A DNA stretch of 64,000 bases, taken from assembly GCF_009811555.1 (NCBI RefSeq), contig NZ_BLIN01000002.1, forward strand, positions 1,240,001-1,304,000. The letters run 5' to 3'. This stretch comes from Streptomyces caniferus. Lineage in GTDB: Bacteria > Actinomycetota > Actinomycetes > Streptomycetales > Streptomycetaceae. A model generated the notes under the pieces. That model was not told where the DNA came from. It did no database searches and saw nothing but the letters and a program-made list of their open reading frames with translations. Position 1 is the first letter of the stretch. The number at the start of each line of letters is the position of its first letter. Positions 1-64,000 of this stretch are shown piece by piece. The position numbers and the translations under genes were made by a program.

Positions 1-341
1 GCACATCGGTCCATAGGTCCATCCCTGGGGCCGGACGTCACCCTCCAGACCCACCCCGCCCCCTACGGGAGGCCTACGGCGCTCTCGGGGACCGTCCGCC
101 CCGGAACGACCGCCGCAACCCCGCCCGAATTCCGTTGGCGCCCTTCTGAGCCGCTGACTACAATCGCGCGTCTGCCTGCCTCCCGTCGAGGAGTGCCGCC
201 GGCCGGTCGGAAACCGGACGGTCCTTCGCTTCACGCCGCTGACCCGCGCATCGCACGAACCGCGCTACGCACCGACACCGGCCCGCCGCGCCCGCTCACC
301 CCGGCGCGCCCGCCGAAGTACCCGCCACCGGAGGCAACGCC
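1..341. other. leader region upstream of helD, no gene seen
   Basis: I see no credible gene in these 341 bases. A partial copy of the 54-bp repeat found at the start of helD lies at about 258-280, so the repeat array once began upstream of the start codon. I looked for the inverted repeat (GGGGCTTGC and its complement) that precedes rifampicin-responsive genes and did not find it. Confidence 0.5.
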
Positions 342-2633
342 GTGCCCTCGCACGCCCACCCGTCACCCGACCACCACCCCTCACCGACGGCGCTACGCAC
401 CGACAGCACTCCCCCGTCACCCGACCACCACCCCTCACCGACGGCGCTACGCACCGACAGCACTCCCCCGTCACCCGACCACCACCCCTCACCCGCGTCA
501 CCCACCCCGGCCCCCGCTGCCCCGGCCGAGACCACCACGTCCTGCGACCCCCTCCAGCGGGAGAAGGCGCACCTGGCCGCCTCCCGCGCGGCGCTGCGCG
601 CCATGCGCGAGGACGCCGAGGCGCTGAACATCGCCGATGTCACGGCGAACTGGGTCAACGCCGAGGTCCTCCAGGGCGAGATCGACGCCCGGATCAAGGC
701 GCTCGCGGACCTCTCCCACACCCCGCTCTTCTTCGGCCGCCTCGATTACCTCCACGCCCCCGGCCTCGACCTCGCCGAAGGCGCCTCACGAGGGGCGGCG
801 CACCGCGCCTCCGGCGAGGGTGGTGATGGGCAACGGGAGGGCGAGAACTTCTACATCGGCCGACGGCACGTCCACGACGCCGACGGCGACCCCATGGTCA
901 TCGACTGGCGCGCGCCCGTGTCCCAGCCGTTCTACCGGGCCTCCAAGAAGGACCCGATGGACCTCCGGCTGCGCCGCCGGTTCGGTTACACGGCCGGTGA
1001 GTTGACCGCCTACGAGGACGAGCACCTCACCGACCCCGCGGAGGCGGAACGGACCAGCCGGCTCCTCCAGTCCGAGATCGAGCGCCCGCGCGTCGGCCCC
1101 ATGCGGGACATCGTCGCCACGATCCAGCCGGAGCAGGACGAGATCGTGCGCGCCGGCATCGGCGGCTCGGTCTGCGTACAGGGGGCGCCGGGCACCGGTA
1201 AGACGGCCGTCGGCCTGCACCGTGTCGCGTATCTGCTGTACGCGCACCGTGAGCGGCTGGCCCGCGCCGGCACCCTCGTCATCGGCCCGAACCGCTCGTT
1301 CCTGCACTACATCGAGCAGGTGCTGCCGGCCCTCGGTGAGCTGGAGGTCAAGCAGGCCACGGTCGACGACCTGGTCGGCCATGCGGAGGTGCGCGGTACC
1401 GACGAGGCGGCCGCCGCGACGGTCAAGGGCGACGCGCGCATGGCGGAGGTGCTGCGACGGGCGGTCCGCTCGCACATCACCATGCCGCAGGAGCCCTGCG
1501 TGGTCGTCCGCGGCTCCCGCCGCTGGCGCGTACCGGCCTATGAACTCGAAGAACTCGTCACGGAGTTGATGGACCGGGACATCCGCTACGGAGCCGCCCG
1601 CGAGGCGTTGCCGCAGCGGATCGCGCATGCCGTACTGGTCCGGATGGAGCAGGCGGGCGAGGCCCCGGACGACCGGGTGCAGGACGCGGTGGCCCGTAAC
1701 GCCGCCGTGAAGGCCGCGGTCAAGGCGGTGTGGCCGCCGGTCGACCCGGCCAAGCTGGTGCTGCGGCTGCTGGGCGACGCGGAGTTCCTGGCCGAGCAGT
1801 CCGAGGGGATCCTGACGCCCGAGGAGCAGAAGACGATCCTGTGGACCAAGCCGGCCCGCAGCGTGAAGAGCGCCAAGTGGTCGTCGGCGGACACGGTGTT
1901 GATCGACGAGGCGATGGACCTGGTCGCACGCACCCACTCCCTCGGCCATGTGGTCCTGGACGAGGCGCAGGACCTCTCCCCCATGCAGTACCGCGCGGTC
2001 GGCCGCCGCTGCTCCACGGGCTCCGCGACCATCCTCGGCGACATCGCACAGGGCACCACTCCCTGGGCGACCGACACCTGGGAGGAGGCGCTGCGGCACC
2101 TGGGCAAGCCCGGCTCGGCCGTCGAGGAGCTCACCCAGGGCTTCCGTGTGCCGCGCGAGGTCATCGCCTACGCGTCCCGGCTGCTGCCCGCCATCGCCCC
2201 CGACCTGACGGAGGCCACCTCCATCCGCGAGTCGGCGGGCGACTTCGAGATCCGCCCGGTCGAACCGGCGGATCTGACCACCGCCACCCTCGCCGCCTGC
2301 GACGAGGCGCTGAAGAAGGAGGGCTCGGTCGGCCTGATCGCCGCGGAGGCCCGTATTCCGACGCTGCGCGGTGCGCTGGAGGCGGCGGGCGTGGTCTGCC
2401 TCGCCCCCGGCGAGGAGACCTCGGCCGAGGCCCGGCTGACGCTGGTGCCCGCCACGCTCGCCAAGGGCCTGGAGTACGACTACGTCGTCCTGGACGAGCC
2501 GGCCGCGATCGTCGACGGCGAACCGGACGAACGCACCGGCCTGCGCCGCCTGTACGTATGCCTGACCCGGCCGGTGTCCGGCCTGACGGTGGTCCATGCG
2601 GCGGCGCTGCCGGAACAGCTGGCCGGCCCCTGA
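342..2633 (+). CDS. helD: HelD-type (UvrD/Rep-like) RNA polymerase-associated ATPase
   Basis: This is a superfamily 1 motor ATPase of the HelD/HelR type, which in Gram-positive bacteria removes stalled or drug-bound RNA polymerase from DNA. The 763-residue protein has an N-terminal antiparallel coiled-coil region (about 70-130), a Walker A motif GAPGTGKT at residues 281-288, the DEAQD Walker B motif near residue 540 and UvrD-type C-terminal motifs ending in RRLYVCLTRP. The GTG start at 342 is preceded by GGAGG at 330-334, which fits well, so translation includes a Pro/Ser/His-rich head of about 60 residues containing three copies of an 18-residue repeat. The conserved part begins near LQREKAHLAASR. 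It converges on the kinase gene with only 19 bases between the stops. Assignment to the family is firm; a role in rifamycin tolerance is only inference. Confidence 0.93.
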   Translation: MPSHAHPSPDHHPSPTALRTDSTPPSPDHHPSPTALRTDSTPPSPDHHPSPASPTPAPAAPAETTTSCDPLQREKAHLAASRAALRAMREDAEALNIADVTANWVNAEVLQGEIDARIKALADLSHTPLFFGRLDYLHAPGLDLAEGASRGAAHRASGEGGDGQREGENFYIGRRHVHDADGDPMVIDWRAPVSQPFYRASKKDPMDLRLRRRFGYTAGELTAYEDEHLTDPAEAERTSRLLQSEIERPRVGPMRDIVATIQPEQDEIVRAGIGGSVCVQGAPGTGKTAVGLHRVAYLLYAHRERLARAGTLVIGPNRSFLHYIEQVLPALGELEVKQATVDDLVGHAEVRGTDEAAAATVKGDARMAEVLRRAVRSHITMPQEPCVVVRGSRRWRVPAYELEELVTELMDRDIRYGAAREALPQRIAHAVLVRMEQAGEAPDDRVQDAVARNAAVKAAVKAVWPPVDPAKLVLRLLGDAEFLAEQSEGILTPEEQKTILWTKPARSVKSAKWSSADTVLIDEAMDLVARTHSLGHVVLDEAQDLSPMQYRAVGRRCSTGSATILGDIAQGTTPWATDTWEEALRHLGKPGSAVEELTQGFRVPREVIAYASRLLPAIAPDLTEATSIRESAGDFEIRPVEPADLTTATLAACDEALKKEGSVGLIAAEARIPTLRGALEAAGVVCLAPGEETSAEARLTLVPATLAKGLEYDYVVLDEPAAIVDGEPDERTGLRRLYVCLTRPVSGLTVVHAAALPEQLAGP
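361..492 (+). repeat. 54-bp in-frame tandem repeat at the 5' end of helD
   Basis: Units start at 361, 415 and 469. The first two are complete and the third is partial. Because 54 is a multiple of 3, the repeat adds 18 residues per unit (SPDHHPSPTALRTDSTPP) and leaves the frame intact. A partial unit sits upstream at about 258-280. Copies look almost identical, which points to recent slippage or unequal exchange. Confidence 0.9.
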
Positions 2634-2652
2634 GGACCGGCCGCCACGGGCG

Positions 2653-4881
2653 TCAGGCGACCTTGGCGCAGATCATGGTCCGGCCGTCGTACACGTTCCA
2701 GGAGTAGCGGTAGTGGCCCGGGTCGGCCGGACAGGCATTCGTGCCCGCGGACGACGGCAGGAGGGCCGTGACCTGCATGATGTAGCTGAACTCCGAGGGC
2801 ACCCGTCCGGCGCCGCAGCTCCACATGGTGAGGAGGTTCGCCGGGCCGGGCCGGCCGCCCCCGGCCTTGGCCAGGAAACACTGGCCCGTCCGGAACTGCC
2901 GCTCCACACACAGGTTCGTGAAGGTGTGGTCCACCCCCGTGTGCCACCAGCTGCCGCGTCCGCTCCCGGACGTGCAGCCGCCCCCGCTCGGAGTCACCCG
3001 CAGCACCCGTAGGTAGGCGTCGGCCGCGCCACAGCCGACCCGCTCCGGCGCCGTACGGCTCCAGCTGCCGTAGCCGTTCTGGTAGGCGTCGAGGCAGTCG
3101 CCGGCCCGTACGGAGGCAAAGGCCCGGTCGGCCGGGCTGGGCGTGCGGGACACCGCGGTGGTGGGTGCGGAGGTGGTCGCGCCGCTGGTGGAGGAGCCGC
3201 CGGTGGACGAACCACTGGTGGACGTGCCGCTCGCGGAGGTGTCGCGGGTGGGCCCGGAACCGGTGCCGCCGCCGGTGGAGGTGCCGGTCGTCGTGGCGGA
3301 GCCGAGCCCGCCGCTGCTGTACGTACCGCTCGATGTGCTGCTCGATGCGCCGCCGGTCGACGTCCCGCTGCCCGTCGAGCCGGCGGTGTCGCTGCCGTCC
3401 CAGGGCTTCCAGATGAAGACCGCGAACGCGATGACCGCGATCACCACCCAGAAGCAGCCGGACGAGGAGTCGGCGGTCTTCGCGGCGGACGAGGGCGAGG
3501 ACGCGGAGGCGCGCGGGGCCGCGGTGGGCGCCCCGGCTTTCGCGCCGGACGGCGGCCGGGGCGAGGAGGCCGCACCCGCCCGCCCCGGGGAGGCCGCGCC
3601 CGCCTGCCCCGAGGCCCGGGCCCGCTGCGCGCGCCGCGCCTGCTCCGCGCGCTGCCGCCGCTCCCGCTCCTCGCGTTCGCGGCGCTGCTTCTTCTCGGCC
3701 TCCGCGGCCGCCCGCGCCCTGGCCGCCGCCCGCCTGCGGTCCTCCGCCTCCTTCCGTTCCCGGGCCGCGCGCGCCGCGCGCTCCCGCTCGGCGCGGTCCC
3801 GCTCCTCCTGCTTCTGGCGGGCGGCCCGCTGCTCCTCCTCCTTGCGCGCGGCGCGCGCGGCCTGTTCCCGCCGTGCGGCCCGCTCCTCGGTGGAGACCCG
3901 GGTGGGCGCCGGCGGCGGCACCTGCCGCGTCCGCGCGTCGACGGTGAGCGCCTCGTCCCCGCCCCCGCCCTCGCGTAACGCCCGCCCCTGGGCCTCGTAC
4001 GCCTCGATCAGTGCGGTCCACCGCGGCGGCAGCCAGCGCTCGCCGCGCCGCGACGTGGGCGACCGGTCGAGTTCCTCCAGGAACTGCCGCAGGACGTCGG
4101 CCGGTTCGGGCCGCTGGGCCGGATCGGCGGCCAGGCACGGCCGGATCAGCGGGGTGAGTTCCTTGGGCAGCCCCGTCAGGTCGAGCGCGCCGCGCTGAAC
4201 GAGGGTCAGCAGCCGGATCGTGTCGGCGGTCTCGGGGTAGGGCGGGCGGCCGACGGCGAGGTGGAAGAGCGTGGCGCCCAGCGAGTACACGTCGGACGCC
4301 GTGGTGGACGGCTCGGCGCGCGCCTGCTCGGGCGAGGTGAAGGCGATGGTGCCCAGCGTCAGCGAGGTACGCGTGATGTCGTTGGCGTGCGAGATACCGA
4401 AGTCGATCAGGCGCGGCCCGGCCAGCGGCAGCAGGATGTTCTGGGGTTTGACGTCCCGGTGGACGATGCCCGCCTCGTGCAGGATCACCAAGGCCTGGGC
4501 GGTGCCGGCGGCGATCCAGCGCACCGCCGAACCCGGCAGCCGTCCCTCGCTGCGGACGAGCTCGGACAGCGCGGGCGCCGGTATGTACTCGATGGCCATC
4601 CAGGGCTGCTCGGCGCCCGGGTCGGCGTCGCGCACCCGGGCCGTGAAGGCGCTGTCGATCCGCCGGGCCAGCGTCACCTCACGGGCGAACCGCCGCCGGT
4701 CGGTCTCGCTGACCAGGCCCTCGGCCAGCAGTGTTTTCACCGCGACGAGCGAACCGTCCACCGTGGACCGCGCCAGATAGATCCGTCCCATCCCGCCCGC
4801 GCCGAGCCGCCCGAGCAGCCGGTAGACGCCGAGCCGCTGCGGATCGTCGCCGCCGAGCGGCTTCATGCCGATGCCGGTCAT
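2653..4881 (-). CDS. membrane Ser/Thr protein kinase with C-terminal extracytoplasmic domain
   Basis: A Hanks-type kinase of 742 residues. Residues 19-275 form the kinase domain: glycine loop GAGGMG (28-32), VAVK lysine K49, catalytic HRDVKPQN (D143) and DFG at 160-162. Residues 331-424 are a long Arg/Glu/Ala-rich stretch likely to be coiled coil. One membrane segment (about 476-491, CFWVVIAVIAFAVFIW) leads to a Ser/Thr/Gly-rich linker and a Cys-containing outer domain (about 590-742). PASTA repeats are absent, so the sensor differs from PknB. The ATG at 4881 was chosen because it places the kinase domain close to the N-terminus. Ligand and substrates cannot be told from sequence. It is convergent with helD. 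Confidence 0.93.
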   Translation of the reverse strand: MTGIGMKPLGGDDPQRLGVYRLLGRLGAGGMGRIYLARSTVDGSLVAVKTLLAEGLVSETDRRRFAREVTLARRIDSAFTARVRDADPGAEQPWMAIEYIPAPALSELVRSEGRLPGSAVRWIAAGTAQALVILHEAGIVHRDVKPQNILLPLAGPRLIDFGISHANDITRTSLTLGTIAFTSPEQARAEPSTTASDVYSLGATLFHLAVGRPPYPETADTIRLLTLVQRGALDLTGLPKELTPLIRPCLAADPAQRPEPADVLRQFLEELDRSPTSRRGERWLPPRWTALIEAYEAQGRALREGGGGDEALTVDARTRQVPPPAPTRVSTEERAARREQAARAARKEEEQRAARQKQEERDRAERERAARAARERKEAEDRRRAAARARAAAEAEKKQRREREERERRQRAEQARRAQRARASGQAGAASPGRAGAASSPRPPSGAKAGAPTAAPRASASSPSSAAKTADSSSGCFWVVIAVIAFAVFIWKPWDGSDTAGSTGSGTSTGGASSSTSSGTYSSGGLGSATTTGTSTGGGTGSGPTRDTSASGTSTSGSSTGGSSTSGATTSAPTTAVSRTPSPADRAFASVRAGDCLDAYQNGYGSWSRTAPERVGCGAADAYLRVLRVTPSGGGCTSGSGRGSWWHTGVDHTFTNLCVERQFRTGQCFLAKAGGGRPGPANLLTMWSCGAGRVPSEFSYIMQVTALLPSSAGTNACPADPGHYRYSWNVYDGRTMICAKVA

Positions 4882-5032
4882 GACGTGTCACCCTCCCCCT
4901 GGTCCCGCTGCCGTGACACCTGTCAAACAGTGGCACGGCTACGGGAGTTGAGGAAGCTGGTGAGCGGGGAGCCCGAGGGCGCGCGTGCGCCCGCCCGGCG
5001 CGCCCGCACGCCGGGTCCCGCCGGCCGACGGC

Positions 5033-5755
5033 TCAGACCCGCTGGACGACGGGCTGGTCCAGCGCCTCCCGCCAGGTCCGTACGGCCGCCGCGTCCACCG
5101 GTGCCGACCAGCCTGCGGGCCGGGCGGCGCCCCCGATGTGGAACGCGTCCAGTCCGGCCGCGCGCAGCGCCGGCAGCTGACCGAGGCCGAGCCCGCCGCC
5201 GACCAGGATCCGCGGACCGTACCCGGGCTCGCCCGCCGCCGTACGCGCCTGCTCGGCCAGCAGCGTCGGCACCCCCGCGTCGACGCCCTGCGCGGCACCG
5301 GCCGTCAGATAGGTGTCGAGCCCCGCGGTGCCGGGCGCCCCCGACAGCTCCTTGCGCAGCGCGTCCCGGTCGGCGGCCCGGTCGATGGCCCGGTGGAAGG
5401 TCCACCGGCAGCCGTCGATCACCTCGGCCAGCGCCGCCACCGCATCGAGATCCGGCCGCCCGTCCGGCGTCAGGAAGCCGAGGACGAACTCGTCGGCGCC
5501 CTCCGCCCGCAGCGCAGCGGCCTCCTCGCACAGTGCCGCCACGTCACCGGCCGCGAAGCCGTCGGCGGCCCGCAGCATCACCCGCAGCGGGAGGTCGACG
5601 GCCGCCCGGATCGCCGCGAAGGCGGCCCGGGGCGGGGTGAGCCCGTCGGCCGCCATGTCCGTGACCAGCTCCAGGCGGTCGGCCCCGCCGGCCCGGGCGG
5701 CGACCGCGTCCTGCGGGCCGAGCGCGATGACCTCCAGGAGCGCGCGCTTGCTCAT
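5033..5755 (-). CDS. cutC: CutC family protein
   Basis: A TIM-barrel protein of the CutC family, 240 residues, annotated as a copper-homeostasis factor although its biochemical role is unsettled. Family stretches include LEVIALGPQDAVAA at the N-terminus, ADRLELVTDMAADGLTP, WTFHRAIDR and the C-terminal phosphate-binding-like ILVGGGLG. The reading frame is open further upstream, but the ATG at 5755 gives the usual N-terminus MSKRALLEV. It stands alone on the minus strand, divergent from the HD-domain gene, with the 13-bp repeat array in between. Confidence 0.88.
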   Translation of the reverse strand: MSKRALLEVIALGPQDAVAARAGGADRLELVTDMAADGLTPPRAAFAAIRAAVDLPLRVMLRAADGFAAGDVAALCEEAAALRAEGADEFVLGFLTPDGRPDLDAVAALAEVIDGCRWTFHRAIDRAADRDALRKELSGAPGTAGLDTYLTAGAAQGVDAGVPTLLAEQARTAAGEPGYGPRILVGGGLGLGQLPALRAAGLDAFHIGGAARPAGWSAPVDAAAVRTWREALDQPVVQRV

Positions 5756-5884
5756 ATGACCCAATCCTTCGACGACGACGTGACGGGACGGACCCCACCA
5801 CAACAGGTCTAGTCCAATATCCCAGACTACGGGTCTCCGGGCGCCCCGGGGGCCACCTCGGCACCGGCACGGCCGGAATCCGCC

Positions 5885-6006
5885 CGTACGCCTTATCGGT
5901 ACGCCCTGTCCGTACGTCCTGGCCGCACGGCCTGTGCGTACGCCTTCTCCGCACGTCCCGTGCGTACGCCCTGTCCGCGCGTCCTGGTCGTACTCCCGTC
6001 CGTACG
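5885..6006. repeat. 13-bp tandem repeat array, about ten units
   Basis: Units of the form CG-Y-R-CG-Y-CCTGTC start at 5885, 5898, 5911, 5924, 5937, 5950, 5963, 5976 and 5989, exactly 13 bases apart, with a last unit at 6001 (12 bases). Each begins with CGTACG or a one-base variant, itself a palindrome. The array lies in the 429-bp gap between cutC and the HD-domain gene. I see no gene in this gap. Confidence 0.85.
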
Positions 6007-6184
6007 CCTACCCGGATGACCGGCCGTCGACCGGGGACGGACGTGGCCAGGGCGCCCGGACCCTCGGCCGCGCGGCTCGGCCGACGGGGCGGCGCACGCC
6101 CGCCGCGTCCTCCTCCCGCGGCCGCGCCCCCTTCAGAAGGGACATCCCCCTCAACCCCGCTTTCCGGACGCGGCGCGAGGCACA

Positions 6185-6880
6185 ATGGCGGGCATGACCC
6201 CCGTGTCCCGTACGGCAGACACCACCACCGACCCGACGCAGGAGCTGCGGCAGCGCTGGGCCGTGACCGTCGCCAAGGCCCGCGGCGCCAAGAACCCCAC
6301 GGCACCCGACCCCGCCCCGTATGCGGACAACCTCCTGTCCCGTTGGCGCGAGCCGCAACGCCGCTATCACACCGTCGAGCATCTGACCGCGGTCCTCTAC
6401 CGCATCGACGAACTCGCGCAGCACGCCGACGACTTGCCCACCGTCCAGTTGGCGGCCTGGTTCCACGACGCCGTCTACCGGCCGGACCGCTCCGAGAACG
6501 AGGAGCGCAGCGCGGCCCTCGCCGAACGCGCACTGCCCGAGCTGGGCATCGGCCCGGCCCGCACGGCCGAGGTCGCCCGCCTGGTACGGCTCACCGTCAC
6601 CCACGACCCGGCGCCCGACGACCCCGACGGCGAGGTGCTGTGCGACGCCGACCTCGCCGTGCTCGCCGGTTCCCCCGACGAGTACGCGGCCTACGCCGCC
6701 GCGGTCCGCGCCGAGTACGCTTTCGTCCCCGACCCCGACTTCCTCGCGGGCCGCTCCGCCGTGCTCTCCCAACTCCTCTCCCTCCCCCGCCTTTTCCGCA
6801 CCCCCCGCGGCTACGACCGCTGGGAACACCTCGCCCGCCGCAACCTCACGACGGAGCTGGATCTGCTGCGGGGGGCCTAG
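6185..6880 (+). CDS. HD-domain protein (putative metal-dependent phosphohydrolase)
   Basis: A 231-residue soluble protein with HD-superfamily metal-binding motifs: RYHTVEHL near residue 60, WFHDAVY near 95 and CDADLAVL near 157. The order H...HD...D fits a binuclear metal site used to cleave phosphoester bonds, but the substrate is unknown. Many Streptomyces carry this stand-alone form. ATG at 6185 and ATG at 6194 (MTPVS) are both possible; neither has a strong ribosome-binding site. Its stop codon TAG is part of the CTAG at the edge of the MITE-like element that follows. Confidence 0.85.
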   Translation: MAGMTPVSRTADTTTDPTQELRQRWAVTVAKARGAKNPTAPDPAPYADNLLSRWREPQRRYHTVEHLTAVLYRIDELAQHADDLPTVQLAAWFHDAVYRPDRSENEERSAALAERALPELGIGPARTAEVARLVRLTVTHDPAPDDPDGEVLCDADLAVLAGSPDEYAAYAAAVRAEYAFVPDPDFLAGRSAVLSQLLSLPRLFRTPRGYDRWEHLARRNLTTELDLLRGA

Positions 6881-7057
6881 GGCCTGTCTTCAAAGTCCCG
6901 TCGTTCGCCCGCAGGGCGGGCCCTGCGGTGTCTGGTGCGTGCGATCGCAAGGCGGAGGGCCTTCCCGGTACTGGGTGTACCGGGAAGGTCCCGACAACGC
7001 GGCGAGCGTGCGTGCCAGGCACCGCAAGGCAGGCGGGACTTTGAAGACAGGCCCTAG
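6877..7057. mobile_element. MITE-like element with perfect terminal inverted repeats and CTAG ends
   Basis: The 181-bp segment starts CTAG followed by GGCCTGTCTTCAAAGTCCCG and ends with the exact complement, a perfect 24-bp inverted repeat (6877-6900 against 7034-7057). Inside is a second hairpin around 6959-6991 (CTTCCCGGTA and TACCGGGAAG). No protein is encoded. CTAG on both sides looks like a 4-bp target duplication. The right half recurs at 24138-24195. It resembles a non-autonomous element mobilised by a transposase elsewhere; no matching IS is in the window. Confidence 0.8.
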
Positions 7058-7302
7058 GACGTGTAGGACGTCTCCGCAGAGGCAGGGATCGTTCCGGCCA
7101 CCTCCGGGGTCGGTGCGGCGGGGGTCGATGCGGCGGGGGGCGTGGCGCGTGGGGCTTGTCGGCTGGCTTTGGGACGGGTGGGCCTGGGACATAGCGGGCT
7201 TCGGCACTGCGTACGCGTCCCCGCCGGCCTACGGCCCGTCCCGTCCGCAGCCCGGCGGCGGCACCGGGAATGCCGGCCGTCCTACCGCTGTTAGTAGTGG
7301 AT

Positions 7303-8640
7303 ATGCCAGCACCGTCCGACCGCGCCCGCCTGCCCATAGCCGTCTACGTCCTCGGCCTCTCCGTCTTCGCTCTCGGCACGTCCGAGTTCATGCTCTCCGG
7401 CATCCTCCAGCCGCTCGCCCGCGATCTGCGGGTCTCGATTCCGCAGGCCGGACTCCTGGTCTCCGCCTTCGCGATCGGCATGGTGGTCGGCGCGCCGGTG
7501 CTCGCCGCCGCAACGCTCCGGCTCCCGCGCCGGACGACCCTGATCGCCCTGCTCGCCGCCTTCGGCCTGGGCCAGGTGGCGGGCGCGCTGGCCCCCTCCT
7601 ACGGCGTGCTGTTCGTCTCCCGCGTGGTGAGCGCGCTGGCCTGCGCCGGCTTCTGGGCGGTCGGTGCGGCCGTGGCCGTTTCGCTGGTGCCGGTGACCGC
7701 ACGGGCCCGCGCGATGGCAGTCATGGTCGGCGGCCTCAGCATCGCCAATATCGCGGGCGTCCCGGCCGGCGCACTGCTCGGCCAGCACGCCGGCTGGCGC
7801 GCCGCCTTCTGGGCCGTGGCCGGACTGGCCGCGATCGGCCTGCTCGGCGTGGTCGCGCTGGTGCCGCGGACGGCCGTGCCCACCGGCGACGACCGCCCGC
7901 AGCTCCGCCGTGAGCTGGCCATCTACAAGGACAAGCAGGTCTGGCTGGCGCTGACCGCCACCGCGCTGAACGGCGCCGCGGTCTTCGCGCTCTTCTCCTA
8001 CCTCTCGCCGCTGCTGACCGGCACCGCAGGCCTCGCCGAGAGCTGGGTGCCGACGGTGCTGGCGCTGTTCGGCGTCGGCGCGCTGATCGGTACGTTCATC
8101 GGCGGCCGGATCGCCGACGCGCACCTGTTCGGGACGCTCTTCGGCGGCATCATCGCGTCCACGGTCGTGCTGACCGTCCTGGCGCTGACCGCGCACAGCC
8201 CGGCCGCCGCCATCGCGCTCTCGCTGATGCTCGGGGTGACCGCGTTCACCACGGCCCCGGCGCTCAACGCCCGGATGTTCAACGTGGCGAACGCCGCGCC
8301 GACGCTGGCCGGCGCCACCACCACCGCCGCCTTCAACATCGGCAACACCCTCGGCCCCTGGCTCGGCGGTCTGGCCATCGGCGCGGGCTGGGGCTACCCG
8401 TCCGTGGCCTGGACCGGCGCCGCGCTGGCCGCGGCGGCCGTCGTCACCACGGCCTTCGCCTTCCGCCTGCACCGCACCACGAGCCACTCCCGGCTGATCG
8501 CCTCGTCGGCCACCGCCACGCCGGTACCGGCGGGACGCACGACAGCGGACGCGGGAGAGGCGGCAGAGGCCGCACGGGCCGGAGAGACCGCAAGGGCCGG
8601 AGAGGCAGCAGAGGTGAGGGGTGCGGCGGGACAGCACTGA
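7303..8640 (+). CDS. MFS drug-efflux transporter, Cmx/CmlR chloramphenicol-exporter type
   Basis: A 12-helix major facilitator of 445 residues. The start LPIAVYVLGLSVFALGTSEFM and the segments GMVVGAPVLAA and RVVSALACAGFWAVGAA match the actinomycete chloramphenicol efflux family (Cmx/CmlR) within the DHA1 group. The hydrophilic tail after about residue 395 is Ala/Glu/Gly-rich with short repeats of the AGETARAGEAAE kind. The frame is open from 7270, but starting there would add a rare TTA codon and an unusual head, so the ATG at 7303 is preferred. No local regulator gene is seen. Substrate is inferred from family only. Confidence 0.85.
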   Translation: MPAPSDRARLPIAVYVLGLSVFALGTSEFMLSGILQPLARDLRVSIPQAGLLVSAFAIGMVVGAPVLAAATLRLPRRTTLIALLAAFGLGQVAGALAPSYGVLFVSRVVSALACAGFWAVGAAVAVSLVPVTARARAMAVMVGGLSIANIAGVPAGALLGQHAGWRAAFWAVAGLAAIGLLGVVALVPRTAVPTGDDRPQLRRELAIYKDKQVWLALTATALNGAAVFALFSYLSPLLTGTAGLAESWVPTVLALFGVGALIGTFIGGRIADAHLFGTLFGGIIASTVVLTVLALTAHSPAAAIALSLMLGVTAFTTAPALNARMFNVANAAPTLAGATTTAAFNIGNTLGPWLGGLAIGAGWGYPSVAWTGAALAAAAVVTTAFAFRLHRTTSHSRLIASSATATPVPAGRTTADAGEAAEAARAGETARAGEAAEVRGAAGQH

Positions 8641-8684
8641 GTCCCCCGCGGGGGCACCACAGAACGCGCCGTGACAGCCCCCGC

Positions 8685-9227
8685 TCACGCCCCGCCGTCG
8701 AACCTCCACCGCGTCTGGCTGTAGGTCTCGCCCCGGCCGAACCCGAAGGCCGTGACCGGCTCGACGCGGAAGACCACGGCCCGGTTGCCCTGCCCGTAGA
8801 ACGCACCGTCGCGGACGTCGAAGTGCCAGTCGCTGCCGTACTTGTCGACGTACAGATCGGCCAGTCGGCGCAGTGTCGGCTCGTCGCCCACCTGCACCGC
8901 CTCGCCCTCGACGACCACATCGAGCCCCGCGTGCAGATCGTTGCCGCCGGCGGTCGAGGTCGTCAGCACGCAGTGGGCGTTGGATTCGAGGTTCTTGGCC
9001 TTGCGTTCGCCGGGACCGGTGCAGAAGTGGAGCGCGCCGTCCGACCAGACGGCGAGCAGCGGGGTGACATGCGGGCGGCCGTCGGGCCGGACGGTGGTGA
9101 GCCAGAAGATCTCCGCCTCGGTCATACCGCCGACGGCCGCGGGCCATCCGGTCGCCGTGGCGTCCTCACTGCTGTAGTCGGGATCGAGATCGGTGGCCGG
9201 TTCCCGGCCCGGTTCGCTGGTCGACAT
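8685..9227 (-). CDS. pyridoxamine 5'-phosphate oxidase-family (split-barrel FMN/F420) protein
   Basis: A 180-residue member of the PNPOx-like split-barrel flavoprotein family. Recognisable pieces are the strand IFWLTTVRPDGRPHVTPLLAVW, LHFCTGPGERKAKNLESN and VVEGEAVQV. Such proteins bind FMN or F420 and reduce varied substrates; many were given no defined role. Start ATG at 9227 follows AAGGGGAC. The single domain has no signal peptide and is expected in the cytoplasm. Confidence 0.82.
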   Translation of the reverse strand: MSTSEPGREPATDLDPDYSSEDATATGWPAAVGGMTEAEIFWLTTVRPDGRPHVTPLLAVWSDGALHFCTGPGERKAKNLESNAHCVLTTSTAGGNDLHAGLDVVVEGEAVQVGDEPTLRRLADLYVDKYGSDWHFDVRDGAFYGQGNRAVVFRVEPVTAFGFGRGETYSQTRWRFDGGA

Positions 9228-9327
9228 GACTGTCCCCTTCCGATACGGCGCGCGGTCAGGCCCGTCATGCCCATCGTGCGGGGGCGCTCCGCCCCGCCGC
9301 CGCTACGACGCGCCGCGGCGGGCCGCC

Positions 9328-9603
9328 TCACCCCGTCGGCGCCGGGCGGTTCTTGGGACGCCGCAGCCCCGCGGCCGTCAGCCGGCGCAACAGCTCCTTG
9401 CTGCCGACCTCCACGGCCCCGGCCCGCACCGCGTCGCGGTACCGCTCGGCCGGCAGGTCGTAGTGGTCGCGCTCGAACGCCCGCCGGGGCGCGCCGATTC
9501 CCGCCGCGAACGCGTGCAGTTCGTCGAAGGAGTGATCGCTGACCAGATGCGACCACATGCGGCCGTGCCCGGGCCAGGTGGGCGGATCGATATAGATCGC
9601 CAC
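9328..9603 (-). CDS. DUF4031 domain protein
   Basis: A 91-residue protein that is nearly all DUF4031: VAIYIDPPTWPGHGRMWSHL, then FERDHYDLPAERY and LLRRLTAAGLRR. Function is unknown; the family is widespread in actinobacteria. The reading frame extends upstream, but the GTG at 9603 is preceded by GGAGGGCTGAC and starts exactly at the family's first strand, so it is taken as the start. Neighbours on the same strand are close but give no functional clue. Confidence 0.88.
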   Translation of the reverse strand: MAIYIDPPTWPGHGRMWSHLVSDHSFDELHAFAAGIGAPRRAFERDHYDLPAERYRDAVRAGAVEVGSKELLRRLTAAGLRRPKNRPAPTG

Positions 9604-9654
9604 GTCAGCCCTCCGGCCGGATCGCTGCATCAGCCCGCCGCACCATCGACCACC

Positions 9655-10026
9655 TCACCCCTCCATGGGAGCGCCGAGCCGCCCGACCCGAGCCACCGCG
9701 ACCGCCGTCTTGGGGCAGACCCAATGCGGGTCGGGCCCCAACTCCGGTTCGACGTCGAGCGCATGGGGATCGCCCGACTCCGTGCACACGGGGCACAGCG
9801 GCCAGCGGCCGTACCGGTCCAGCAGGGCGTCCTGGACGTCCTGCGCTATCAGTCCCGCGACGAATGCCGCGCCTTCAGGCCATTGCTCCACCCACCACCG
9901 GCGGTGGACGACCGCGTCCTCCACGAGCGAGACGATGTCGGCGTCGGCCACCTTGTCCGCCATCAGGTCGGCGAGCACCAGCGCCCGCGCGGCGTGCAAT
10001 GCCTGTTCCAGCTCCATGCCCCCCAT
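9655..10026 (-). CDS. unrecognised protein with a C-terminal Cys-rich site
   Basis: About 123 residues. An N-terminal helical region (LEQALHAARALVLADLMADKV) is followed by a short C-terminal part with CPVC and HWVCP spaced like a small zinc ribbon. I do not recognise the family. ATG at 10026 has GGGGG five bases upstream; ATG at 10017 is equally in frame but its G-run is too close. It is divergent from the RpiR-type regulator, separated by about 120 bases that hold the first operator. Confidence 0.7.
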   Translation of the reverse strand: MGGMELEQALHAARALVLADLMADKVADADIVSLVEDAVVHRRWWVEQWPEGAAFVAGLIAQDVQDALLDRYGRWPLCPVCTESGDPHALDVEPELGPDPHWVCPKTAVAVARVGRLGAPMEG

Positions 10027-10129
10027 TGTCCCCCGACCACCCACCGGCGAACGGCGTGGTCCACAGCCCCTGGGCGGATCGTGCGCACTGTCCACGGCAC
10101 TCACAGAGGGTATTGACGCCGCGCGTCGA

Positions 10130-10175
10130 TGAAATTACTTTTCAAGTGTGAGCAGTAGCGTGAAGGAAACTTTCA
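10130..10175 (+). promoter_or_regulatory. twin operators for the RpiR/MurR-type regulator
   Basis: Two 15-bp sites of the same design lie 31 bases apart: TGAAATTACTTTTCA at 10130-10144 and TGAAGGAAACTTTCA at 10161-10175. Both follow TGAA-N7-TTCA. The first is just upstream of the GTG start and the second is inside the first codons, an arrangement suited to autorepression by a dimer or tetramer. That the neighbouring regulator binds them is inference. Confidence 0.65.
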
Positions 10176-11095
10176 AGGACGTGGCCGTCGAGACCCGACC
10201 GGCCCCGGCCCCACCCGCCCCCGCCGCGCTGGCCGCCAAGGTCCGCACCCTCGCCCCGACGATGACCCGCTCCATGCAGCGGGTCGCCGAGACCGTCGCG
10301 AGCGACCCGGCCGGCTGCGCCGCCCTCACCGTCACCGGCCTCGCCGAGCGCACGGGCACCAGCGAGGCCACCGTCGTGCGGACGTCCCGGCTGCTCGGCT
10401 ACCCGGGCTACCGCGACCTGCGGCTCGCCCTCGCCGCGCTCGCCGCGCAGCAGGAGGCCGGCGGCGCGCCCGCGGTGACCGCCGACATAGCGGTCGACGA
10501 CTCCCTCGTGGATGTCGTCGCGAAGCTGGCGCAGGAGGAACAGCAGTGCCTGGCCGACACCGCCGCGGCACTGGACGTCACCCAGCTCGAAGCCGCCGTC
10601 GCCGCGCTCTCCGACGCCCGCCGCATCGATGTCTACGGCATAGGGGCCTCCAACCTCGTCGGCCAGGACCTCGTCCAGAAGCTGCTGCGCATCGGCCTGA
10701 TCGCGCATGCGCACGCGGACCCCCATCTGGCCGTGACGAACGCGGTGCAGATGCGGACCGGTGACGTCGCCCTCGCGATCACGCACTCCGGTCGGACCAC
10801 GGACGTCATAGAGCCGCTGCGGGTGGCCTTCGACCACGGCGCGACGACCATCGCCATCACCGGCCGCCCGGACGGCGAGATCGCCTCGTACGCCGACTAC
10901 ATCCTGACCACGTCCACGGCCCGGGAGAGCGAGCTGCGGCCGGCCGCGATGTCGTCCAGGACCAGCCAGCTGCTGGTCGTGGACTGCCTGTTCATAGGGG
11001 TGGCGCAGCGTACGTACGAGACCGCGGCCCCCGCGCTCTCCGCCTCCTACGAGGCCCTCGCCCACCGCCACTCACCGCGCAACAACCATCGCTGA
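10148..11095 (+). CDS. RpiR/MurR-family transcriptional regulator (HTH + SIS)
   Basis: A 315-residue regulator with an N-terminal RpiR helix-turn-helix (about residues 35-110, with GLAERTGTSEATVVRTSRLLG as recognition region) and a C-terminal SIS sugar-phosphate isomerase fold (about 140-290, with IGASNLVGQDL and ITHSGRTTDVIEPL). In other bacteria such proteins sense MurNAc-6-P or related sugar phosphates. It is followed in the same direction by murQ and a PTS EIIBC gene, so it is most likely the local regulator of cell-wall amino-sugar recycling. The GTG start sits between two palindromic operators. Confidence 0.9.
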   Translation: MSSSVKETFKDVAVETRPAPAPPAPAALAAKVRTLAPTMTRSMQRVAETVASDPAGCAALTVTGLAERTGTSEATVVRTSRLLGYPGYRDLRLALAALAAQQEAGGAPAVTADIAVDDSLVDVVAKLAQEEQQCLADTAAALDVTQLEAAVAALSDARRIDVYGIGASNLVGQDLVQKLLRIGLIAHAHADPHLAVTNAVQMRTGDVALAITHSGRTTDVIEPLRVAFDHGATTIAITGRPDGEIASYADYILTTSTARESELRPAAMSSRTSQLLVVDCLFIGVAQRTYETAAPALSASYEALAHRHSPRNNHR

Positions 11096-11148
11096 CCGCA
11101 GGCCGCCCCACCCCCGCGGCCCGTTCCACGACGGCGGCACGGTGCCGC

Positions 11149-11180
11149 GGCACACCGGCACACCGGCACACCGGCACACC
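11149..11180 (+). repeat. four perfect GGCACACC octamer repeats
   Basis: Four head-to-tail copies of GGCACACC lie in the 149-bp gap between the regulator gene and murQ, 65 bases before the murQ start. This is a slippage-prone run and may change leader length between strains. Confidence 0.85.
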
Positions 11181-11244
11181 GCAACGAGGCCGCCGACAGC
11201 AAGGTCCCCCACACGAGCCCGACCCGAAAAGAGCAGTCATTGCC

Positions 11245-12183
11245 ATGACCTCCACCGCCGACTACGCCCATCTGCGCGCCCAGTTGGACACCCTCACCAC
11301 CGAGGCCTTCCGGCCCGAGCTCGCGGACATCGACCGCCGCTCCACCCTCGACATCGCCCGCACGATGAACGACGAGGACGCCACCGTCCCCGCCGCCGTC
11401 GCCCGGCGGCTCCCCGAGATCGCCGCCGCCATCGACGCCACCGCCGTCCGCATGGCCCGCGGCGGCCGCCTGATCTACGCGGGCGCCGGTACGGCCGGCC
11501 GCCTCGGGGTGCTGGACGCCAGCGAATGCCCGCCGACCTTCAACACCGACCCGTCCGAGGTCCTCGGGCTGATCGCGGGCGGCCCGTCCGCGATGGTCTC
11601 CGCCGTCGAGGGCGCCGAGGACAGCACGAAGTTCGCCGTCGAGGACCTGACCGGGATCGGCCTGACCGACGTGGACACGGTCGTCGGCATCTCCGCCTCC
11701 GGCCGCACCCCGTACGCGATCGGGGCCGTCGAGTACGCCCGGGACCTGGGTGCCCTGACCATCGGCCTGTCCTGCAACGCCGGTTCGGCGCTCGCCGCGG
11801 CCGCCGAACACGGCATCGAGATCGTGGTCGGCCCCGAACTGCTGACCGGCTCCACCCGGCTCAAGGCGGGCACCGCCCAGAAGCTGGTGCTCAACATGCT
11901 CTCGACCCTCACCATGATCCGTCTGGGCAAGACCTACGGGAATCTGATGGTCGACGTCCGCGCCTCCAACGAAAAACTGCGGGCCCGCTCGCGCCGGATC
12001 GTCGCGCTCGCCACCGGCGCCACCGACCCGGAGATCGAGGCCGCGCTCCGCAGCACGGACGGCGAGGTGAAGAACGCCATCCTCACCCTCCTCGGCGAGG
12101 TCGACGCCCCCACCGCCGCCCGCCTCCTGGAAGCCGCCAACGGCCATCTGCGCGAAGCCCTCCAGGCCGCCAAGTCCGGCTGA
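11245..12183 (+). CDS. murQ: N-acetylmuramic acid 6-phosphate etherase
   Basis: MurQ cleaves the lactyl ether of MurNAc-6-P to give GlcNAc-6-P and D-lactate, feeding recovered cell wall into the NagA route. The 312-residue protein carries the SIS-domain hallmarks of the family: RLIYAGAGTAGRLGVLDASE, CPPTFNTDP, EDS, VVGISASGRTPYAIGAVEYA and STRLKAGTAQKLVLNM. Length is typical. The ATG at 11245 follows a GAAAAGAG-type ribosome-binding site. It lies between its probable regulator and its probable PTS transporter, and its product is the substrate of nagA at 28090. Confidence 0.96.
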   Translation: MTSTADYAHLRAQLDTLTTEAFRPELADIDRRSTLDIARTMNDEDATVPAAVARRLPEIAAAIDATAVRMARGGRLIYAGAGTAGRLGVLDASECPPTFNTDPSEVLGLIAGGPSAMVSAVEGAEDSTKFAVEDLTGIGLTDVDTVVGISASGRTPYAIGAVEYARDLGALTIGLSCNAGSALAAAAEHGIEIVVGPELLTGSTRLKAGTAQKLVLNMLSTLTMIRLGKTYGNLMVDVRASNEKLRARSRRIVALATGATDPEIEAALRSTDGEVKNAILTLLGEVDAPTAARLLEAANGHLREALQAAKSG

Positions 12184-12331
12184 GCCCGGCTGGGATCCCC
12201 TGGCTCCCAGCAACGACACCACTCACCCCCTGCCCCGAGCCGGGCCCCACCCCGGTCCCGCCCCACCCTCTGCTCCCCTCCCCCTGCTCCCGACCCCTCT
12301 CCCGGTTCGTCTCCACAGCAAGGCACCCCAT

Positions 12332-13957
12332 ATGCCCGAAGACAAGAACCGCGCCACCGCCGCCGCGCTCCTCCCCCTCGTCGGCGGCGCCGAGAACCTC
12401 ACCTCCATCGCCCACTGCATGACCCGGCTCCGGCTCGGCATCCGGGACCGCTCCCTGGTCCAGGACGAAGCCCTCAGGGCACTCCCGACCGTCATGGGGG
12501 TGGTCGAGGACGACACGTACCAGATCGTGCTGGGCCCCGGGACGGTCGCCCGGGTCACTCCCGAGTTCGAGCGCCTGGTCGAGCAGGCCCGCACCACCAC
12601 ACCGGAGGCCCTCGCCCCACCCGTCAGCCCCAGGGCCCCCACCCCCGCTCCCTCACCCGCCTCCGCTTCCCCCTCCGCTGCCTCCGCCTCCGCGCCCGAA
12701 GTCCCCTCGGAGACCCCCGCCCCCACCACCGCAGAGGAGCTTGCCGCTCAGGGCGCCGCCCTCAAGGCCCGGCAGAAGTCCAGGAACTCCACCCCGGTGA
12801 AGCTGTTCCTGCGCCGGATCGCCCAGATCTTCGTCCCGCTGATTCCGGCCCTGATCGGCTGCGGCATCATCGCCGGCATCAACGGTCTGCTGACCAACCT
12901 CGGCTGGCTGCCGTCCGTCGTCCCGGCGCTGGCCGCCCTCGCCTCCGGCTTCCTGTCCCTGATCGCCGTCTTCGTCGGCTACCAGACCGCCAGGGAGTTC
13001 GGCGGCACGCCGATCCTCGGCGGCGCGGTCGCCGCGGTCATCGTGTTCCCGGGCGTCGCCCATGTCACGGCCTTCGGCCAGAAGCTCGCACCGGGCCAGG
13101 GCGGGGTGCTCGGCGCACTGGCCGCGGCGCTGCTCGCGGTCCGGGTGGAGAAGTGGTGCCGCAGACACGTTCCCGAGGCGCTGGACGTCCTCATCACCCC
13201 GACCCTGACCGTCCTGGTCACGGGCCTGGTCACGATCTTCGGCCTGATGTTCGTCGCGGGCGAGGTCGCCACCGCCATCGGCACGTTCGCCACCTGGCTG
13301 CTGGCCCATGGCGGGGCCTTCGCCGGTCTCGTCCTGGGCGGCCTCTTCCTCCCCCTCGTGATGCTGGGCCTCCACCAGGCCCTGATCCCGATCCACACCA
13401 CCCTCATCGAGCAGCAGGGCTATACCGTCCTGCTCCCGATCCTCGCCATGGCGGGCGCAGGACAGGTCGGCGCCGCCCTCGCGGTCTACCTCCGCCTCCC
13501 CCGCAACCGCTCGATCCGCACGACCATCAAGTCCGCCCTCCCCGCGGGCTTCCTGGGCGTCGGCGAACCCCTGATCTACGGTGTCTCGCTCCCCCTGGGC
13601 CGCCCCTTCATCACCGCCTGCATCGGCGGGGCCTGCGGCGGCGGCTTCGTCGGCTTCTTCAACCAACTCGGCGACACCGTCGGCTCCACCGCCATCGGCC
13701 CCTCCGGCTGGGCGCTGTTCCCCCTGGTCAAGGGCAACCAGAACCTCACCACCACCCTCGTCGTCTACGCCCTGGGCCTGGCCGTCGGCTACCTCACCGG
13801 CTTCCTCGCCACCTACTTCTTCGGCTTCGGCAAAGAGCTGCGGGCGGAGCTGAACGCCGATCCCGGCACCGCCGCCCCGCACGGCGCACCGGCCGGGCCC
13901 ACGGCCACCGGAGGCCCGGCCGCCCCGAGCACACCGGCCGGCCTGGGGGCACGCTGA
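12332..13957 (+). CDS. PTS transporter subunit EIIBC, probably for N-acetylmuramic acid
   Basis: A 541-residue membrane permease of the glucose/sucrose PTS superfamily. The IIB domain is N-terminal (about 5-90) with the phosphorylated cysteine C29 in AHCMTRLRL. A Pro/Ala-rich linker (about 90-140) joins it to the IIC domain with about ten membrane helices, including GEPLIYGVSLPLGRPF near residue 413. The C-terminal tail is Pro/Ala-rich. No IIA domain is fused, so it must borrow a separate EIIA. Position directly after murQ suggests a MurP-like role, importing and phosphorylating MurNAc; sucrose or another sugar remains possible. Confidence 0.88.
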   Translation: MPEDKNRATAAALLPLVGGAENLTSIAHCMTRLRLGIRDRSLVQDEALRALPTVMGVVEDDTYQIVLGPGTVARVTPEFERLVEQARTTTPEALAPPVSPRAPTPAPSPASASPSAASASAPEVPSETPAPTTAEELAAQGAALKARQKSRNSTPVKLFLRRIAQIFVPLIPALIGCGIIAGINGLLTNLGWLPSVVPALAALASGFLSLIAVFVGYQTAREFGGTPILGGAVAAVIVFPGVAHVTAFGQKLAPGQGGVLGALAAALLAVRVEKWCRRHVPEALDVLITPTLTVLVTGLVTIFGLMFVAGEVATAIGTFATWLLAHGGAFAGLVLGGLFLPLVMLGLHQALIPIHTTLIEQQGYTVLLPILAMAGAGQVGAALAVYLRLPRNRSIRTTIKSALPAGFLGVGEPLIYGVSLPLGRPFITACIGGACGGGFVGFFNQLGDTVGSTAIGPSGWALFPLVKGNQNLTTTLVVYALGLAVGYLTGFLATYFFGFGKELRAELNADPGTAAPHGAPAGPTATGGPAAPSTPAGLGAR

Positions 13958-14007
13958 GGGCCGGACCCCGGGTGGTGTCCGTGAAGGGCACGCCCGGTGG
14001 CGGTCCG

Positions 14008-14217
14008 TCAGGGCATCCGGCTCTCCCAGTTCCGTTCTCTGAGGCGGGCCGCCAGTACGGCGGACGGCGGGGCGGGGCGCAGTAAGTACGGCGGGCAGGT
14101 CCACGGCCGGCCACCACCGGGCTCCCGGAGCCGCACCAACGGCCCCTGGTGGCCCACGACCCGGCCGACGCGCCCGTCCCGCCCGTCCATCGCATAGCTG
14201 CCGGACACCGGAATCAC
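14008..14217 (-). CDS. small conserved Streptomyces protein
   Basis: 69 residues: a Tyr/Asp/Gly-rich start (VIPVSGSYAMDGRDGRVGRV) then VGHQGPLVRLREPGGGRPW. I recall similar unannotated short proteins across Streptomyces, but no function. The GTG start at 14217 overlaps the TGA of the upstream 83-residue gene in a GTGA arrangement, so translation is coupled. The compact beta-rich look suggests a small barrel. No membrane segment or signal peptide. Confidence 0.7.
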   Translation of the reverse strand: MIPVSGSYAMDGRDGRVGRVVGHQGPLVRLREPGGGRPWTCPPYLLRPAPPSAVLAARLRERNWESRMP

Positions 14218-14465
14218 GGCTGTCCCTCCTCCGGGCCGTGCCCGGGGGCGGTGGTCTTGGCGTAGTCGACCAAGACCTCCGCCAGCCGCTGGGCGGTGTC
14301 CAGATTGCAGCGCCCCAGCTCGACCAGGGGCGCCATGACGCTGCTCGCGCACGACACCGGGTCGACGCAGAGGGAGGGCAGGGTGACCCCCACGGCCTGG
14401 AGTGCGGTGTGCAGTTCCGCCATGACGCCCTCGGCCTGCCGTACCCGATCACGCGCCGTCAACAT
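14214..14465 (-). CDS. small helical conserved protein, coupled to the following gene
   Basis: 83 residues, predicted mainly helical (DRVRQAEGVMAELHTALQAVG; LGRCNLDTAQRLAEVLVDYA), with three cysteines. I do not recognise the family. ATG at 14465 is preceded by GAGGAG at good spacing. Its stop overlaps the start of the next gene, so the two are made together. Such small coupled pairs in Streptomyces often sit near regulatory genes, but none is adjacent here. Confidence 0.7.
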   Translation of the reverse strand: MLTARDRVRQAEGVMAELHTALQAVGVTLPSLCVDPVSCASSVMAPLVELGRCNLDTAQRLAEVLVDYAKTTAPGHGPEEGQP

Positions 14466-14820
14466 TTCTCCTCATCACCTTCCACGCTGGGTATCCCCGT
14501 AGTGCACACAGCGTGGCGGCTGACGGCCCGGCCTGCAGAGAGACGCAGATCCAACAACCGATCGTGTGTAACAGGGAGTTGCCACGATGCCCGGCCGGGG
14601 GCCTCTCACCCCGCCCTTGTCACCCCGCGCCATGCTCGGGGCCGGGGTACGGCACCAGCGCTCTCGCCCCGCTCGGCGCCCGTGTGCAGTGCCTGCGCGC
14701 AGCGGGCCCCGCGGACGGAATGCGGCCCGCGCGCCGGCAGTCGGTCGTACGGCCGTCAGCCGTACACCCGCGCGGAAAGCGACCGCCGTGGACGGCTCGG
14801 CCGCACCCGGAAACGCCGCC
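14466..14820. other. intergenic region, no gene seen
   Basis: Upstream region of the small-gene pair and downstream side of groEL. The open frames here (for example 14587-14895 on plus) have Arg/Pro/Ala composition typical of noise in high-GC DNA, and I see nothing else to support. Confidence 0.5.
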
Positions 14821-14854
14821 GGGGCGGCACCCCCTGGGAGGAGGGTGCCGCCCC
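14821..14854 (-). terminator. terminator hairpin after groEL
   Basis: GGGGCGGCACCC at 14821-14832 pairs perfectly with GGGTGCCGCCCC at 14843-14854 around a 10-base loop, about 50 bases beyond the groEL stop. Confidence 0.8.
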
Positions 14855-14903
14855 GACGAACGCGTGGACGTGATCCGGGAGGATCAGCTCTCTGATCCGA
14901 GGA

Positions 14904-16637
<1,734 letters not shown>

Positions 16638-16656
16638 TCACCGACCCGGTCCTTCT

Positions 16657-16683
16657 TTGTCACTCTCACTGGGAGAGTGCTAA
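16657..16683 (-). promoter_or_regulatory. CIRCE operator, start-proximal copy
   Basis: TTGTCACTC-N9-GAGTGCTAA on the plus strand, i.e. TTAGCACTC-N9-GAGTGACAA in the direction of groEL. One arm is perfect and the other has two changes from the HrcA consensus. It lies about 130 bases upstream of the groEL start. Confidence 0.88.
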
Positions 16684-16691
16684 CGCAATGA

Positions 16692-16718
16692 TTAGCACTC
16701 GCACCCCGCGAGTGCAAG
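16692..16718 (-). promoter_or_regulatory. CIRCE operator, start-distal copy
   Basis: TTAGCACTC-N9-GAGTGCAAG, matching the HrcA consensus in all but two bases of one arm. The centre-to-centre distance to the other CIRCE is 35 bases. On the minus strand TTGCAC at its edge and TAATCA between the two operators could be the -35 and -10 of the groEL promoter. Confidence 0.9.
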
Positions 16719-16821
16719 GCGACTTCGAAGATGCGTCTCGCGCCGGTGGTGGCCGAGTGACGGATGAGGGCAGGCACACCGGGGCGGGCGCGCGGCTGTC
16801 CGCCGCCGGCGGCGACAGCAG

Positions 16822-16853
16822 AAGGCCCGCACCCCCTCGGGGGCGCGGGCCTT
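16822..16853 (-). terminator. terminator hairpin after csp
   Basis: AAGGCCCGC and GCGGGCCTT pair around an inner ACCCC/GGGGG stretch, 26 bases beyond the cold-shock gene stop. It forms one long stem. Confidence 0.8.
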
Positions 16854-16878
16854 CCCTACGCAGCAGTCGGTCGGCGCC

Positions 16879-17082
16879 TCAGCCGGCCACCCGGACCATG
16901 TCCGCCTGCGGCCCCTTCTGGCCCTGCGAGATCTCGAACTCGACCCGCTGACCCTCCTCAAGGGTGCGGTAGCCGTCCATCTGGATCGCGCTGTAGTGGA
17001 CGAAAACATCCGCACCACCGTCGACCGCGATGAAGCCGTACCCCTTCTCCGCGTTGAACCACTTGACGGTGCCCTGAGCCAT
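16879..17082 (-). CDS. cold-shock domain protein (CspA family)
   Basis: A 67-residue single cold-shock domain that binds single-stranded RNA or [23 protein letters not shown] contains the RNP1 motif KGYGFI, and DVFVHYSAI is RNP2; both are intact. The length is typical for Streptomyces Csp/ScoF proteins. The start has GGGGAG upstream. Cold-shock genes often carry long leaders, and about 350 gene-free bases lie upstream here. Confidence 0.97.
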
Positions 17083-17437
17083 GCCTAACTCCCCTATTAC
17101 TGGCCCTTGCGCAGGACCGCACTCCGCGGACCCGGGTCAGACCTCACCCCGCGAAAGGCCCGTGGGGTGTGCGCCGGAACGCGTCGACCGCCGCTGAATG
17201 TATCTGCACAGATGCCCAGAGCAACAGGTCAATCGGACGAGAATTCTGGGGCCGGGGAATCGGCAATATGCGGTGAAATCCCGGTTCTTCGGGGCAAGCC
17301 GGGCCAGGCATAGCGCACCTAAGCGACAAATGCTGCACACACTTTGGGCACAACTGATCGCGGTCTCATATGCGTTCGGCACACGCACGCGCTATAGCGG
17401 AGGGGGATCACCCCAATGGTATCCCCTTTCACAACAT
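17083..17437. other. gene-free leader region of csp
   Basis: No gene is supported here. A TTGACC that could be a -35 box for csp lies near 17218-17223 on the minus strand, beside a short palindrome ATCTG-CA-CAGAT at 17202-17213. A second imperfect stem, GGGGAT...ATCCCC, lies around 17404-17426. A. The region is less GC-rich than its surroundings, as expected for a promoter and leader. Confidence 0.45.
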
Positions 17438-17477
17438 GGAATTGCCCCGTCCGCTTTCTGGCGGACGGGGCAATTCC
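17438..17477 (-). terminator. strong terminator after the ThrC-like/sulfur-carrier operon
   Basis: GGAATTGCCCCGTCCGC and its exact complement form a perfect 17-bp stem around a 6-base loop. It lies 28 bases past the stop of the MoaD-like gene. Confidence 0.85.
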
Positions 17478-17505
17478 GGTCATGCAGGGGAAGAGATGGC
17501 GCAAA

Positions 17506-17784
17506 TCAGCAGCCGCCGGCCACCGCCGGAATGATCGAGACGCCCGCGCCGTCGGGGGTCGGCGTCTCGAGGCCCTGCTCGAAGCGCACATCGTCGTCGT
17601 TGACGTACACGTTCACGAAGCGGCGCAGCTTGCCGGCGTCGTCCAGCACACGGGCCGCGATGCCCTGGTGGTTCTGCTCCAGGTCGGCGATCACCTCGGA
17701 GAGGGTCGCGCCCTCGGCGGCGACCTCGGCCTGGCCGTCGGTGTACGTGCGGAGGATGGTGGGGATGCGGACCTTGACGCTCAT
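17506..17784 (-). CDS. MoaD/ThiS/CysO-type sulfur-carrier protein with a C-terminal GGC tail
   Basis: A 92-residue beta-grasp protein. MSVKVRIPTILRTYTDGQ, FVNVYVNDDDVRF and the end VSIIPAVAGGC are those of MoaD/ThiS-like carriers, in which the terminal Gly-Gly is adenylated and turned into a thiocarboxylate that donates sulfur. Here one extra Cys follows Gly-Gly, so a protease (JAMM/Mec+ type in known cases) would have to trim it first; no such gene is in the window. It sits 74 bases downstream of the threonine-synthase-like gene in the same operon behind a SAM riboswitch. This points to Cys or Met synthesis rather than molybdopterin, whose other genes are absent. Confidence 0.88.
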   Translation of the reverse strand: MSVKVRIPTILRTYTDGQAEVAAEGATLSEVIADLEQNHQGIAARVLDDAGKLRRFVNVYVNDDDVRFEQGLETPTPDGAGVSIIPAVAGGC

Positions 17785-17858
17785 GGTGGTGCCTTCCGGG
17801 GTTGCGTGTACGAGTGCGGGGGCGGCGCGGCCTCGTGCGCGGGCCGGCGCCGGCGGCC

Positions 17859-19142
17859 TCAGCGGGCCAGGCCGGCCGCGCGGAACGCGTCCAGGTCCGG
17901 ACGGATCGTGGCCGTGGGCCCGGAGGTCGGGGCGACCGCGTCCAGCGTCTTGAGGCCGTCACCGGTGTTCAGGACGACGGTCGTCAGGGACGGGTCGAGC
18001 ACGCCCTGCTCGATGAGCTTCTTGGTCACGCCGACGGTCACACCGCCCGCGGTCTCCGCGAAGATGCCTTCCGTGCGGGCCAGCAGCTTGATCGCGTCCA
18101 CGACCTGCTCGTCGTCGACGTCGTCGACCGCGCCGCCCGTACGGCGGGCGATGTCGAGCACATACGGACCGTCCGCCGGGTTGCCGATCGCCAGCGACTT
18201 GGCGATGGTCTTCGGCTTCTGCGGGCGCACGACGTCGTGCCCGGCCTTGAAGGCCGTGGACACCGGCGAGCAGCCCTCCGCCTGGGCACCGAAGATCTTG
18301 TACGGCTTGTCCTCGACCAGGCCGAGGGCGATCAGCTCCTTGAGCCCCTTGTCGATCTTCGTCAGCTGCGAGCCCGACGCGATCGGGATGACGATCTGGT
18401 CCGGGAGCCGCCAGCCGAGCTGCTCGCAGATCTCGTACGCGAGGGTCTTGGAGCCCTCGCCGTAGTAGGGGCGCAGATTGACGTTGACGAAGCCCCAGCC
18501 CTCGCCCAGCGGGTCGCCGATGAGCTCCGAGCAGAAGCGGTTGACGTCGTCGTAGTTGCCCTCGATGCCGACCAGGTCACCGCCGTAGACCGCGGCCATG
18601 ACGACCTTGCCGGCCTCCAGGTCGTGCGGGATGAACACGCAGGACTGGAAACCGGCGCGGCGGGCCGCGGCGCCGACCGCACCGGCGAGGTTGCCGGTCG
18701 AGGAGCAGGAGAGCGTGGTGAAGCCGAAGGCGCGGGCGGCCTCGACGGCGATCGCCACGACGCGGTCCTTGAAGGAGTGCGTCGGGTTGCCGGAGTCGTC
18801 CTTGACGTACAGACCGCCGGTGACGCCCAGCTCGGCGGCGAGCCGGTCGGCCTTGACGAGCTTGGTGAAGCCGGGGTTCAGGTTGGGCTTGTCGGCCACG
18901 TCGGCGGGGACGGGCAGCAGCGGGGCGTAGCGCCAGATGTTGTCCGGACCGGCCTCGATCTGCTTCCGCAGGCTCTCGGGGTCGCCGCTCGGCAGGTCGT
19001 AGGCGACTTCGAGCGGCCCGAAACATTCCTGGCACGCGAAGATCGGGCCGAGCGGGAAGCGCTGTCCGCACTCGCGGCAGGACAGGGCTGCGGCGGGGCC
19101 CAGAGCGACGGTGGGGGTGTTTTCGGTGACTTGCACAGCCAT
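17859..19142 (-). CDS. thrC: threonine synthase-like PLP enzyme under SAM riboswitch control
   Basis: A 427-residue fold-type II PLP enzyme. The N-terminus has a Cys4 knuckle (CREC near residue 22, CQEC near 37), followed by GLYVKDDSGNPTHSFKDR with the PLP lysine and a Ser/Gly-rich phosphate loop SSTGNLAG. By homology it converts O-phosphohomoserine to threonine. It lies not with hom/thrB but alone with a sulfur-carrier gene, behind an S-box riboswitch, so it may instead use the carrier's sulfur to make homocysteine; that is inference. The ATG at 19142 gives MAVQVTENT; an in-frame ATG at 19166 lies inside the riboswitch P1 stem. A genome search for a second thrC would help decide. Confidence 0.88.
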   Translation of the reverse strand: MAVQVTENTPTVALGPAAALSCRECGQRFPLGPIFACQECFGPLEVAYDLPSGDPESLRKQIEAGPDNIWRYAPLLPVPADVADKPNLNPGFTKLVKADRLAAELGVTGGLYVKDDSGNPTHSFKDRVVAIAVEAARAFGFTTLSCSSTGNLAGAVGAAARRAGFQSCVFIPHDLEAGKVVMAAVYGGDLVGIEGNYDDVNRFCSELIGDPLGEGWGFVNVNLRPYYGEGSKTLAYEICEQLGWRLPDQIVIPIASGSQLTKIDKGLKELIALGLVEDKPYKIFGAQAEGCSPVSTAFKAGHDVVRPQKPKTIAKSLAIGNPADGPYVLDIARRTGGAVDDVDDEQVVDAIKLLARTEGIFAETAGGVTVGVTKKLIEQGVLDPSLTTVVLNTGDGLKTLDAVAPTSGPTATIRPDLDAFRAAGLAR

Positions 19143-19161
19143 GGAGGCGAGGCCCTTTCTC

Positions 19162-19318
19162 CTCATCTTCCTCGCGACGAATCTCGCCACGAGACGGATT
19201 TGGCACCTTCCCTAGCCGGGAGCCTCGCGCGCGGGACGATCGAGCGTCCTTGCGGCAAGACCGGCTGGAGGGTTGCCGGGGCTTCAACGGGCCGTGTCCC
19301 TCTGCCCCTCTGGATGAG
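19162..19318 (-). promoter_or_regulatory. SAM-I (S-box) riboswitch
   Basis: Read on the minus strand, the conserved core is complete: CTCATC (P1) then AGAGGGGCAGAGGGA, GGCCC, TTGAAGCCCCGGCAACC, a P3 stem AGCCGG/CCGGCT, GGTGCCAAATCC, and GATGAG closing P1 against CTCATC. This is the S-box consensus for S-adenosylmethionine. The 3' P1 strand runs directly into GAGGAGAAAGGG, the likely ribosome-binding site of the ThrC-like gene, so SAM binding probably blocks translation. The length (157 nt) is somewhat long because P3 is extended. Confidence 0.88.
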
Positions 19319-19489
19319 CGGTATGGCGCTGGGCCGAAACCCAGGCGTTTGTGGCGCGGACCCCGACATGCGACGGTCATCCGCGTTGTTCAAGACTGTA
19401 ACCGAAGGCACTGACGGTTGAGATAGTCGTCCGAACCGCGAGATGGATCACAGAGGCCGCCCACCGGCGGCGACCGAGGAGTCGTAGAC

Positions 19490-20452
19490 GTGCTGGAAGA
19501 GGTGGAGGGCTGGCTGAGCAGCCGCTCCTGGTCCGCCGCGGACCGCCCGCTGGAAGCGCTGCTGGAGGCGAAGCGCCAGACGGGCCGCACGGTCAGTGTC
19601 GTACTGCCCGCGCTCGACGAGGAGGCCACCGTCGGAGCGATCGTGGCGGTGATCCGCGCCGAGCTGATGACCGGCCCGGTCCCGCTCGTCGACGAGCTGG
19701 TGGTGCTGGACTCCGGCTCCACCGACCGTACCGCCGAGGTCGCGGCGGCGGCCGGCGCCCGGGTCGTCCCCCGCGACAGCGTCCTGCCGCGGCTGCCCGC
19801 CCTCCCCGGCAAGGGCGAGGTGCTGTGGCGCTCCCTCCTGGCCACCACCGGCGACATCGTCTGCTTCATCGACGCCGACCTGCGCGAATTCTCCTCCGCC
19901 TTCGTCTCCGGGATCATCGGCCCGCTGCTGACGGACCCGGACATCCAGTTCGTGAAGGCGATGTACGACCGCCCCCTGGAGACCGGCACCGAGGGGGCCG
20001 GGGCAGGCCAGGGCGGCCGGGTGACGGAGCTGGTCGCCCGCCCGCTGCTGAATCTTCACTGGCCGCAGCTGGCCGGATTCGTCCAGCCGCTGGGCGGCGA
20101 GTACGCGGCCCGCCGCTCCCTCCTGGAACGTCTCCCCTTCCCCGTCGGCTACGGCGTCGAGCTCGGCCTGCTCGTCGACGCCCTGCACACCGTCGGCCTC
20201 GACGCCCTCGCCCAGGTGGACGTCGGCGTCCGCAAACACCGCCACCAGGACGGCCAGGCCCTCGGCCGGATGGCCGCCGCGATCTACCGCACCGCCCAAC
20301 TCCGCCTGACCCGCGGCCACTTGGTACGCCCCCGGCTCACCCAGTTCGACCGCGGCGAGGACGGCTTCGTCCCCCGTACGACGGACGTGGACACCGAGGA
20401 GCGCCCCCCGATGGCCGAAATCCCGGAGTACGCGGAGCGGCGGGCGGCGTGA
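19490..20452 (+). CDS. glucosyl-3-phosphoglycerate synthase-like glycosyltransferase
   Basis: A 320-residue GT-A glycosyltransferase resembling actinobacterial GpgS (GT81), which transfers glucose from a nucleotide sugar to 3-phosphoglycerate at the start of methylglucose-polysaccharide synthesis. Seen are SVVLPALDEEATVG, VVLDSGSTDRTAEVA, IDADLREF (the DxD-type metal site) and GGEYAARRSLLERLPFPVGYG. The GTG start at 19490 has GAGGAG about 10 bases upstream. It is divergent from the ThrC-like operon. A different acceptor is possible, as the family is broad. Confidence 0.82.
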   Translation: MLEEVEGWLSSRSWSAADRPLEALLEAKRQTGRTVSVVLPALDEEATVGAIVAVIRAELMTGPVPLVDELVVLDSGSTDRTAEVAAAAGARVVPRDSVLPRLPALPGKGEVLWRSLLATTGDIVCFIDADLREFSSAFVSGIIGPLLTDPDIQFVKAMYDRPLETGTEGAGAGQGGRVTELVARPLLNLHWPQLAGFVQPLGGEYAARRSLLERLPFPVGYGVELGLLVDALHTVGLDALAQVDVGVRKHRHQDGQALGRMAAAIYRTAQLRLTRGHLVRPRLTQFDRGEDGFVPRTTDVDTEERPPMAEIPEYAERRAA

Positions 20453-20473
20453 GCTCTCGCGCGGCGTGAGCGC

Positions 20474-21229
20474 TCAGGCGTCGAAGTCGTACTCCAGCAC
20501 GTAGGCGGACGAGTCGAGGATCATCTCGTTGACCTCGACCGTGCGCCCGCCTTCCGTCCTGGCCATCCGGCTGATGAGAGTGACGGGCGTACCCGCAGGA
20601 AGGCGCAGCCGGTCGGTCTCCTCCGGCGTCGGCATGCGTGAACGCACCTCTTCCCTGAAACGGGCGGGAGCCGCACCCAGCTCGGCGAGCCGGGCGTAGG
20701 TGCCGCCGGCCCCGGTATCCGGCTGCGTGATCGCCGATCCCGCGACAAGAGCAGCGGGGAGGGAGGAGGTGGACAGCAACACCGGTTTGCCGTCGAGCAC
20801 GAACCTGCGGCGCCGCACGACCACGGCGTCTCCAGGCGCCATGCCGAGCCGCGCCGCGACGTTTTCAGCCGCCGGCTCCTCGTCCACGGTGACCTCGTCC
20901 ACCACCAGGTCACGGTCCGGGACATCGGCCGACCAGACCGACCGTCCCTCACTCCATTGCTCCCGAGCCAAGCGCGGGACGCCACGGCGCCGGATCGGCT
21001 GGAACGCCCGCACGAAGACCCCGGCACCCTTGCGGGCATCGGCAAGCCCCTCCGAGGTGAGCACACCGAGCGCCTGCCGGGCCGTCATCCGCGCCACGCC
21101 GTGCCGGTCCATCAGCTCGTTCTCCCCGGGCAGCCGGTCTCCGGGCCGGAACTCCCCCTCCGCAATCGCCCGCTTCAGAGCGTCGGCGATCCGGCGGTAC
21201 TTGGGCGACGAGCTCTCCGGTGCGGCCAT
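20474..21229 (-). CDS. GntR-family regulator, HutC/UTRA type
   Basis: A 251-residue regulator. Residues 8-75 form a GntR winged helix (KYRRIADALKRAIAEGEFRPGDRLPGE...MTARQALGVLTSEGL). The rest is a UTRA ligand-binding domain ending EVNEMILDSSAYVLEYDF. The ATG at 21229 follows AGGAGGG; the open frame upstream is dismissed. It is divergent from a small conserved protein gene, and three TCTAGAGA-type sites lie between them, so it is likely autoregulatory and controls its neighbour. Ligand unknown. Confidence 0.92.
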   Translation of the reverse strand: MAAPESSSPKYRRIADALKRAIAEGEFRPGDRLPGENELMDRHGVARMTARQALGVLTSEGLADARKGAGVFVRAFQPIRRRGVPRLAREQWSEGRSVWSADVPDRDLVVDEVTVDEEPAAENVAARLGMAPGDAVVVRRRRFVLDGKPVLLSTSSLPAALVAGSAITQPDTGAGGTYARLAELGAAPARFREEVRSRMPTPEETDRLRLPAGTPVTLISRMARTEGGRTVEVNEMILDSSAYVLEYDFDA

Positions 21230-21259
21230 GGCGATGCATCCCTCCTGGCGATCTCCAGA

Positions 21260-21385
21260 CATCCTAGAGATCTGTTCGAGTGCCACGGCGTCACCACCTA
21301 CCTCGACGCCAACATCTCTAGAGAAGTAGTTGACGCTATGCACTCACCTCGATTCACTATGTAGCGACCCAACTTCTCTAGAGAA
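21260..21385. promoter_or_regulatory. divergent promoter region with CTCTAGAG operators
   Basis: Perfect palindromes TCTCTAGAGA at 21315-21324 and TTCTCTAGAGAA at 21374-21385 are accompanied by a related one-sided site, TCCTAGAGAT, near 21262-21271. TTGACG at 21330-21335 may be the -35 of the rightward promoter, whose -10 lies near TATGTA at 21358. The last operator ends just before the ribosome-binding site of the 115-residue gene, so bound GntR protein would block it. Confidence 0.72.
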
Positions 21386-21396
21386 CTGGAGTCGCC

Positions 21397-21744
21397 ATGA
21401 CGCCTCCTTCGCGTCCACGCCTGCTTCCCTGGTCGAGCCCGGAGGGGAAACCGTGCTACCTGCTCTCCGACGGGGACGGTCCGGTCACCCGCCAAGCGGA
21501 CACCGTTGAGCGCGCCCAGCTCGCATCCGGTGACGTCCTTCTGGGGCATGCCCGTGCCCTCCTCCGCGACAACGGGACCACCACACCCGAACTGCGCTTT
21601 CCGGCCTGTTGCTTGACGGGCGCCCTCGGCGACACGCTGCGCATCTCCCGCAGCCGCGGTGACCGTCTCGGCTGCAGGCATCCGGAACCCGCGGAAGGGG
21701 AAGCGGCGTTGTCCCTCGACGCGTTCCGGCTGGGTGGCGGCTGA
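21397..21744 (+). CDS. conserved Streptomyces protein of unknown function, GntR partner
   Basis: A 115-residue protein starting MTPPSRPRLLPWSSPEGKPC. I recall similar short proteins next to GntR regulators in Streptomyces but know no function. It has four cysteines, no membrane segment and a predicted helical middle (ALLGHARALL-type). The ATG at 21397 has CTGGAG six bases upstream. Its promoter carries two perfect palindromes probably bound by the divergent GntR protein. A link to integrative-element control, where similar pairs occur, cannot be judged here. Confidence 0.75.
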   Translation: MTPPSRPRLLPWSSPEGKPCYLLSDGDGPVTRQADTVERAQLASGDVLLGHARALLRDNGTTTPELRFPACCLTGALGDTLRISRSRGDRLGCRHPEPAEGEAALSLDAFRLGGG

Positions 21745-21819
21745 GGAGCGGTACCCCGGCCGCGTCTCTTGGCCGCTTCCGTACGTTTGCGCGGATCTGT
21801 CGCGGGTTACCTTCGCGAC

Positions 21820-23334
21820 ATGGTCTCCGAGCGCAGTGCGGCACCAGCGGGTGCCGAGGTTCTTGTCGCGTCCAATCGCGGGCCGGTCTCCTACGGCCTG
21901 GCGGAGGACGGCACGCTCACCGCCAAGCGGGGCGGGGGCGGACTGGTGTCCGGGCTGTCGGCCATCGGGCCGTCGGGGGGCGGCGCGCAGCGCCTCGATG
22001 AGGGGCGGTGGTCGGGAGACGGGCGGGCCGACGCGGTGTGGGTGTGTGCCGCGCTGGGTGACGGCGACCGGGAGGCCGTACGGCGGACGGGTGGTGCGCT
22101 GGATCCGGCCGACACCGGTGGACAGCGTGTGCGGATGCTGGACATTCCGGCCGAGGTGCATGCCGCCGCCTACAACGGCATCGCGAACTCCGTGCTGTGG
22201 TTCGTCCACCACATGCTGTACCAAACGCCGCTGGAGCCGGTCTTCGATGCGGAGTTCCGGGCGCAGTGGGCGTCGTACGAGGCCTACAACCGTGCCTTCG
22301 CCCAGGCACTCGCCGACGAGGCCGCCGAGGGTGCGGCGGTGCTGGTGCAGGACTACCACCTTTCGCTGGTCCCGGGGATGCTGCGGGCGCTGCGGCCCGA
22401 CGTACGGATCGCCCATTTCTCGCACACGCCATGGGCGCCGCCGGAGTACTTCCGGATGCTGCCGGACGACATCGCCGAGCAGTTGTTGCGGGGGATGCTG
22501 GGCGCCGACCGGCTGGGGTTCCTCACCCACCGCTGGGCGAATGCGTTCCGCGCCTGCTGCGCCGAGGTGACCGGCGGCACCGAGGGCACCCTGATCGGCG
22601 TGCACGGGCTCGGGGCGGACGCCGCCTTCCTGCGGGAGCGGTCGCAGCAGGCGGACGTCAACGAGCGGCTGGCCATCCTGCGGGAGCAGATCGGCACGGG
22701 GCCCGACGGGACGGCGCGCAAAACCGTCGTCCGGGTGGACCGGACCGAGCTGTCGAAGAACATCGTGCGGGGGCTGCTCGCCTACCGCGAGCTCCTGGCC
22801 GGGCACCCGTCGTGGCACGGGCGTGTCGTGCATGTCGCCTTCGCCTATCCCTCGCGCCAGGACCTGGCCGTCTACCGGGAGTACACCGCGCAGGTCGGAC
22901 GGCTCGCCGAGGAGATCAACGCCGAGTACGGCACGGAGAGTTGGCAGCCGGTCGTGCTGCATGTGAAGGACGACTTCGCGCGCTCGCTGGCCGCGTACCG
23001 CCTGGCCGATGTGGCCCTGGTCAATCCGATTCGGGACGGGATGAACCTCGTCGCGAAGGAGATCCCGGTGGTCTCCGAGCGGGGCTGTGCGCTGGTGCTC
23101 TCCCGGGAGGCCGGGGCCCACGAGGAGCTGGGCGAGGACGCCCTCACGGTCAATCCGTACGACGTCGGCGACACCGCGCGGGCGCTGCACGAGGCGCTGA
23201 CGATGGAGGCCGGGGAACGCGGCGAACGCACGGCACGGCTGGCCGCCGCCGCCACGGCGCTGCCGCCGGCGCAGTGGTTCCTGGAACAGCTGCGGGCGCT
23301 GAGGGAGGAGACCCCGAAGCGGAACGCCCCCTGA
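21820..23334 (+). CDS. otsA: alpha,alpha-trehalose-phosphate synthase
   Basis: A GT20 enzyme of 504 residues that makes trehalose-6-phosphate from a nucleotide glucose and glucose-6-phosphate. It shows VLVASNRGPVSYGL, GGGGLVSGL, VQDYHLSLVPGMLRALRPD, FSHTPWAPPEYFRMLP, RVDRTELSKNIVRGL and NPIRDGMNLVAKE. The frame is open from 21769, but MVSERS at 21820 matches the expected N-terminus. No ribosome-binding site is evident, so the transcript may be leaderless. It works with the otsB product encoded at 24193-25104. Confidence 0.96.
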   Translation: MVSERSAAPAGAEVLVASNRGPVSYGLAEDGTLTAKRGGGGLVSGLSAIGPSGGGAQRLDEGRWSGDGRADAVWVCAALGDGDREAVRRTGGALDPADTGGQRVRMLDIPAEVHAAAYNGIANSVLWFVHHMLYQTPLEPVFDAEFRAQWASYEAYNRAFAQALADEAAEGAAVLVQDYHLSLVPGMLRALRPDVRIAHFSHTPWAPPEYFRMLPDDIAEQLLRGMLGADRLGFLTHRWANAFRACCAEVTGGTEGTLIGVHGLGADAAFLRERSQQADVNERLAILREQIGTGPDGTARKTVVRVDRTELSKNIVRGLLAYRELLAGHPSWHGRVVHVAFAYPSRQDLAVYREYTAQVGRLAEEINAEYGTESWQPVVLHVKDDFARSLAAYRLADVALVNPIRDGMNLVAKEIPVVSERGCALVLSREAGAHEELGEDALTVNPYDVGDTARALHEALTMEAGERGERTARLAAAATALPPAQWFLEQLRALREETPKRNAP

Positions 23335-23390
23335 ATCGTCCGCCGCGACGGCCGTCCTTACGGGCGGGCCGGTGGTGAGGTGCGCGCGGA

Positions 23391-23915
23391 TCAGCTGGCG
23401 GCGGCCGGGGCGGTGCCGAGGAGAGACTGCAGGGATGCGCGGTGGAGGTCGGCGATGGGGGCGAGCAGGTCCGGGTGGCGCAGCAGCGGCGCCGCGCGGT
23501 GGTCGCGGGGGCTGGGAAGCGTCAGCCGACGGGCCTCGCCGACGGTGTGCGCACCGTGGTGGGTGGCGGGCAGGCAGGCCGCCGCCACGACGGCGAGATC
23601 CGCGTCGGCCAGCAGGCAGGCCGCCCAGCTGACGACGGTTTCGTCCACCAAGGTGCGCCAGGCGTCGGCGGCGTCCTCCCGCGGGTGGGCATCGGCGCCG
23701 GTGACGGAGTCCAGCCGGGCGGAGCCGCCGGGGCCGAGCAGGTCGAGCAGTTCGGCGTCGAGCTCGGTGGGGTGACGGAGGGCCGCGGCGAGGGTGACCG
23801 CGTGACTCGCCTGGGCCTCGGCCAGGGCGTGGTCCAGCGGGCCGCCCGCCGGCGGGAAGGCCGACAGCAGCCAGCGGGTGGAGGCGGCGATGACGGGCGA
23901 GAGATCGGCGGGCAT
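23391..23915 (-). CDS. unrecognised Ala/Leu-rich conserved protein
   Basis: A 174-residue helical protein (MPADLSPVIAASTRWLLSAF... LHRASLQSLLGTAP) with no motif that I can assign. The ATG at 23915 has AAGGACGG upstream. It lies between otsA and otsB, facing otsA, and the tandem repeats and MITE relic lie just upstream of it. It may be a core Streptomyces gene of the trehalose region, but no role can be inferred. Confidence 0.7.
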   Translation of the reverse strand: MPADLSPVIAASTRWLLSAFPPAGGPLDHALAEAQASHAVTLAAALRHPTELDAELLDLLGPGGSARLDSVTGADAHPREDAADAWRTLVDETVVSWAACLLADADLAVVAAACLPATHHGAHTVGEARRLTLPSPRDHRAAPLLRHPDLLAPIADLHRASLQSLLGTAPAAAS

Positions 23916-24041
23916 GGTGGAACCGTCCTTCCCACGGGCCCGCCGGCGTGCTGTCACGTGTGGGTGATCCGGTCGCGGGCACTCGGTGCGCTCGGGGCGC
24001 GGCTGGCCGGTCAGCGTAGGGCGGCCCTCCGCTCGCCGACA

Positions 24042-24124
24042 GGACGTACGTCACAGGGCCGGTGGCTCCGGACGTAGGTCACAGGGCCGGTGGCTCCGGG
24101 CGTACGGCACCGGCCCGTGGCTCC
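24042..24124. repeat. 28-bp tandem repeat, three units
   Basis: Units at 24042-24069 and 24070-24097 differ at only one position (GGACGTACGTCACAGG... against GGACGTAGGTCACAGG...). A third, more diverged 27-bp unit ends at 24124. It directly precedes the MITE relic between otsB and the neighbouring gene. Confidence 0.85.
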
Positions 24125-24137
24125 GGGCGGGGCGGGC

Positions 24138-24195
24138 GCGGCGAGCGTGCGTGCCAGGCACCGCAAGGCAGGCGGGACTTTGAAGACAGGTCCTA
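24138..24195. mobile_element. half copy of the MITE-like element
   Basis: This 58-bp segment matches the right end of the element at 6877-7057 with one mismatch, from CGGCGAGCGTGCGTGCCAGG to the terminal AAGACAGGTCCTAG. The left half is missing, apparently replaced by the 28-bp repeats. As at the other copy, CTAG at the element edge supplies a stop codon, here that of otsB. Confidence 0.85.
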
Positions 24196-25104
24196 GTGCG
24201 GTGCGCCCCGGTCCTCGTCCAGCCGGTCGGCCAGGGCGGCGAGCAGGCCGACGACTCCGGTCGGGCCGTCGACCACCAGATCGGCGCGGTCGGCCAGCTC
24301 GGCGACCTCGTTGCTGCCGCTGCACACCAGGACGCCGCCGACGCCGTCGGAGCGCAGCTTCTCGACGGCGGCGAAGGCCGCCAGGTCGCCCAGGTCGTCA
24401 CCGGCGTAGAGGACGGTGGCGGCACCGGTCTCGCGGACCCAGTCGGCCAGGGCGACGCCCTTGTCCATGCCCGGCGGGCGGAGTTCCAGGACGAGGCGGC
24501 CCGGCTCGACGATCAGGCCGTGGCGCTCGGCGAGCGCCGTGAGCGGGGCGCGCAGCCGGTCGAAGGCGCCCTGCGGGTCGGTGGCGCGGCGGGTGTGGAC
24601 GGCGATGGCGCGGCCGCCCTTGCGCTCGATGGCGGTCTCCACCCAGGTGCCGTGCCAGACACCGGAGGCGTCCAGGACGCCGGGGAGCTCGGCCTGTATG
24701 GCGGCGACGCCGGGGTGCGGGGCGGGCGCGTGGACGGTGCCGGTGACGGCCTCCCAGCGCTCGGCGCCGTAGTGGCCGAGGACGGTGAGGTGGTCCAGGC
24801 CCGGGACGTCGGCGAAGCCGCCGAGGCGGACCGCGACGGTGGCCGGGCGACCGGTGATCACGGCGGCGGCGCGCAGCCGGGGCACCAGGCGGCCGAGGGC
24901 GGCGACGGCGCCGTCATGGGCGCGGGCCTTCTCCGGGTCGGGGACGATGTCGGCGAGGGTGCCGTCGAAGTCCAGGGCGATGACGGTGCGTTCGGGGTGG
25001 GCCAGCAGCGCGGCGAGACCGTCGCGGCCGGCAGGAGTACGCGGTGTCGGGAGGGGTCCGGGTGTCGGCTGGGAGTGCGGCGCGGCGTTCGGGGGGCTGC
25101 CCAT
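24193..25104 (-). CDS. otsB: trehalose-phosphatase
   Basis: A HAD-superfamily phosphatase of 303 residues that removes phosphate from trehalose-6-phosphate. The DxDGT motif is in VIALDFDGTLADI (about residues 42-52), followed by HYGAERWE, the GMDKGVAL segment and GDDLGD. The ATG at 25104 (MGSPPNAAP) is chosen over the long upstream frame, which overlaps the next gene. Its TAG stop lies within the CTAG of the MITE relic. The otsA gene is 0.9 kb away on the opposite strand. Confidence 0.94.
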   Translation of the reverse strand: MGSPPNAAPHSQPTPGPLPTPRTPAGRDGLAALLAHPERTVIALDFDGTLADIVPDPEKARAHDGAVAALGRLVPRLRAAAVITGRPATVAVRLGGFADVPGLDHLTVLGHYGAERWEAVTGTVHAPAPHPGVAAIQAELPGVLDASGVWHGTWVETAIERKGGRAIAVHTRRATDPQGAFDRLRAPLTALAERHGLIVEPGRLVLELRPPGMDKGVALADWVRETGAATVLYAGDDLGDLAAFAAVEKLRSDGVGGVLVCSGSNEVAELADRADLVVDGPTGVVGLLAALADRLDEDRGAPH

Positions 25105-25202
25105 GGCGCCGACCCTACCGGGGCGGGGCGGACGCCGTGGGTACCTCCGGCCATCGCCGCGGGACGGTCCCCGGGGGCATCGGGGCACGGCGGGCGCACG
25201 CG

Positions 25203-25490
25203 TCAGCGGCGGGCTCGGCGGGCGTCCCGGACGCGGCGCAGGCGGTTGACCGTGACGGGGTCGTGGGCGAGCGCCCGGGGGTCGTCCAGCAGGGCGTTGA
25301 GGAGCTGGTAGTAGCGGGTCGGGGAGATGCCGAGCCGCTCTCGGATGGCGCGCTCCTTGGGGCCGGGGCCCGGCCAGGAGCGGCGCTCGACGGCGAGCAC
25401 CGCCTCGTCGCGGGCGGACAGGCCAGGGGAACGTCCGACGGCCCCGGGGCCGTCGCCCGAACCGCCCGCGCCCTCCGTACCGCCGCTCAT
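25203..25490 (-). CDS. DUF3263 domain protein
   Basis: A 95-residue protein. The C-terminal two thirds are DUF3263, an actinobacterial small helical domain: LSARDEAVLAVERRSWPGPG, then RERLGISPTRYYQLLNALLD, which looks like a helix-turn-helix. DNA binding is plausible but untested. The ATG at 25490 has GGAAG upstream. It precedes otsB on the same strand, with about 100 bases between. Confidence 0.88.
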   Translation of the reverse strand: MSGGTEGAGGSGDGPGAVGRSPGLSARDEAVLAVERRSWPGPGPKERAIRERLGISPTRYYQLLNALLDDPRALAHDPVTVNRLRRVRDARRARR

Positions 25491-25605
25491 CACGCTTCCA
25501 CGATAAGCGCACGGTCGGACAACGCCCGGCCCGTCGCCCCGGCCCGCGCGGACCCGGCCGCCCGCGCGGTCCCGGCCGCCTGCCCGCGCCCCCGCGCCCC
25601 CACCG

Positions 25606-26874
25606 TCATTCGCCGGTGTTGTCCGCCGCGTCCGCGGTGTTCTGGATGTCGGTGAGCACCCCGGCCGGGTTGCCCCGCGGGTCGACCGCGGCGCCCATCT
25701 TCGCCTTGACCGTCTTGGAGATGAGCGGCCAGGAGGTCTTGTTCGCGGGGTAGAACTCGGCGTTGGGCAGCTGTTCGAGGAAGCCGTGCAGCTCGGTGTA
25801 CTTGTCATCGGCCTGCATCGCCTGGGAGGCGGAGGTGGTGACCGGCAGCAGGCCGTAGTCGCCGGAGAACTTCTCGACGTTCTTGTCGCTGTAGACGAAG
25901 TCGAGGAACTTGCCGACCTGGGCGCGGTGGCCGCCCTGCTTGAACGCCATCATCCAGTCGGCGACGCCCATGGTGGCCTTGGCCTTGCCGTGGGTGCCGG
26001 GCAGCTCGACGGTGCCGTAGTCGATGCCCCTGGCCGCGGCCTGCTTCATCAGGGTGGGGTGGCCGTTGAGCATGCCGACGTCGCCGTCGGCGAAGCCCTG
26101 GAAGGCGTCCTTGCGGTTGAGCTTGGCCGGGTCGGTGCCGGTCAGGCCCTTGCCGACGAGGTTCTTCTGCAGCCAGTCGAAGGTCTTGACGTTCTCCGGC
26201 GAGTCGATCGTGTACTTGCCGATGCTGTCGGTGTAGCCGCCGCCACCGCTGAGCATCCACTGCATCGTCTCGGCCTGGGTCTCCTCCGGACCGAGCGGCA
26301 GCGCGAAGGGCATCTTGACGCCATGGGCCTTCAGCAGCTGGGCGTCGTGGGCTATGTCGTCCCACGTCTGCGGCGGGGCGGTGATGCCGGCCTGGGCGAA
26401 CAGCTTCTTGTTGTAGAAGAGCCGCCGGGTGCTGGCGCCGAAGGGCATGCCGTACTGGACGCGCTTGTATTCGCCGGCCTCCGCGAGGGAGGGGGTGAAG
26501 TCGGCCTGGGTGGTGACGTTGAGCAGCTGGTCGGCGCTGTAGAGCTGGCCCTTGGCGGCGTAGTCCGCGTAGGCGCCGATCTGGGCGAGGTCGGGGGCGT
26601 TGCCGTCCTTGACCAGGTCCTCGACCTTCTTGTCGACGTCCGTCCAGCTGTAGACCTCGACGTCGACCTTGATGCCGGGGTTCTTCTTCTCGAAGGCGCG
26701 GGCGAGCTCGTCCCAGTAGTGCTGGGAGCCGTTGGACTTGCTGTCGCCGTAGTCCGCCGCGATGAGTTTGAGGGTGACGTCGTCGCCGCTACCGGTGCCG
26801 CTGCCGCAGCCGGTAAGAGTCAGTGTCATGGTGGTGGCGATTGCCGCCGCCAGGCTCAAGTACCGCCGCTGCAC
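25606..26874 (-). CDS. ABC-transporter sugar-binding lipoprotein
   Basis: A 422-residue extracellular solute-binding protein of family 1. The signal peptide ends in the lipobox LTGC with C23, so it is a lipoprotein. Core regions include FEKKNPGIKVDVEVYSWTD, GMPFGASTRRLFYNKKLFAQAG, TWDDI and FADGDVGMLNG. The GTG at 26874 is chosen because it gives a normal signal peptide; the longer open frame reads from promoter DNA. No permease genes adjoin it. The dre-like sites in the divergent region with nagK suggest a GlcNAc-containing or chitosan-type ligand, which is inference. Confidence 0.92.
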   Translation of the reverse strand: MQRRYLSLAAAIATTMTLTLTGCGSGTGSGDDVTLKLIAADYGDSKSNGSQHYWDELARAFEKKNPGIKVDVEVYSWTDVDKKVEDLVKDGNAPDLAQIGAYADYAAKGQLYSADQLLNVTTQADFTPSLAEAGEYKRVQYGMPFGASTRRLFYNKKLFAQAGITAPPQTWDDIAHDAQLLKAHGVKMPFALPLGPEETQAETMQWMLSGGGGYTDSIGKYTIDSPENVKTFDWLQKNLVGKGLTGTDPAKLNRKDAFQGFADGDVGMLNGHPTLMKQAAARGIDYGTVELPGTHGKAKATMGVADWMMAFKQGGHRAQVGKFLDFVYSDKNVEKFSGDYGLLPVTTSASQAMQADDKYTELHGFLEQLPNAEFYPANKTSWPLISKTVKAKMGAAVDPRGNPAGVLTDIQNTADAADNTGE

Positions 26875-27007
26875 TGCTGTTACCGCCCTTTGTCCTGAAA
26901 TCCGTGCTTGCCGGGTCGTCGACCCCGCCGTCTCGGGGGTCTCCCTCCAACGGCATGAACAGCGAGTGTCCCCCGCGTCGTTCAACGAGTCTCCCCCGCG
27001 GCCTTTA

Positions 27008-27023
27008 CAAGGTCTACACCACC
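27008..27023. promoter_or_regulatory. dre-like DasR site, left
   Basis: The sequence CAAGGTCTACACCACC matches 11 of 16 positions of the DasR responsive element (ACTGGTCTAGACCACT), with the central GGTCTA and ACCAC conserved. It lies 134 bases upstream of the lipoprotein gene. Confidence 0.55.
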
Positions 27024-27081
27024 CCCCGTTTCGCGGAGGTACCGGCCTTCGGGTGGTCACCTCCGTACGATCCGCCCGGTG

Positions 27082-27097
27082 AGTGGACTAGACCTTT
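27082..27097. promoter_or_regulatory. dre-like DasR site, right
   Basis: AGTGGACTAGACCTTT matches 13 of 16 positions of the dre consensus AGTGGTCTAGACCACT. It ends 27 bases before the nagK start, where bound DasR would block transcription until GlcN-6-P accumulates. Confidence 0.78.
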
Positions 27098-27124
27098 CCG
27101 CCCGGATCGCGCGAAACTGTTCCC

Positions 27125-28090
27125 GTGAGACACGTCATCGCCCTTGATGTGGGCGGCACCGGAATGAAGGCCGCCCTCGTAGGGGTAGACGCGGCGCCCT
27201 CCGGGGGGACCCCGGCCGGTCCCCCCGTCCTGCTGCACGAGGCGCGGCGCCCCACCGGCCGCGAGCGGGGCCCCGAGGCCGTGGTCGAGGCCATCCTCGA
27301 CTTCGCCGCCGAGCTGCGCGAGCTCGGCACGGCCCGCTACGGCGCCCCCGCGGCGGCGGCCGGCGTCGCCGTCCCCGGGATCGTCGACGAGCGCGCCGGC
27401 ACCGCCGTCTACGCCGCGAACCTCGGCTGGCGGGACGTACCGATGCGGGCGCTGCTGTCCGAGCGGCTCGGCGGGGTGCCGGTCGCCCTCGGCCACGACG
27501 TCCGCACCGGCGGCCTGGCCGAGGGCCGCATCGGCGCCGGGCGGGACGCCGACCGCTTCCTGTTCGTCCCGCTGGGCACGGGCATCGCGGGCGCCATCGG
27601 CATCGGCGGCCGGATCGAGTCCGGGGCGCACGGCAGCGCGGGCGAGATCGGCCACATCGTCGTACGGCCCGGGGGACGCGCCTGCGGCTGCGGGCAGCGC
27701 GGCTGTCTGGAGACGCTGGCCTCGGCCGCCGCGGTCGGCCGCGACTGGGCGGCGGTCTGCAAGGACCCGCAGGCCAGCGCGGCGGACGCGGCCAAGGCCG
27801 TGGAGTCCGGCGACGAGCGGGCCCGCGCCGTGTGGCAGAACGCCGTCGACGCCCTCGCCGACGGCCTGGTCACCGGCCTCACCCTGCTCGACCCGCAGAC
27901 GCTGATCATCGGCGGCGGGCTCGCCGAGGCGGGCGACACGCTGTTCACACCTCTGCGGGAAGCGGTCCGCCGCCGCGTTACGTTCCAGCGGCTCCCCTCG
28001 ATCGTTCCGGCGGCCCTGGGGGACGCCGCCGGGTGCCTGGGCGCAGGACTGCTCGCCTGGGATCTTCTCTCCACGGAGGTAACCGCCTGA
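27125..28090 (+). CDS. nagK: ROK-family sugar kinase, probably N-acetylglucosamine kinase
   Basis: A 321-residue ROK kinase. The phosphate-binding loop DVGGTGMKAALVG begins at residue 8, the GHD..G segment is present, and the zinc-binding CGCGQRGCLE motif lies near residue 183. It has no N-terminal DNA-binding domain, so it is an enzyme and not a ROK repressor. The GTG start at 27125 overlaps no other gene. It overlaps nagA by one base (TGATG), so both are translated together. Its promoter carries a good dre site. GlcNAc is the likely substrate by context. Confidence 0.9.
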   Translation: MRHVIALDVGGTGMKAALVGVDAAPSGGTPAGPPVLLHEARRPTGRERGPEAVVEAILDFAAELRELGTARYGAPAAAAGVAVPGIVDERAGTAVYAANLGWRDVPMRALLSERLGGVPVALGHDVRTGGLAEGRIGAGRDADRFLFVPLGTGIAGAIGIGGRIESGAHGSAGEIGHIVVRPGGRACGCGQRGCLETLASAAAVGRDWAAVCKDPQASAADAAKAVESGDERARAVWQNAVDALADGLVTGLTLLDPQTLIIGGGLAEAGDTLFTPLREAVRRRVTFQRLPSIVPAALGDAAGCLGAGLLAWDLLSTEVTA

Positions 28091-29295
28091 TGGCACAGCA
28101 ACAGTCCGCGCAGCGGTCCCCGGACCCCGGACGCACCGTCCTGACCGGTGCCCGGATCGCCCGGCCGTCCGGTGTCGTCGAGCGCGGCCGGATCACCGTC
28201 GAGGGCGGCCGGATCGGCGACATCCACAGCCGTGACCTGGACGAGGCGGCGTCCGGACGCGTCGTGGACCTCTCGGGCCACCTCGTCGTCCCCGGCTTCG
28301 TCGACATGCACGTCCACGGCGGAGGCGGCGGCTCGTTCTCGTCCGCGGACCCCGAGGAGTGCATGACGGTGGTCGAGACCCACCGCAGGCACGGCACCAC
28401 CTCGATGCTCGCCTCCACCGTCACCGGCGAACTGGCCGATCTCGCCCGGCAGGCCGCGGTGCTCGCCGAGCTGGTCCAGCAGGGCGAGCTGGCCGGCATC
28501 CACTTCGAGGGCCCGTTCATCTCCGCCCACCGCTGCGGCGCCCACCAGCCGGAACTGCTGCGCGACCCGGACCCGGCCGACGTCCGCAAGCTCCTCGACG
28601 CCGCGCGCGGCACCGCGTCGATGGTGACCCTCGCGCCCGAACTGCCCGGCGGCATGGAGTCCGTACGGCTGCTCGCCGACGCCGGGGTGCTCGCCGCCGT
28701 CGGCCACACCGACTCCACCTACGACGCCACGCGCCGGGCGATCGAGGCCGGTGCCACCGTCGCCACCCACCTCTTCAACGCGATGCCCGCGCTGGGCCAC
28801 CGCGCGCCCGGCCCGGTCACCGCGCTGCTGGAGGACGAGCGGATCACCGTCGAGCTCATCAACGACGGCACCCATCTGCACCCGGCGATCCTGCAGCTGG
28901 CGGTCCGTGAGGCCGGCGCCGGCCGGGTCGCGTTCATCACCGACGCCATGGGCGCGGCCGGGATGAGCGACGGGATGTATCCGCTCGGCCCGATGCAGGT
29001 CGAGGTCAAGGACGGGGTCGCGCGGATCAGCGACGGCCCGACGGCCGGTTCGATCGCGGGCTCCACCCTCACCCTGGACCGGGCCTTCCGACGCGCGGTC
29101 ACCGTCGACGGCCTGACGGTCGACCAGGCCGTACAGGCACTTTCGGCCACCCCGGCCCGCCTCCTGGGCATCGACGGCCGGACCGGCTCCCTGGAGACCG
29201 GCAAGGACGCCGACCTGGTGGTGCTGGATGCGGCATACGACCTGGTGGGAGTCATGCGGCGGGGCGAGTGGGTGGTGCGCCCGGCGGGCGTCTGA
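28090..29295 (+). CDS. nagA: N-acetylglucosamine-6-phosphate deacetylase
   Basis: A 401-residue amidohydrolase that removes acetate from GlcNAc-6-P. It shows the metal-binding HVH at residues 74-76 (DMHVHGGGGG), the glutamate of HFEGPFIS, GHTDSTYD, THLFNAMPALGHR and the catalytic aspartate of FITDAMGAAG. Its ATG at 28090 overlaps the nagK stop. It can receive GlcNAc-6-P both from nagK and from murQ, so the two recycling branches in this window meet here. Confidence 0.96.
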   Translation: MAQQQSAQRSPDPGRTVLTGARIARPSGVVERGRITVEGGRIGDIHSRDLDEAASGRVVDLSGHLVVPGFVDMHVHGGGGGSFSSADPEECMTVVETHRRHGTTSMLASTVTGELADLARQAAVLAELVQQGELAGIHFEGPFISAHRCGAHQPELLRDPDPADVRKLLDAARGTASMVTLAPELPGGMESVRLLADAGVLAAVGHTDSTYDATRRAIEAGATVATHLFNAMPALGHRAPGPVTALLEDERITVELINDGTHLHPAILQLAVREAGAGRVAFITDAMGAAGMSDGMYPLGPMQVEVKDGVARISDGPTAGSIAGSTLTLDRAFRRAVTVDGLTVDQAVQALSATPARLLGIDGRTGSLETGKDADLVVLDAAYDLVGVMRRGEWVVRPAGV

Positions 29296-29554
29296 CGCTC
29301 CGTGACGGCGGCGGGCAGCCGCCCGGCCGGCCGCGGCGGGCGCGGCACCCCGGCGACGGCGCCGGGCCGAGCCGCCCCTCCGCCCGGCCCGGGAGCCTTG
29401 GGCGGCGGGCCGGGAAGCATCCGTCGACGGGCTCGGGTCTGGGCCAATCACCACCGGCGATGGCATGATCGCTCGCGCACTTGTCCGTATGCCACCGCCG
29501 CGCGCGGTTGCCCGATGCCCGGCCGCCCGGCCATGACTGCCCGGAGGGGCGACC

Positions 29555-30481
29555 ATGATCCTCACGGTCACGCTGAACGCCGCCCTGGACATCACCTACC
29601 GTGTTCCCCGGCTCCGTCCGCACGCCACGAACCGGATCACCGAGGTGTCCGAACGCCCCGGCGGCAAGGGCCTGAACGTCGCCCGGGTGCTGGCCGCCCT
29701 CGGCCACCGCACGGTCGCCACCGGCTTCGCGGGCGGCGGCACCGGCGCCGCGCTGCGCGCCCTGCTCGCGGAGACCGAGGTCACCGACGCGCTGGTCCCG
29801 GTCGGCGGCGCCACCCGCCGCACCGTCGCCGTCGTCGACGCGAGCAGCGGCGACACCACCCAGCTCAACGAGCCGGGCCCGACCGTCTCGCCCGCCGAAT
29901 GGGACATCTTCCTCGGCACCTACCGCGAACTGCTGGGCGAGGCACGGGCGGTGGCGCTGTGCGGCAGCCTGCCACCGGGCGTGCCGGTCGACGTCTACGC
30001 CCGGCTCACCCGGGCCGCGCGGAGTGCCGGCGTCCCGGTCCTGCTGGACACCAGCGGCGAACCGCTGCGCCGCGGCCTGGCCGCCCGCCCCGATCTCGCC
30101 AAACCGAACGCCGATGAACTCGCCGCCCTCACCGGCAGCACCGAACCGCTGCGCGCCGCCCGCGACGCCCGCCGCCGCGGCGCCCATGCGGTGGCCGCCT
30201 CACTGGGCCCGGACGGCATGCTCGCGGTGACCGCCGACGGCGCCTGGCAGGCGGCCCCGCCGCGGCGGATCGCCGGCAACCCGACCGGCGCCGGCGATTC
30301 CGCGGTGGCGGGCCTGCTCTCGGGCCTGGTGGAGGGGTTGCCCTGGCCGGACCGGCTGACCCGCGCGGTGGCGCTGTCCGCGGCGACCGTACGGGCCCCG
30401 GCTGCGGGCGAGTTCGATGCGGCGACCTACGAGGAGCTGCTGTCGCGCGTGGTGGTGACGGATCATCCGTCCGCGGCCTGA
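29555..30481 (+). CDS. PfkB-family kinase, 1-phosphofructokinase type
   Basis: A 308-residue ribokinase-fold kinase. Seen are the MILTVTLNAALDITYRV start, the GGKGLNVARVLAALG sugar site and the GAGDSAVAGLLSGL anion-hole motif with catalytic aspartate. This type phosphorylates fructose-1-phosphate or tagatose-6-phosphate. ATG at 29555 has GGAGGGGCGACC upstream. It lies 260 bases beyond nagA and may belong to aminosugar use, but there is no fructose PTS gene beside it. Confidence 0.88.
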   Translation: MILTVTLNAALDITYRVPRLRPHATNRITEVSERPGGKGLNVARVLAALGHRTVATGFAGGGTGAALRALLAETEVTDALVPVGGATRRTVAVVDASSGDTTQLNEPGPTVSPAEWDIFLGTYRELLGEARAVALCGSLPPGVPVDVYARLTRAARSAGVPVLLDTSGEPLRRGLAARPDLAKPNADELAALTGSTEPLRAARDARRRGAHAVAASLGPDGMLAVTADGAWQAAPPRRIAGNPTGAGDSAVAGLLSGLVEGLPWPDRLTRAVALSAATVRAPAAGEFDAATYEELLSRVVVTDHPSAA

Positions 30482-30492
30482 GCCGAACCCCC

Positions 30493-30529
30493 GCCCGGCC
30501 TCGGCGGCGCCGCTCGGGCGCGGCCGGGC
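30493..30529. terminator. bidirectional terminator between convergent genes
   Basis: GCCCGGCC at 30493-30500 pairs with GGCCGGGC at 30522-30529 around a GC-rich loop that can pair further. It separates the pfkB-type gene from the convergent CBM-like gene. Confidence 0.6.
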
Positions 30530-30558
30530 AGCGGGGGTGCATGGTCAGCGGCCGGGCC

Positions 30559-31464
30559 TCAGCTCCTGGCCAGCCACACCTTGTCCAGGTTCACGTCGCA
30601 CGTGTTCCCGCTCTCACAGGACAGCTTGATGGTGTTGGTGCCCTTGTTGAGCTGCACATACGACCAGGTCTTGGTCCAGCCCTTGTCCCAGGCGCCTTCG
30701 GGGGCGTGCGCGAAGTTCTCCATGTTGATCGGCCGGCTGTCCGCCTGGCCGTTCACGTTCAGCGTGAGGTTGGCGTCCTTGCCGGGCACGCCGTAGCCGA
30801 CCCAGAGCTTGTACTTGCCGGGGGCGTCGACGTCCAGCGACCATGTGGCCGCCGCACCGGGGTTGTTCATGCCTGCCACATACGTCCCGCCGGGCGAGCG
30901 CGCCCCCGGGACGTCCTTCGCCGTGCTGGCCCCGCCGTCGAGGCGCAGGCTGCCCGCTTCCTCCTTGGGCAGCTGACCGGGCTTGCGCTTGCCGGCCGGC
31001 TTGTCGGTGGGCTTGACCGTGTCACCGGCCCCCGGGTCCTGCTTGCCGGCGGTGTCCTGCGCGTCCTTGCCGTTGGTGAGCATCGCGACGCCGATGCCTA
31101 TGCAGACCACCGCGACCACGGCGACGGCACCGACCAGCAGGCCGTTGCGGCCGCGGCGCGGTTCCGGGCCGCCGTTGCCGGGGGCCGCGGAACGCGTGCG
31201 GTCACCGCCGGGCAGCGTCTCCGGCGCGGCGTAGTGGGCGTTCTGCTGCCCGTACGTGACCTGCTGCGGGGCCTGCTGCCCGTACTGGCGCTGGCCGACC
31301 GCCCGCACCTGGTTGTAGGAGGTACGCGGAACGCCCGGCTGCCGCGCCGCCGCGCCGTCGCCCGACGGGCCCGGTGCGCCGCCCTCGCCGCCTTCCGAGC
31401 GGTAGAGGTAGCCGAACGGGTCGTCGTTCTCCGGCGTGTCCGCGCCGTTGTTGCCGGCCGTCAT
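30559..31464 (-). CDS. membrane-anchored protein with C-terminal CBM6/35-like domain
   Basis: A 301-residue protein. The cytoplasmic N-terminus is Gln/Gly/Pro-rich and disordered (about 1-105). One membrane helix (GLLVGAVAVVAVVCIGIGVA, about 109-128) leads to a Lys/Pro linker and a carbohydrate-binding-module-like beta domain (about 165-301, with TWSLDVDAPGKYKLWVGYGV, GTNTIKLSCESGNTCD and a conserved Cys pair). It probably sits on the outer face and binds a glycan. Next to it lies the c-di-GMP cyclase gene on the same strand, 260 bases away. Confidence 0.82.
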   Translation of the reverse strand: MTAGNNGADTPENDDPFGYLYRSEGGEGGAPGPSGDGAAARQPGVPRTSYNQVRAVGQRQYGQQAPQQVTYGQQNAHYAAPETLPGGDRTRSAAPGNGGPEPRRGRNGLLVGAVAVVAVVCIGIGVAMLTNGKDAQDTAGKQDPGAGDTVKPTDKPAGKRKPGQLPKEEAGSLRLDGGASTAKDVPGARSPGGTYVAGMNNPGAAATWSLDVDAPGKYKLWVGYGVPGKDANLTLNVNGQADSRPINMENFAHAPEGAWDKGWTKTWSYVQLNKGTNTIKLSCESGNTCDVNLDKVWLARS

Positions 31465-31724
31465 TCCGTGTCACTCCCAAGCGATCTGTGCGCGTCTGTA
31501 CGCGTCTTCCCGCGTGCGCTGCATCTTCTGCGCGAACTGTCTTTCGGGCCCCCGGCGGCGCCGCGCCGCATCGGCGCAGCCTACCCTCTCAAGGCTCACG
31601 CACACCGGTCCCGGAGGGCCACAAGATCGCTACGGATCGGTGAACTGCTGGTGCGAGGGCCGCGGCGCACCCGGTGTGAGATACGCGGCACCGGGCCCGG
31701 ACGCCCCTGCGGCCCGCCCGCGGC

Positions 31725-33401
31725 TCAGCCCGCCGCCCGCCGGTTCGCCTTCGAACGGGAGCGCTTCTCGACGTACATCCGCTGATCGGCCGACTCCAGC
31801 ACTTCCTCGGCCGTCATCCCGCAGCTCGCCCAGCCGATGCCGAAGCTGGCACCCACCCGCACCGCCCGGCCCTCCACCCGGATCGGCGGGATGATCGCGT
31901 TCCGCAGGCGGACCGCGAGGTCCTGGGCGTCGGCGGTGCCGAGGCCGTCGGCGAGCACCACGAATTCGTCGCCGCCGAGCCGGGCGACCGTATCGCCGTC
32001 GCGGACGCCGCTGGTCAGCCGGCGGGCGACCTCTATCAGCACCGCATCGCCGGTGTTGTGCCCGAAGCGGTCGTTGATCGACTTGAAGCCGTCGAGGTCG
32101 CAGAAGAGGACCGCGAGCCCCTTGGAGCCGTCGTCGACCGGCCCGTCCGCGGGGGCGACGAGATGGACGTGGTGGTCGAAGGGGGCCGGGGGCCCGTCCT
32201 CGAAGCCGTCGAGCCCGTCGAAGGGCTCCTTGTTGTCCGGCCGGAAGCCCGGCGCGTCATGGGGATCGGTGTGCAGGACGCCCGAGCAGGCGTAGGCGTC
32301 CGCCATCGAGCCGGGCGCGCGCGAGCACAGCCGGGCACCGAGCCGGGCCCGCAGTTCGGCGCTGTTGGGCAGCCCGGTCAGCGAATCGTGGCTGGCACGG
32401 TGCGCGAGCTGGAGCTCGTGCCGCTTGCGCTCCTCGATGTCCTCGACGTGGGTGAGCAGGAAGCGTGGGCCGTCGGCGGTGTCGGCGACGACGGAGTTGC
32501 GCAGCGAGACCCACACGTAGGTGCCGTCCCGGCGGGCCAGCCGCAGCTCGGCGCGGCCGCCCTCGGCGGAGGTGCGCAGCAGCGTGCCGATGTCCTCGGG
32601 GTGGACCAGGTCGGAGAAGGAGTAGCGGCGCATCCCGGAGGCCGGGCGGCCCAGCAGCCGGCACAGCGCGTCATTGGTCCGTAGCAGCCGCCCGTGCTGG
32701 TCACCGCCCATTTCGGCCACGGCCATCCCGCTCGGCGCGTACTCGAAGGCCTGCCGGAAGCTCTCCTCGCTGGCCCGCAGCGCCTGCTGCTCGCGCTCCA
32801 GCCGGACCAGCGCGCGCTGCATGTTCGCCCGCAGCCGGGCGTTGCTGATCGCGATGGCGGACTGGAAGGCGTACATCTGCAGGGCTTCCTGGCCCCAGGG
32901 GCCGGGCCGCCGGCCGTTGCGCGGCCGGTCGACGGAGATCACGCCGAGCAGTTCGCCGCCGCCGTTCGCCGCGGTGTACATGGGCGCGAAGAGGCGGTCC
33001 ATGGGGTGCCACTCGTCGGGGAAGCGGGGCGTGGGTCCGGCCGTGTGCCACTGCGGGACGTCGTCGTCGTCGAGCACCCAGCCCTCGGTGTGCGAGATGA
33101 AGACGAGGTCGCCCCAGCGCTCGCCCATGGACAGCCGGCGGTCCCAGGAGGTGCGGGAGCCGGCCCGTCCGGCCATCAGCGCCTCGGCGCCCGCGCTGCC
33201 GGCCACCGCGGCGACCACGAGATCGCCGTCGGGGCGGACGAGATTGACCGCGGCCAGCTCATAGCCGAGCCCGGTGATCGCGCCGTCGGCGACCGTCTGC
33301 AGGGTGTCCGCGAGGCTGCGTGCGGTATTCAGCTCGGCGACCACTTGGTGCAGCTGCCGCAGGGTGGCAAGACGGACGTATGGCTCCGACTCGGTCTCCA
33401 T
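31725..33401 (-). CDS. cdgB: GAF-PAS-GGDEF diguanylate cyclase (CdgB-like)
   Basis: A 558-residue cyclase expected to make the developmental signal c-di-GMP from GTP. A GAF domain (about 20-190) is followed by a PAS/PAC domain (about 220-330) and a GGDEF domain with RLGGDEFVVLADG. An allosteric inhibition site RDGD lies exactly five residues before GGDEF. A long Asp/Pro/Gly-rich insert splits the early GGDEF region. METESEPYVR at 33401 has GGGAG upstream and looks like the S. coelicolor CdgB start as I recall it; an upstream GTG at 33467 would add 22 residues. A 16-bp palindrome upstream fits BldD control. Confidence 0.9.
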   Translation of the reverse strand: METESEPYVRLATLRQLHQVVAELNTARSLADTLQTVADGAITGLGYELAAVNLVRPDGDLVVAAVAGSAGAEALMAGRAGSRTSWDRRLSMGERWGDLVFISHTEGWVLDDDDVPQWHTAGPTPRFPDEWHPMDRLFAPMYTAANGGGELLGVISVDRPRNGRRPGPWGQEALQMYAFQSAIAISNARLRANMQRALVRLEREQQALRASEESFRQAFEYAPSGMAVAEMGGDQHGRLLRTNDALCRLLGRPASGMRRYSFSDLVHPEDIGTLLRTSAEGGRAELRLARRDGTYVWVSLRNSVVADTADGPRFLLTHVEDIEERKRHELQLAHRASHDSLTGLPNSAELRARLGARLCSRAPGSMADAYACSGVLHTDPHDAPGFRPDNKEPFDGLDGFEDGPPAPFDHHVHLVAPADGPVDDGSKGLAVLFCDLDGFKSINDRFGHNTGDAVLIEVARRLTSGVRDGDTVARLGGDEFVVLADGLGTADAQDLAVRLRNAIIPPIRVEGRAVRVGASFGIGWASCGMTAEEVLESADQRMYVEKRSRSKANRRAAG

Positions 33402-33520
33402 CGCTCGCTCTCCCTGAGACCTCGACAGCAAACTCCACGATTCTTTGTCGTCCGATTCCACGCTCACTGAATCACAGTGAGCTGTTCACTCGGTACACAG
33501 GGTCAACAATTAGCGCCTGC

Positions 33521-33536
33521 TGTGACTCAAGTCACA
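33521..33536. promoter_or_regulatory. BldD-like box upstream of the diguanylate cyclase
   Basis: TGTGACTCAAGTCACA is an inverted repeat with 7-bp arms. It fits the pseudo-palindromic BldD signature (nTnACnC-W-GnGTnAn) with one mismatch, and lies 120 bases before the cdgB start. A weaker AGTGA-N6-TCACT site lies near 33476-33490. Confidence 0.6.
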
Positions 33537-33715
33537 AACCCCGAGAGAGGTTTGGCGTTCTCCCGTCAAGCCAACCACGGGGGCGCGCCTTCACTCTTTC
33601 TACACTTCCTGAACGCAAATTTCCGAGCGTTCCGGACTTCCGTCGTCAGACCTAGGACGCGGGTGGTCCCCGAGCCCGATGCGCACCGGGGAACGACGAA
33701 GTTAGCGTTTATGGC

Positions 33716-34324
33716 GTGTTCACGAAAAGCCCCGCCGATACGGCTGCCTCCGGGCCCGCCGCTCCGTCCGCCGTCGCCCCCGCCTCCGTGCCGGGCGGCA
33801 CGCCCATCCCGCATTCTGTTGGAGTGAGTGACGACGAGTTCCGCGCCGCCCTGTCCCGCCTCGCCGCCGGGGTGGTGCTGATCACCGCCCACGACCCGGA
33901 GGACGGGCCGCGCGGCGAAGACGTCGGCATGACCGCCACGGCGTTCCTGTCGGTCTCCCTCGACCCGCCGCTCGTGATGGTGAGCGTTCGCAACGACTCC
34001 CGGATGGACGACCTGCTGGAGCTGCAGCCGCTCTGGGCCGTGTCGGTGCTCTCGGGGCACCAGCGGCAGATCGCCGGACGGTTCGCCATGAAGGGGCGCA
34101 TCAGCGACCGGCTTCTCTTCGAGGACATTCCGTGTGTACGGGGCGAAGTGTCCGGTGCCCCGCTCATCGGCGGTGCGCTCGCGACCCTGGAGTGCCGCAC
34201 CGAGCAGCGGGTGGTGGCCGGCGATCACACACTCGTCATCGCCCGCGTCCTGGCCACGTCGGCCCCCGCCGAGGAGGACGGGCCGCTGACGTACTTCCGC
34301 GGGAAGTACCGGCAGCTGGACTGA
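33716..34324 (+). CDS. flavin reductase-family protein
   Basis: A 202-residue FMN-binding split-barrel protein of the flavin reductase-like type, which supplies reduced flavin to partner oxygenases. Conserved pieces are FRAALSRLAAGVVLITA, GMTATAFLSVSLDPPLVMVSV and LLFEDIPCVRGEVSGAPL. The GTG at 33716 starts a Pro/Ala-rich head; the conserved part begins at VSDDEFRAAL, where GTG at 33824 is an alternative start. No partner oxygenase adjoins it. It diverges from cdgB across a BldD-like region. Confidence 0.86.
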   Translation: MFTKSPADTAASGPAAPSAVAPASVPGGTPIPHSVGVSDDEFRAALSRLAAGVVLITAHDPEDGPRGEDVGMTATAFLSVSLDPPLVMVSVRNDSRMDDLLELQPLWAVSVLSGHQRQIAGRFAMKGRISDRLLFEDIPCVRGEVSGAPLIGGALATLECRTEQRVVAGDHTLVIARVLATSAPAEEDGPLTYFRGKYRQLD

Positions 34325-34396
34325 GGGTTCGGGGGGCCGAGGGTTCGCGCACCCGGCGGGGCAGGGGCGAGCGCGCGCGGCCGCCGGCGGGGGCGG

Positions 34397-34825
34397 TCAG
34401 CCCCAGTCGCGGCCCGAGCGGCCGCGCTTGGTGTCGCCGCGCTGCTTCTTCTCCCGCAGCCGCCGCTCGTTGATGCCCCGTGGGATCCGCGACTTGCGGC
34501 GCGGCTTGGGCGGTGGCGCGGTGGCCTCGGCGAGCAGCGCGGCCAGCCGGACGGCGGCGGTCTCGCGGTTGCGCCACTGGGAGCGGTGCTCGGAGGCCCG
34601 GACGGACAGCACGCCGTCGACCAGCCGGCCCGCCAGCCGCTCCAGGGCGCGCTCCTTCCACACGGGCGGCAGCGCCTGCGTCCGGTCGAGGTCGAAGCGC
34701 AGCTCGACCTGACTGTCGCTGGTGTTGACGTGCTGGCCGCCCGGACCCGAGGAACGCGAGAAACGCCAGACGAGCTCGGCCTCGGGAAGGACGACCGCAC
34801 CGCGGATGACATAGGGCCCGGACAT
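34397..34825 (-). CDS. arfB: alternative ribosome-rescue factor ArfB (YaeJ/ICT1 type)
   Basis: A 142-residue peptidyl-tRNA hydrolase that frees ribosomes stalled without a stop codon. It has the GGQ catalytic motif in [18 protein letters not shown] and a basic tail ([19 protein letters not shown]) that would thread into the empty mRNA channel. Length is typical. The ATG at 34825 gives MSGPYVIRG; longer upstream frame is dismissed. It converges on the flavin reductase gene. Confidence 0.95.
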
Positions 34826-35026
34826 GCGTCCTATGATCTCGCGCGCCACGGGACCCGTCACCCGCTTTTCGTGCTCCATCCGGCACATCCGCCATCAGGA
34901 ATCGCAAAGAAAGTAAAGACAGCTGGAACCTCCCGGTCCCCTGATGGCGTTGTGGAGGGTGACGGTAGCTTCGTCCGCAGTACGGAGCCCGACGCTTCGA
35001 CGAGTCGACAAGGAAAGGGACATCCC

Positions 35027-35602
35027 ATGGCTGTAAGCCTGTCCAAGGGCGGCAACGTCTCCCTCACCAAGGAGGCACCGGGCCTGACCGCCGTCACGGT
35101 CGGCCTCGGCTGGGACGTCCGGACCACCACCGGCACGGACTTCGACCTCGACGCGAGCGCCATCGCGGTCAACGGCAACGGCAAGGTCTACTCCGACCAG
35201 CACTTCGTCTTCTTCAACAACAAGGCGACGCCGGACCAGTCGATCGTGCACACCGGCGACAACGTCACCGGCCAGGGCGAGGGCGACGACGAGCAGATCA
35301 ACGTCAACCTGGCGGCGCTGCCGGCCGACATCGACAAGATCGTCTTCCCGGTCTCGATCTACGACGCCGAGAACCGCAGCCAGAACTTCGGCCAGGTCCG
35401 CAACGCCTTCATCCGCATCATCAACCAGGCCGGCGGCACCGAGATCGCCCGCTACGACCTCAGCGAGGACGCGGCCACCGAGACGGCCATGGTCTTCGGC
35501 GAGCTGTACCGCAACGGCGCGGAGTGGAAGTTCCGCGCCGTGGGCCAGGGTTACGCGTCGGGCCTCGTCGGCATCGCGCAGGACTTCGGCGTCAACGTCT
35601 GA
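35027..35602 (+). CDS. TerD-family stress protein
   Basis: A 191-residue protein of the TerD family, calcium-binding beta-sandwich proteins linked to tellurite and other stress responses. The DFDLDASA and [19 protein letters not shown] acidic stretches form the metal-binding sites. The start [13 protein letters not shown] is standard, and ATG at 35027 follows AAGGAAAGGGA. No terABC operon adjoins it. Streptomyces often have several solo copies; the exact role of this one is unknown. Confidence 0.95.
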
Positions 35603-35638
35603 GCCACGCCCGAACCTGGCGCGGCCAGGTCGGCGCAA

Positions 35639-35674
35639 CCGAGGGCCGGTTCCCCATGGGGGGCCGGCCCTCGG
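35639..35674. terminator. terminator after terD
   Basis: CGAGGGCCGG and CCGGCCCTCG form a 10-bp stem with a GC-rich loop, about 36 bases past the terD stop. It separates terD from the convergent XRE gene. Confidence 0.72.
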
Positions 35675-35720
35675 CGCGTCCGAAGGGGGCCACGGCGGCG
35701 GGGGCGCCGCGCGGCCCCGC

Positions 35721-35990
35721 TCAGGCGACCGCGTGCTCCGGCGCTTCGGGGGGCGTGGCCAGCACCGCCACCTCGTCGAGCGACAGCCCCAGCGCACCGG
35801 CCAGCGCCGCGACCGTGAAGAACGCCGGGGTCGGCGCCCGGCCGGTCTCGATCTTCCGCAGCGTCTCGGCGGACAGCCCCGCCGCCGCCGCGACCTCGAC
35901 CATGCTCCGCTCGCCGCGCGCCCGGCGCAGCAGCGCACCGAGCCGCTCGCCGCGGTCGCGTTCCCAAGGAGTCAGTGGAGTACGCACCAT
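35721..35990 (-). CDS. XRE-family DNA-binding regulator
   Basis: A compact 89-residue helix-turn-helix protein: LGALLRRARGERSMVEVAAAAGLSAETLRKIETGR, followed by a short helical tail. Such proteins act as simple repressors. The ATG at 35990 is taken because it starts the domain (MVRTPLTPW). The 92-bp gap to the divergent methionine aminopeptidase gene holds two and a half TACCGGTA-containing repeats, so it probably controls itself and that gene. Confidence 0.88.
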   Translation of the reverse strand: MVRTPLTPWERDRGERLGALLRRARGERSMVEVAAAAGLSAETLRKIETGRAPTPAFFTVAALAGALGLSLDEVAVLATPPEAPEHAVA

Positions 35991-36002
35991 GCCCGTGATA
36001 CT

Positions 36003-36037
36003 AATACCGGTAAACAAATACCGGTAAACAAATACCG
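36003..36037. promoter_or_regulatory. operator repeats between XRE and map genes
   Basis: ATACCGGTAAACAA repeats at a 14-base period: TACCGGTA palindromes at 36005-36012 and 36019-36026, and a half-site TACCG at 36033-36037. The A/T-rich composition stands out from the surrounding DNA. Probable target of the divergent XRE protein. Confidence 0.75.
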
Positions 36038-36082
36038 CGCTGTCGTGCCGGCGCGGGCGGGGACGAGCGGGAGGTCGAACCG

Positions 36083-36850
36083 ATGGTGGAGCTCAAGACG
36101 CATGCGGCGCTGGACGCGATGCGGGTGGCGGGCCGGGTCGTCGCCGAAGCGCTGGCGGCGGCGCGGGAGGCGGCCGCCCCGGGCGTGCGGCTGCTGGATC
36201 TGGACGAGGTCGCCCGTACGGTCCTGCGCGAGGCCGGCGCCGGCTCGCCCTTCCTCGGCTACCGCCCGTCCTTCGCCCCCACCCCCTTCCCCGCCGTCCT
36301 CTGCGTCTCCGTCAATGACGCGATCGTGCACGGCATCCCGGACGCGACCCGGCTGCAAGACGGCGACCTGGTGAGCCTCGACTGCGGCGCTCTCGTCGAC
36401 GGCTGGGCCGGCGACGCCGCCCTCAGCTTCACGGTCGGCACCGCCCGCGCCGAGGACCAGCGGCTCATGGACACCACCCGGCAGGCGCTGGAGGCGGGCA
36501 TCGCGGCGGCCGTGGTCGGCGCCCGGATCGGCGACATCTCCCATGCGATCGGCAGCGTCGGACGCGCGGCCGGCTACGGCATCCCCCGTGACTTCGGCGG
36601 GCACGGCATCGGCCGCCAGATGCACGAGGACCCGCCGGTCCCCAACGAGGGCCGCCCCCACCGCGGCTTCGTCCTGCGCCACGGCCTGGTCCTGGCCATC
36701 GAGCCGATGTTCCTGGCCGGCGGCAAGGACGCCTACGGCGAGGACGAGGACGGCTGGACCCTGCGCACCGTGGACGCCTCCCGCGCCGCCCACTTCGAGC
36801 ACACGGTGGCGGTGACCGACGAGGGGCCGCGGGTGCTGACCACGGTGTAG
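36083..36850 (+). CDS. map: type I methionine aminopeptidase
   Basis: A 255-residue M24A peptidase that removes the initiator methionine. Its pita-bread fold and metal ligands are visible: SVNDAIVHGIPD, LVSLDCGALVDGWAGDAA (two Asp), FGGHGIGRQMHEDPP (His), LAIEPMF (Glu) and HFEHTVAVTDEG (Glu). No N-terminal zinc finger extension. It is divergent from an XRE regulator with shared operators, unlike the housekeeping copy expected near the ribosomal operon, so this is probably an accessory, regulated copy. Confidence 0.95.
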   Translation: MVELKTHAALDAMRVAGRVVAEALAAAREAAAPGVRLLDLDEVARTVLREAGAGSPFLGYRPSFAPTPFPAVLCVSVNDAIVHGIPDATRLQDGDLVSLDCGALVDGWAGDAALSFTVGTARAEDQRLMDTTRQALEAGIAAAVVGARIGDISHAIGSVGRAAGYGIPRDFGGHGIGRQMHEDPPVPNEGRPHRGFVLRHGLVLAIEPMFLAGGKDAYGEDEDGWTLRTVDASRAAHFEHTVAVTDEGPRVLTTV

Positions 36851-36941
36851 CGGGAGTGCCGGGCGCGGAGAGCACGAGGGCGGGCGCCGGCCGGGCGGAT
36901 GCGGGCGGCCCTCCGCCGGACCGGCGTGACACCATCAAGGC

Positions 36942-37439
36942 GTGATCGACCTCGGCTACTCCCTCTCCCGCCGCTTCCCGGATCCGCCGCAGACGGACTA
37001 CCGGACCGCGGACGTGCGCACGCTGCGCCACGACCTCTTCTGCGGCGACGTCTACCTCGCCGACACGAAGACGGACCGCGAGCTGTCCACGGCCTGGGGC
37101 TGGGTGCCGGTCCTCGACTTCGCCTGGGCGCTGTGCGACATCGTCGAGCAGCTCGACACCGACCCCCGCGGCAACCGCTCCGCCCGCCCGGTCCACGCCG
37201 AGCTGGACTTCACCGAGTCCGCGGACCGGATCTTCTTCGAGCGCCGCTTCGGGTGGGTGGACGTGGACGCCGACTGGATGCCGGCCGACGAGGACCCGCT
37301 CACCTTCAACCACTCCGCGCTGCGCCGCGAGGCCCGCGACTTCCTGCACGACCTGATCGCCGACCTCACCGATATGCACGACGGCCTCGGCGACAACCCC
37401 GCCGTCTGGGACCTCCAGGCCCGCTTCCCCAGGATCTGA
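36942..37439 (+). CDS. conserved acidic protein of unknown function
   Basis: A 165-residue acidic protein (starts MIDLGYSLSRRFPDPPQ) with many Trp and Asp residues (AWGWVPVLDFAWALCDIVEQ, FGWVDVDADWMP). I do not recognise the family. No signal peptide or membrane segment is present, so it is probably cytoplasmic. The GTG start at 36942 has AAGG upstream. It is the next gene after map on the same strand and converges on the pentapeptide-repeat gene. Confidence 0.75.
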   Translation: MIDLGYSLSRRFPDPPQTDYRTADVRTLRHDLFCGDVYLADTKTDRELSTAWGWVPVLDFAWALCDIVEQLDTDPRGNRSARPVHAELDFTESADRIFFERRFGWVDVDADWMPADEDPLTFNHSALRREARDFLHDLIADLTDMHDGLGDNPAVWDLQARFPRI

Positions 37440-37458
37440 GCGCCGGGCGGCCGGCGCC

Positions 37459-38127
37459 TCACTCCACCCGCACTCCTGTCTGCGCCGCGAACGCCGGGGC
37501 CAGATCGAGCAGTTGGGACGCGCTGATCACCGCGCCCGACAGCCGGTCGATCCCCCGCGCGATATCCACCGCGGCCGCCCCCCGCAGATCGACGTCCTTC
37601 ATCCGCGCCTCGGAGAAGTCCACCCGTGCCAGGGTGCAGTCGTCGAAGTTCACCCGCTCCAGCTGCGCCCCCGCGAAGTCCGCCTCGACCAGCACGCACC
37701 CCTCGAAGGCGACGTCCCGCAGCCTCGCCTCCCGCAGATTCGGGAAGTCGATCTTCCCGCCGCGCACCACGACGCGCTCCAGCACCGCACCGTGCAGCTG
37801 GGTCCCGCCGAGCCGGGCGTCCGACACCTCCACATCGCGCAGCGACGCGTGGGAAAGATCCGTGCCGACCCCGCGCACCCCGCTCAGCACGCTGTCGATG
37901 ATCCGCGCCCGGCCGAGCACCGTCTCGTCGAGCGTGCAGCGCCGTACCGCGCAGTCCATGAACCGCGCGCCGCGGGCCGACTGCCCGGCCCAGTCGGCGT
38001 CCGCGAACTCCAGCCCGTCGTAGTCCCCCTCGGTCTCCAGCTCCCCGCCGTCCCACGCCGCCAGCTCCGGCAGCCGCACCTCCGGCCGCCGCACCGCCCG
38101 TACCGTCCCCTCGCCGCGCCCCGCCAC
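37459..38127 (-). CDS. pentapeptide-repeat protein
   Basis: A right-handed beta-helix protein of about 222 residues. A(D/N)LxX-type pentads run from about residue 40 to 190 (for example LSHASLRDVEVSDARLGG, NLREARLRDVAFEGCVL, DFAGAQLERVNF). Such proteins can mimic DNA or support protein contacts; some protect gyrase, but this one has no clear link. GTG at 38127 is a reasonable start; a GTG 12 codons later is also possible. The conserved start (VRLPEL) follows. Confidence 0.85.
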   Translation of the reverse strand: MAGRGEGTVRAVRRPEVRLPELAAWDGGELETEGDYDGLEFADADWAGQSARGARFMDCAVRRCTLDETVLGRARIIDSVLSGVRGVGTDLSHASLRDVEVSDARLGGTQLHGAVLERVVVRGGKIDFPNLREARLRDVAFEGCVLVEADFAGAQLERVNFDDCTLARVDFSEARMKDVDLRGAAAVDIARGIDRLSGAVISASQLLDLAPAFAAQTGVRVE

Positions 38128-38290
38128 GCGATCACCGCCTTCCCTGCCGTCCGTGCCGGTCAGCCGTGCCCGTCCACGCCGCCGTGCCTGTCCAGGCCTG
38201 CACACCCCATCGTGAACCACACCACTGACAACGCACCTGACCTGCAGAAACACCGGATCGCCGAGGACCGGGACGCCGGGGGCGCGCCGG

Positions 38291-38315
38291 GCCGCGCCGC
38301 GCCGCGCCGCGCCGC
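38291..38315. repeat. GCCGC microsatellite, five units
   Basis: Five perfect GCCGC units lie just beyond the stop of the M24 peptidase gene. Otherwise the 196-bp gap holds nothing I can name. Confidence 0.8.
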
Positions 38316-38323
38316 GGACACCC

Positions 38324-39439
38324 CTACCGCACCACCGCCATCTCCCGCGCCGTCCCGTTCAGCCGCCGCCCGCCCGACTCCGTGCACGTCACGATGTCCT
38401 CGATACGGACCCCGAACCGTCCCGGCAGGTAGATCCCCGGCTCGATCGAGAAGCACATCCCCGGTACCAGCGGCAGATGCTCGCCCTCCACCAGGTACGG
38501 CGGTTCGTGCGTGGTGACCCCGATGCCGTGCCCGGTGCGGTGGATGAAGTACTCGCCGTACCCGGCAGCCTTGATGATCTTCCTGGCCACCCGGTCCACG
38601 TCCTGGCACGCGACGCCCGGCCGCACCGCCTCGAAGGCCGCCTGCTGCGCCTCCCGCACGATGTCGTGCACCTTGCGCTCCTCGGCGCCCGGCTGCCCGA
38701 CGTGCACGGTCCGCGAGGTGTCCGACCCGTACCCGTCCTTGAGACCACCGAAGTCGAGCACGACCATGTCACCGTCCTCGATGACCCGCTCCCCGGCCTC
38801 GTGGTGCGGATCGGCCCCGTTGGGGCCCGACCCGACGACCGTGAAGTCCACCTGGCTGTGCCCGTGCTCGGTCAGCAGCCGCGCCAGATCCGCCGCCACG
38901 TCGCACTCCCGCCGGCCGCCGAAGCGCACCCGCAGGATCTCCTCGTACGTCGCGTCGGCCGCGGCGCCTGCCGCCGCCAGACGCGCCACCTCATGGGCGT
39001 CCTTGACGGCGCGCAGCATCGGCAGCGACTCCGTCAGCGCGGTGTAGGCGGTCCCCGGCAACGACCGCTGCAGCCCCAGCAGATGCAGCGCCCAGGTCCC
39101 GTCGGACACCCCGTAACGGCCCTGCGGGTCCACCCACTTGGCGACCTCCGCATACGGTTCCGAGCCGTCGGTCCACCCCGACACCTCCAGCACCGGGGCC
39201 CCGGGCGAGCGCTGCGCGTCCGGGTACTCCAATACGGGCACCAGCAGCCGCGAGCGCCGCCCCGGCTCGATCACCAGGGCGGTCAGCCGCTCGGTGGCCG
39301 CGGGCGGCCGGTAGCCGCACAGCCACACCAGATCCGGCCCCGGCGTCACGATCAGCCCGGCCAGACCGGCATCAGCGGCGGCCCGACCCGCCCGGTCCAT
39401 CCGGCGCTCGTAGTCCTCATGCGTCATCGAAGTCACCAT
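38324..39439 (-). CDS. M24-family aminopeptidase P / Xaa-Pro dipeptidase
   Basis: A 371-residue metallopeptidase that cuts X-Pro bonds. The creatinase-like N-domain (1-130) is followed by the pita-bread domain with metal ligands in VVLDFGGLKDGYGSDTSRT (two Asp), HRTGHGIGVTTHEPP (His), SIEPGIYLPGRFG (Glu) and GVRIEDIVTCTE (Glu). ATG at 39439 or 39427 could start it; neither has a good ribosome-binding site. It is separate from the map gene, and both belong to the same superfamily. Confidence 0.92.
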   Translation of the reverse strand: MVTSMTHEDYERRMDRAGRAAADAGLAGLIVTPGPDLVWLCGYRPPAATERLTALVIEPGRRSRLLVPVLEYPDAQRSPGAPVLEVSGWTDGSEPYAEVAKWVDPQGRYGVSDGTWALHLLGLQRSLPGTAYTALTESLPMLRAVKDAHEVARLAAAGAAADATYEEILRVRFGGRRECDVAADLARLLTEHGHSQVDFTVVGSGPNGADPHHEAGERVIEDGDMVVLDFGGLKDGYGSDTSRTVHVGQPGAEERKVHDIVREAQQAAFEAVRPGVACQDVDRVARKIIKAAGYGEYFIHRTGHGIGVTTHEPPYLVEGEHLPLVPGMCFSIEPGIYLPGRFGVRIEDIVTCTESGGRRLNGTAREMAVVR

Positions 39440-39544
39440 GCCGGTGAACTTACGCCGGTACGCGCCTTCCGGCCCGTCAAAACCCCTCTCCTGCTGGCCC
39501 CTTCACCCCTCCAGTTCACCCGGCCCGTGGGCCGGCCCGCCCCT

Positions 39545-39745
39545 TCAGGGCCGCTGCAGCACCTCGATGGCCAGCGCCGGGCAGCGGGCCGCAGCGTCCT
39601 CCACCGAGGAGTGCAGCGCGTCCGGCGGCGCGGCGTCGAGGAGGACGACGACGCCGTCGTCCTCCCGCTGGTCGAAGACCTCCGCGGCGGCCAGCACACA
39701 CTGACCGGCGCCGACACACTTGTCCTCGTCGACGATGACCTTCAT
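39545..39745 (-). CDS. [3Fe-4S] ferredoxin, P450 partner
   Basis: A 66-residue ferredoxin. DKCVGAGQCVLAA and AARCPALAI give the three-cysteine pattern of P450-associated [3Fe-4S] ferredoxins. It lies 52 bases after the P450 gene on the same strand and would pass electrons to it. The reductase must come from elsewhere. Confidence 0.95.
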   Translation of the reverse strand: MKVIVDEDKCVGAGQCVLAAAEVFDQREDDGVVVLLDAAPPDALHSSVEDAAARCPALAIEVLQRP

Positions 39746-39797
39746 CGGTGTTCCCTTCTCCTGTGGATGCGGTGTCGAGTGGCAGCCGGGGCGCCGG

Positions 39798-41018
39798 CTA
39801 CCAGGTCACGGGCAGCTCGTGGACGCCGTAGATGAGCATGTCGTCGCGCATCGGCACCTCCTGCGCCGGTACGGCCAGCCGCAGGCCGGGGAACCGGTCG
39901 ATCAGGGCGGACAGCGCGGCCTTCATCTCCACCCGGGCGAGCTGCTGGCCGATGCACTGGTGGATGCCGTGCCCGAAAGCCAGGTGCGAGCTGTACGGCC
40001 TGCGCACGTCCAGTTGGTCGGGGTCGCCGGAGAACTGCGTGGCGTCACGGTTCCCCGACGTCAGGGAGGCGAGCACGGGGGCCCCGGCCTCGATCCGGTG
40101 ACCGCCCAGCTCCACGTCCTCCAGCGCCACCCGCCGCAGGCCGAACTGAATGATCGTCAAGTAGCGGAGGAGTTCCTCGACGGCGTTGTCCATCAGCGAG
40201 GGGTCCGCGCGCAGCGCCGCCAGCTGGCCGGGGTTGCCCAGCAGGCACATGGTGCCCAGCGCGATCATGTTCGCCGTCGTCTCGTGCCCAGCGAGCAGCA
40301 ACAACGCCCCGACACCGGCCACTTCCTCGTCGGTGAGCCGGCCGTCGCGCACCAGGCCGCCGAGGATGTCGTCGGTGGGAGCGACGCGCTTGGCGACGGT
40401 CAGTTCGTGGATGTGCCGGCTCATCGCCAGGTGGGCCTGCTGCACCTCCTCGTGGGTCGCGTCGAGCCGGAGCACGGTGCTCGAATTCCGCTGGAAGTCC
40501 GCGCGGTCGGCGTACGGCACCCCGAGCAGCTCGCAGATCACCAGGGAGGGAATGGGCAGGGCGAAGTCCTGGACGAGGTCGACCGGCCCCCCGGCGGACG
40601 CCATCGCGTCCAGCTGCCCGGCGACGATCCGCTCCACGGCCGGGATCAGCTGCCGCATCCGGCGGACCGTGAACTGCCCGGTGAGCAGCCGGCGGATCCG
40701 GGTGTGCTCCGGGGGGTCCATGAAGATGAACATCCCCGGCGCAGGCGGCGGCAGCGGGGTGTCGGCGGGCACGGGGGCACCGGTCCGCGCCGCCCTTCGG
40801 TTCGCACCGAACCGTGGGTCGGCGAGTACCGCCCGGACGTCCTCGTGCCGGGTGACCAGCCAGCCGTTCGTACCGTCGGGGAAGGTCACCGGGGTGACCG
40901 GGGCCTGTTCGCGCAGCGTCCGGTACTCCTCCGGCGGGTCGAACGGGCAGGTGCGCACGGTGGGCTGGGGCGTTGCGGCGGGCCGGGGCCCGGTGGTGGT
41001 GGGCCGGGTGTCGGTCAT
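39798..41018 (-). CDS. cytochrome P450
   Basis: A 406-residue soluble actinobacterial P450. The I-helix has AGHETT (243-248), the K-helix EELLR (281-285), and the heme loop FGHGIHQC with ligand C355. ATG at 41018 overlaps the stop of the DUF3159 gene (ATGA), so the two are translationally coupled. A ferredoxin follows. Substrate cannot be assigned; with no biosynthetic genes nearby it may act on a lipid or xenobiotic. The start MTDTRPTTTG is followed by a Pro-rich head. Confidence 0.96.
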   Translation of the reverse strand: MTDTRPTTTGPRPAATPQPTVRTCPFDPPEEYRTLREQAPVTPVTFPDGTNGWLVTRHEDVRAVLADPRFGANRRAARTGAPVPADTPLPPPAPGMFIFMDPPEHTRIRRLLTGQFTVRRMRQLIPAVERIVAGQLDAMASAGGPVDLVQDFALPIPSLVICELLGVPYADRADFQRNSSTVLRLDATHEEVQQAHLAMSRHIHELTVAKRVAPTDDILGGLVRDGRLTDEEVAGVGALLLLAGHETTANMIALGTMCLLGNPGQLAALRADPSLMDNAVEELLRYLTIIQFGLRRVALEDVELGGHRIEAGAPVLASLTSGNRDATQFSGDPDQLDVRRPYSSHLAFGHGIHQCIGQQLARVEMKAALSALIDRFPGLRLAVPAQEVPMRDDMLIYGVHELPVTW

Positions 41019-41710
41019 CGAACGGTCCTTTCCAAAGAGGGTGACGGATCGGCGCTCGCTTCGGCCGGCACCGGGGTGGAGGCGTCGCAACGGTGCGCCC
41101 CGACGGCGCGCCGGTAGACGCGCCAGCCCAGCAGTGCGCCGAGCGTGAAGACGAGCGGCCCGAAGACATCGACCGAGCCGAGGGCAACGGCCCGGCCGGA
41201 CAGGAACAACGGGATCTGGACGGACAGCATCAGGACGTTGCCCGTGAAGGGCACCAGGCTGCCCCTGGCGAAGGCCCGGCGGCGCACCGCGCAGCGGCGC
41301 CATGCGGTCCGCTCTCCCGTGAACAGCCCCACCATCAGCCCCAGCGGGGGCCATCCGAGGAGGATCAGCACCGGCACCGCCACGGCCATCGCGCAATGCA
41401 GCACCAGGTGCGGGAGGAAGAACGTGGTCGCGTCTCCGGTGCATGCGGCCAGCACGCCCTGGACACAGACGAAGCCGAGGACTCCCAGCGCACGCCATAC
41501 CGACTCTTTGCGCACCAGCCGGCGGACGAAGACCCCGGCCCCGGCGGCGAAGGCGAGCGTCAGGGCGACGGCGAGCCGGTGCGTCAGGGCGAAGGTCAGG
41601 GTGAATCCGAAGACGGGCGCGAGGTCGAGCACGGTGCCGCGCAGCCGGCTGCGTACGGCGGCCGGGACGGCCTCCGCCTCGCCGGCTTTCTGAGGTGCGA
41701 CAGGGTCCAC
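41015..41710 (-). CDS. DUF3159 integral membrane protein
   Basis: A 231-residue membrane protein with six or so helices: APVFGFTLTFALTHRLAVAL, GVLGFVCVQGVLAACTGDA, FFLPHLVLHCAMAVAVPVLI, GWPPLGLMVGLFTGER and YRRAVGAHRC. It matches DUF3159, an actinobacterial family of unknown function. GTG at 41710 has CTGGAGATCCC upstream and is preferred. It overlaps the P450 start and is the first gene of the DUF3159-P450-ferredoxin operon; it could deliver a membrane substrate or recruit the P450 to the membrane, which is speculation. Confidence 0.82.
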   Translation of the reverse strand: MDPVAPQKAGEAEAVPAAVRSRLRGTVLDLAPVFGFTLTFALTHRLAVALTLAFAAGAGVFVRRLVRKESVWRALGVLGFVCVQGVLAACTGDATTFFLPHLVLHCAMAVAVPVLILLGWPPLGLMVGLFTGERTAWRRCAVRRRAFARGSLVPFTGNVLMLSVQIPLFLSGRAVALGSVDVFGPLVFTLGALLGWRVYRRAVGAHRCDASTPVPAEASADPSPSLERTVR

Positions 41711-41777
41711 GGGATCTCCAGGCTTCTCGAGGGTCGGCGCTCGGTCCGTTGTCGTGGCTCCAGAGAAACCGGCCCTG

Positions 41778-41815
41778 CTGACCCGTCCCGGTCGGGAACC
41801 TGACCGTTGCCTGAC
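41778..41815. promoter_or_regulatory. 11-bp-spaced CTGAC direct repeats
   Basis: CTGAC occurs at 41778, 41800 and 41811, spacings of 22 and 11 bases. Regular 11-bp direct repeats are typical for OmpR/PhoB-type regulators binding head to tail. They lie in the 183-bp divergent region between the DUF3159-P450 operon and the response regulator gene. Confidence 0.5.
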
Positions 41816-41893
41816 GGCCTGCGCGGCCCCGGGGAACGTCTGCCGTCGCGGGGGAACCGCCGTCCGGGGCGGCTCGTTGTCGTCGCAGACTCC

Positions 41894-42643
41894 ATGACCC
41901 GATTGGTGCCTGCCATGCCCTCCGCCTCGCCGACGAGCGGCGCACCGTTGCCCCGGGGAACCGGGCAACGGCTGCTCGTCGTGGATGACGATCCGCCGAC
42001 CGCGGAGCTGTTGGAGACCACCCTGGGCCTCGCGGGCTACTCGGTGGCGACGGCGGGCGGCGGCGCCGAGGCCCTGCGCGCGTACGAGACGCGGCCCCCG
42101 GATCTGCTGGTGCTGGACGTCATGCTGCCCGACACGGACGGCTTCACCGTGTGCCGGCGGCTCTTCGACAAGGGGGCGCGGCTGCCGGTGCTGTTCCTGA
42201 CCGCGCGGGACTCCGTCGAGGACCGGGTGACGGGTTTCGCGATGGGCGCGGACGACTACCTCACCAAGCCCTTCAGCCTCCCCGAGCTGCTGGCCAGGGT
42301 GCACGCCCTGTTGCGGCGGGCCGGCCGGTACGCACAGGAGAGCCCGGTGCTGCGGTTCGCCGACCTGACCGTGGACGAGGGCAGCCGGCGGGTGCGTCGC
42401 GGGGACCGGCTGATCGCGCTGTCGCCGACCGAGTACACCCTGCTGCGCTACCTGCTGCTCCACGCCGACCAGGTGATGTCGAAGGAACAGATCATGGACC
42501 ATGTGTGGCAGCACCGCTTCGGCGCGGGCGTCGTCGAGAAGCTGGTGTCCCGGCTGCGGGCCAAGGTGGACGCCCAGGCCCCCGCCCTGATCCATACGAT
42601 GCGCGGTTTCGGCTACAGCCTGCGGCTCCCCGGCGGCGGCTGA
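41894..42643 (+). CDS. OmpR/PhoB-type response regulator
   Basis: A 249-residue regulator. The receiver domain (about 27-140) has the acidic DDD cluster, the phosphorylation site D75 (LLVLDVMLPD) and the lysine of DDYLTKPF. A winged-helix output domain follows (TLLRYLLLHADQVMSKEQIMDHVW). ATG at 41894 is likely, with ATG at 41915 as an alternative. It is followed one base later by its histidine kinase gene. Direct repeats in its upstream region suggest that it controls itself and the divergent P450 operon. Confidence 0.93.
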   Translation: MTRLVPAMPSASPTSGAPLPRGTGQRLLVVDDDPPTAELLETTLGLAGYSVATAGGGAEALRAYETRPPDLLVLDVMLPDTDGFTVCRRLFDKGARLPVLFLTARDSVEDRVTGFAMGADDYLTKPFSLPELLARVHALLRRAGRYAQESPVLRFADLTVDEGSRRVRRGDRLIALSPTEYTLLRYLLLHADQVMSKEQIMDHVWQHRFGAGVVEKLVSRLRAKVDAQAPALIHTMRGFGYSLRLPGGG

Positions 42644-42644
42644 G

Positions 42645-44114
42645 ATGGCCGGCACCTGGCGCGGCTCCCTGCAGGCCCGGCTGATGGCCGGGGTCGTACT
42701 GCTGGCGGCCGGCGGCATGGTGGCCGTCAACGCGGTGTCGCTGATCGGGCTGCGCCTCAACCTCGCCGACGCCGCCGATGCCACGCTCGCCAAGGCCCGC
42801 GCCACCGTGCAGCACCGGGTGCGCGGCCACACCGCCCCGGTCGACGAGGCCGCCCTCAACTCCCTGATTCCCGACGGTTTCTACGTCGCGCTGATCGACG
42901 ACCGCGGCCGGGTGATCGCCCGGACGCAGTCACGGGACCTCGACGGACAGCTCCGCCCCCGCCCCGACCTGCCGACGCCCGTCCCCGACGGGTTCGCCGA
43001 CCGGCCCCTCACCCTGACGGCGAAGGGCACGCCCGTCCCGCGCTACCGCACCCTGGGCTTCCGTCTCGTCCGGCCCGCCACGGTGCGGTCGGCGCCCGGC
43101 GCACCGCCCCGGCCGGTCAGCAGGGTCGTGGTCGCCAAGAGCCTCCAGCCGGCGGACGACGTCGTGTACTGGCTGATCGGCGCCGATGCCGCCGCCACGC
43201 TGGCCGCGCTCGGGGGCATCGTGCTCCTCAGCCGCGTCGTACTCTGGGTGGGCCTGCGACCGTTGCGCGACATGGCCGCCACCGCGACGGCCGTCGCCGA
43301 CGGCGACATCGACCAGCGCATCGAGGTCGCCCACCGCCACTCCGAGGTGGGCGAGGTCGCCACCGCCCTCAACCGCGCGTTCGACGAGCGGCAACGGTCC
43401 GAGGAACAGCTGCGGCAGTTCGTGGCCAACGCCTCGCACGAGCTGCGCACCCCGCTGACCACGATCCGCGGCTGGGCCCAACTGCATCTGCACGGCCTGG
43501 CCCAGGACCCCGCGCTCATCGAGCGGGCGATGCTGCGCATCGAGGGCGAGGCGGCCCGTATGCACGCCACGGTCGAAGAACTGCTGCTGCTCGCCCGCCT
43601 CGACCAGGGCCGCCCGCTCGCCGACGCACCGGTGAACGTCGGCGCGCTCGCCGACGATGCCGTCACCGATGCCCGCGTCCGCGACCCCGACAGGCCGGTC
43701 ACCGTCGACGTGCCGGACGAGATCTTCGCCCGCGGCGACGAGGACCGGCTCCGGCAGGTGCTGCAGAACCTCCTGAGCAACGCACTGCGCCACACCCCGC
43801 CGGGCACGCCGGTCTCCGTGGCGGCCCGTGCGCTGCCCGGCGACACCGTGGAGCTGACGGTCTCCGACGAGGGCCCCGGCATGGCCCCCGACACCGCGGA
43901 CCGCATCTTCGAACGCTTCTACCGCGGCGCGGAGTCCCGCGCTCCGGCCACCGGCGGCACGGGCCTCGGCCTGAGCATCGTCAAGTCGATCGCCGAGGCC
44001 CACGGCGGCACGGTGACCGTCCGCACCGCGCCGGGCGAGGGCAGCACCTTCACCGTCACCCTGCCTGCGCCACGGTCCCTGCCCGCATCACGGTCCCTGC
44101 CCGCGCCTCGATGA
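42645..44114 (+). CDS. sensor histidine kinase
   Basis: A 489-residue membrane kinase. Two membrane helices (about 12-34 and 170-193) bracket an extracytoplasmic sensor region of about 135 residues. HAMP follows (about 195-250), then HisKA with H265 in NASHELRTPLTTI, and the ATPase domain with NLLSNALRHTP, DEGPGM and GTGLGLSIV. The C-terminus has a short repeat (RSLPASRSLPAPR). It is translated with the response regulator. The signal is unknown. Confidence 0.95.
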   Translation: MAGTWRGSLQARLMAGVVLLAAGGMVAVNAVSLIGLRLNLADAADATLAKARATVQHRVRGHTAPVDEAALNSLIPDGFYVALIDDRGRVIARTQSRDLDGQLRPRPDLPTPVPDGFADRPLTLTAKGTPVPRYRTLGFRLVRPATVRSAPGAPPRPVSRVVVAKSLQPADDVVYWLIGADAAATLAALGGIVLLSRVVLWVGLRPLRDMAATATAVADGDIDQRIEVAHRHSEVGEVATALNRAFDERQRSEEQLRQFVANASHELRTPLTTIRGWAQLHLHGLAQDPALIERAMLRIEGEAARMHATVEELLLLARLDQGRPLADAPVNVGALADDAVTDARVRDPDRPVTVDVPDEIFARGDEDRLRQVLQNLLSNALRHTPPGTPVSVAARALPGDTVELTVSDEGPGMAPDTADRIFERFYRGAESRAPATGGTGLGLSIVKSIAEAHGGTVTVRTAPGEGSTFTVTLPAPRSLPASRSLPAPR

Positions 44115-44143
44115 CGGCCGGGCGGCCCCCGCCGTCGGGCACG

Positions 44144-45418
44144 TCAGGCGGACGGCCCGGCGCCGCGCGCACCCTTCCCGTCCTGCCCCTCCCCTTGGGC
44201 CGCCCGGTCGGCTCCGTCGTCGACGTACCGCTGGAGTACGTCGCAGGTGTGCTGGAACTCGTCCATCAGCCGGGTGGACTCGACGACCAGGACCCCGTAC
44301 GGGAGCGCCGGGTCGGCGAGCGGCAGCTCGGCCTGCTCGGCCTCCCCGGTCACCCGGCGGCACCGTTCCTGCGCGGTGTCCGCCAGCCGGCACAACTGCC
44401 GGGCCTGGTCGTGGAGGTGGTCCTCGTCGAGCGTGCCGAGGACCTGCGTGATGTCGCAGACGGCCTCCAGGAAGTCGGCGTAGCGCCCGAGGAAGGCCCG
44501 GCCGGAGCGGTCCCCCTCGTCCTCCTGCCAGGTGTCGAGACTCCGGGTGAGCGAGGCCATCTGGTACAGCACCCGTTCCAGCGCCTCCAGCACCGCGTCG
44601 TACCCCTGGAAGGTGGTGTGCCCCTGGTGCCGGCCGAAGAGCCGCCGGGGGTTGTAGTAGAGGCTCTCCCTGGCGGTCCGCAGCCCCGACCTGGCCTGCG
44701 AGATCAGCTCTTCGGTCTGCCCGGCCCGCCTCCGCCAGTGGTTGCTGCGCTCCTCGTCGAGTTCGCCCTCGCGCAACGCCGGATACATGTCGCCGACCAG
44801 GTCGCACAGCGCATGGGCGAGGGTCCGGATGCCGTGCTCGGCACTGCGGTAGCGCAAGGGGGGCACCACCGCGACATTCACCACGACGCCCACACCGCAG
44901 CCGATGAGGACCAGCAGGATGATCTGCCCGAGCTGGGTGATCTTGTCGAGGTTCGAGGTGGCCGAGATGTAGGTGGAGAAGGCGAAGAACGCCGCCGTGA
45001 CGACCTGGGACCCCTGCGACCCGAGTGCCGGCCACCGCCCGATGACCAGCGCGACCAAGGCCACCAGGACGAACGTCAGCAGGTCGGGGCCGACCAGAAA
45101 CCCCAGGGCGGCCTGCACGGCCACACCGGACACCACGGCCCCCACGTAGCGCAGCGACTGCAGCAGCGACCGGTAGACGGTCACCTGCATGATCAGCACC
45201 GCGGAGAACGGGGCGAACGCGGGGGACTGGGCCTGCAGCAGGTCGTACGAGATCACCCAGGCCACGGTGGCGGCCAGCGCGCTCTTGCCGATCAGGAGCA
45301 GCGTGTCGCGCTCGTGCCCCGCCGCCCCCCACGCCCGCCGCCACCACTGCCGCATACGGTGCACCCGTCCCTGCCGCGCGGGCACCTCCCGCCGCTCCTC
45401 GTCCTCGCCCTGGCCCAT
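44144..45418 (-). CDS. FUSC/aromatic-acid-exporter-family membrane protein
   Basis: A 424-residue protein. The N-terminal half contains about six membrane helices (LLLIGKSALAATVAWVISYD, LRYVGAVVSGVAVQAALGFL, ILLVLIGCGVGVVVNVAVVPP) and the C-terminal half is helical and cytoplasmic. The YRSLLQSLRYVGAVVSG and FALGSQGS-like segments fit the FUSC superfamily of exporters. ATG at 45418 follows GGAGG at six bases. It converges on the histidine kinase gene, so a functional link is not implied. Substrate unknown. Confidence 0.85.
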   Translation of the reverse strand: MGQGEDEERREVPARQGRVHRMRQWWRRAWGAAGHERDTLLLIGKSALAATVAWVISYDLLQAQSPAFAPFSAVLIMQVTVYRSLLQSLRYVGAVVSGVAVQAALGFLVGPDLLTFVLVALVALVIGRWPALGSQGSQVVTAAFFAFSTYISATSNLDKITQLGQIILLVLIGCGVGVVVNVAVVPPLRYRSAEHGIRTLAHALCDLVGDMYPALREGELDEERSNHWRRRAGQTEELISQARSGLRTARESLYYNPRRLFGRHQGHTTFQGYDAVLEALERVLYQMASLTRSLDTWQEDEGDRSGRAFLGRYADFLEAVCDITQVLGTLDEDHLHDQARQLCRLADTAQERCRRVTGEAEQAELPLADPALPYGVLVVESTRLMDEFQHTCDVLQRYVDDGADRAAQGEGQDGKGARGAGPSA

Positions 45419-45571
45419 ACACAACCTCCGTCCGTTCCGGCCCCCACCGCACCGTTCCACGGTCGCGGCCGTCCAGCCCCGGTACCCGCCGATCGTTACG
45501 GCATCCGCGGCACGGCGCGACTGTGTCCTGGCTGACAGGACGGGCGGAGGCCGGCTCCAGGCTCGCGATTC

Positions 45572-46348
<777 letters not shown>

Positions 46349-46601
46349 GATCTGCTGGCCCTCCAGAGGTCGACGAAGATCGTTTGACCCGTGTGCCCCC
46401 AACTCGCCGACTCACCACTCGGCCCGCCGACCTCACCGCGCCGGGACGTTCCCACCCCACCTCCGCAACGCCCCTGAGCTCACTGACCCCTGACCTCACG
46501 GGCCGCTGACCTCGCAGGCCCCTGATCGCGCAGCCGCATGGCCCCTACGCCCAGGGGCCCTCCCTGATCACCGCAGGCCCACGGAGACCGGAGAGACACC
46601 C

Positions 46602-47927
46602 CTAACCGGCATCAACCTGGCGACGCTCCTCGACCGCATCGTCCAGTTCCTCGCGGGCGCGGCGAGCCCGCACCCGGTCCGCGACGGACGCATCCGTGAC
46701 GTCGAGGAACAACTGCCCCAACTCCGGCCACTGCGCGCGCAGTTCCCGCTTGGTCCGCACCAACGCCTCCTCGACCTCTTCGCTGTCGAGACCGGCCACC
46801 AGGTCGACACGCGCCGCGAGCATCACGGAGTCCGGCCCGAGCCGCATCGTCAGGGCGGCGGTGACGGCGTCGATCTCCGGCCGCCCATCCAGGAAGTCAC
46901 GGATCCGCTGCTGCATCTCCGGCGCCACCGCCTCCCCGATCAACTGCGCACGGGCACTCTTGCCGAGGACGTACGCCACATAGACCAGGAGGGCACCGAT
47001 CAGCAGCGACGCCCACGCCTCGTAAGCACCCTCCCCGGTGGCCATGTGGAGCGCCATGCCGAGGATCGCGAGAAGCACTCCCAGACATGCCGTGCTGTCC
47101 TCGGCCAGCACCGTACGCAGCGCCGGATCCTCGTTCCTCCTGATCTCACGCAGGGTGCTGTGCTGCCGGACCTTCGCCTGGGCACGCACCTGGGAAAGCG
47201 CCCGCAACAGCGACGTACCCTCCGCCAACAATGCGACGACGAGTACGGCCAGACCGATGGCATAACCGCTGCCCGACTCCGACTCCTCCGACTGAAACGC
47301 CTCAATGCCCTGCACGAACGAGAAACAGCCGCCCGTCACGAAAATACCCACGGCCGCGAGCAGTGACCAGAAGAACCGCTCCTTGCCATAGCCGAAGGGA
47401 TGCGACGGGTCCGCCGGACGCTCACTCCGTCTGAGAGAGGCCAGCAGAAAAACCTCATTGAGACTGTCGGCCACCGAATGCGCCGCCTCGGACAACAACG
47501 CCGGCGACCCCGCAATCCCCCCACCCACCGCCTTGGCCACCGCAATCCCAAGATTCGCCCCCAGCGCCACCCACACCGTCTTCCGGGTCTCCCCGTCCTG
47601 CCCACGACCTCCCGGCGCTTTCCCGACTTTCTCGTTGCCGGGTTCCTCGCTGCCGAGTTCCTCGTTGCCGGGTACTTCGTTGCCGAGTTCTCGACCACCA
47701 GGTTCACTGCCAGGTGCATTGCCGGCTTCATGACTGCCGGCTTCATGACTGCCAGGTTCATGCTTGCCGGACCGCGCCCTGCCGAACTCCTGCTCGCTCA
47801 GCCCTCGACGGCCGGATTCCTGCTCACTCAGCCCTCGACGGCCGAACTCCTGCCACCCCGCCGTACGCCCGACCGCATCCCCGGCATTGCCCGCACTCGC
47901 CGCATTCCCCTCGTGATCACCACTCAT
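46602..47927 (-). CDS. cation diffusion facilitator (CDF) transporter with repetitive N-terminal extension
   Basis: A 441-residue protein. The C-terminal 330 residues form a CDF metal/proton antiporter: ANLGIAVAKAVGGGIAGSPA, LSEAAHSVADSLNEVFL (metal-binding HxxxD) and six membrane helices, then a cytoplasmic domain (GRPEIDAVTAALTMRLGPDS). The first 110 residues are Gly/Glu/Ser-rich with short duplications (GRRGLSEQE twice, SHEAG twice, GNE/GSE pattern). ATG at 47927 has GAGG upstream; ATG at 47954 is possible. Zn2+, Fe2+ or Mn2+ are the likely substrates, not separable here. Confidence 0.9.
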   Translation of the reverse strand: MSGDHEGNAASAGNAGDAVGRTAGWQEFGRRGLSEQESGRRGLSEQEFGRARSGKHEPGSHEAGSHEAGNAPGSEPGGRELGNEVPGNEELGSEEPGNEKVGKAPGGRGQDGETRKTVWVALGANLGIAVAKAVGGGIAGSPALLSEAAHSVADSLNEVFLLASLRRSERPADPSHPFGYGKERFFWSLLAAVGIFVTGGCFSFVQGIEAFQSEESESGSGYAIGLAVLVVALLAEGTSLLRALSQVRAQAKVRQHSTLREIRRNEDPALRTVLAEDSTACLGVLLAILGMALHMATGEGAYEAWASLLIGALLVYVAYVLGKSARAQLIGEAVAPEMQQRIRDFLDGRPEIDAVTAALTMRLGPDSVMLAARVDLVAGLDSEEVEEALVRTKRELRAQWPELGQLFLDVTDASVADRVRARRAREELDDAVEERRQVDAG

Positions 47928-48666
47928 CTCGGCCTCAACTCCGTTCCCACCCATGCGCCCCGCACCTGCCCGACCATCACCGCGACGGCACAAAACCCGC
48001 CACCCCACGCCGGGTTCCCCGCCGCCGAACTCCCACTCCCCGACCACCGACAGGGACCCGACAGAGACCGGCAGAGACACCAGGGAAGCCCCTCGACAAG
48101 CCCCCCGCCCCATAAGCACCCATACAAAACGGCCCCGGACACCAGGCCCGAGGCCGATCAGCCCGCCGCGACAACCAACAACCGGCGGTCACGTGGCCAC
48201 CAGGGCGATCGCTGAATTCTTGACCGTCTCCGGTCCCTCACCAGACACACCCCATTGCCACGACGCGCGCACCCATTCACCTGCACCCCTACTGCGGCCT
48301 ACACCTGCCCCGGCCTGCACCTGCCGCAGCGGACGCTCCCAGACTCCGTCCGCCAGACCCCGTCCGCCGACCGGAACCGGCAGCGTTCACAGACCGTCTT
48401 CCACAGCCCGAACCGCTCCGCCAGATCCCACCTTTGAACTCCTGTCCGCACCCGGTGCAGGAATGAGTTCGTGTCCGGCCAGCAGCTACGCGGTTCCCAA
48501 CTTGACGATCGTGCCTGGCCCTTCGGGCTCTCCTCGGCGTCCATCCCCTTCTCGCCAGCGTGTTAGCCGGGTGTTAGTGGAGCGGCAGTCGTGCGCTAGT
48601 GGCGCCGGTCAGAGTGGGTGACGTACCGAGGAGACACCGACACCGACCGTCCTGGGGGACACCGAA
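47928..48666. other. long intergenic region, no gene seen
   Basis: The 739 bases between the CDF gene and the lipoprotein gene hold no frame with credible protein composition. Pyrimidine-rich runs dominate the left part. Short related stretches with TTAG occur near 48563-48600 just upstream of the lipoprotein gene and may belong to its promoter. I see no RNA gene. Confidence 0.45.
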
Positions 48667-49350
48667 ATGAGCTCCAGCACCACTGTCCGCACCGCTCGTC
48701 GCCGCACCCTGCGGGTGGCCGCCGCGGCCCTGGTCGCTGCCGCCGGCCTCACCCTGACCGCCTGCTCCGGCTCGGAGGCCGCCGACGCGAAGTCCGCGGG
48801 CCACACGAACGCGAACTCGGCCGCCGCCGAGTCCACCGCCTCGGGCTGGTCCGGCCTGCAGAGCACCGGCGCCAAGGCGGGCATCGCGAGCAAGCAGTCG
48901 GGCAGCGCGCACGTCACCAACGCTGGCAAGGCGGCTTCCCCGGTGCGCACCCAGCGCCTGGCGGACGGCGTCAGCAAGGCCGAGATCTCCCAGCTCGGCG
49001 ACCAGCACTACCGCGCCAAGATCGTGGCCCGCGGTTCGGTCCTGGCCACGCTGGAGACCAACGGGCACGACGACGGGCTCGACGCCAACGACATGTTCGT
49101 CACGCTCACGATGGACGGCCAGGTCCACTCCTGGATGGGCGGCGGACACCAGGGACCGGGCACCTTCAAGCTCGCGGGCGGCTGGACCGCCAAGGTCACG
49201 AAGGCCGGCGAACTCCGGTACCGCGCGCAGATCATCGGCCACGACGGCGTAGCCGCCACGCTGGAGACGAAGGGGCACGACGTCGGCCTCAACGCCAACG
49301 GCATCTACATCGTGCTCAGCGCCGGCGGCGTGATCAGCGCCCACGCGTAA
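48667..49350 (+). CDS. putative lipoprotein with an internal duplication
   Basis: A 227-residue protein. A basic N-terminus and hydrophobic core end at LTAC, a lipobox with C33, so it is predicted to be lipid-anchored outside. After an Ala/Ser-rich linker, two copies of a roughly 50-residue unit follow (about 106-155 and 178-227): YRAKIVARGSVLATLETNGH against YRAQIIGHDGVAATLETKGH, each with GLDAND/GLNANG. I recognise no family. The pair may form a two-lobed beta fold. ATG at 48667 is clear. Confidence 0.8.
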   Translation: MSSSTTVRTARRRTLRVAAAALVAAAGLTLTACSGSEAADAKSAGHTNANSAAAESTASGWSGLQSTGAKAGIASKQSGSAHVTNAGKAASPVRTQRLADGVSKAEISQLGDQHYRAKIVARGSVLATLETNGHDDGLDANDMFVTLTMDGQVHSWMGGGHQGPGTFKLAGGWTAKVTKAGELRYRAQIIGHDGVAATLETKGHDVGLNANGIYIVLSAGGVISAHA

Positions 49351-49581
49351 AGGCCCGCCCGGCCGCGGCGGTGGAGCCACCTTCAGCGGGCAGCTCCACC
49401 CCACGGTGACGGAAGCGTCCGACCGGCGCCGGTGCCCGCTCTTCGGCCAAGAAGGGCACCCCCACTCGGCCGCCTTCGTCAGCCCCACCGGCTGACCACC
49501 TCGGCACCGCCCTGGGCATGGGCCGAGAACAACTCCGAGCGGGACCAGCTCGGAGGAGCAAGGACAAGCAAGGAGATGACC

Positions 49582-49830
49582 ATGAAGTCGTGGCGTACCC
49601 GTATCGGTGTCGGCCTCGCCGTCAGTGCCGCAGCGATCGCCATTCCCCTGACCGCCACCACCGCCTCCGCCGCCCCTCCGCCCGGCGACGGCTGGGTCCC
49701 CGTCGGCGCCCTCAAGTATCCGTCGAAGGCGGAGTGCGAAGCGAAGGAACTCCCGCAGGCCCAGGCGAACGGATACCACGAGGTGTGGTGCGACGACAGC
49801 GAGGCCATCATGCCCATCTACAGCCGCTGA
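49582..49830 (+). CDS. small secreted protein
   Basis: An 82-residue protein with a signal peptide (KSWRTRIGVGLAVSAAAIAI then TATTASA) and a mature part of about 53 residues with two cysteines (AECEAKE and VWCDDS) that could form one disulfide. AAGGAG is six bases before this ATG, so it is preferred over ATG at 49576. Unknown function; small secreted proteins of this type are frequent in Streptomyces. Confidence 0.78.
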   Translation: MKSWRTRIGVGLAVSAAAIAIPLTATTASAAPPPGDGWVPVGALKYPSKAECEAKELPQAQANGYHEVWCDDSEAIMPIYSR

Positions 49831-49940
49831 CCACTCTCCACCCGGCAGGGAAAGACGGCACGACCGCCACCGATCCCGACGAGCCGGGAAGCGCCTCGCC
49901 CCGAGCGACCACCCCGCGGTGATGTCACCCACCGACGTCA

Positions 49941-49972
49941 GAAGCCCCGAGCCATATCCGGCCCGGGGCTTC
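49941..49972 (+). terminator. terminator hairpin
   Basis: GAAGCCCCG at 49941-49949 pairs with CGGGGCTTC at 49964-49972 around a 14-base loop. It lies just left of the first tRNA-Thr fragment, where it could also be the original tRNA terminator on the minus strand. Confidence 0.7.
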
Positions 49973-49989
49973 GTCCCTGTTCAAGCTGA

Positions 49990-50025
49990 GAGCCCCCTGT
50001 CGAATTCGAACCGACGGCCTTCGCG
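49990..50025 (-). other. tRNA-Thr(UGU) 3'-half fragment, first copy (att remnant)
   Basis: The minus strand reads from GCGAAGG through the T-arm to the acceptor end AGGGGGCTCT. It agrees with the later copies at 34 of 36 positions, so it has diverged most. No 5' tRNA half lies on its right. Confidence 0.7.
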
Positions 50026-50096
50026 TCGCCGCTCAGATCGAGCGGAAGGGGTGCGCTAGTCGTGCGGCAACACCGTGTTGGGAACGCCCGGCTCCA

Positions 50097-50267
50097 CTAA
50101 CGGCCGACGGGAACCTCGTAGACGATCTCGCACAGAGCAGCGGGGACGACGATGTGGTCGCGTCGGCGGAGCTGCCCCGGCCCAGCGATCCGCGACAGGC
50201 CAACGTCTTCCTGAACGAACGAGAGCGCGTGGGGGTTTCGTGGGAACCGGTGGATATGTCGTCTCGT
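50097..50267 (-). pseudogene. C-terminal remnant of an unidentified gene
   Basis: An open frame of 56 codons on the minus strand with strong GC3 bias and natural composition (SFVQEDVGLSRIAGPGQL, then RRRDHIVVPAALCEIVYEVP) ends at a TAG. It has no start codon and is cut at its upstream end by a stop. It lies beside a tRNA fragment, so it is likely debris of an inserted element. I do not recognise the family. Confidence 0.4.
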
Positions 50268-50430
50268 CTAGCACGTGGGTGAACCCGGGCGAATCCCTCT
50301 GTGGGTGCGGGTGCGCAATCGCGCGACGATTACAGAGCCCACTGGTGGACGTTGAGTGAAGTCCGGGCCCTGTGGCGCGTTGGCGCCGAAGGCTCCGGGC
50401 TTATGGCGCGGGAATTCTGAGGAGGCATCA

Positions 50431-52965
50431 GTGGCGGGCGAGTCCCCCGACATGTCGGAGCAGCGGAGCGGCCTGCGGTCGGCTTCGGGCGCGGGTACCG
50501 GTGCCGATCGGCCTGCGGCCGGGGCCGGTACGGGTGTTGCCGACGGCAGGGACAGTGGTTCCGGCGTCGTCGCCGCTGACGGCGGCCGGGGCGAGGGGCG
50601 GCCGACCGGTGCCGCGGCCGGAGACGGCGCGACCGGTGCCGCCGGTTCGGGAACCAGGGGTTCCGGCGCGGCCCGAGAGGGCGCGGACGGCGGTCGTCCG
50701 GATCCCAGGCTGGCTGTGCGTCTCGGCGCGGCCGCCGCCGGCAAGGCTGGCGGGACGCCCGCGTCCGCGTCGGCGAAGACCGGTGACGACGAGGGCGCCC
50801 GGGCGTCGGCGGAGGCCGACGGGGCCGCTGACGGCAAGGCCGACCAGCCCACCGCGGTGTTCAGCACCCTGAAGACGGGCACGACCGGCGACGACAAGGC
50901 CGATCGGGACACCGCTGCCTCCGCCGCCTCGAAGGCCGGTGACGCCGGTGACGCCGGTGACGCCGGTGACGCCGGTGACGCCGGTGACGCCGGTGACGAC
51001 GAGGACGCCGGTACAGCCGAGACGGATGCGGCGTCCGGCACGGCAGACGACGGCAAGGCCGCCGCTCCATCCGGTGACAACAAGGCCGATCAGCCAACTG
51101 CGACGGGGGTCGGAGCTGCCGACGACGACGAAGCTGGTCAGGCAACCTCGCCCGCCGATGCCATGAAGTCCGGCGCGGCCGGCGCGACCGGCGCGACCGG
51201 TGCCGGTAAGGCCCCCGAGGGCGAGGCCAAGTCCGGGCCCAGGGCTGCCTCCTGCGAGTCCGGTGCAGACGGTGACGGCAAGCCCAAGGAGGACGCCCGG
51301 CTCAACGACGCCGTCGCGGCCTCAGCCGCCGAGGCGGAGGCCGAGGACGACAGCGACAGCAAGGCGGGCTCGGCCGATCAGGCCACCCAGCTGATTAAGG
51401 CCCCCAAGCCGGCGCCAGCCGACTCCGTCGACCAGCCCACCAGGCTGATCAAGGCTCCCGCGAACCCGGACTCCAAGTCCAAGTCCGAGTCCGAGCCCGA
51501 GCCCGAACGCACCAGCCAGTTCATCCCACTGAAGAAGGACGACGCCCCGGCGCCGAAGCCGCTCAAGGCCCCCAAGCCGGCGGCCAAGCCCAAGGCGACA
51601 CCGCCGGCTCCTCCGAAGCCGGCGGAAGCTCCTCCGGCCGAGTCTCCGGCGGGGCCTCAGGCTCCGCTTGACCTGCTCGCCCAGCTGACGAACACTCCGC
51701 CCCCGCCGGAGACCTCGGTGCGCACGGCGGTGCGCCGGGTGAAGATCTGGACGCCGCTGGTGGCGCTCCTCGGAATAATCTTCGTGGTCGTGCAGGTGAT
51801 GCGCCCGCTGCCTGCCCCGGAACTGGCGATCGTCGGCAAGTCATCCTCCGTCTTCCAGGGCGGCACGCCGTCGCTGCCCTGGCCCACTGAGGGCCAGGCG
51901 GTCGTGGACGTCGACGGACTCGGCCGGGTCGGCTCGTACGGTGAGATGAAGCGGCTGCCCATCGGCAGTGTGGCCAAGGTGATGACGTCGTACATCATCC
52001 TGCGCGACCACCCACTGAAGAAGGGTGCGAACGGGCCGCTGATCGACGTCGACCAGAAGGCCGAGGACGACTTCACCAACGGTGTCAGGGAGAAGGAGTC
52101 GGTCGTCGAGGTCCACAAGGGTCAGAAGATCTCCGAGAAGGAGGCCCTCCAGGCCGTCATGCTGCCGTCCGCGAACAACGTCGCGCGGCTGCTGGCCCGC
52201 TGGGGTGCGGGTACCGAGGAGGCGTTCATCAAGAAGATGAACGACACCGCCAAGGAGCTCGGCATGACGAACACCACCTACACCGACGCGAGCGGCCTCG
52301 TGGAGAGCACCGTCAGTACGGCCGAGGACCAGGTGAAGCTGGGCAAGAAGGCGATGCAGGACCCGGTCTTCCGGGAAATCTCCAAGGCGACCGAGTACCA
52401 CTCCACGACCGCCTCCGGGAGGGGCAGCGGGGTCGAGTACCAGAAGACGCAACGCAACTTCAACAAGCTTGTCCCCATGTACGGCGTCGTCGGTATCAAG
52501 ACCGGTTCCACGACCAAGGCCGGTGGCAACCTGCTCTTCGCTGCAGAGAAGAAGGTCGGCGGCTCCACGCAGCTGATCATCGGTGCGGTCTTCGGGCAGC
52601 ACAAGAGCCCGATCATCGTCACCGCCACCGACTACAGCAAGCAGCTCATCCTGACCGCGGGCAGGGCGCTGACCACCAGCACCGTCGTGAGGAAGGGCGA
52701 TGTCGTCGGCCACGTCGACGACGGCCTGGGCGGTACGACCCCGGTCGTGGCAACCAAGGATCTGACAGCGGTCGGCTGGCCCGGCCTCAAGGTCGACCTG
52801 AAGCTCACCGCCGGGGGCAAGACCCTCCCGCACACGGCGAAGGCCGGTACGCAGGTCGGCGAACTGACCGCGGGTGGCGGCATGGGTGAGGTGAAGGTTC
52901 CCGTGACGCTGCAGAAGGACCTCGCCGAGCCGACGTTCGGCGCGAAGCTGACACGAGTCTCCTGA
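50431..52965 (+). CDS. D-alanyl-D-alanine carboxypeptidase (PBP) with large cytoplasmic low-complexity domain
   Basis: An 844-residue class C-type PBP. The C-terminal S11 domain has SVAK (S513, K516), SANN (from S580) and KTGS (K690-S693), so the active site is complete and lies outside the cell. One membrane helix (about 443-459, LVALLGIIFVVVQVM) separates it from a 440-residue Ala/Gly/Asp/Lys-rich N-terminus with six GDA-type triplet repeats (50940-50995). That N-terminus holds DQPTAVF (T141), DQATQLI (T319), DQPTRLI (T337) and ERTSQFI (T361), which look like kinase or FHA phospho-threonine motifs. GTG at 50431 follows GAGGAGG and is secure. It trims peptidoglycan stem peptides. Confidence 0.9.
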   Translation: MAGESPDMSEQRSGLRSASGAGTGADRPAAGAGTGVADGRDSGSGVVAADGGRGEGRPTGAAAGDGATGAAGSGTRGSGAAREGADGGRPDPRLAVRLGAAAAGKAGGTPASASAKTGDDEGARASAEADGAADGKADQPTAVFSTLKTGTTGDDKADRDTAASAASKAGDAGDAGDAGDAGDAGDAGDDEDAGTAETDAASGTADDGKAAAPSGDNKADQPTATGVGAADDDEAGQATSPADAMKSGAAGATGATGAGKAPEGEAKSGPRAASCESGADGDGKPKEDARLNDAVAASAAEAEAEDDSDSKAGSADQATQLIKAPKPAPADSVDQPTRLIKAPANPDSKSKSESEPEPERTSQFIPLKKDDAPAPKPLKAPKPAAKPKATPPAPPKPAEAPPAESPAGPQAPLDLLAQLTNTPPPPETSVRTAVRRVKIWTPLVALLGIIFVVVQVMRPLPAPELAIVGKSSSVFQGGTPSLPWPTEGQAVVDVDGLGRVGSYGEMKRLPIGSVAKVMTSYIILRDHPLKKGANGPLIDVDQKAEDDFTNGVREKESVVEVHKGQKISEKEALQAVMLPSANNVARLLARWGAGTEEAFIKKMNDTAKELGMTNTTYTDASGLVESTVSTAEDQVKLGKKAMQDPVFREISKATEYHSTTASGRGSGVEYQKTQRNFNKLVPMYGVVGIKTGSTTKAGGNLLFAAEKKVGGSTQLIIGAVFGQHKSPIIVTATDYSKQLILTAGRALTTSTVVRKGDVVGHVDDGLGGTTPVVATKDLTAVGWPGLKVDLKLTAGGKTLPHTAKAGTQVGELTAGGGMGEVKVPVTLQKDLAEPTFGAKLTRVS

Positions 52966-52980
52966 CGGATGAACATGGGC

Positions 52981-53016
52981 CGGGCCCCGGTACGCGCTGG
53001 CGCGTACCGGGGCCCG
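52981..53016 (+). terminator. strong terminator after the carboxypeptidase gene
   Basis: CGGGCCCCGGTACGCG pairs perfectly with its complement around CTGG: a 16-bp stem with a 4-base loop, 15 bases past the stop. Confidence 0.9.
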
Positions 53017-53564
53017 GTTGCGTGGCAAGGGCTCAGCCGCAGTGGCCCTGTGTCGGTTCTCAGCAGTCTCCGGCGAACTTCACCGAGGCATTGTGCGTCC
53101 GACGAGCAAGGAGCGTCGCGAACCCCCGCGGATCCGGCATGCGTGCTGCCCTCGTCGGCTGCTTCATCGTCGCCGCCGCTGGTGCGGCCACGGCCCTCGC
53201 CGCCGCCGTCCCGCGCTGGTACGGCGTCAGCGGGAGCACCCTGTTGGCTGTTGCGGGTCTCGGAGCGACCGAGGGCCTCGGAGACGACCGTGACATCGCC
53301 CCCGGCGGCGCACCGATCGCGACCTCCCAGCAGTGCTCGCGAGACAGTGCACCTGGTGAGTTGCGGATAGGCCGCGAGAATCGCCCGCTCATCGCTCGAC
53401 GGGGAGCACCCGTCCGTCCACCGCTTCGCACGCTCACCGCACGCGTGTCCACCGGTCGTCCACCGGCAGCGATCACCGTGCCGCCGGAGCGGCGCCCTCA
53501 CGCCGCAAACTGATCTTGGTAAGCGCAAAGGCTCCGGTCAGGGAGTACCCGACCTGAGCCTTGA
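53017..53564. other. accessory intergenic region with one doubtful open frame
   Basis: A plus-strand frame at 53139-53513 begins MRAALVGCFIVAAAGAATAL, which resembles a signal peptide or membrane start, but no ribosome-binding site is well placed and the rest is Arg/Pro-rich. I keep it only as a possibility. Nothing else is supported. Confidence 0.3.
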
Positions 53565-53609
53565 CAGAGCCCCCTGTCGGATTCGAACCGACGACCTTCG
53601 CTTTACAAG
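53565..53609 (-). other. tRNA-Thr(UGU) 3'-half fragment, second copy (att remnant)
   Basis: Read on the minus strand: the anticodon loop CTTGTAA, then AAGGTC, the T-arm GTCGGTTCGAATCCGAC and the acceptor end AGGGGGC-T. The 45 bases are identical to the copy at 55205-55249. To its left, AAGGCTC and GAGCCTT form a hairpin like a tRNA terminator. No tRNA 5' half is present on the right, so it cannot be a working tRNA. Confidence 0.85.
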
Positions 53610-54056
53610 CCCAAGAGCGTTCATGCCAGGTGGGTTCGAACCATGCCGCCCGGTCGCTGTTTATGCAGGTCAGCACCGGGCGACTTCTCATTGAAAGACA
53701 GCCCATGAGAGCCCATCGAGGGTTGTCCGGCCACACGTCGGCCACACTGATGGGGTTATTTGGATCTCCCCACCCCGCGTTCGGGGCTGGGACAGTCCTG
53801 CTCGCCAAAGTTCCCCGCCCTCCCGCGCGTCAGCCCAGGGCAGGGCGCCACGGGGGAAGGCCCGCCCGACAGCCACCGCCAGGGCCGAGACGCACAGTCG
53901 CCAGGGTGAGCGAGGCCGATCGCGTTGTCTCCACCGTCGGCGTTCGCCCCATCCCCGAAAGTTGGCTCACGGCGCTATTTCAGTGGCGTGCGACCTTCCA
54001 GCGGCGCGTTCGTGAAGTTCGCACGGGCCGCTGAAGAGAGCCATCGCTGTGGCGGT

Positions 54057-54584
54057 TCAGCAGCCGGTCCCGGTCGGCTCGATCTTGATGCGGGCGTGGG
54101 CGCCCTTGTCCAGTGCCGCGCGGTAGGTCGCGTGGGGGACGCGGTACCAGACGTCGTCCTTGGCGGCCGCGCCGTTGACGTCGTCCAGCTGCACGCACCA
54201 TCGTTCGCGCCGGACGACGCGGGTGTAGGTCTCGGTGCCCTTGGTGACCTGGTGGCAGTCCCGGAAGCGCTCGGTGGTGTACCACGTCTTCTTGGTACGG
54301 CCACTGCGCTTGGTGTGCTTGACGCGCTTCGTGCCGGGCCGGCACTTCTGGACCAGGTGCGGCCGGGTGCTCCGGACGGTCTTCTTGGCGACATGGCGTG
54401 CGCCGTCCCGTAGGCCGAAGACGGCGTCCGAGTGCGGCCGGGCGTCCTGGGAGGTCTTGCCGGTCCCCTTACCGCCGCCGTCCGGGTGCCCCGCGCCGCC
54501 GTCCGCCGCGGCACCGCAGGCGCCGAGTCCGGCCACGAGCATCGCCGTCAGACCTGCACGCACCAGCCGCTGCTTCGTTCCCAT
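54057..54584 (-). CDS. putative lipoprotein
   Basis: A 175-residue protein. The signal peptide ends in GLGAC with C23 as the lipid site. A Gly-rich linker is followed by a basic domain with four cysteines (QKCRPG, RDCHQV, RWCVQL, TGTGC), probably two disulfides. The family occurs in Streptomyces without function as far as I recall. ATG at 54584 has GGGGGAGAC upstream. It lies inside the stretch bounded by tRNA-Thr fragments. Confidence 0.78.
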   Translation of the reverse strand: MGTKQRLVRAGLTAMLVAGLGACGAAADGGAGHPDGGGKGTGKTSQDARPHSDAVFGLRDGARHVAKKTVRSTRPHLVQKCRPGTKRVKHTKRSGRTKKTWYTTERFRDCHQVTKGTETYTRVVRRERWCVQLDDVNGAAAKDDVWYRVPHATYRAALDKGAHARIKIEPTGTGC

Positions 54585-54773
54585 GTCTCCCCCTGCGGAC
54601 CGCGGGCCCCACCGCAGGGCTCCGTCCCGTGCACTCTGCCACGGCCGCCGGAATGTGCTTCGCACGGGGCGGCGACGACGGACCGGTCCAAAAGTTCCGG
54701 ATGCCCCTACCTGACGGCACGTTACCCATGTCCCCGTTGTCGATCCTCCGCAAGTCCGCATCGGGACGAACGC

Positions 54774-55070
54774 CTACGCCCCCGTTGTCACCTCACAGCG
54801 ACACCGGTGCCGTAGTGGGTAGTTCAGGAACCTCTCAAGCTGCCGCCGGCACACCCTCGCCCCCTCGGCGCACGCGTTCGGGTCGAGCCCGAGGCACCGC
54901 AGCAGGTCGTACCGGGTCACCCGTTACTGCCGGCCCATCCGTAGCACCCGGACCGGGTACGTCCCGCGCTTGGCGAGCGCGAACCCCGTTGTGCGCCCCA
55001 GACCAAGGGCCCTGTTCGCCACCTCGATCGAGAAGCTCACCGGCAGGGCCAGCAGCTCGCCATGGGTCAT
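54774..55070 (-). pseudogene. excisionase/HTH gene with an internal stop
   Basis: The frame begins MTHGELLALPVSFSIEVANR, then LGRTTGFALAKRGTYPVRVL, a MerR/excisionase-type DNA-binding fold used by actinomycete integrative elements. After MGRQ comes TAA at about 54924-54926, and the same frame continues RVTRYDLLRCLGLDPNACAE to a natural stop at 54774. One base change (probably a Tyr codon TAC to TAA) therefore killed the gene. No integrase follows it, so the element is defunct. The truncated product would be 48 residues. Confidence 0.72.
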
Positions 55071-55204
55071 CCGCGGGGCACCTCCACCCCCTCGACAGCG
55101 CGAATCGTCGACACCCTGCACCTACTGATCAAGACGAGCGATCACACCACGCGAGTCCGCACACAAAGAAAGCCCAGGTCAGGGCTTAGCCGACCTGGAC
55201 TTCT

Positions 55205-55249
55205 CAGAGCCCCCTGTCGGATTCGAACCGACGACCTTCGCTTTACAAG
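55205..55249 (-). other. tRNA-Thr(UGU) 3'-half fragment, third copy (att remnant)
   Basis: The 45 bases are identical to 53565-53609. A hairpin-forming AGCCCAGGTC...GACCTGGAC stretch lies immediately left at about 55167-55195. The excisionase pseudogene lies between this copy and the second one, as expected for an element bounded by att sites. Confidence 0.85.
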
Positions 55250-55468
55250 TGGGGTCGAATCCGTGATCAGGGGTGTTGGATCAGGCTGGGTGGTGCTGTT
55301 CTTACAGGTCAGCGCCACCCAGCCTGATGCTGGGTCCTGCTTTCGGGGCCTCATGTTTCGCCGTCCGCTCACGCAGCGCTCACGCGCGGAGGACTTCAAG
55401 TGCGTTCCAAATGGCTCCCAGGACCCTGCCTTGCTGGCTCCTCCCGGCAGCCTGCCGGGGTGACGGCC

Positions 55469-56233
55469 TCAGCGCCTGCGTCGTTCGGAGCCGATACGGG
55501 GACGCAGCTCGTACGCGACCTTGGCCACGCCTCCGTGTTCGCTCCACAGCCGCGTTCCCGACCGCATGAGTGCCCAGCCGATCTTCTCGTAGGGCATGAG
55601 TTCACCGACGCTGAGCTGTCCCAGGAGGTGGGTCAGCTCCTCGGCCGTTCGCAGATCATGCTCGCGTTCTCGCTCGTCGGCGCTGGCGTACCCATCGGCA
55701 CGAGCGGTGAACTCCTCATATGTCAGCTCACCGAGGCGGCGCCGGTGCGCCAGCAGCGCCTCCCTGTCGACATACGCGTCGGAGTACTCCTTGCCGAAGC
55801 GGCGCCCATACTCGCGGACCCGTTGACGTTCCTTCTCCAGCACCTCAGGGCTGATCTGCCGCTGGCGGGCCGTGGCGATTTCGTCGGCGCGGGACAGGAG
55901 CCAGGTCAGAGGGGACGGGCACAGGAAGATCCCCAGCCTGCCGTAACCCTTCCATTGGCAGTGCGTGTATCCGACGGCCTGCGCAACCCAGCCGTAGCGG
56001 TCGCCGGTGCTGGTGTTCGGAGCGAGGCTCTTGAACTCGACGCCGAAGGCAGGGCCCTCATCGTGCCAGCCTCCCGGATCCCGGGGCCTCAGCACTGCGT
56101 CTATTCGTGTCTCTTCTCCGGTCCAGTAGCGTCCTGGTACCTGCTCCTCAATGTGGAACCACTGGTCCAGCTTGCCGAGGACGAACGCGGCAAGAGTCTT
56201 CTCGTCAGGGAACGTTCCGGGATCTGGCAGCAA
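55469..56233 (-). CDS. predicted PD-(D/E)XK nuclease-like protein
   Basis: A 254-residue protein of no named family that I know. Its first third has the full order of a PD-(D/E)XK core: E30 (HIEEQVPG), D45 (TRIDAVLRP), E66-x-K68 (FGVEFKSL), then Q85xxxY89 (AQAVGYTH), the last typical of Cas4/RecB-like branches. The rest is helical (EKERQRVREYGRRFGKEYSD). The start codon is uncertain; TTG at 56233 is the best available. It lies between a tRNA-Thr and a tRNA-Gly fragment, so it is likely element cargo, perhaps defence, but no methylase or partner adjoins it. Confidence 0.6.
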   Translation of the reverse strand: MLPDPGTFPDEKTLAAFVLGKLDQWFHIEEQVPGRYWTGEETRIDAVLRPRDPGGWHDEGPAFGVEFKSLAPNTSTGDRYGWVAQAVGYTHCQWKGYGRLGIFLCPSPLTWLLSRADEIATARQRQISPEVLEKERQRVREYGRRFGKEYSDAYVDREALLAHRRRLGELTYEEFTARADGYASADEREREHDLRTAEELTHLLGQLSVGELMPYEKIGWALMRSGTRLWSEHGGVAKVAYELRPRIGSERRRR

Positions 56234-56647
56234 CGCCTTCGTCCGTAGCGCACTTGGCCGACTGTACGGCGCCGCCGGGCCTATGCGACAGGCGGTGGCT
56301 CCGGATATCCCCGACGCGATCGCGGTGCGATCTCGGTGACCTCCCCCTCGACGAGGGCCTTGATCTCATCGCGGATGGGTGCCGACGGCATCAAGGCCCT
56401 GTCCAGCAGATTTCGCCGCCAGTCGAGCCGGCGGATGCAACCACAGCTGCAACCATGAGCTTGCGTCGTGCTTGGTCATGAGGGAGCCGCAGTCCTGCGG
56501 CTCCTGGTTGCGGCTTATTACCCTGGCGACGTCCCGGGATGCTCGTCCCACGCGGGCCAGCACGAGATGGGGCATACAGAGGGCATGCCGACCCCGAGAT
56601 GCCTGGAGAAGGAACAAACCCCGTGCCGCTGAACTGGGGCTTCTACA
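56234..56647. other. accessory intergenic region
   Basis: Apart from the hairpin at 56483-56504 I see no feature. The minus-strand frame beginning MTKHDASSWLQLWLHPPARL (inside 56366-56695) is short and ends at once; it might be the stump of a lost gene. Confidence 0.4.
56483..56504. terminator. perfect 10-bp hairpin
   Basis: GGAGCCGCAG-TC-CTGCGGCTCC with a two-base loop. No gene ends close by, so the transcript that it served is probably gone. Confidence 0.55.
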
Positions 56648-56695
56648 TGGAGCGGGTAACGGGACTCGAAACTGCGCTCTGAGCTTGGGAATCAA
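56648..56695 (-). other. tRNA-Gly(CCC) 3'-half fragment, left copy (decayed att remnant)
   Basis: The minus strand shows the anticodon loop TTCCCAA, GCTCAGAGC, a damaged T-arm and the acceptor end ACCCGCTCCA with encoded CCA. It differs from the copy at 63600 mainly in the T-arm. The flank to its right also resembles the flank of the other copy for over 100 bases. Confidence 0.8.
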
Positions 56696-56811
56696 TGGGG
56701 CCCAGGGCGACCATTGGGCGCTGACCTGGGGAAATGCTGCTTGTCTCCCTCGTTCTGCGGGGTCCCTTCGCGCCCCTCTTGACCGGTGTTGACCGGGCTG
56801 AAGGGCACGGA

Positions 56812-57291
56812 TGGGGCACGGGTCGCGCGGGCCGTCTCCAGCAGGGACTCCATCACGGCGGCGTCAGGGGCGAACACGGATACCGCGACATGGACGTCGG
56901 CGGTGCCCAGCGGGGCGTCCCAGTGCTCGGGGCTGCTGTCGCCGGTGCCGGCCGCGCACGCCGTCGGCGAAGTACTCGCCGGCCCTGAGAAACGGGTCCT
57001 GGATGAACAGGTAGTGCTGGACGGTGTTGCAGAAGAAGACCGGCGCGTTGATGGTGTTGTAGTCGAAGGTCCGGCTATCGGGCTCGTCCTCCAGCAGCGT
57101 CGGCCCCCTCGACGTCGAAGAGCTTCAACGCCAGCCCTGTCGCGCGTCCCAAGCGCGCGGCGGCACCGGCGTGGGGTGAGCCGTTGGAGAATCGCACGAG
57201 CGCGTCATGTCTGCCCGGGGTGGCATAGATGCCCTGGGCGTACTCCTCAGGCACCCCGCCGAGGCTCTCCACCTCCCCTCCGACCAGCATC
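56812..57291 (-). pseudogene. mosaic relic: catalase-family fragment joined to DyP fragment
   Basis: Minus-strand reading first gives LVGGEVESLGGVPEEYAQGI, RHDALVRFSNGSPHAGAAAR and, after a frameshift near 57100, LLEDEPDS, INAPVFFCNTVQHYLFIQ. All match the catalase-family gene at 58618-59772. It then passes, near 56945, into PEHWDAPLGTADVHVAVSVF, which matches the DyP gene (PAHWETPFGTGEVHIALSAL). Frameshifts and missing ends show it is dead. The order is catalase then DyP, opposite to the intact cassette, so the join probably came from deletion within a former tandem array. Confidence 0.8.
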
Positions 57292-57461
57292 GGGTGGCTG
57301 TTTGCTGGGCGCGCGGCACGGGCGGCGGCCCAGGCTGGAGCGGGGCGAAGGCATGAGCGCAGGCCGGCCGTCGCGGTGACATCCGCTGGACTGACGCCTG
57401 CTCGCCCGCCGGACACCGCATTGCAGTTGCGGCTCGTTCCACTGCTGCACATCGTGGGGAG

Positions 57462-58421
57462 ATGGGCGATCGTGCGCCGTCCGAGGACGGGCTAGTCGGT
57501 TGGTGGGTCGAGCTGCCCCCGGGAGCAGGAACAGCGGTGATGGCGACCGGGATCGTCTCCATCGGGCTGCACCTGGTCGGACGGGAAGTGCTCTCATGGA
57601 TCCTGTTCGTCCTCGCCGCCATCGCGTGGCTCGTGCTCGCCGTCGACTTCGGGCGGCGGCTGCTGCGCGACAGGGGCCGGTGGGTGGAGGAGGTGGCGAC
57701 GCCGCCCGCGCTGACCGCAGTGGCCGCGACGACCCTCCTCGGGACCTGGTTCGCACTACAGGGGTGGTCGGGTGTCGCCGTCGCCGCGCTGGTCGTCGCG
57801 GCGCTGATCTGGCCGGTGCTGCTGACGTCGGTGGTGCGGCATTGGCGGCGGCGCTTGCCGGGGACGGTGTTCCTGGTGTGTGTCGCGACGCAGGGCCTGG
57901 CCGTGCTGAGCGGAACGCTGGTCGTCTCGCTGCCGTCCGGGTGGCTCGCCTGGCCGACGCTGGGCTGCTTCCTGCTCGGCCTGGCGCTCTACGCAGTCGC
58001 CTTCCGCCGCTTCGACCTCGGCCAGCTGCGGTCCGGCGCGGGCGACCAGTGGGTGGCGGGCGGGACGCTGGCGATCTGCGCGCTCGCCGGGGCGAAGTTA
58101 CTGGCCGTTCCCGCCTGGCGCGGCACCGCTCTGCACGACGCGCTGCGTCCGCTCACGCTGGTCACGCTCGCGCTGTCCGTGTGCTGGTACGCCGTCCTCG
58201 TCCTCGCCGAGGTGCGTTGGCCGCGTCCGCGCTACGACATGGCGCGCTGGGCGACGGTCTTCCCGATGGGCATGACGGCCGTCGCCACCCTGTCCATCGC
58301 CGACGCCGCGGCCGTGGGCCGGCTGTGGACGTCGGGCCAGGTACTGCTCTGGGTCGCCGTCACCGCCTGGGTGCTCACGCTGGTCGGGCTGGTAAGGCAC
58401 TTGGCCGCGTACTCCCCGTGA
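57462..58421 (+). CDS. TDT-family (tellurite-resistance/C4-dicarboxylate) transporter
   Basis: A 319-residue membrane protein with about ten helices (PGAGTAVMATGIVSIGLHL, SWILFVLAAIAWLVLAVDF, FPMGMTAVATLSIADA), the fold of TDT/SLAC1 transporters. It may export or admit organic acids or anions. ATG at 57462 follows GGGGAG. It contains a TTA leucine codon (L213), so it may depend on the rare bldA tRNA. It is on the plus strand, between the catalase-family gene and its relic, within the tRNA-Gly-bounded island. Confidence 0.85.
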   Translation: MGDRAPSEDGLVGWWVELPPGAGTAVMATGIVSIGLHLVGREVLSWILFVLAAIAWLVLAVDFGRRLLRDRGRWVEEVATPPALTAVAATTLLGTWFALQGWSGVAVAALVVAALIWPVLLTSVVRHWRRRLPGTVFLVCVATQGLAVLSGTLVVSLPSGWLAWPTLGCFLLGLALYAVAFRRFDLGQLRSGAGDQWVAGGTLAICALAGAKLLAVPAWRGTALHDALRPLTLVTLALSVCWYAVLVLAEVRWPRPRYDMARWATVFPMGMTAVATLSIADAAAVGRLWTSGQVLLWVAVTAWVLTLVGLVRHLAAYSP

Positions 58422-58617
58422 CCTGTGCCGGGACCGTGGCAGGGGTCTTTCCGGGCACCCCCGGCGGGCGGTACGCACCAGGTCGGCGGGGAAGACGAGC
58501 TGGACTTCGAGTTGTTCGGTGGGGCTGTCAACTCGCCTGTGGCAGACCGGTCCGGTGCCGGCGAGGGGGGCGATTTCGCGTGGGGGCCGGAGATACAGGC
58601 GAGAGGAGCGCCTTCCC

Positions 58618-59772
58618 CTACTCGTCCCCGGCGTAGTCGCCGTGGTGGGCCGGACCCAGTACCTCGTCGGCGCTGCGCGGCTCTGTGCGCGGCTGCTGGT
58701 TGAGCTTGTGGCGCGCGATGGAGGATCGCCGGTAGACCTCCTTGCGGACCCGCATGATGTTGCCCAGGGGCGCGTGCTCGGCGGTGACCCGCCAGGGCGT
58801 GAAGGACAGGGCGTCCATCTTCTCCAGATTCTCCGAGCTGGAGATGTCCTGCTGCGGCAGCCGCAGCTTCGCCACGGTGACGGACGGCGAGAGCTGCTCG
58901 GGCCACTCCACGGTGGTGTCCTCCACCGGCATGCGCTCCAGATCGGTGCAGAGCTGAACCTGGATGTCGAAGGTGTACGGCCGCTCCTGCAGCTCGGCTT
59001 GCAGGGCCGGCCGGAAGACCTCCGGCGCGGAGGCCGGGTCGATGGCGCGCCGGACCACCGCGGCGGCGAAGTGCGGGTCAGGGGTGATGCGGACCTTGGC
59101 GATGTAGTCTCCGTGCCTGACCGCGCCCATCGTCCAGTAGCTCGACAGCAGTACGTTGACCGGGGGGATCTTGGACAGGCGGAGGAAGGCCAGGAACTCG
59201 TCCCATGCCCAGTTGTCCTGGTCGAGGGTTCCCTTTCCGGTCACGAACTCGGTGAAGAAACGATGCGCGCCGGGTCGGCCGTGAGAGAAGTAGGACGGGG
59301 CGTCCAGGAACAATTCCTGGATGAACAGGTAGTGCTCGACTGTATTGCAGAAGAAGATCGGTGCGTTGATGTTGGCGTAGTCGAAGGTGCCGGTGTCCGG
59401 TTCGTCTTCCAGCAGGGTCGGGCCGTCGATGCCGAAGATCTTCAGTGCCAGTCCGGTGGCGGCGCCCAGTCGCGCGTCGGCTCCGGCGTGCGGCGAGCCG
59501 TTGGAGAAGCGGATGAGTGCATCGTGGGTTCCCGGAGTCGCGTAGATGCCTTGGGCGTACTCGGGGGGAAGCCCGTCCAGGATCTCCACTTCCCCTCGGA
59601 CCAGCCCGTAGCCCTTGGCGTGGGCGTCGCGGAGGGCCCGGCCGGTGCCACCGGCCTTCACTGACTCGGTGATGTAGCTCTCGGTCTTTGCGATCACCGT
59701 CTGGAGGTTCTGTTCGAAGTGCGGGTCATCGTCTTCGACGTCAGGCGTGTAGCGGACGAACTGTGCTGCCAT
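58618..59772 (-). CDS. catalase-family heme protein
   Basis: A 384-residue member of the catalase superfamily, shorter than true catalases (about 480 or more). The likely active-site histidine is H51 in RDAHAKGYGLVRG, and a probable heme tyrosine lies in LSSYWTMGAVRHGDY near residue 220. FRFSNGSPHAG and NINAPIFFCNTVEHYLFIQ are also family-like. Such short forms may act as peroxidases or lipid-hydroperoxide enzymes. ATG at 59772 has GAGG upstream. Third gene of a minus-strand set with the DyP gene 54 bases upstream. Confidence 0.86.
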   Translation of the reverse strand: MAAQFVRYTPDVEDDDPHFEQNLQTVIAKTESYITESVKAGGTGRALRDAHAKGYGLVRGEVEILDGLPPEYAQGIYATPGTHDALIRFSNGSPHAGADARLGAATGLALKIFGIDGPTLLEDEPDTGTFDYANINAPIFFCNTVEHYLFIQELFLDAPSYFSHGRPGAHRFFTEFVTGKGTLDQDNWAWDEFLAFLRLSKIPPVNVLLSSYWTMGAVRHGDYIAKVRITPDPHFAAAVVRRAIDPASAPEVFRPALQAELQERPYTFDIQVQLCTDLERMPVEDTTVEWPEQLSPSVTVAKLRLPQQDISSSENLEKMDALSFTPWRVTAEHAPLGNIMRVRKEVYRRSSIARHKLNQQPRTEPRSADEVLGPAHHGDYAGDE

Positions 59773-59826
59773 GACTTCGACCTCTTTTCGAGAACCGTGG
59801 TGGGGCCTCAGGGGCAAGAATCGCCT

Positions 59827-61179
59827 TCAGTCCTCCAGCTCCGCGATCCAGCGCAGGGCACGCAAACCCGGCAGGAAGCAGTACTCGCCGCCCCGGGTGA
59901 CCACGAAGCCGGGCAGATTCTGGAGGCGGCGCCGGACCGGTTTCTCCGGGATGGTGGCGCTGCCGGTTCCGTCGTGATGTCCGGCCACCGGGTCCTTCTC
60001 GCCGGGGTGGCCGATGAAGTTGCCGTCGTTGACCCACTCGGCCTCGATGAACTCGAATTGCCGTTCCAGGTGGGCTCCGAGGAAGACGCCGACCAGGCCC
60101 CGGTCGGCGCCGTCGTCCTCCAGCACTCCCTCTGGCAGCGGCGGGCCGTAGGTGGTGCCGCGGCGGATGAGCCGGTGCATCCGCGCGTCGCCGATGATGG
60201 TGGAATCCCGGGGGTTGATACGGCGGATGTGCGCACCGGCAGGGCACCGGAACCCCCGGTCGTCGTTCTCCCGGTACAGGAAGTTGTTGACGCGGTGCGG
60301 ATCGGCCGCCAGTTCCGGATCATCGTGCTCCGGCGCCAGCGCCAGCGGCGCCCCGCTGGGCCAGCGCCCGACCATCTTCGCCGCCAGGAGCGCCTCCTCC
60401 TCGGCGCTGGCGGTGTTCGCGCGCAGGTAGCGGCGCCAGGCCGCCACGTTGGTGTGGATCTTGCGCACGGCCGCGTAGGTCCCGTTGCGCCCCAGCACAT
60501 CCGGGCTGGGCATGGGCGGCGGGCTGCCGGTCTCGTCGGGGTAGCCGAGGAGGAACTCGCCGGCCTTGATGGGGGCTTCCTGCGGGTTGGAGCCGAGCAG
60601 TCCGACGCCCTCGATGTTCGGTTGGCTGATGCCGTCGCGGAAGCCGAAGGTGGTGCGCCCGGTCGGGAGCTGGTGGACGTCCTGCTGCCAGATCACCTGA
60701 ACACCGGGCGTGTCCTCGTAGGCGACACGGGCCCGCTCCAGCTCCTTGTCCAGCTGCGCAGCCTCGGAGGAGAGGGCGCTCAACGCGATATGGACCTCGC
60801 CCGTTCCGAACGGTGTCTCCCAGTGGGCCGGGGCGCTCTCGCCCACGTCACCGATCAGCTCCGCGCGCGCGGCCATGCCCTCCCGGAACGCCCGCGGAAA
60901 GCTGTCCAGCGACTCCTGGGGCACCCCCAGCGCCCTCAGCCCCTGGTAGGTGAACGCCACCGCCACCCAGGCATCCTGACTCCGGTCCGCACTGGGCAGA
61001 CCACTTGCGGTCAACGGGAGCAGCCTCCGCAGCAGGGCGCGCCCGGCGTGGCGGTCGTCGACGCGCAGGAAGACGAACTTTCCCTCGTACGGCACGGGCC
61101 GTGGACGCAGGGCCCCGCTTTGGACGTCGTCGATCTCGACGCGCACGCCGGGTTCGCTGCTGCTTGCCGCCGTGTTCAT
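59827..61179 (-). CDS. DyP-type peroxidase
   Basis: A 450-residue dye-decolorising heme peroxidase. The family motif FGFRDGISQP carries the distal aspartate D182, and RCPAGAHIRR has the proximal heme histidine H317. Size fits the longer, C/D-like group. No Sec or Tat signal is visible and no clear encapsulin-targeting tail, so it is cytoplasmic. ATG at 61179 follows GAGG. It lies between an unrecognised gene and the catalase-family gene, all in one direction, and was duplicated in the past, as the relic at 56812 shows. Confidence 0.93.
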   Translation of the reverse strand: MNTAASSSEPGVRVEIDDVQSGALRPRPVPYEGKFVFLRVDDRHAGRALLRRLLPLTASGLPSADRSQDAWVAVAFTYQGLRALGVPQESLDSFPRAFREGMAARAELIGDVGESAPAHWETPFGTGEVHIALSALSSEAAQLDKELERARVAYEDTPGVQVIWQQDVHQLPTGRTTFGFRDGISQPNIEGVGLLGSNPQEAPIKAGEFLLGYPDETGSPPPMPSPDVLGRNGTYAAVRKIHTNVAAWRRYLRANTASAEEEALLAAKMVGRWPSGAPLALAPEHDDPELAADPHRVNNFLYRENDDRGFRCPAGAHIRRINPRDSTIIGDARMHRLIRRGTTYGPPLPEGVLEDDGADRGLVGVFLGAHLERQFEFIEAEWVNDGNFIGHPGEKDPVAGHHDGTGSATIPEKPVRRRLQNLPGFVVTRGGEYCFLPGLRALRWIAELED

Positions 61180-61296
61180 GATCGCTTGTGCCTCCACATC
61201 GGTCTCTGCGTGGGCAGCCCTACGCCGGCCGGCCCGCACCCCGCGGTCACGGTCCACCGATGTGGGGTCGGCTCTGCGGATCGGTGTGTCCGGGTT

Positions 61297-61887
61297 CTAT
61301 GCCGCGGCTTCCTCCAGCAGCTTCTGGAAGGCAGGCGTGGCCAGCAACTCGGCGTTGGCCGGGTTGTCCAGCGCCGCCCGGAATTCAGGGGTGTCCAGCA
61401 CCTCCTCGAACGCCTCGTCCACTCGGTGGTCCTTCCAGATCTGCTGAACGGTCAGGTCGGGATAGGAGCTGACGAAGCTCTTCGCGGGCGCCTGGTGGGC
61501 GACGAACCACTCCTTCACTCCTGGATCGCTGATGCCAGGGAACCCTTCGCTGTGCGAGAAGATCGTGTCGAAGTGGGACCCGATTACCGTCTTGGCGAAG
61601 TCGTCGATGTAGGTGTCCCAGGAGCCGTCGAAGACGCTGGCGAACATGAACCGGGTGTCGTTGTCGAAGATCACGTGCCGGGCGTCGTGCAGGGTGCCGA
61701 TCTGGCGCAGCGCCGCACGGCCCTTCACGTCATCCGACCCGCTGGCGAGCGCGGCGAGATCCGCACGAAGCGCATCCGCATGTCCCGGCTTGATCTTGGT
61801 AAAGACGGTGAACTCGCTGCAGACTCCATCCGACCTGCCCGGGCGTTCGGGCTGAGCCGACGGAGTTGCACCTGTCGTCGCAGTCAT
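61297..61887 (-). CDS. unrecognised protein, first gene of the peroxidase cassette
   Basis: A 196-residue protein. An alpha/beta ferredoxin-like stretch (FTVFTKIKPGHADALRADL; IGTLHDARHVIFDNDTRFMF) contains FDGSWDTYIDDF, then an Asp/Trp-rich helical half (WKDHRVDEAFEEVLDTPEF). It looks related to small proteins that accompany peroxidases and lipid-oxygenating enzymes, but I cannot name the family. ATG at 61887 has AGGAG upstream. Position first in the operon suggests a partner, substrate-binding or heme-handling role. Confidence 0.75.
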   Translation of the reverse strand: MTATTGATPSAQPERPGRSDGVCSEFTVFTKIKPGHADALRADLAALASGSDDVKGRAALRQIGTLHDARHVIFDNDTRFMFASVFDGSWDTYIDDFAKTVIGSHFDTIFSHSEGFPGISDPGVKEWFVAHQAPAKSFVSSYPDLTVQQIWKDHRVDEAFEEVLDTPEFRAALDNPANAELLATPAFQKLLEEAAA

Positions 61888-62497
61888 CGCGTGACTCTCC
61901 TGCCACGGATCGGTGCGAGGGTCGCCAAGCACCCGAATATGGGGCGCCATCGCCCTCACGTCTTCATCCTGACTGCCCATGCGCGGCCTCGCATCTTCGG
62001 CCCTGGGGATGCGGAAAGCAGCCTCGGGTGCCGGCTGGCTTCTCCAGTTCCGGGAAGGCAGCAATGCGAGCGGACGGCAGGCAACAGGACGGGGCCTCGC
62101 GTTCTGAGGAGCTCCCGAGGACAGATCCGTAAAGACGCAGGAAGATGAGATGGGATGTCCGGAGAACGGCGTCGTCACGCTTCCGGGCAGCCGCTTCTGC
62201 GTGGCCGAGAAGCCAGCCGCGTAACAGTGCGCCGCTGCGCCCCGGCGCCGTCCCGGCCGCACCGTGAGCGGGTTCGAGTCATGCAAGCGCTGAGCAGTCA
62301 GGAACGTCCGGACGGCTGCAGGGCGAGTGCTGATCACCGGGGAGTTCGCCGTTCAGAGGGGCGCTTCCGGGGCTGGCGAAGGCCCGGGGCACGCACACGA
62401 CAGACCCGCGGGCGCCCGCCCAGGCGATCGGAGCACCCACTCCCGCCATTCCTGGCCCGACCTGATCACCGCCCGGGCCCACCCCCTGGAGGTAACC
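61888..62497. other. divergent promoter region of the cassette
   Basis: 610 gene-free bases separate the peroxidase cassette (minus) from the GAP-family gene (plus). The open frame that runs into the GAP gene from 62327 has unnatural composition and is dismissed. I see no clear operator. Confidence 0.4.
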
Positions 62498-63175
62498 ATG
62501 GGCAAAGTTCTCGGTGACGTGCTGGGTCTTGCGGCCGGCGTGGCGATCAGCCCGCTGCCGATCATCGCCATCATCCTCATTCTCGCCACGCCTCGGGGAC
62601 GTCTCAACGGACAGCTGTTCGCCGTCGGCTGGGTTCTGGGACTCTCGGCACTGGGCGCGGTGATGCTGGCGATCGCTTCCCCCGCAGATGCCTCCGCCCA
62701 CCATCACCCGGCCACCTGGGTGGGAGCCCTCAAACTCGCTCTGGGCGTGTTCCTCGTCCTCTTCGGCGCCCGGCAGTGGCACCGACGCCCGAAGGATCCC
62801 TCGCAAGCCCAGCTGCCGAAGTGGATGGGCGCGATCGACCGCCTCACGCCGGTCAAGGTCTTCGGGCTCGGACTGGCCCTGGCCGCGCTCAACGCCAAGA
62901 ACGCCCCGCTGACCATCGCCGCGGGCGCCTCGATCGGCTCAGCCGGACTGCCGGTCGGGCAGCAGATCGCCTCGCTGGCAATCTTCGTGCTGATCGCCAC
63001 CCTCGGCCTGCTGGCCCCACTAGGAGTCTTCCTCGTTGGAGGAGAGCGGGCGCAAACCACACTCGGCAGCTGGAAAGACTGGGCAGCCCAGCACAATGTC
63101 GCCGTGATGGCGGTCCTGTTCTTCGTCCTCGGGTTGAAACTGCTCGGAGACGGCATCTCCGTCCTCACCTCCTGA
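62498..63175 (+). CDS. GAP-family (Sap/LysE-like) membrane protein
   Basis: A 225-residue membrane protein with six helices: VLGLAAGVAISPLPIIAIIL, GWVLGLSALGAVMLAIA, LKLALGVFLVLFGARQW, LGLALAALNAKNAPLTIA and a C-terminal helix. It matches the actinobacterial GAP family, in which some members export glycolipids and others have no known cargo. ATG at 62498 follows TGGAGGTAACC. It is divergent from the peroxidase cassette and may share its promoter region; an export of oxidised lipid is conceivable but unsupported. Confidence 0.85.
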   Translation: MGKVLGDVLGLAAGVAISPLPIIAIILILATPRGRLNGQLFAVGWVLGLSALGAVMLAIASPADASAHHHPATWVGALKLALGVFLVLFGARQWHRRPKDPSQAQLPKWMGAIDRLTPVKVFGLGLALAALNAKNAPLTIAAGASIGSAGLPVGQQIASLAIFVLIATLGLLAPLGVFLVGGERAQTTLGSWKDWAAQHNVAVMAVLFFVLGLKLLGDGISVLTS

Positions 63176-63180
63176 CAGGC

Positions 63181-63560
63181 TTACTCGCGCCGCGCTGCGG
63201 CCTGGGTCAGCAGGGCGACGGTGTCGTGGCCGGCGCGCTCGGCTTGGCCGAGTACAGCAGTCAGCGCGTCCCGGCCAGGTTCGGCTTGCCGGCGGTCGGC
63301 ACGGTGGGGAAGTGCGGTACGGATCGTGGCGGCACTGTCCTGACCGCGGCCGAGGGCGTGCCCGGAGTGGACGACCTGGTGGGCCGAGCGGCGCAGCGCG
63401 TACATTTCAGCGTCTTTGGCGCGGATGTGGGAGCGAGTGGCACGCTCGCAATGCCGTGCTGTTTCTCGCAGTTCGTGCCGTGCAGCTCCGAGGAAGGTCT
63501 GGGCGAGGACGTCGGCCTTCTGGTGCGGATCTGGTGCGGGACGCCTGAACTGGTCCGGAC
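63181..63560 (-). pseudogene. C-terminal remnant resembling a mobilisation protein
   Basis: A minus-strand frame ends at TAA (63181) and reads ARHELRETARHCERATRSHI, ALPHRADRRQAEPGRDAL, LGQAERAGHDTVALLTQAAA. This resembles the C-terminal helical part of actinomycete relaxase/mobilisation proteins as I remember them. Its upstream end is cut by the tRNA-Gly fragment and its terminator, and there is no start codon. It is thus likely debris of a conjugative element; identity is tentative. Confidence 0.5.
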
Positions 63561-63568
63561 AACGAACA

Positions 63569-63593
63569 AGGCCCAGGTCACCGACCTGGGCCT
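63569..63593 (-). terminator. tRNA-type terminator next to the tRNA-Gly fragment
   Basis: AGGCCCAGGTC and GACCTGGGCCT form a perfect 11-bp stem with a three-base loop, 7 bases from the encoded CCA end. This is the arrangement expected behind a real tRNA gene read on the minus strand. Confidence 0.8.
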
Positions 63594-63599
63594 CAACTA

Positions 63600-63647
63600 T
63601 GGAGCGGGTGACGGGAATCGAACCCGCGCTCTGAGCTTGGGAATCAA
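63600..63647 (-). other. tRNA-Gly(CCC) 3'-half, right copy (att site)
   Basis: Minus strand: TTCCCAA anticodon loop, GCTCA stem strand, T-arm GCGGGTTCGATTCCCGT and acceptor end CACCCGCTCCA. This half is perfect and has its own terminator. The 5' half is missing: the next bases do not form the D-arm or GCGGGTG. An element must therefore have inserted from here to the right, beyond the window. Confidence 0.85.
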
Positions 63648-64000
63648 GGGGGCATGAGTGCTCGATATGGTCTGACCTGGGAAAACGATGCTGAGCCCGC
63701 CTGTTCGGGAGGGCTCTTGAGCACCGTTTATGACCGTTGTTGACCGTGCTGGAGGGCACGGTTGGGGCACGAGGCGGTAGGTGCGATGACAGGACCGCCC
63801 CGACGGCGGCCAGCGGCCGCCACCGGGGTGGACAAGACGAAGCAGCTGACCGTGACGGCCAGATCGCGCATCCACGGCTGGACCAGCAGCGACTTCCTGA
63901 GCTGGTCGAACAACTGCAGAGATCACACCTGGTCGAGGCCGACCGTACCGGACCGTGTGGGTCGCCCCTCGCCTGCGTCAGATCTTCAATTCGGCGCGCA
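63648..64000. other. end of window, probable element DNA without a clear gene
   Basis: The first 130 bases resemble the flank right of the left tRNA-Gly copy, including TTGACCG...GTTGACC and GGGCACGG-TGGGGCACG blocks. I see no supported gene in the remainder; a minus frame at 63728-63913 is weak. Confidence 0.4.

Follow-up and report, generated by a model that had tools for sequence, protein, structure and literature searches.

The closest described counterpart of the locus analysed here is the MetM/MetO system of Streptomyces albulus. Hasebe et al. (2024, AEM 90:e01247-24, as cited in PMC12172450) described MetM of Streptomyces as a new homocysteine synthase, and passages of PMC12172450 state that it converts O-phosphohomoserine to homocysteine, that a SAM riboswitch lies upstream of metM in S. 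albulus, and that the enzyme averts methionine auxotrophy in this organism. The S. albulus metO gene is described in the same passages as resembling a Microcystis gene annotated as a sulfur carrier. The Microcystis homologue of MetM is 51.6% identical to the S. albulus protein and adjoins this metO-like gene, without a riboswitch. It was reported to have threonine synthase and deaminase activity; with sulfide it yielded only an unidentified peak, which also appeared without a sulfur source, and it was not considered to fill the role of MetM completely in the cell (PMC12172450).

A more distant counterpart is the mycobacterial CysM/CysO/Mec system, which likewise consists of a PLP enzyme, a thiocarboxylated carrier and an O-phospho amino acid substrate, and also has a protease and MoeZ-type activation, but makes cysteine from O-phosphoserine (passages of PMC3227635). 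Its arrangement, a cysteine synthase partner adjoining the carrier, differs from that of the present locus, where the partner is ThrC-like. Elsewhere in the genome studied here, cysM-like, cysO-like and JAMM genes stand together, so that both carrier systems coexist. Another methionine route that draws on a protein thiocarboxylate employs an O-acetylhomoserine sulfhydrylase, whose PLP fold differs from that of the ThrC-like enzyme described below. The likeness to that route, cited in an excerpt of PMC5764234, lies in the sulfur, which comes from a carrier thiocarboxylate. The excerpts of PMC1779556 make no mention of threonine synthase, and those of PMC12452182 hold nothing on a metM-metO operon.

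The locus lies in a 64,000-nucleotide window (the whole stretch of DNA that was analysed) of the 9.15 Mb, 10-contig genome of Streptomyces caniferus. Like its S. albulus counterpart, it is found in a Streptomyces and comprises a ThrC-like enzyme, an upstream SAM riboswitch and a metO gene, and no difference from the S. albulus system as described in the passages of PMC12172450 was found. The window MetM has an 89% identical counterpart in S. noursei B-3066 (L133). We are highly confident that metM and metO form one operon here, governed by a SAM-I riboswitch and serving carrier-dependent homocysteine synthesis. The original prediction from the DNA, a carrier-dependent homocysteine synthase acting on O-phosphohomoserine, is supported by this match and by the published MetM activity; the novelty that it implied does not stand, as the MetM/MetO pathway is already in print (Hasebe et al. 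2024, via PMC12172450). Our additions are modest: a residue pattern, counts across the phylum, a likely identity of MetO with a known carrier, and a candidate pathway for Acidimicrobium.

Structure of the operon and its leader

The leader of the operon contains a complete SAM-I (S-box) riboswitch aptamer with one long variable stem-loop at 19160..19320 on the minus strand. The covariance match to RF00162 runs from 19320 to 19160, covers model positions 1-108, and scores 74.2 bits against a gathering threshold of 44.4 (E 1.6e-15), which bears out the earlier call of a complete S-box. RF00162 is the only Rfam family above its gathering threshold in the whole window, with a single match. The riboswitch motifs quoted in the original prediction are present as written, and its location for the S-box stood, except that the match reaches 19320, 2 nt beyond the end coordinate of 19318 given there. 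Among 150 scored of 509 first-look candidates in the genome, no second SAM-I riboswitch was found.

The 3' end of the aptamer lies 17 nt upstream of the metM start codon on the same strand. This spacer (19143..19159, minus strand) includes GAAAGGG, a possible ribosome-binding site; it is unchanged in 10 of 12 relatives whose leaders were examined, and GATGAGGAGAAAGGGCCTCGCC ahead of the start codon is common to all 12. Because 17 nt are too short for an intrinsic terminator, we infer that the riboswitch controls the operon most likely by blocking translation. Folded alone, the leader gave z = -1.62, with 10 of 200 shuffles equally good and the full aptamer absent from the predicted structure, and the fold was accordingly dropped as evidence for the riboswitch. 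The minimum-energy structure of the leader shows a short GAGG/CCUC hairpin ahead of the start codon, which was too weak to be counted as a feature.

The metM-type gene occupies 17859..19142 on the minus strand and encodes a ThrC-like PLP enzyme of 427 amino acids, a putative carrier-dependent homocysteine synthase. Translation from the ATG at 19142 gives a length inside the range of the listed relatives; a 443-residue reading from GTG 19190 was rejected because that codon falls within the riboswitch aptamer. The protein matches the Pfam family PALP (PF00291, 217.5 bits) and the NCBIfam threonine synthase model TIGR00260 (264.6 bits, cut-off 167.1). Near its N-terminus, a CxxC...CxxC pattern formed by residues 22-25 and 37-40 (19023..19079, minus strand) is presumably zinc-ribbon-like. 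Separated from metM by 74 bases, the metO-type gene (17506..17784, minus strand) encodes a MoaD/ThiS-fold sulfur carrier of 92 amino acids that matches Pfam ThiS (PF02597) at 61.9 bits and ends in ...AVAGGC; its Gly-Gly is capped by a single C-terminal Cys, encoded at 17509..17511 (minus strand). A ThrC-like PLP enzyme and a MoaD/ThiS-type carrier thus follow the riboswitch on one strand, as originally described.

After metO, a perfect 16-bp inverted repeat, gaattgccccgtccgc / gcggacggggcaattc (17439..17476, minus strand), is terminator-like and may act as a terminator, although it has no U-run. Further downstream, on the same strand, are what we take to be a gene of the cold-shock type and one for GroEL; upstream and divergent stands a presumed glycosyltransferase-like gene. 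The listed named relatives of both operon proteins are nearly all from Streptomyces, apart from one Wenjunlia, one Actinacidiphila and one record labelled Stenotrophomonas.

We postulate a pathway that would start with a JAMM protease cutting MetO back to Gly-Gly; a MoeZ-type E1 would then adenylate and thiocarboxylate the carrier, which would pass its sulfur to MetM; the abstract of the 2024 study reportedly names thiocarboxylated MetO as the sulfur donor. O-phosphohomoserine would be supplied by hom and thrB. With PLP carried on Lys125 of its SFKDR motif, MetM would eliminate the phosphate of this substrate, and the carrier sulfur would replace the water of the threonine synthase reaction, giving homocysteine and from it methionine. 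Hydrolysis of a MetO-homocysteine adduct may be an extra step. When SAM is plentiful, the riboswitch would shut the operon off.

Sulfur carriers and conservation of the operon

The genome encodes four PF02597 carriers, of which MetO ends in GG-C, a CysO-like protein in GG-MV and the other two in bare GG. PF14464, the model used to look for JAMM proteases, matches once, close to the cysO-like and cysM-like genes. A similar inventory was described for S. platensis, in which PtmS2 is MV-capped, PtmS3 is C-capped and two carriers are bare, alongside a single JAMM protease and a single MoaZ homologue, so spelled there (excerpts of PMC6006322). Based on the shared C-terminus and inventory, PtmS3 is likely to be the MetO of S. 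platensis; it is discussed there for thioplatensimycin, and the excerpts of PMC6006322 do not link it to methionine. Capped carriers typically need a protease, according to the same source, and given its GG-Cys ending, MetO probably requires JAMM trimming.

The cap itself varies. Among the 79 near relatives with a readable MetO, the GG-Cys ending is present in 49 and absent in 30, and among 120 listed matches of a protein search, 87 carry the Cys cap, 28 have no cap and five end otherwise. With so many relatives lacking it, the Cys cap is probably dispensable for the chemistry.

The near relatives are the best 80 of at least 521 confirmed matches in a collection of named genomes, 79 of them Streptomyces and one Actinacidiphila, a set chosen by score and biased for that reason. 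RF00162 is found upstream of metM in all 80. MetO lies just downstream in 79, and the one other contig (L124) breaks off 76 bases past the metM match. In a phylum sample of 119 genomes including our own, a MetM-type enzyme (E <= 1e-60) is encoded by 46. Every one of these 46 has a MetO/CysO-type carrier (E <= 1e-8), against 25 of the 73 others (Fisher p 5e-15), and MetX (E <= 1e-40) is found in 7 of the 46 against 33 of the 73 (Fisher p 7e-4); these p-values overstate the case and are indicative only, since the sampled genomes share ancestry and the carrier query picks up CysO as well. MetX was counted at E <= 1e-40 because the 500-bit cut-off of TIGR01392 was reached neither in the 119 genomes nor in 14 controls that included Corynebacterium glutamicum. 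The matches so counted are top matches of 372-476 bits, and five weaker second matches (147-171 bits) fall in genomes already counted. One genome of the same genus as the window (G107) has both MetM and MetX.

In 32 of the 46 genomes a carrier gene lies no more than 600 bases from metM; in each of the 14 others, a MetO/CysO-type carrier is encoded at some other place. Thirty of the 46 loci were fetched, our own included: MetO is adjacent in 20, and a riboswitch directly upstream of metM was found in 11 (eight of them outside the genus) and not found in 19. The 19 loci without the riboswitch, the 14 genomes whose metM has no carrier beside it and the 7 with MetX speak against the main reading, as do the two MetM genomes that lack a canonical ThrC match. 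Nine of these loci belong to a single family (f12), which forms a group inside MetM with 100/100 support and has neither an adjacent MetO nor a riboswitch. In eight of the nine, metM is preceded by one type of open reading frame, which we take to be a dihydroxy-acid dehydratase gene (ilvD); one of these frames (L040) holds only the first 240 residues of the ilvD-like protein, and the ninth locus (L049) shows other reading frames. All nine genomes have a canonical ThrC and a MetO/CysO-type carrier elsewhere, and another sampled f12 genome, the tenth (G073), gave no MetM match.

These counts bear on the best-surviving alternative, in which MetO would be a general sulfur donor with other clients, and MetM would also accept sulfur from CysO or free sulfide. 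Loss of PtmS2 is tolerated in S. platensis during thioplatensimycin formation, perhaps because the Cys-capped PtmS3 substitutes for it (excerpts of PMC6006322), and the 14 genomes with a carrier only at a distance could be read in the same way. Operon linkage in 79 of the 80 near relatives (the other being unreadable) and in 32 of the 46 phylum genomes argues for a dedicated pair instead, and we regard broader sulfur donation as possible but doubtful.

Comparison of MetM with canonical threonine synthase

The window enzyme shares with canonical ThrC (TIGR00260; PDB 2zsj, 6cgq, 1uim, 2d1f, 1e5x) its sequence family, the SFKDR motif and the presumed substrate. When the genome was searched with MetM as the query, five places matched. 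After MetM itself, the best is a canonical ThrC of 361 amino acids, 36% identical to MetM over residues 87-436 and scoring 321.9 with TIGR00260, whose gene sits between hom and thrB, both named by us from their sequences. The original prediction had hinged on such a separate thrC, and with this gene present, the window enzyme is not the only threonine-synthase-like protein of the genome. The third match is a 407-residue ThrC-like protein (L012, 3183-4406); the open reading frames listed for the surrounding 8 kb include no hom and no thrB. Another is presumably an IlvA-like protein, and the remaining one is CysM-like (TIGR01136, 372.5 against 344.15) and scores below two cysM equivalog cut-offs.

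A phylogeny of ThrC homologues, suggested together with the original prediction, was built from 30 MetM-type and 21 canonical ThrC proteins, the latter comprising that of our own genome and 20 picked from 96 other genomes with ThrC. The two types split with 100/100 support, and the window enzyme falls outside canonical ThrC. At 24 alignment columns, one residue occupies at least 19 of the 20 MetO-adjacent MetM proteins and another at least 20 of the 21 ThrC proteins. For the most part, MetM shows RPxYxxGSK in place of the NPxRxxGQK of ThrC, ASG[SA] in place of GNAG and ETAGG in place of EPASA, and TGNL stands in MetM where ThrC has TGNT; several of the columns are, as we assume, positions that hold the substrate in ThrC. 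At 22 of the 24 columns the ten MetM proteins without an adjacent MetO agree with the other MetM proteins, apart from a single protein at column 222; at columns 156 and 258, most of the ten differ. The window enzyme thus passes TIGR00260, but shares neither the grouping nor the motifs of the ThrC encoded between hom and thrB.

As diagnostic patterns, three relaxed MetM motifs were used; a first, stricter set was dropped, as it failed on many members of the Acidimicrobium set. All three motifs are present in 120 of 120 listed relatives of the window MetM, and in the Acidimicrobium set (120 listed) all three occur in 30 proteins, two in 89 and one in a single protein. Not a single one of the ThrC motifs, likewise three, was found in these 240 listed relatives. 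Within the tree, all three MetM motifs occur in 29 of the 30 MetM proteins and two of them in the other one, and the 21 ThrC proteins have three ThrC motifs in 11 cases, two in eight and one in two, one of the single-motif proteins also matching one MetM pattern. Given these exceptions, the motifs are a guide and no strict rule.

Across the phylum sample, 44 of the 46 MetM genomes also have a canonical ThrC match (E <= 1e-60); it is absent in two (G058 and G097). Two further genomes without a canonical ThrC match, by elimination G110 and G113, are both MetM-negative. A bifunctional MetM, mainly a homocysteine synthase with a real threonine-synthase/threonine-deaminase side activity in the cell, would find a precedent in the activities reported for the Microcystis homologue (PMC12172450). 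We consider it unlikely, in view of the canonical ThrC kept alongside in 44 of the 46 genomes.

Other routes to homocysteine

Within the genome, no MetX is recognisable (best match 22.3 bits), and no MetA/HTS was found in the genome search. PF01053 gives 11 matches, four of them long. Of these four, one exceeds the threshold of NF005871 for cystathionine gamma-synthase (678.7 over 513), one that of cystathionine beta-lyase (TIGR01324, 453 over 365.9) and one that of cystathionine gamma-lyase (540.8 over 440); the fourth passes none of the cut-offs shown. Proteins above the NF005871 and TIGR01324 cut-offs are what a plant-like main route would call for, with cystathionine gamma-synthase acting on O-phosphohomoserine, followed by a beta-lyase, and MetM/MetO in a minor role. 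Such cystathionine enzymes may, on the other hand, work in reverse transsulfuration. A passage on S. albulus further implies methionine auxotrophy without MetM (PMC12172450), and a plant-like main route appears very improbable here.

Least likely of all is that metM encodes a second, ordinary threonine synthase beside an unrelated carrier gene. In favour of this reading, the protein passes the TIGR00260 equivalog cut-off, and its listed named relatives bear the name threonine synthase or L-threonine synthase. Against it stand the SAM riboswitch, present in the window and in all 80 near relatives, a thrC of its own in 44 of 46 MetM genomes, the 24 nearly fixed differences, the absence of ThrC motifs from the 240 listed relatives, and the published function of MetM (PMC12172450).

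Implications for homocysteine synthesis in the phylum

Acidimicrobium ferrooxidans DSM 10331 was named in 2018 as an organism without a known homocysteine pathway (an excerpt of PMC5764234). One genome of our sample (G080) encodes a MetM that is identical over all 398 compared residues to a protein of that strain (P0241), and is very probably the genome of A. ferrooxidans DSM 10331 itself. It carries a SAM-I riboswitch (60 bits), metM and a metO ending in GG, all together, and a separate canonical ThrC; a search with the MetX profile gave no match in it. We think it probable that carrier-dependent synthesis by MetM/MetO is a main route to homocysteine in much of the phylum, and the missing route of A. 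ferrooxidans DSM 10331.

A SAM switch on a gene called threonine synthase illustrates how reading the regulation can predict the true function of an enzyme. The listed relatives called threonine synthase or L-threonine synthase are probably misnamed, and the residue pattern that separates MetM from ThrC may serve annotators as a guide to tell the two apart. If the assignment to Acidimicrobium is true, the operon would give a concrete answer for an organism whose homocysteine synthesis was described as unexplained (PMC5764234, in the excerpted part).

MetM and MetO relatives in the S. caniferus genome

Downstream of metO, the window carries a perfect inverted repeat of 16 bp (17439-17476), which appears terminator-like from its sequence; no U-run is seen at this repeat. 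Elsewhere in the genome, a CysO-like carrier with the C-terminal end GG-MV is encoded on the minus strand of stretch L013 (5231-5506). Close to its gene lie a cysM-like gene and the only match to PF14464 (JAMM) in the genome. A third ThrC-like protein, consisting of 407 aa (L012, 3183-4406, plus strand), shares about 30% identity with MetM in a search of the genome with the latter. Its scores stay under the cut-offs of all 25 NCBIfam families shown, and neither hom nor thrB was found among the ORFs listed around its gene.

MetM-type loci across the phylum

At eight MetM-type loci of family f12 (L036, L039-L042, L044, L045, L047), the gene is preceded by an ORF that we take to be ilvD-like, truncated in L040, and neither an adjacent MetO nor a riboswitch is found. 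The ilvD-like neighbour is absent from a ninth locus of this family, L049. The sampled locus L038 combines metM and metO with a SAM-I riboswitch. It very probably originates from Acidimicrobium ferrooxidans DSM 10331, an organism that a 2018 listing (PMC5764234) gives as lacking any known homocysteine pathway.
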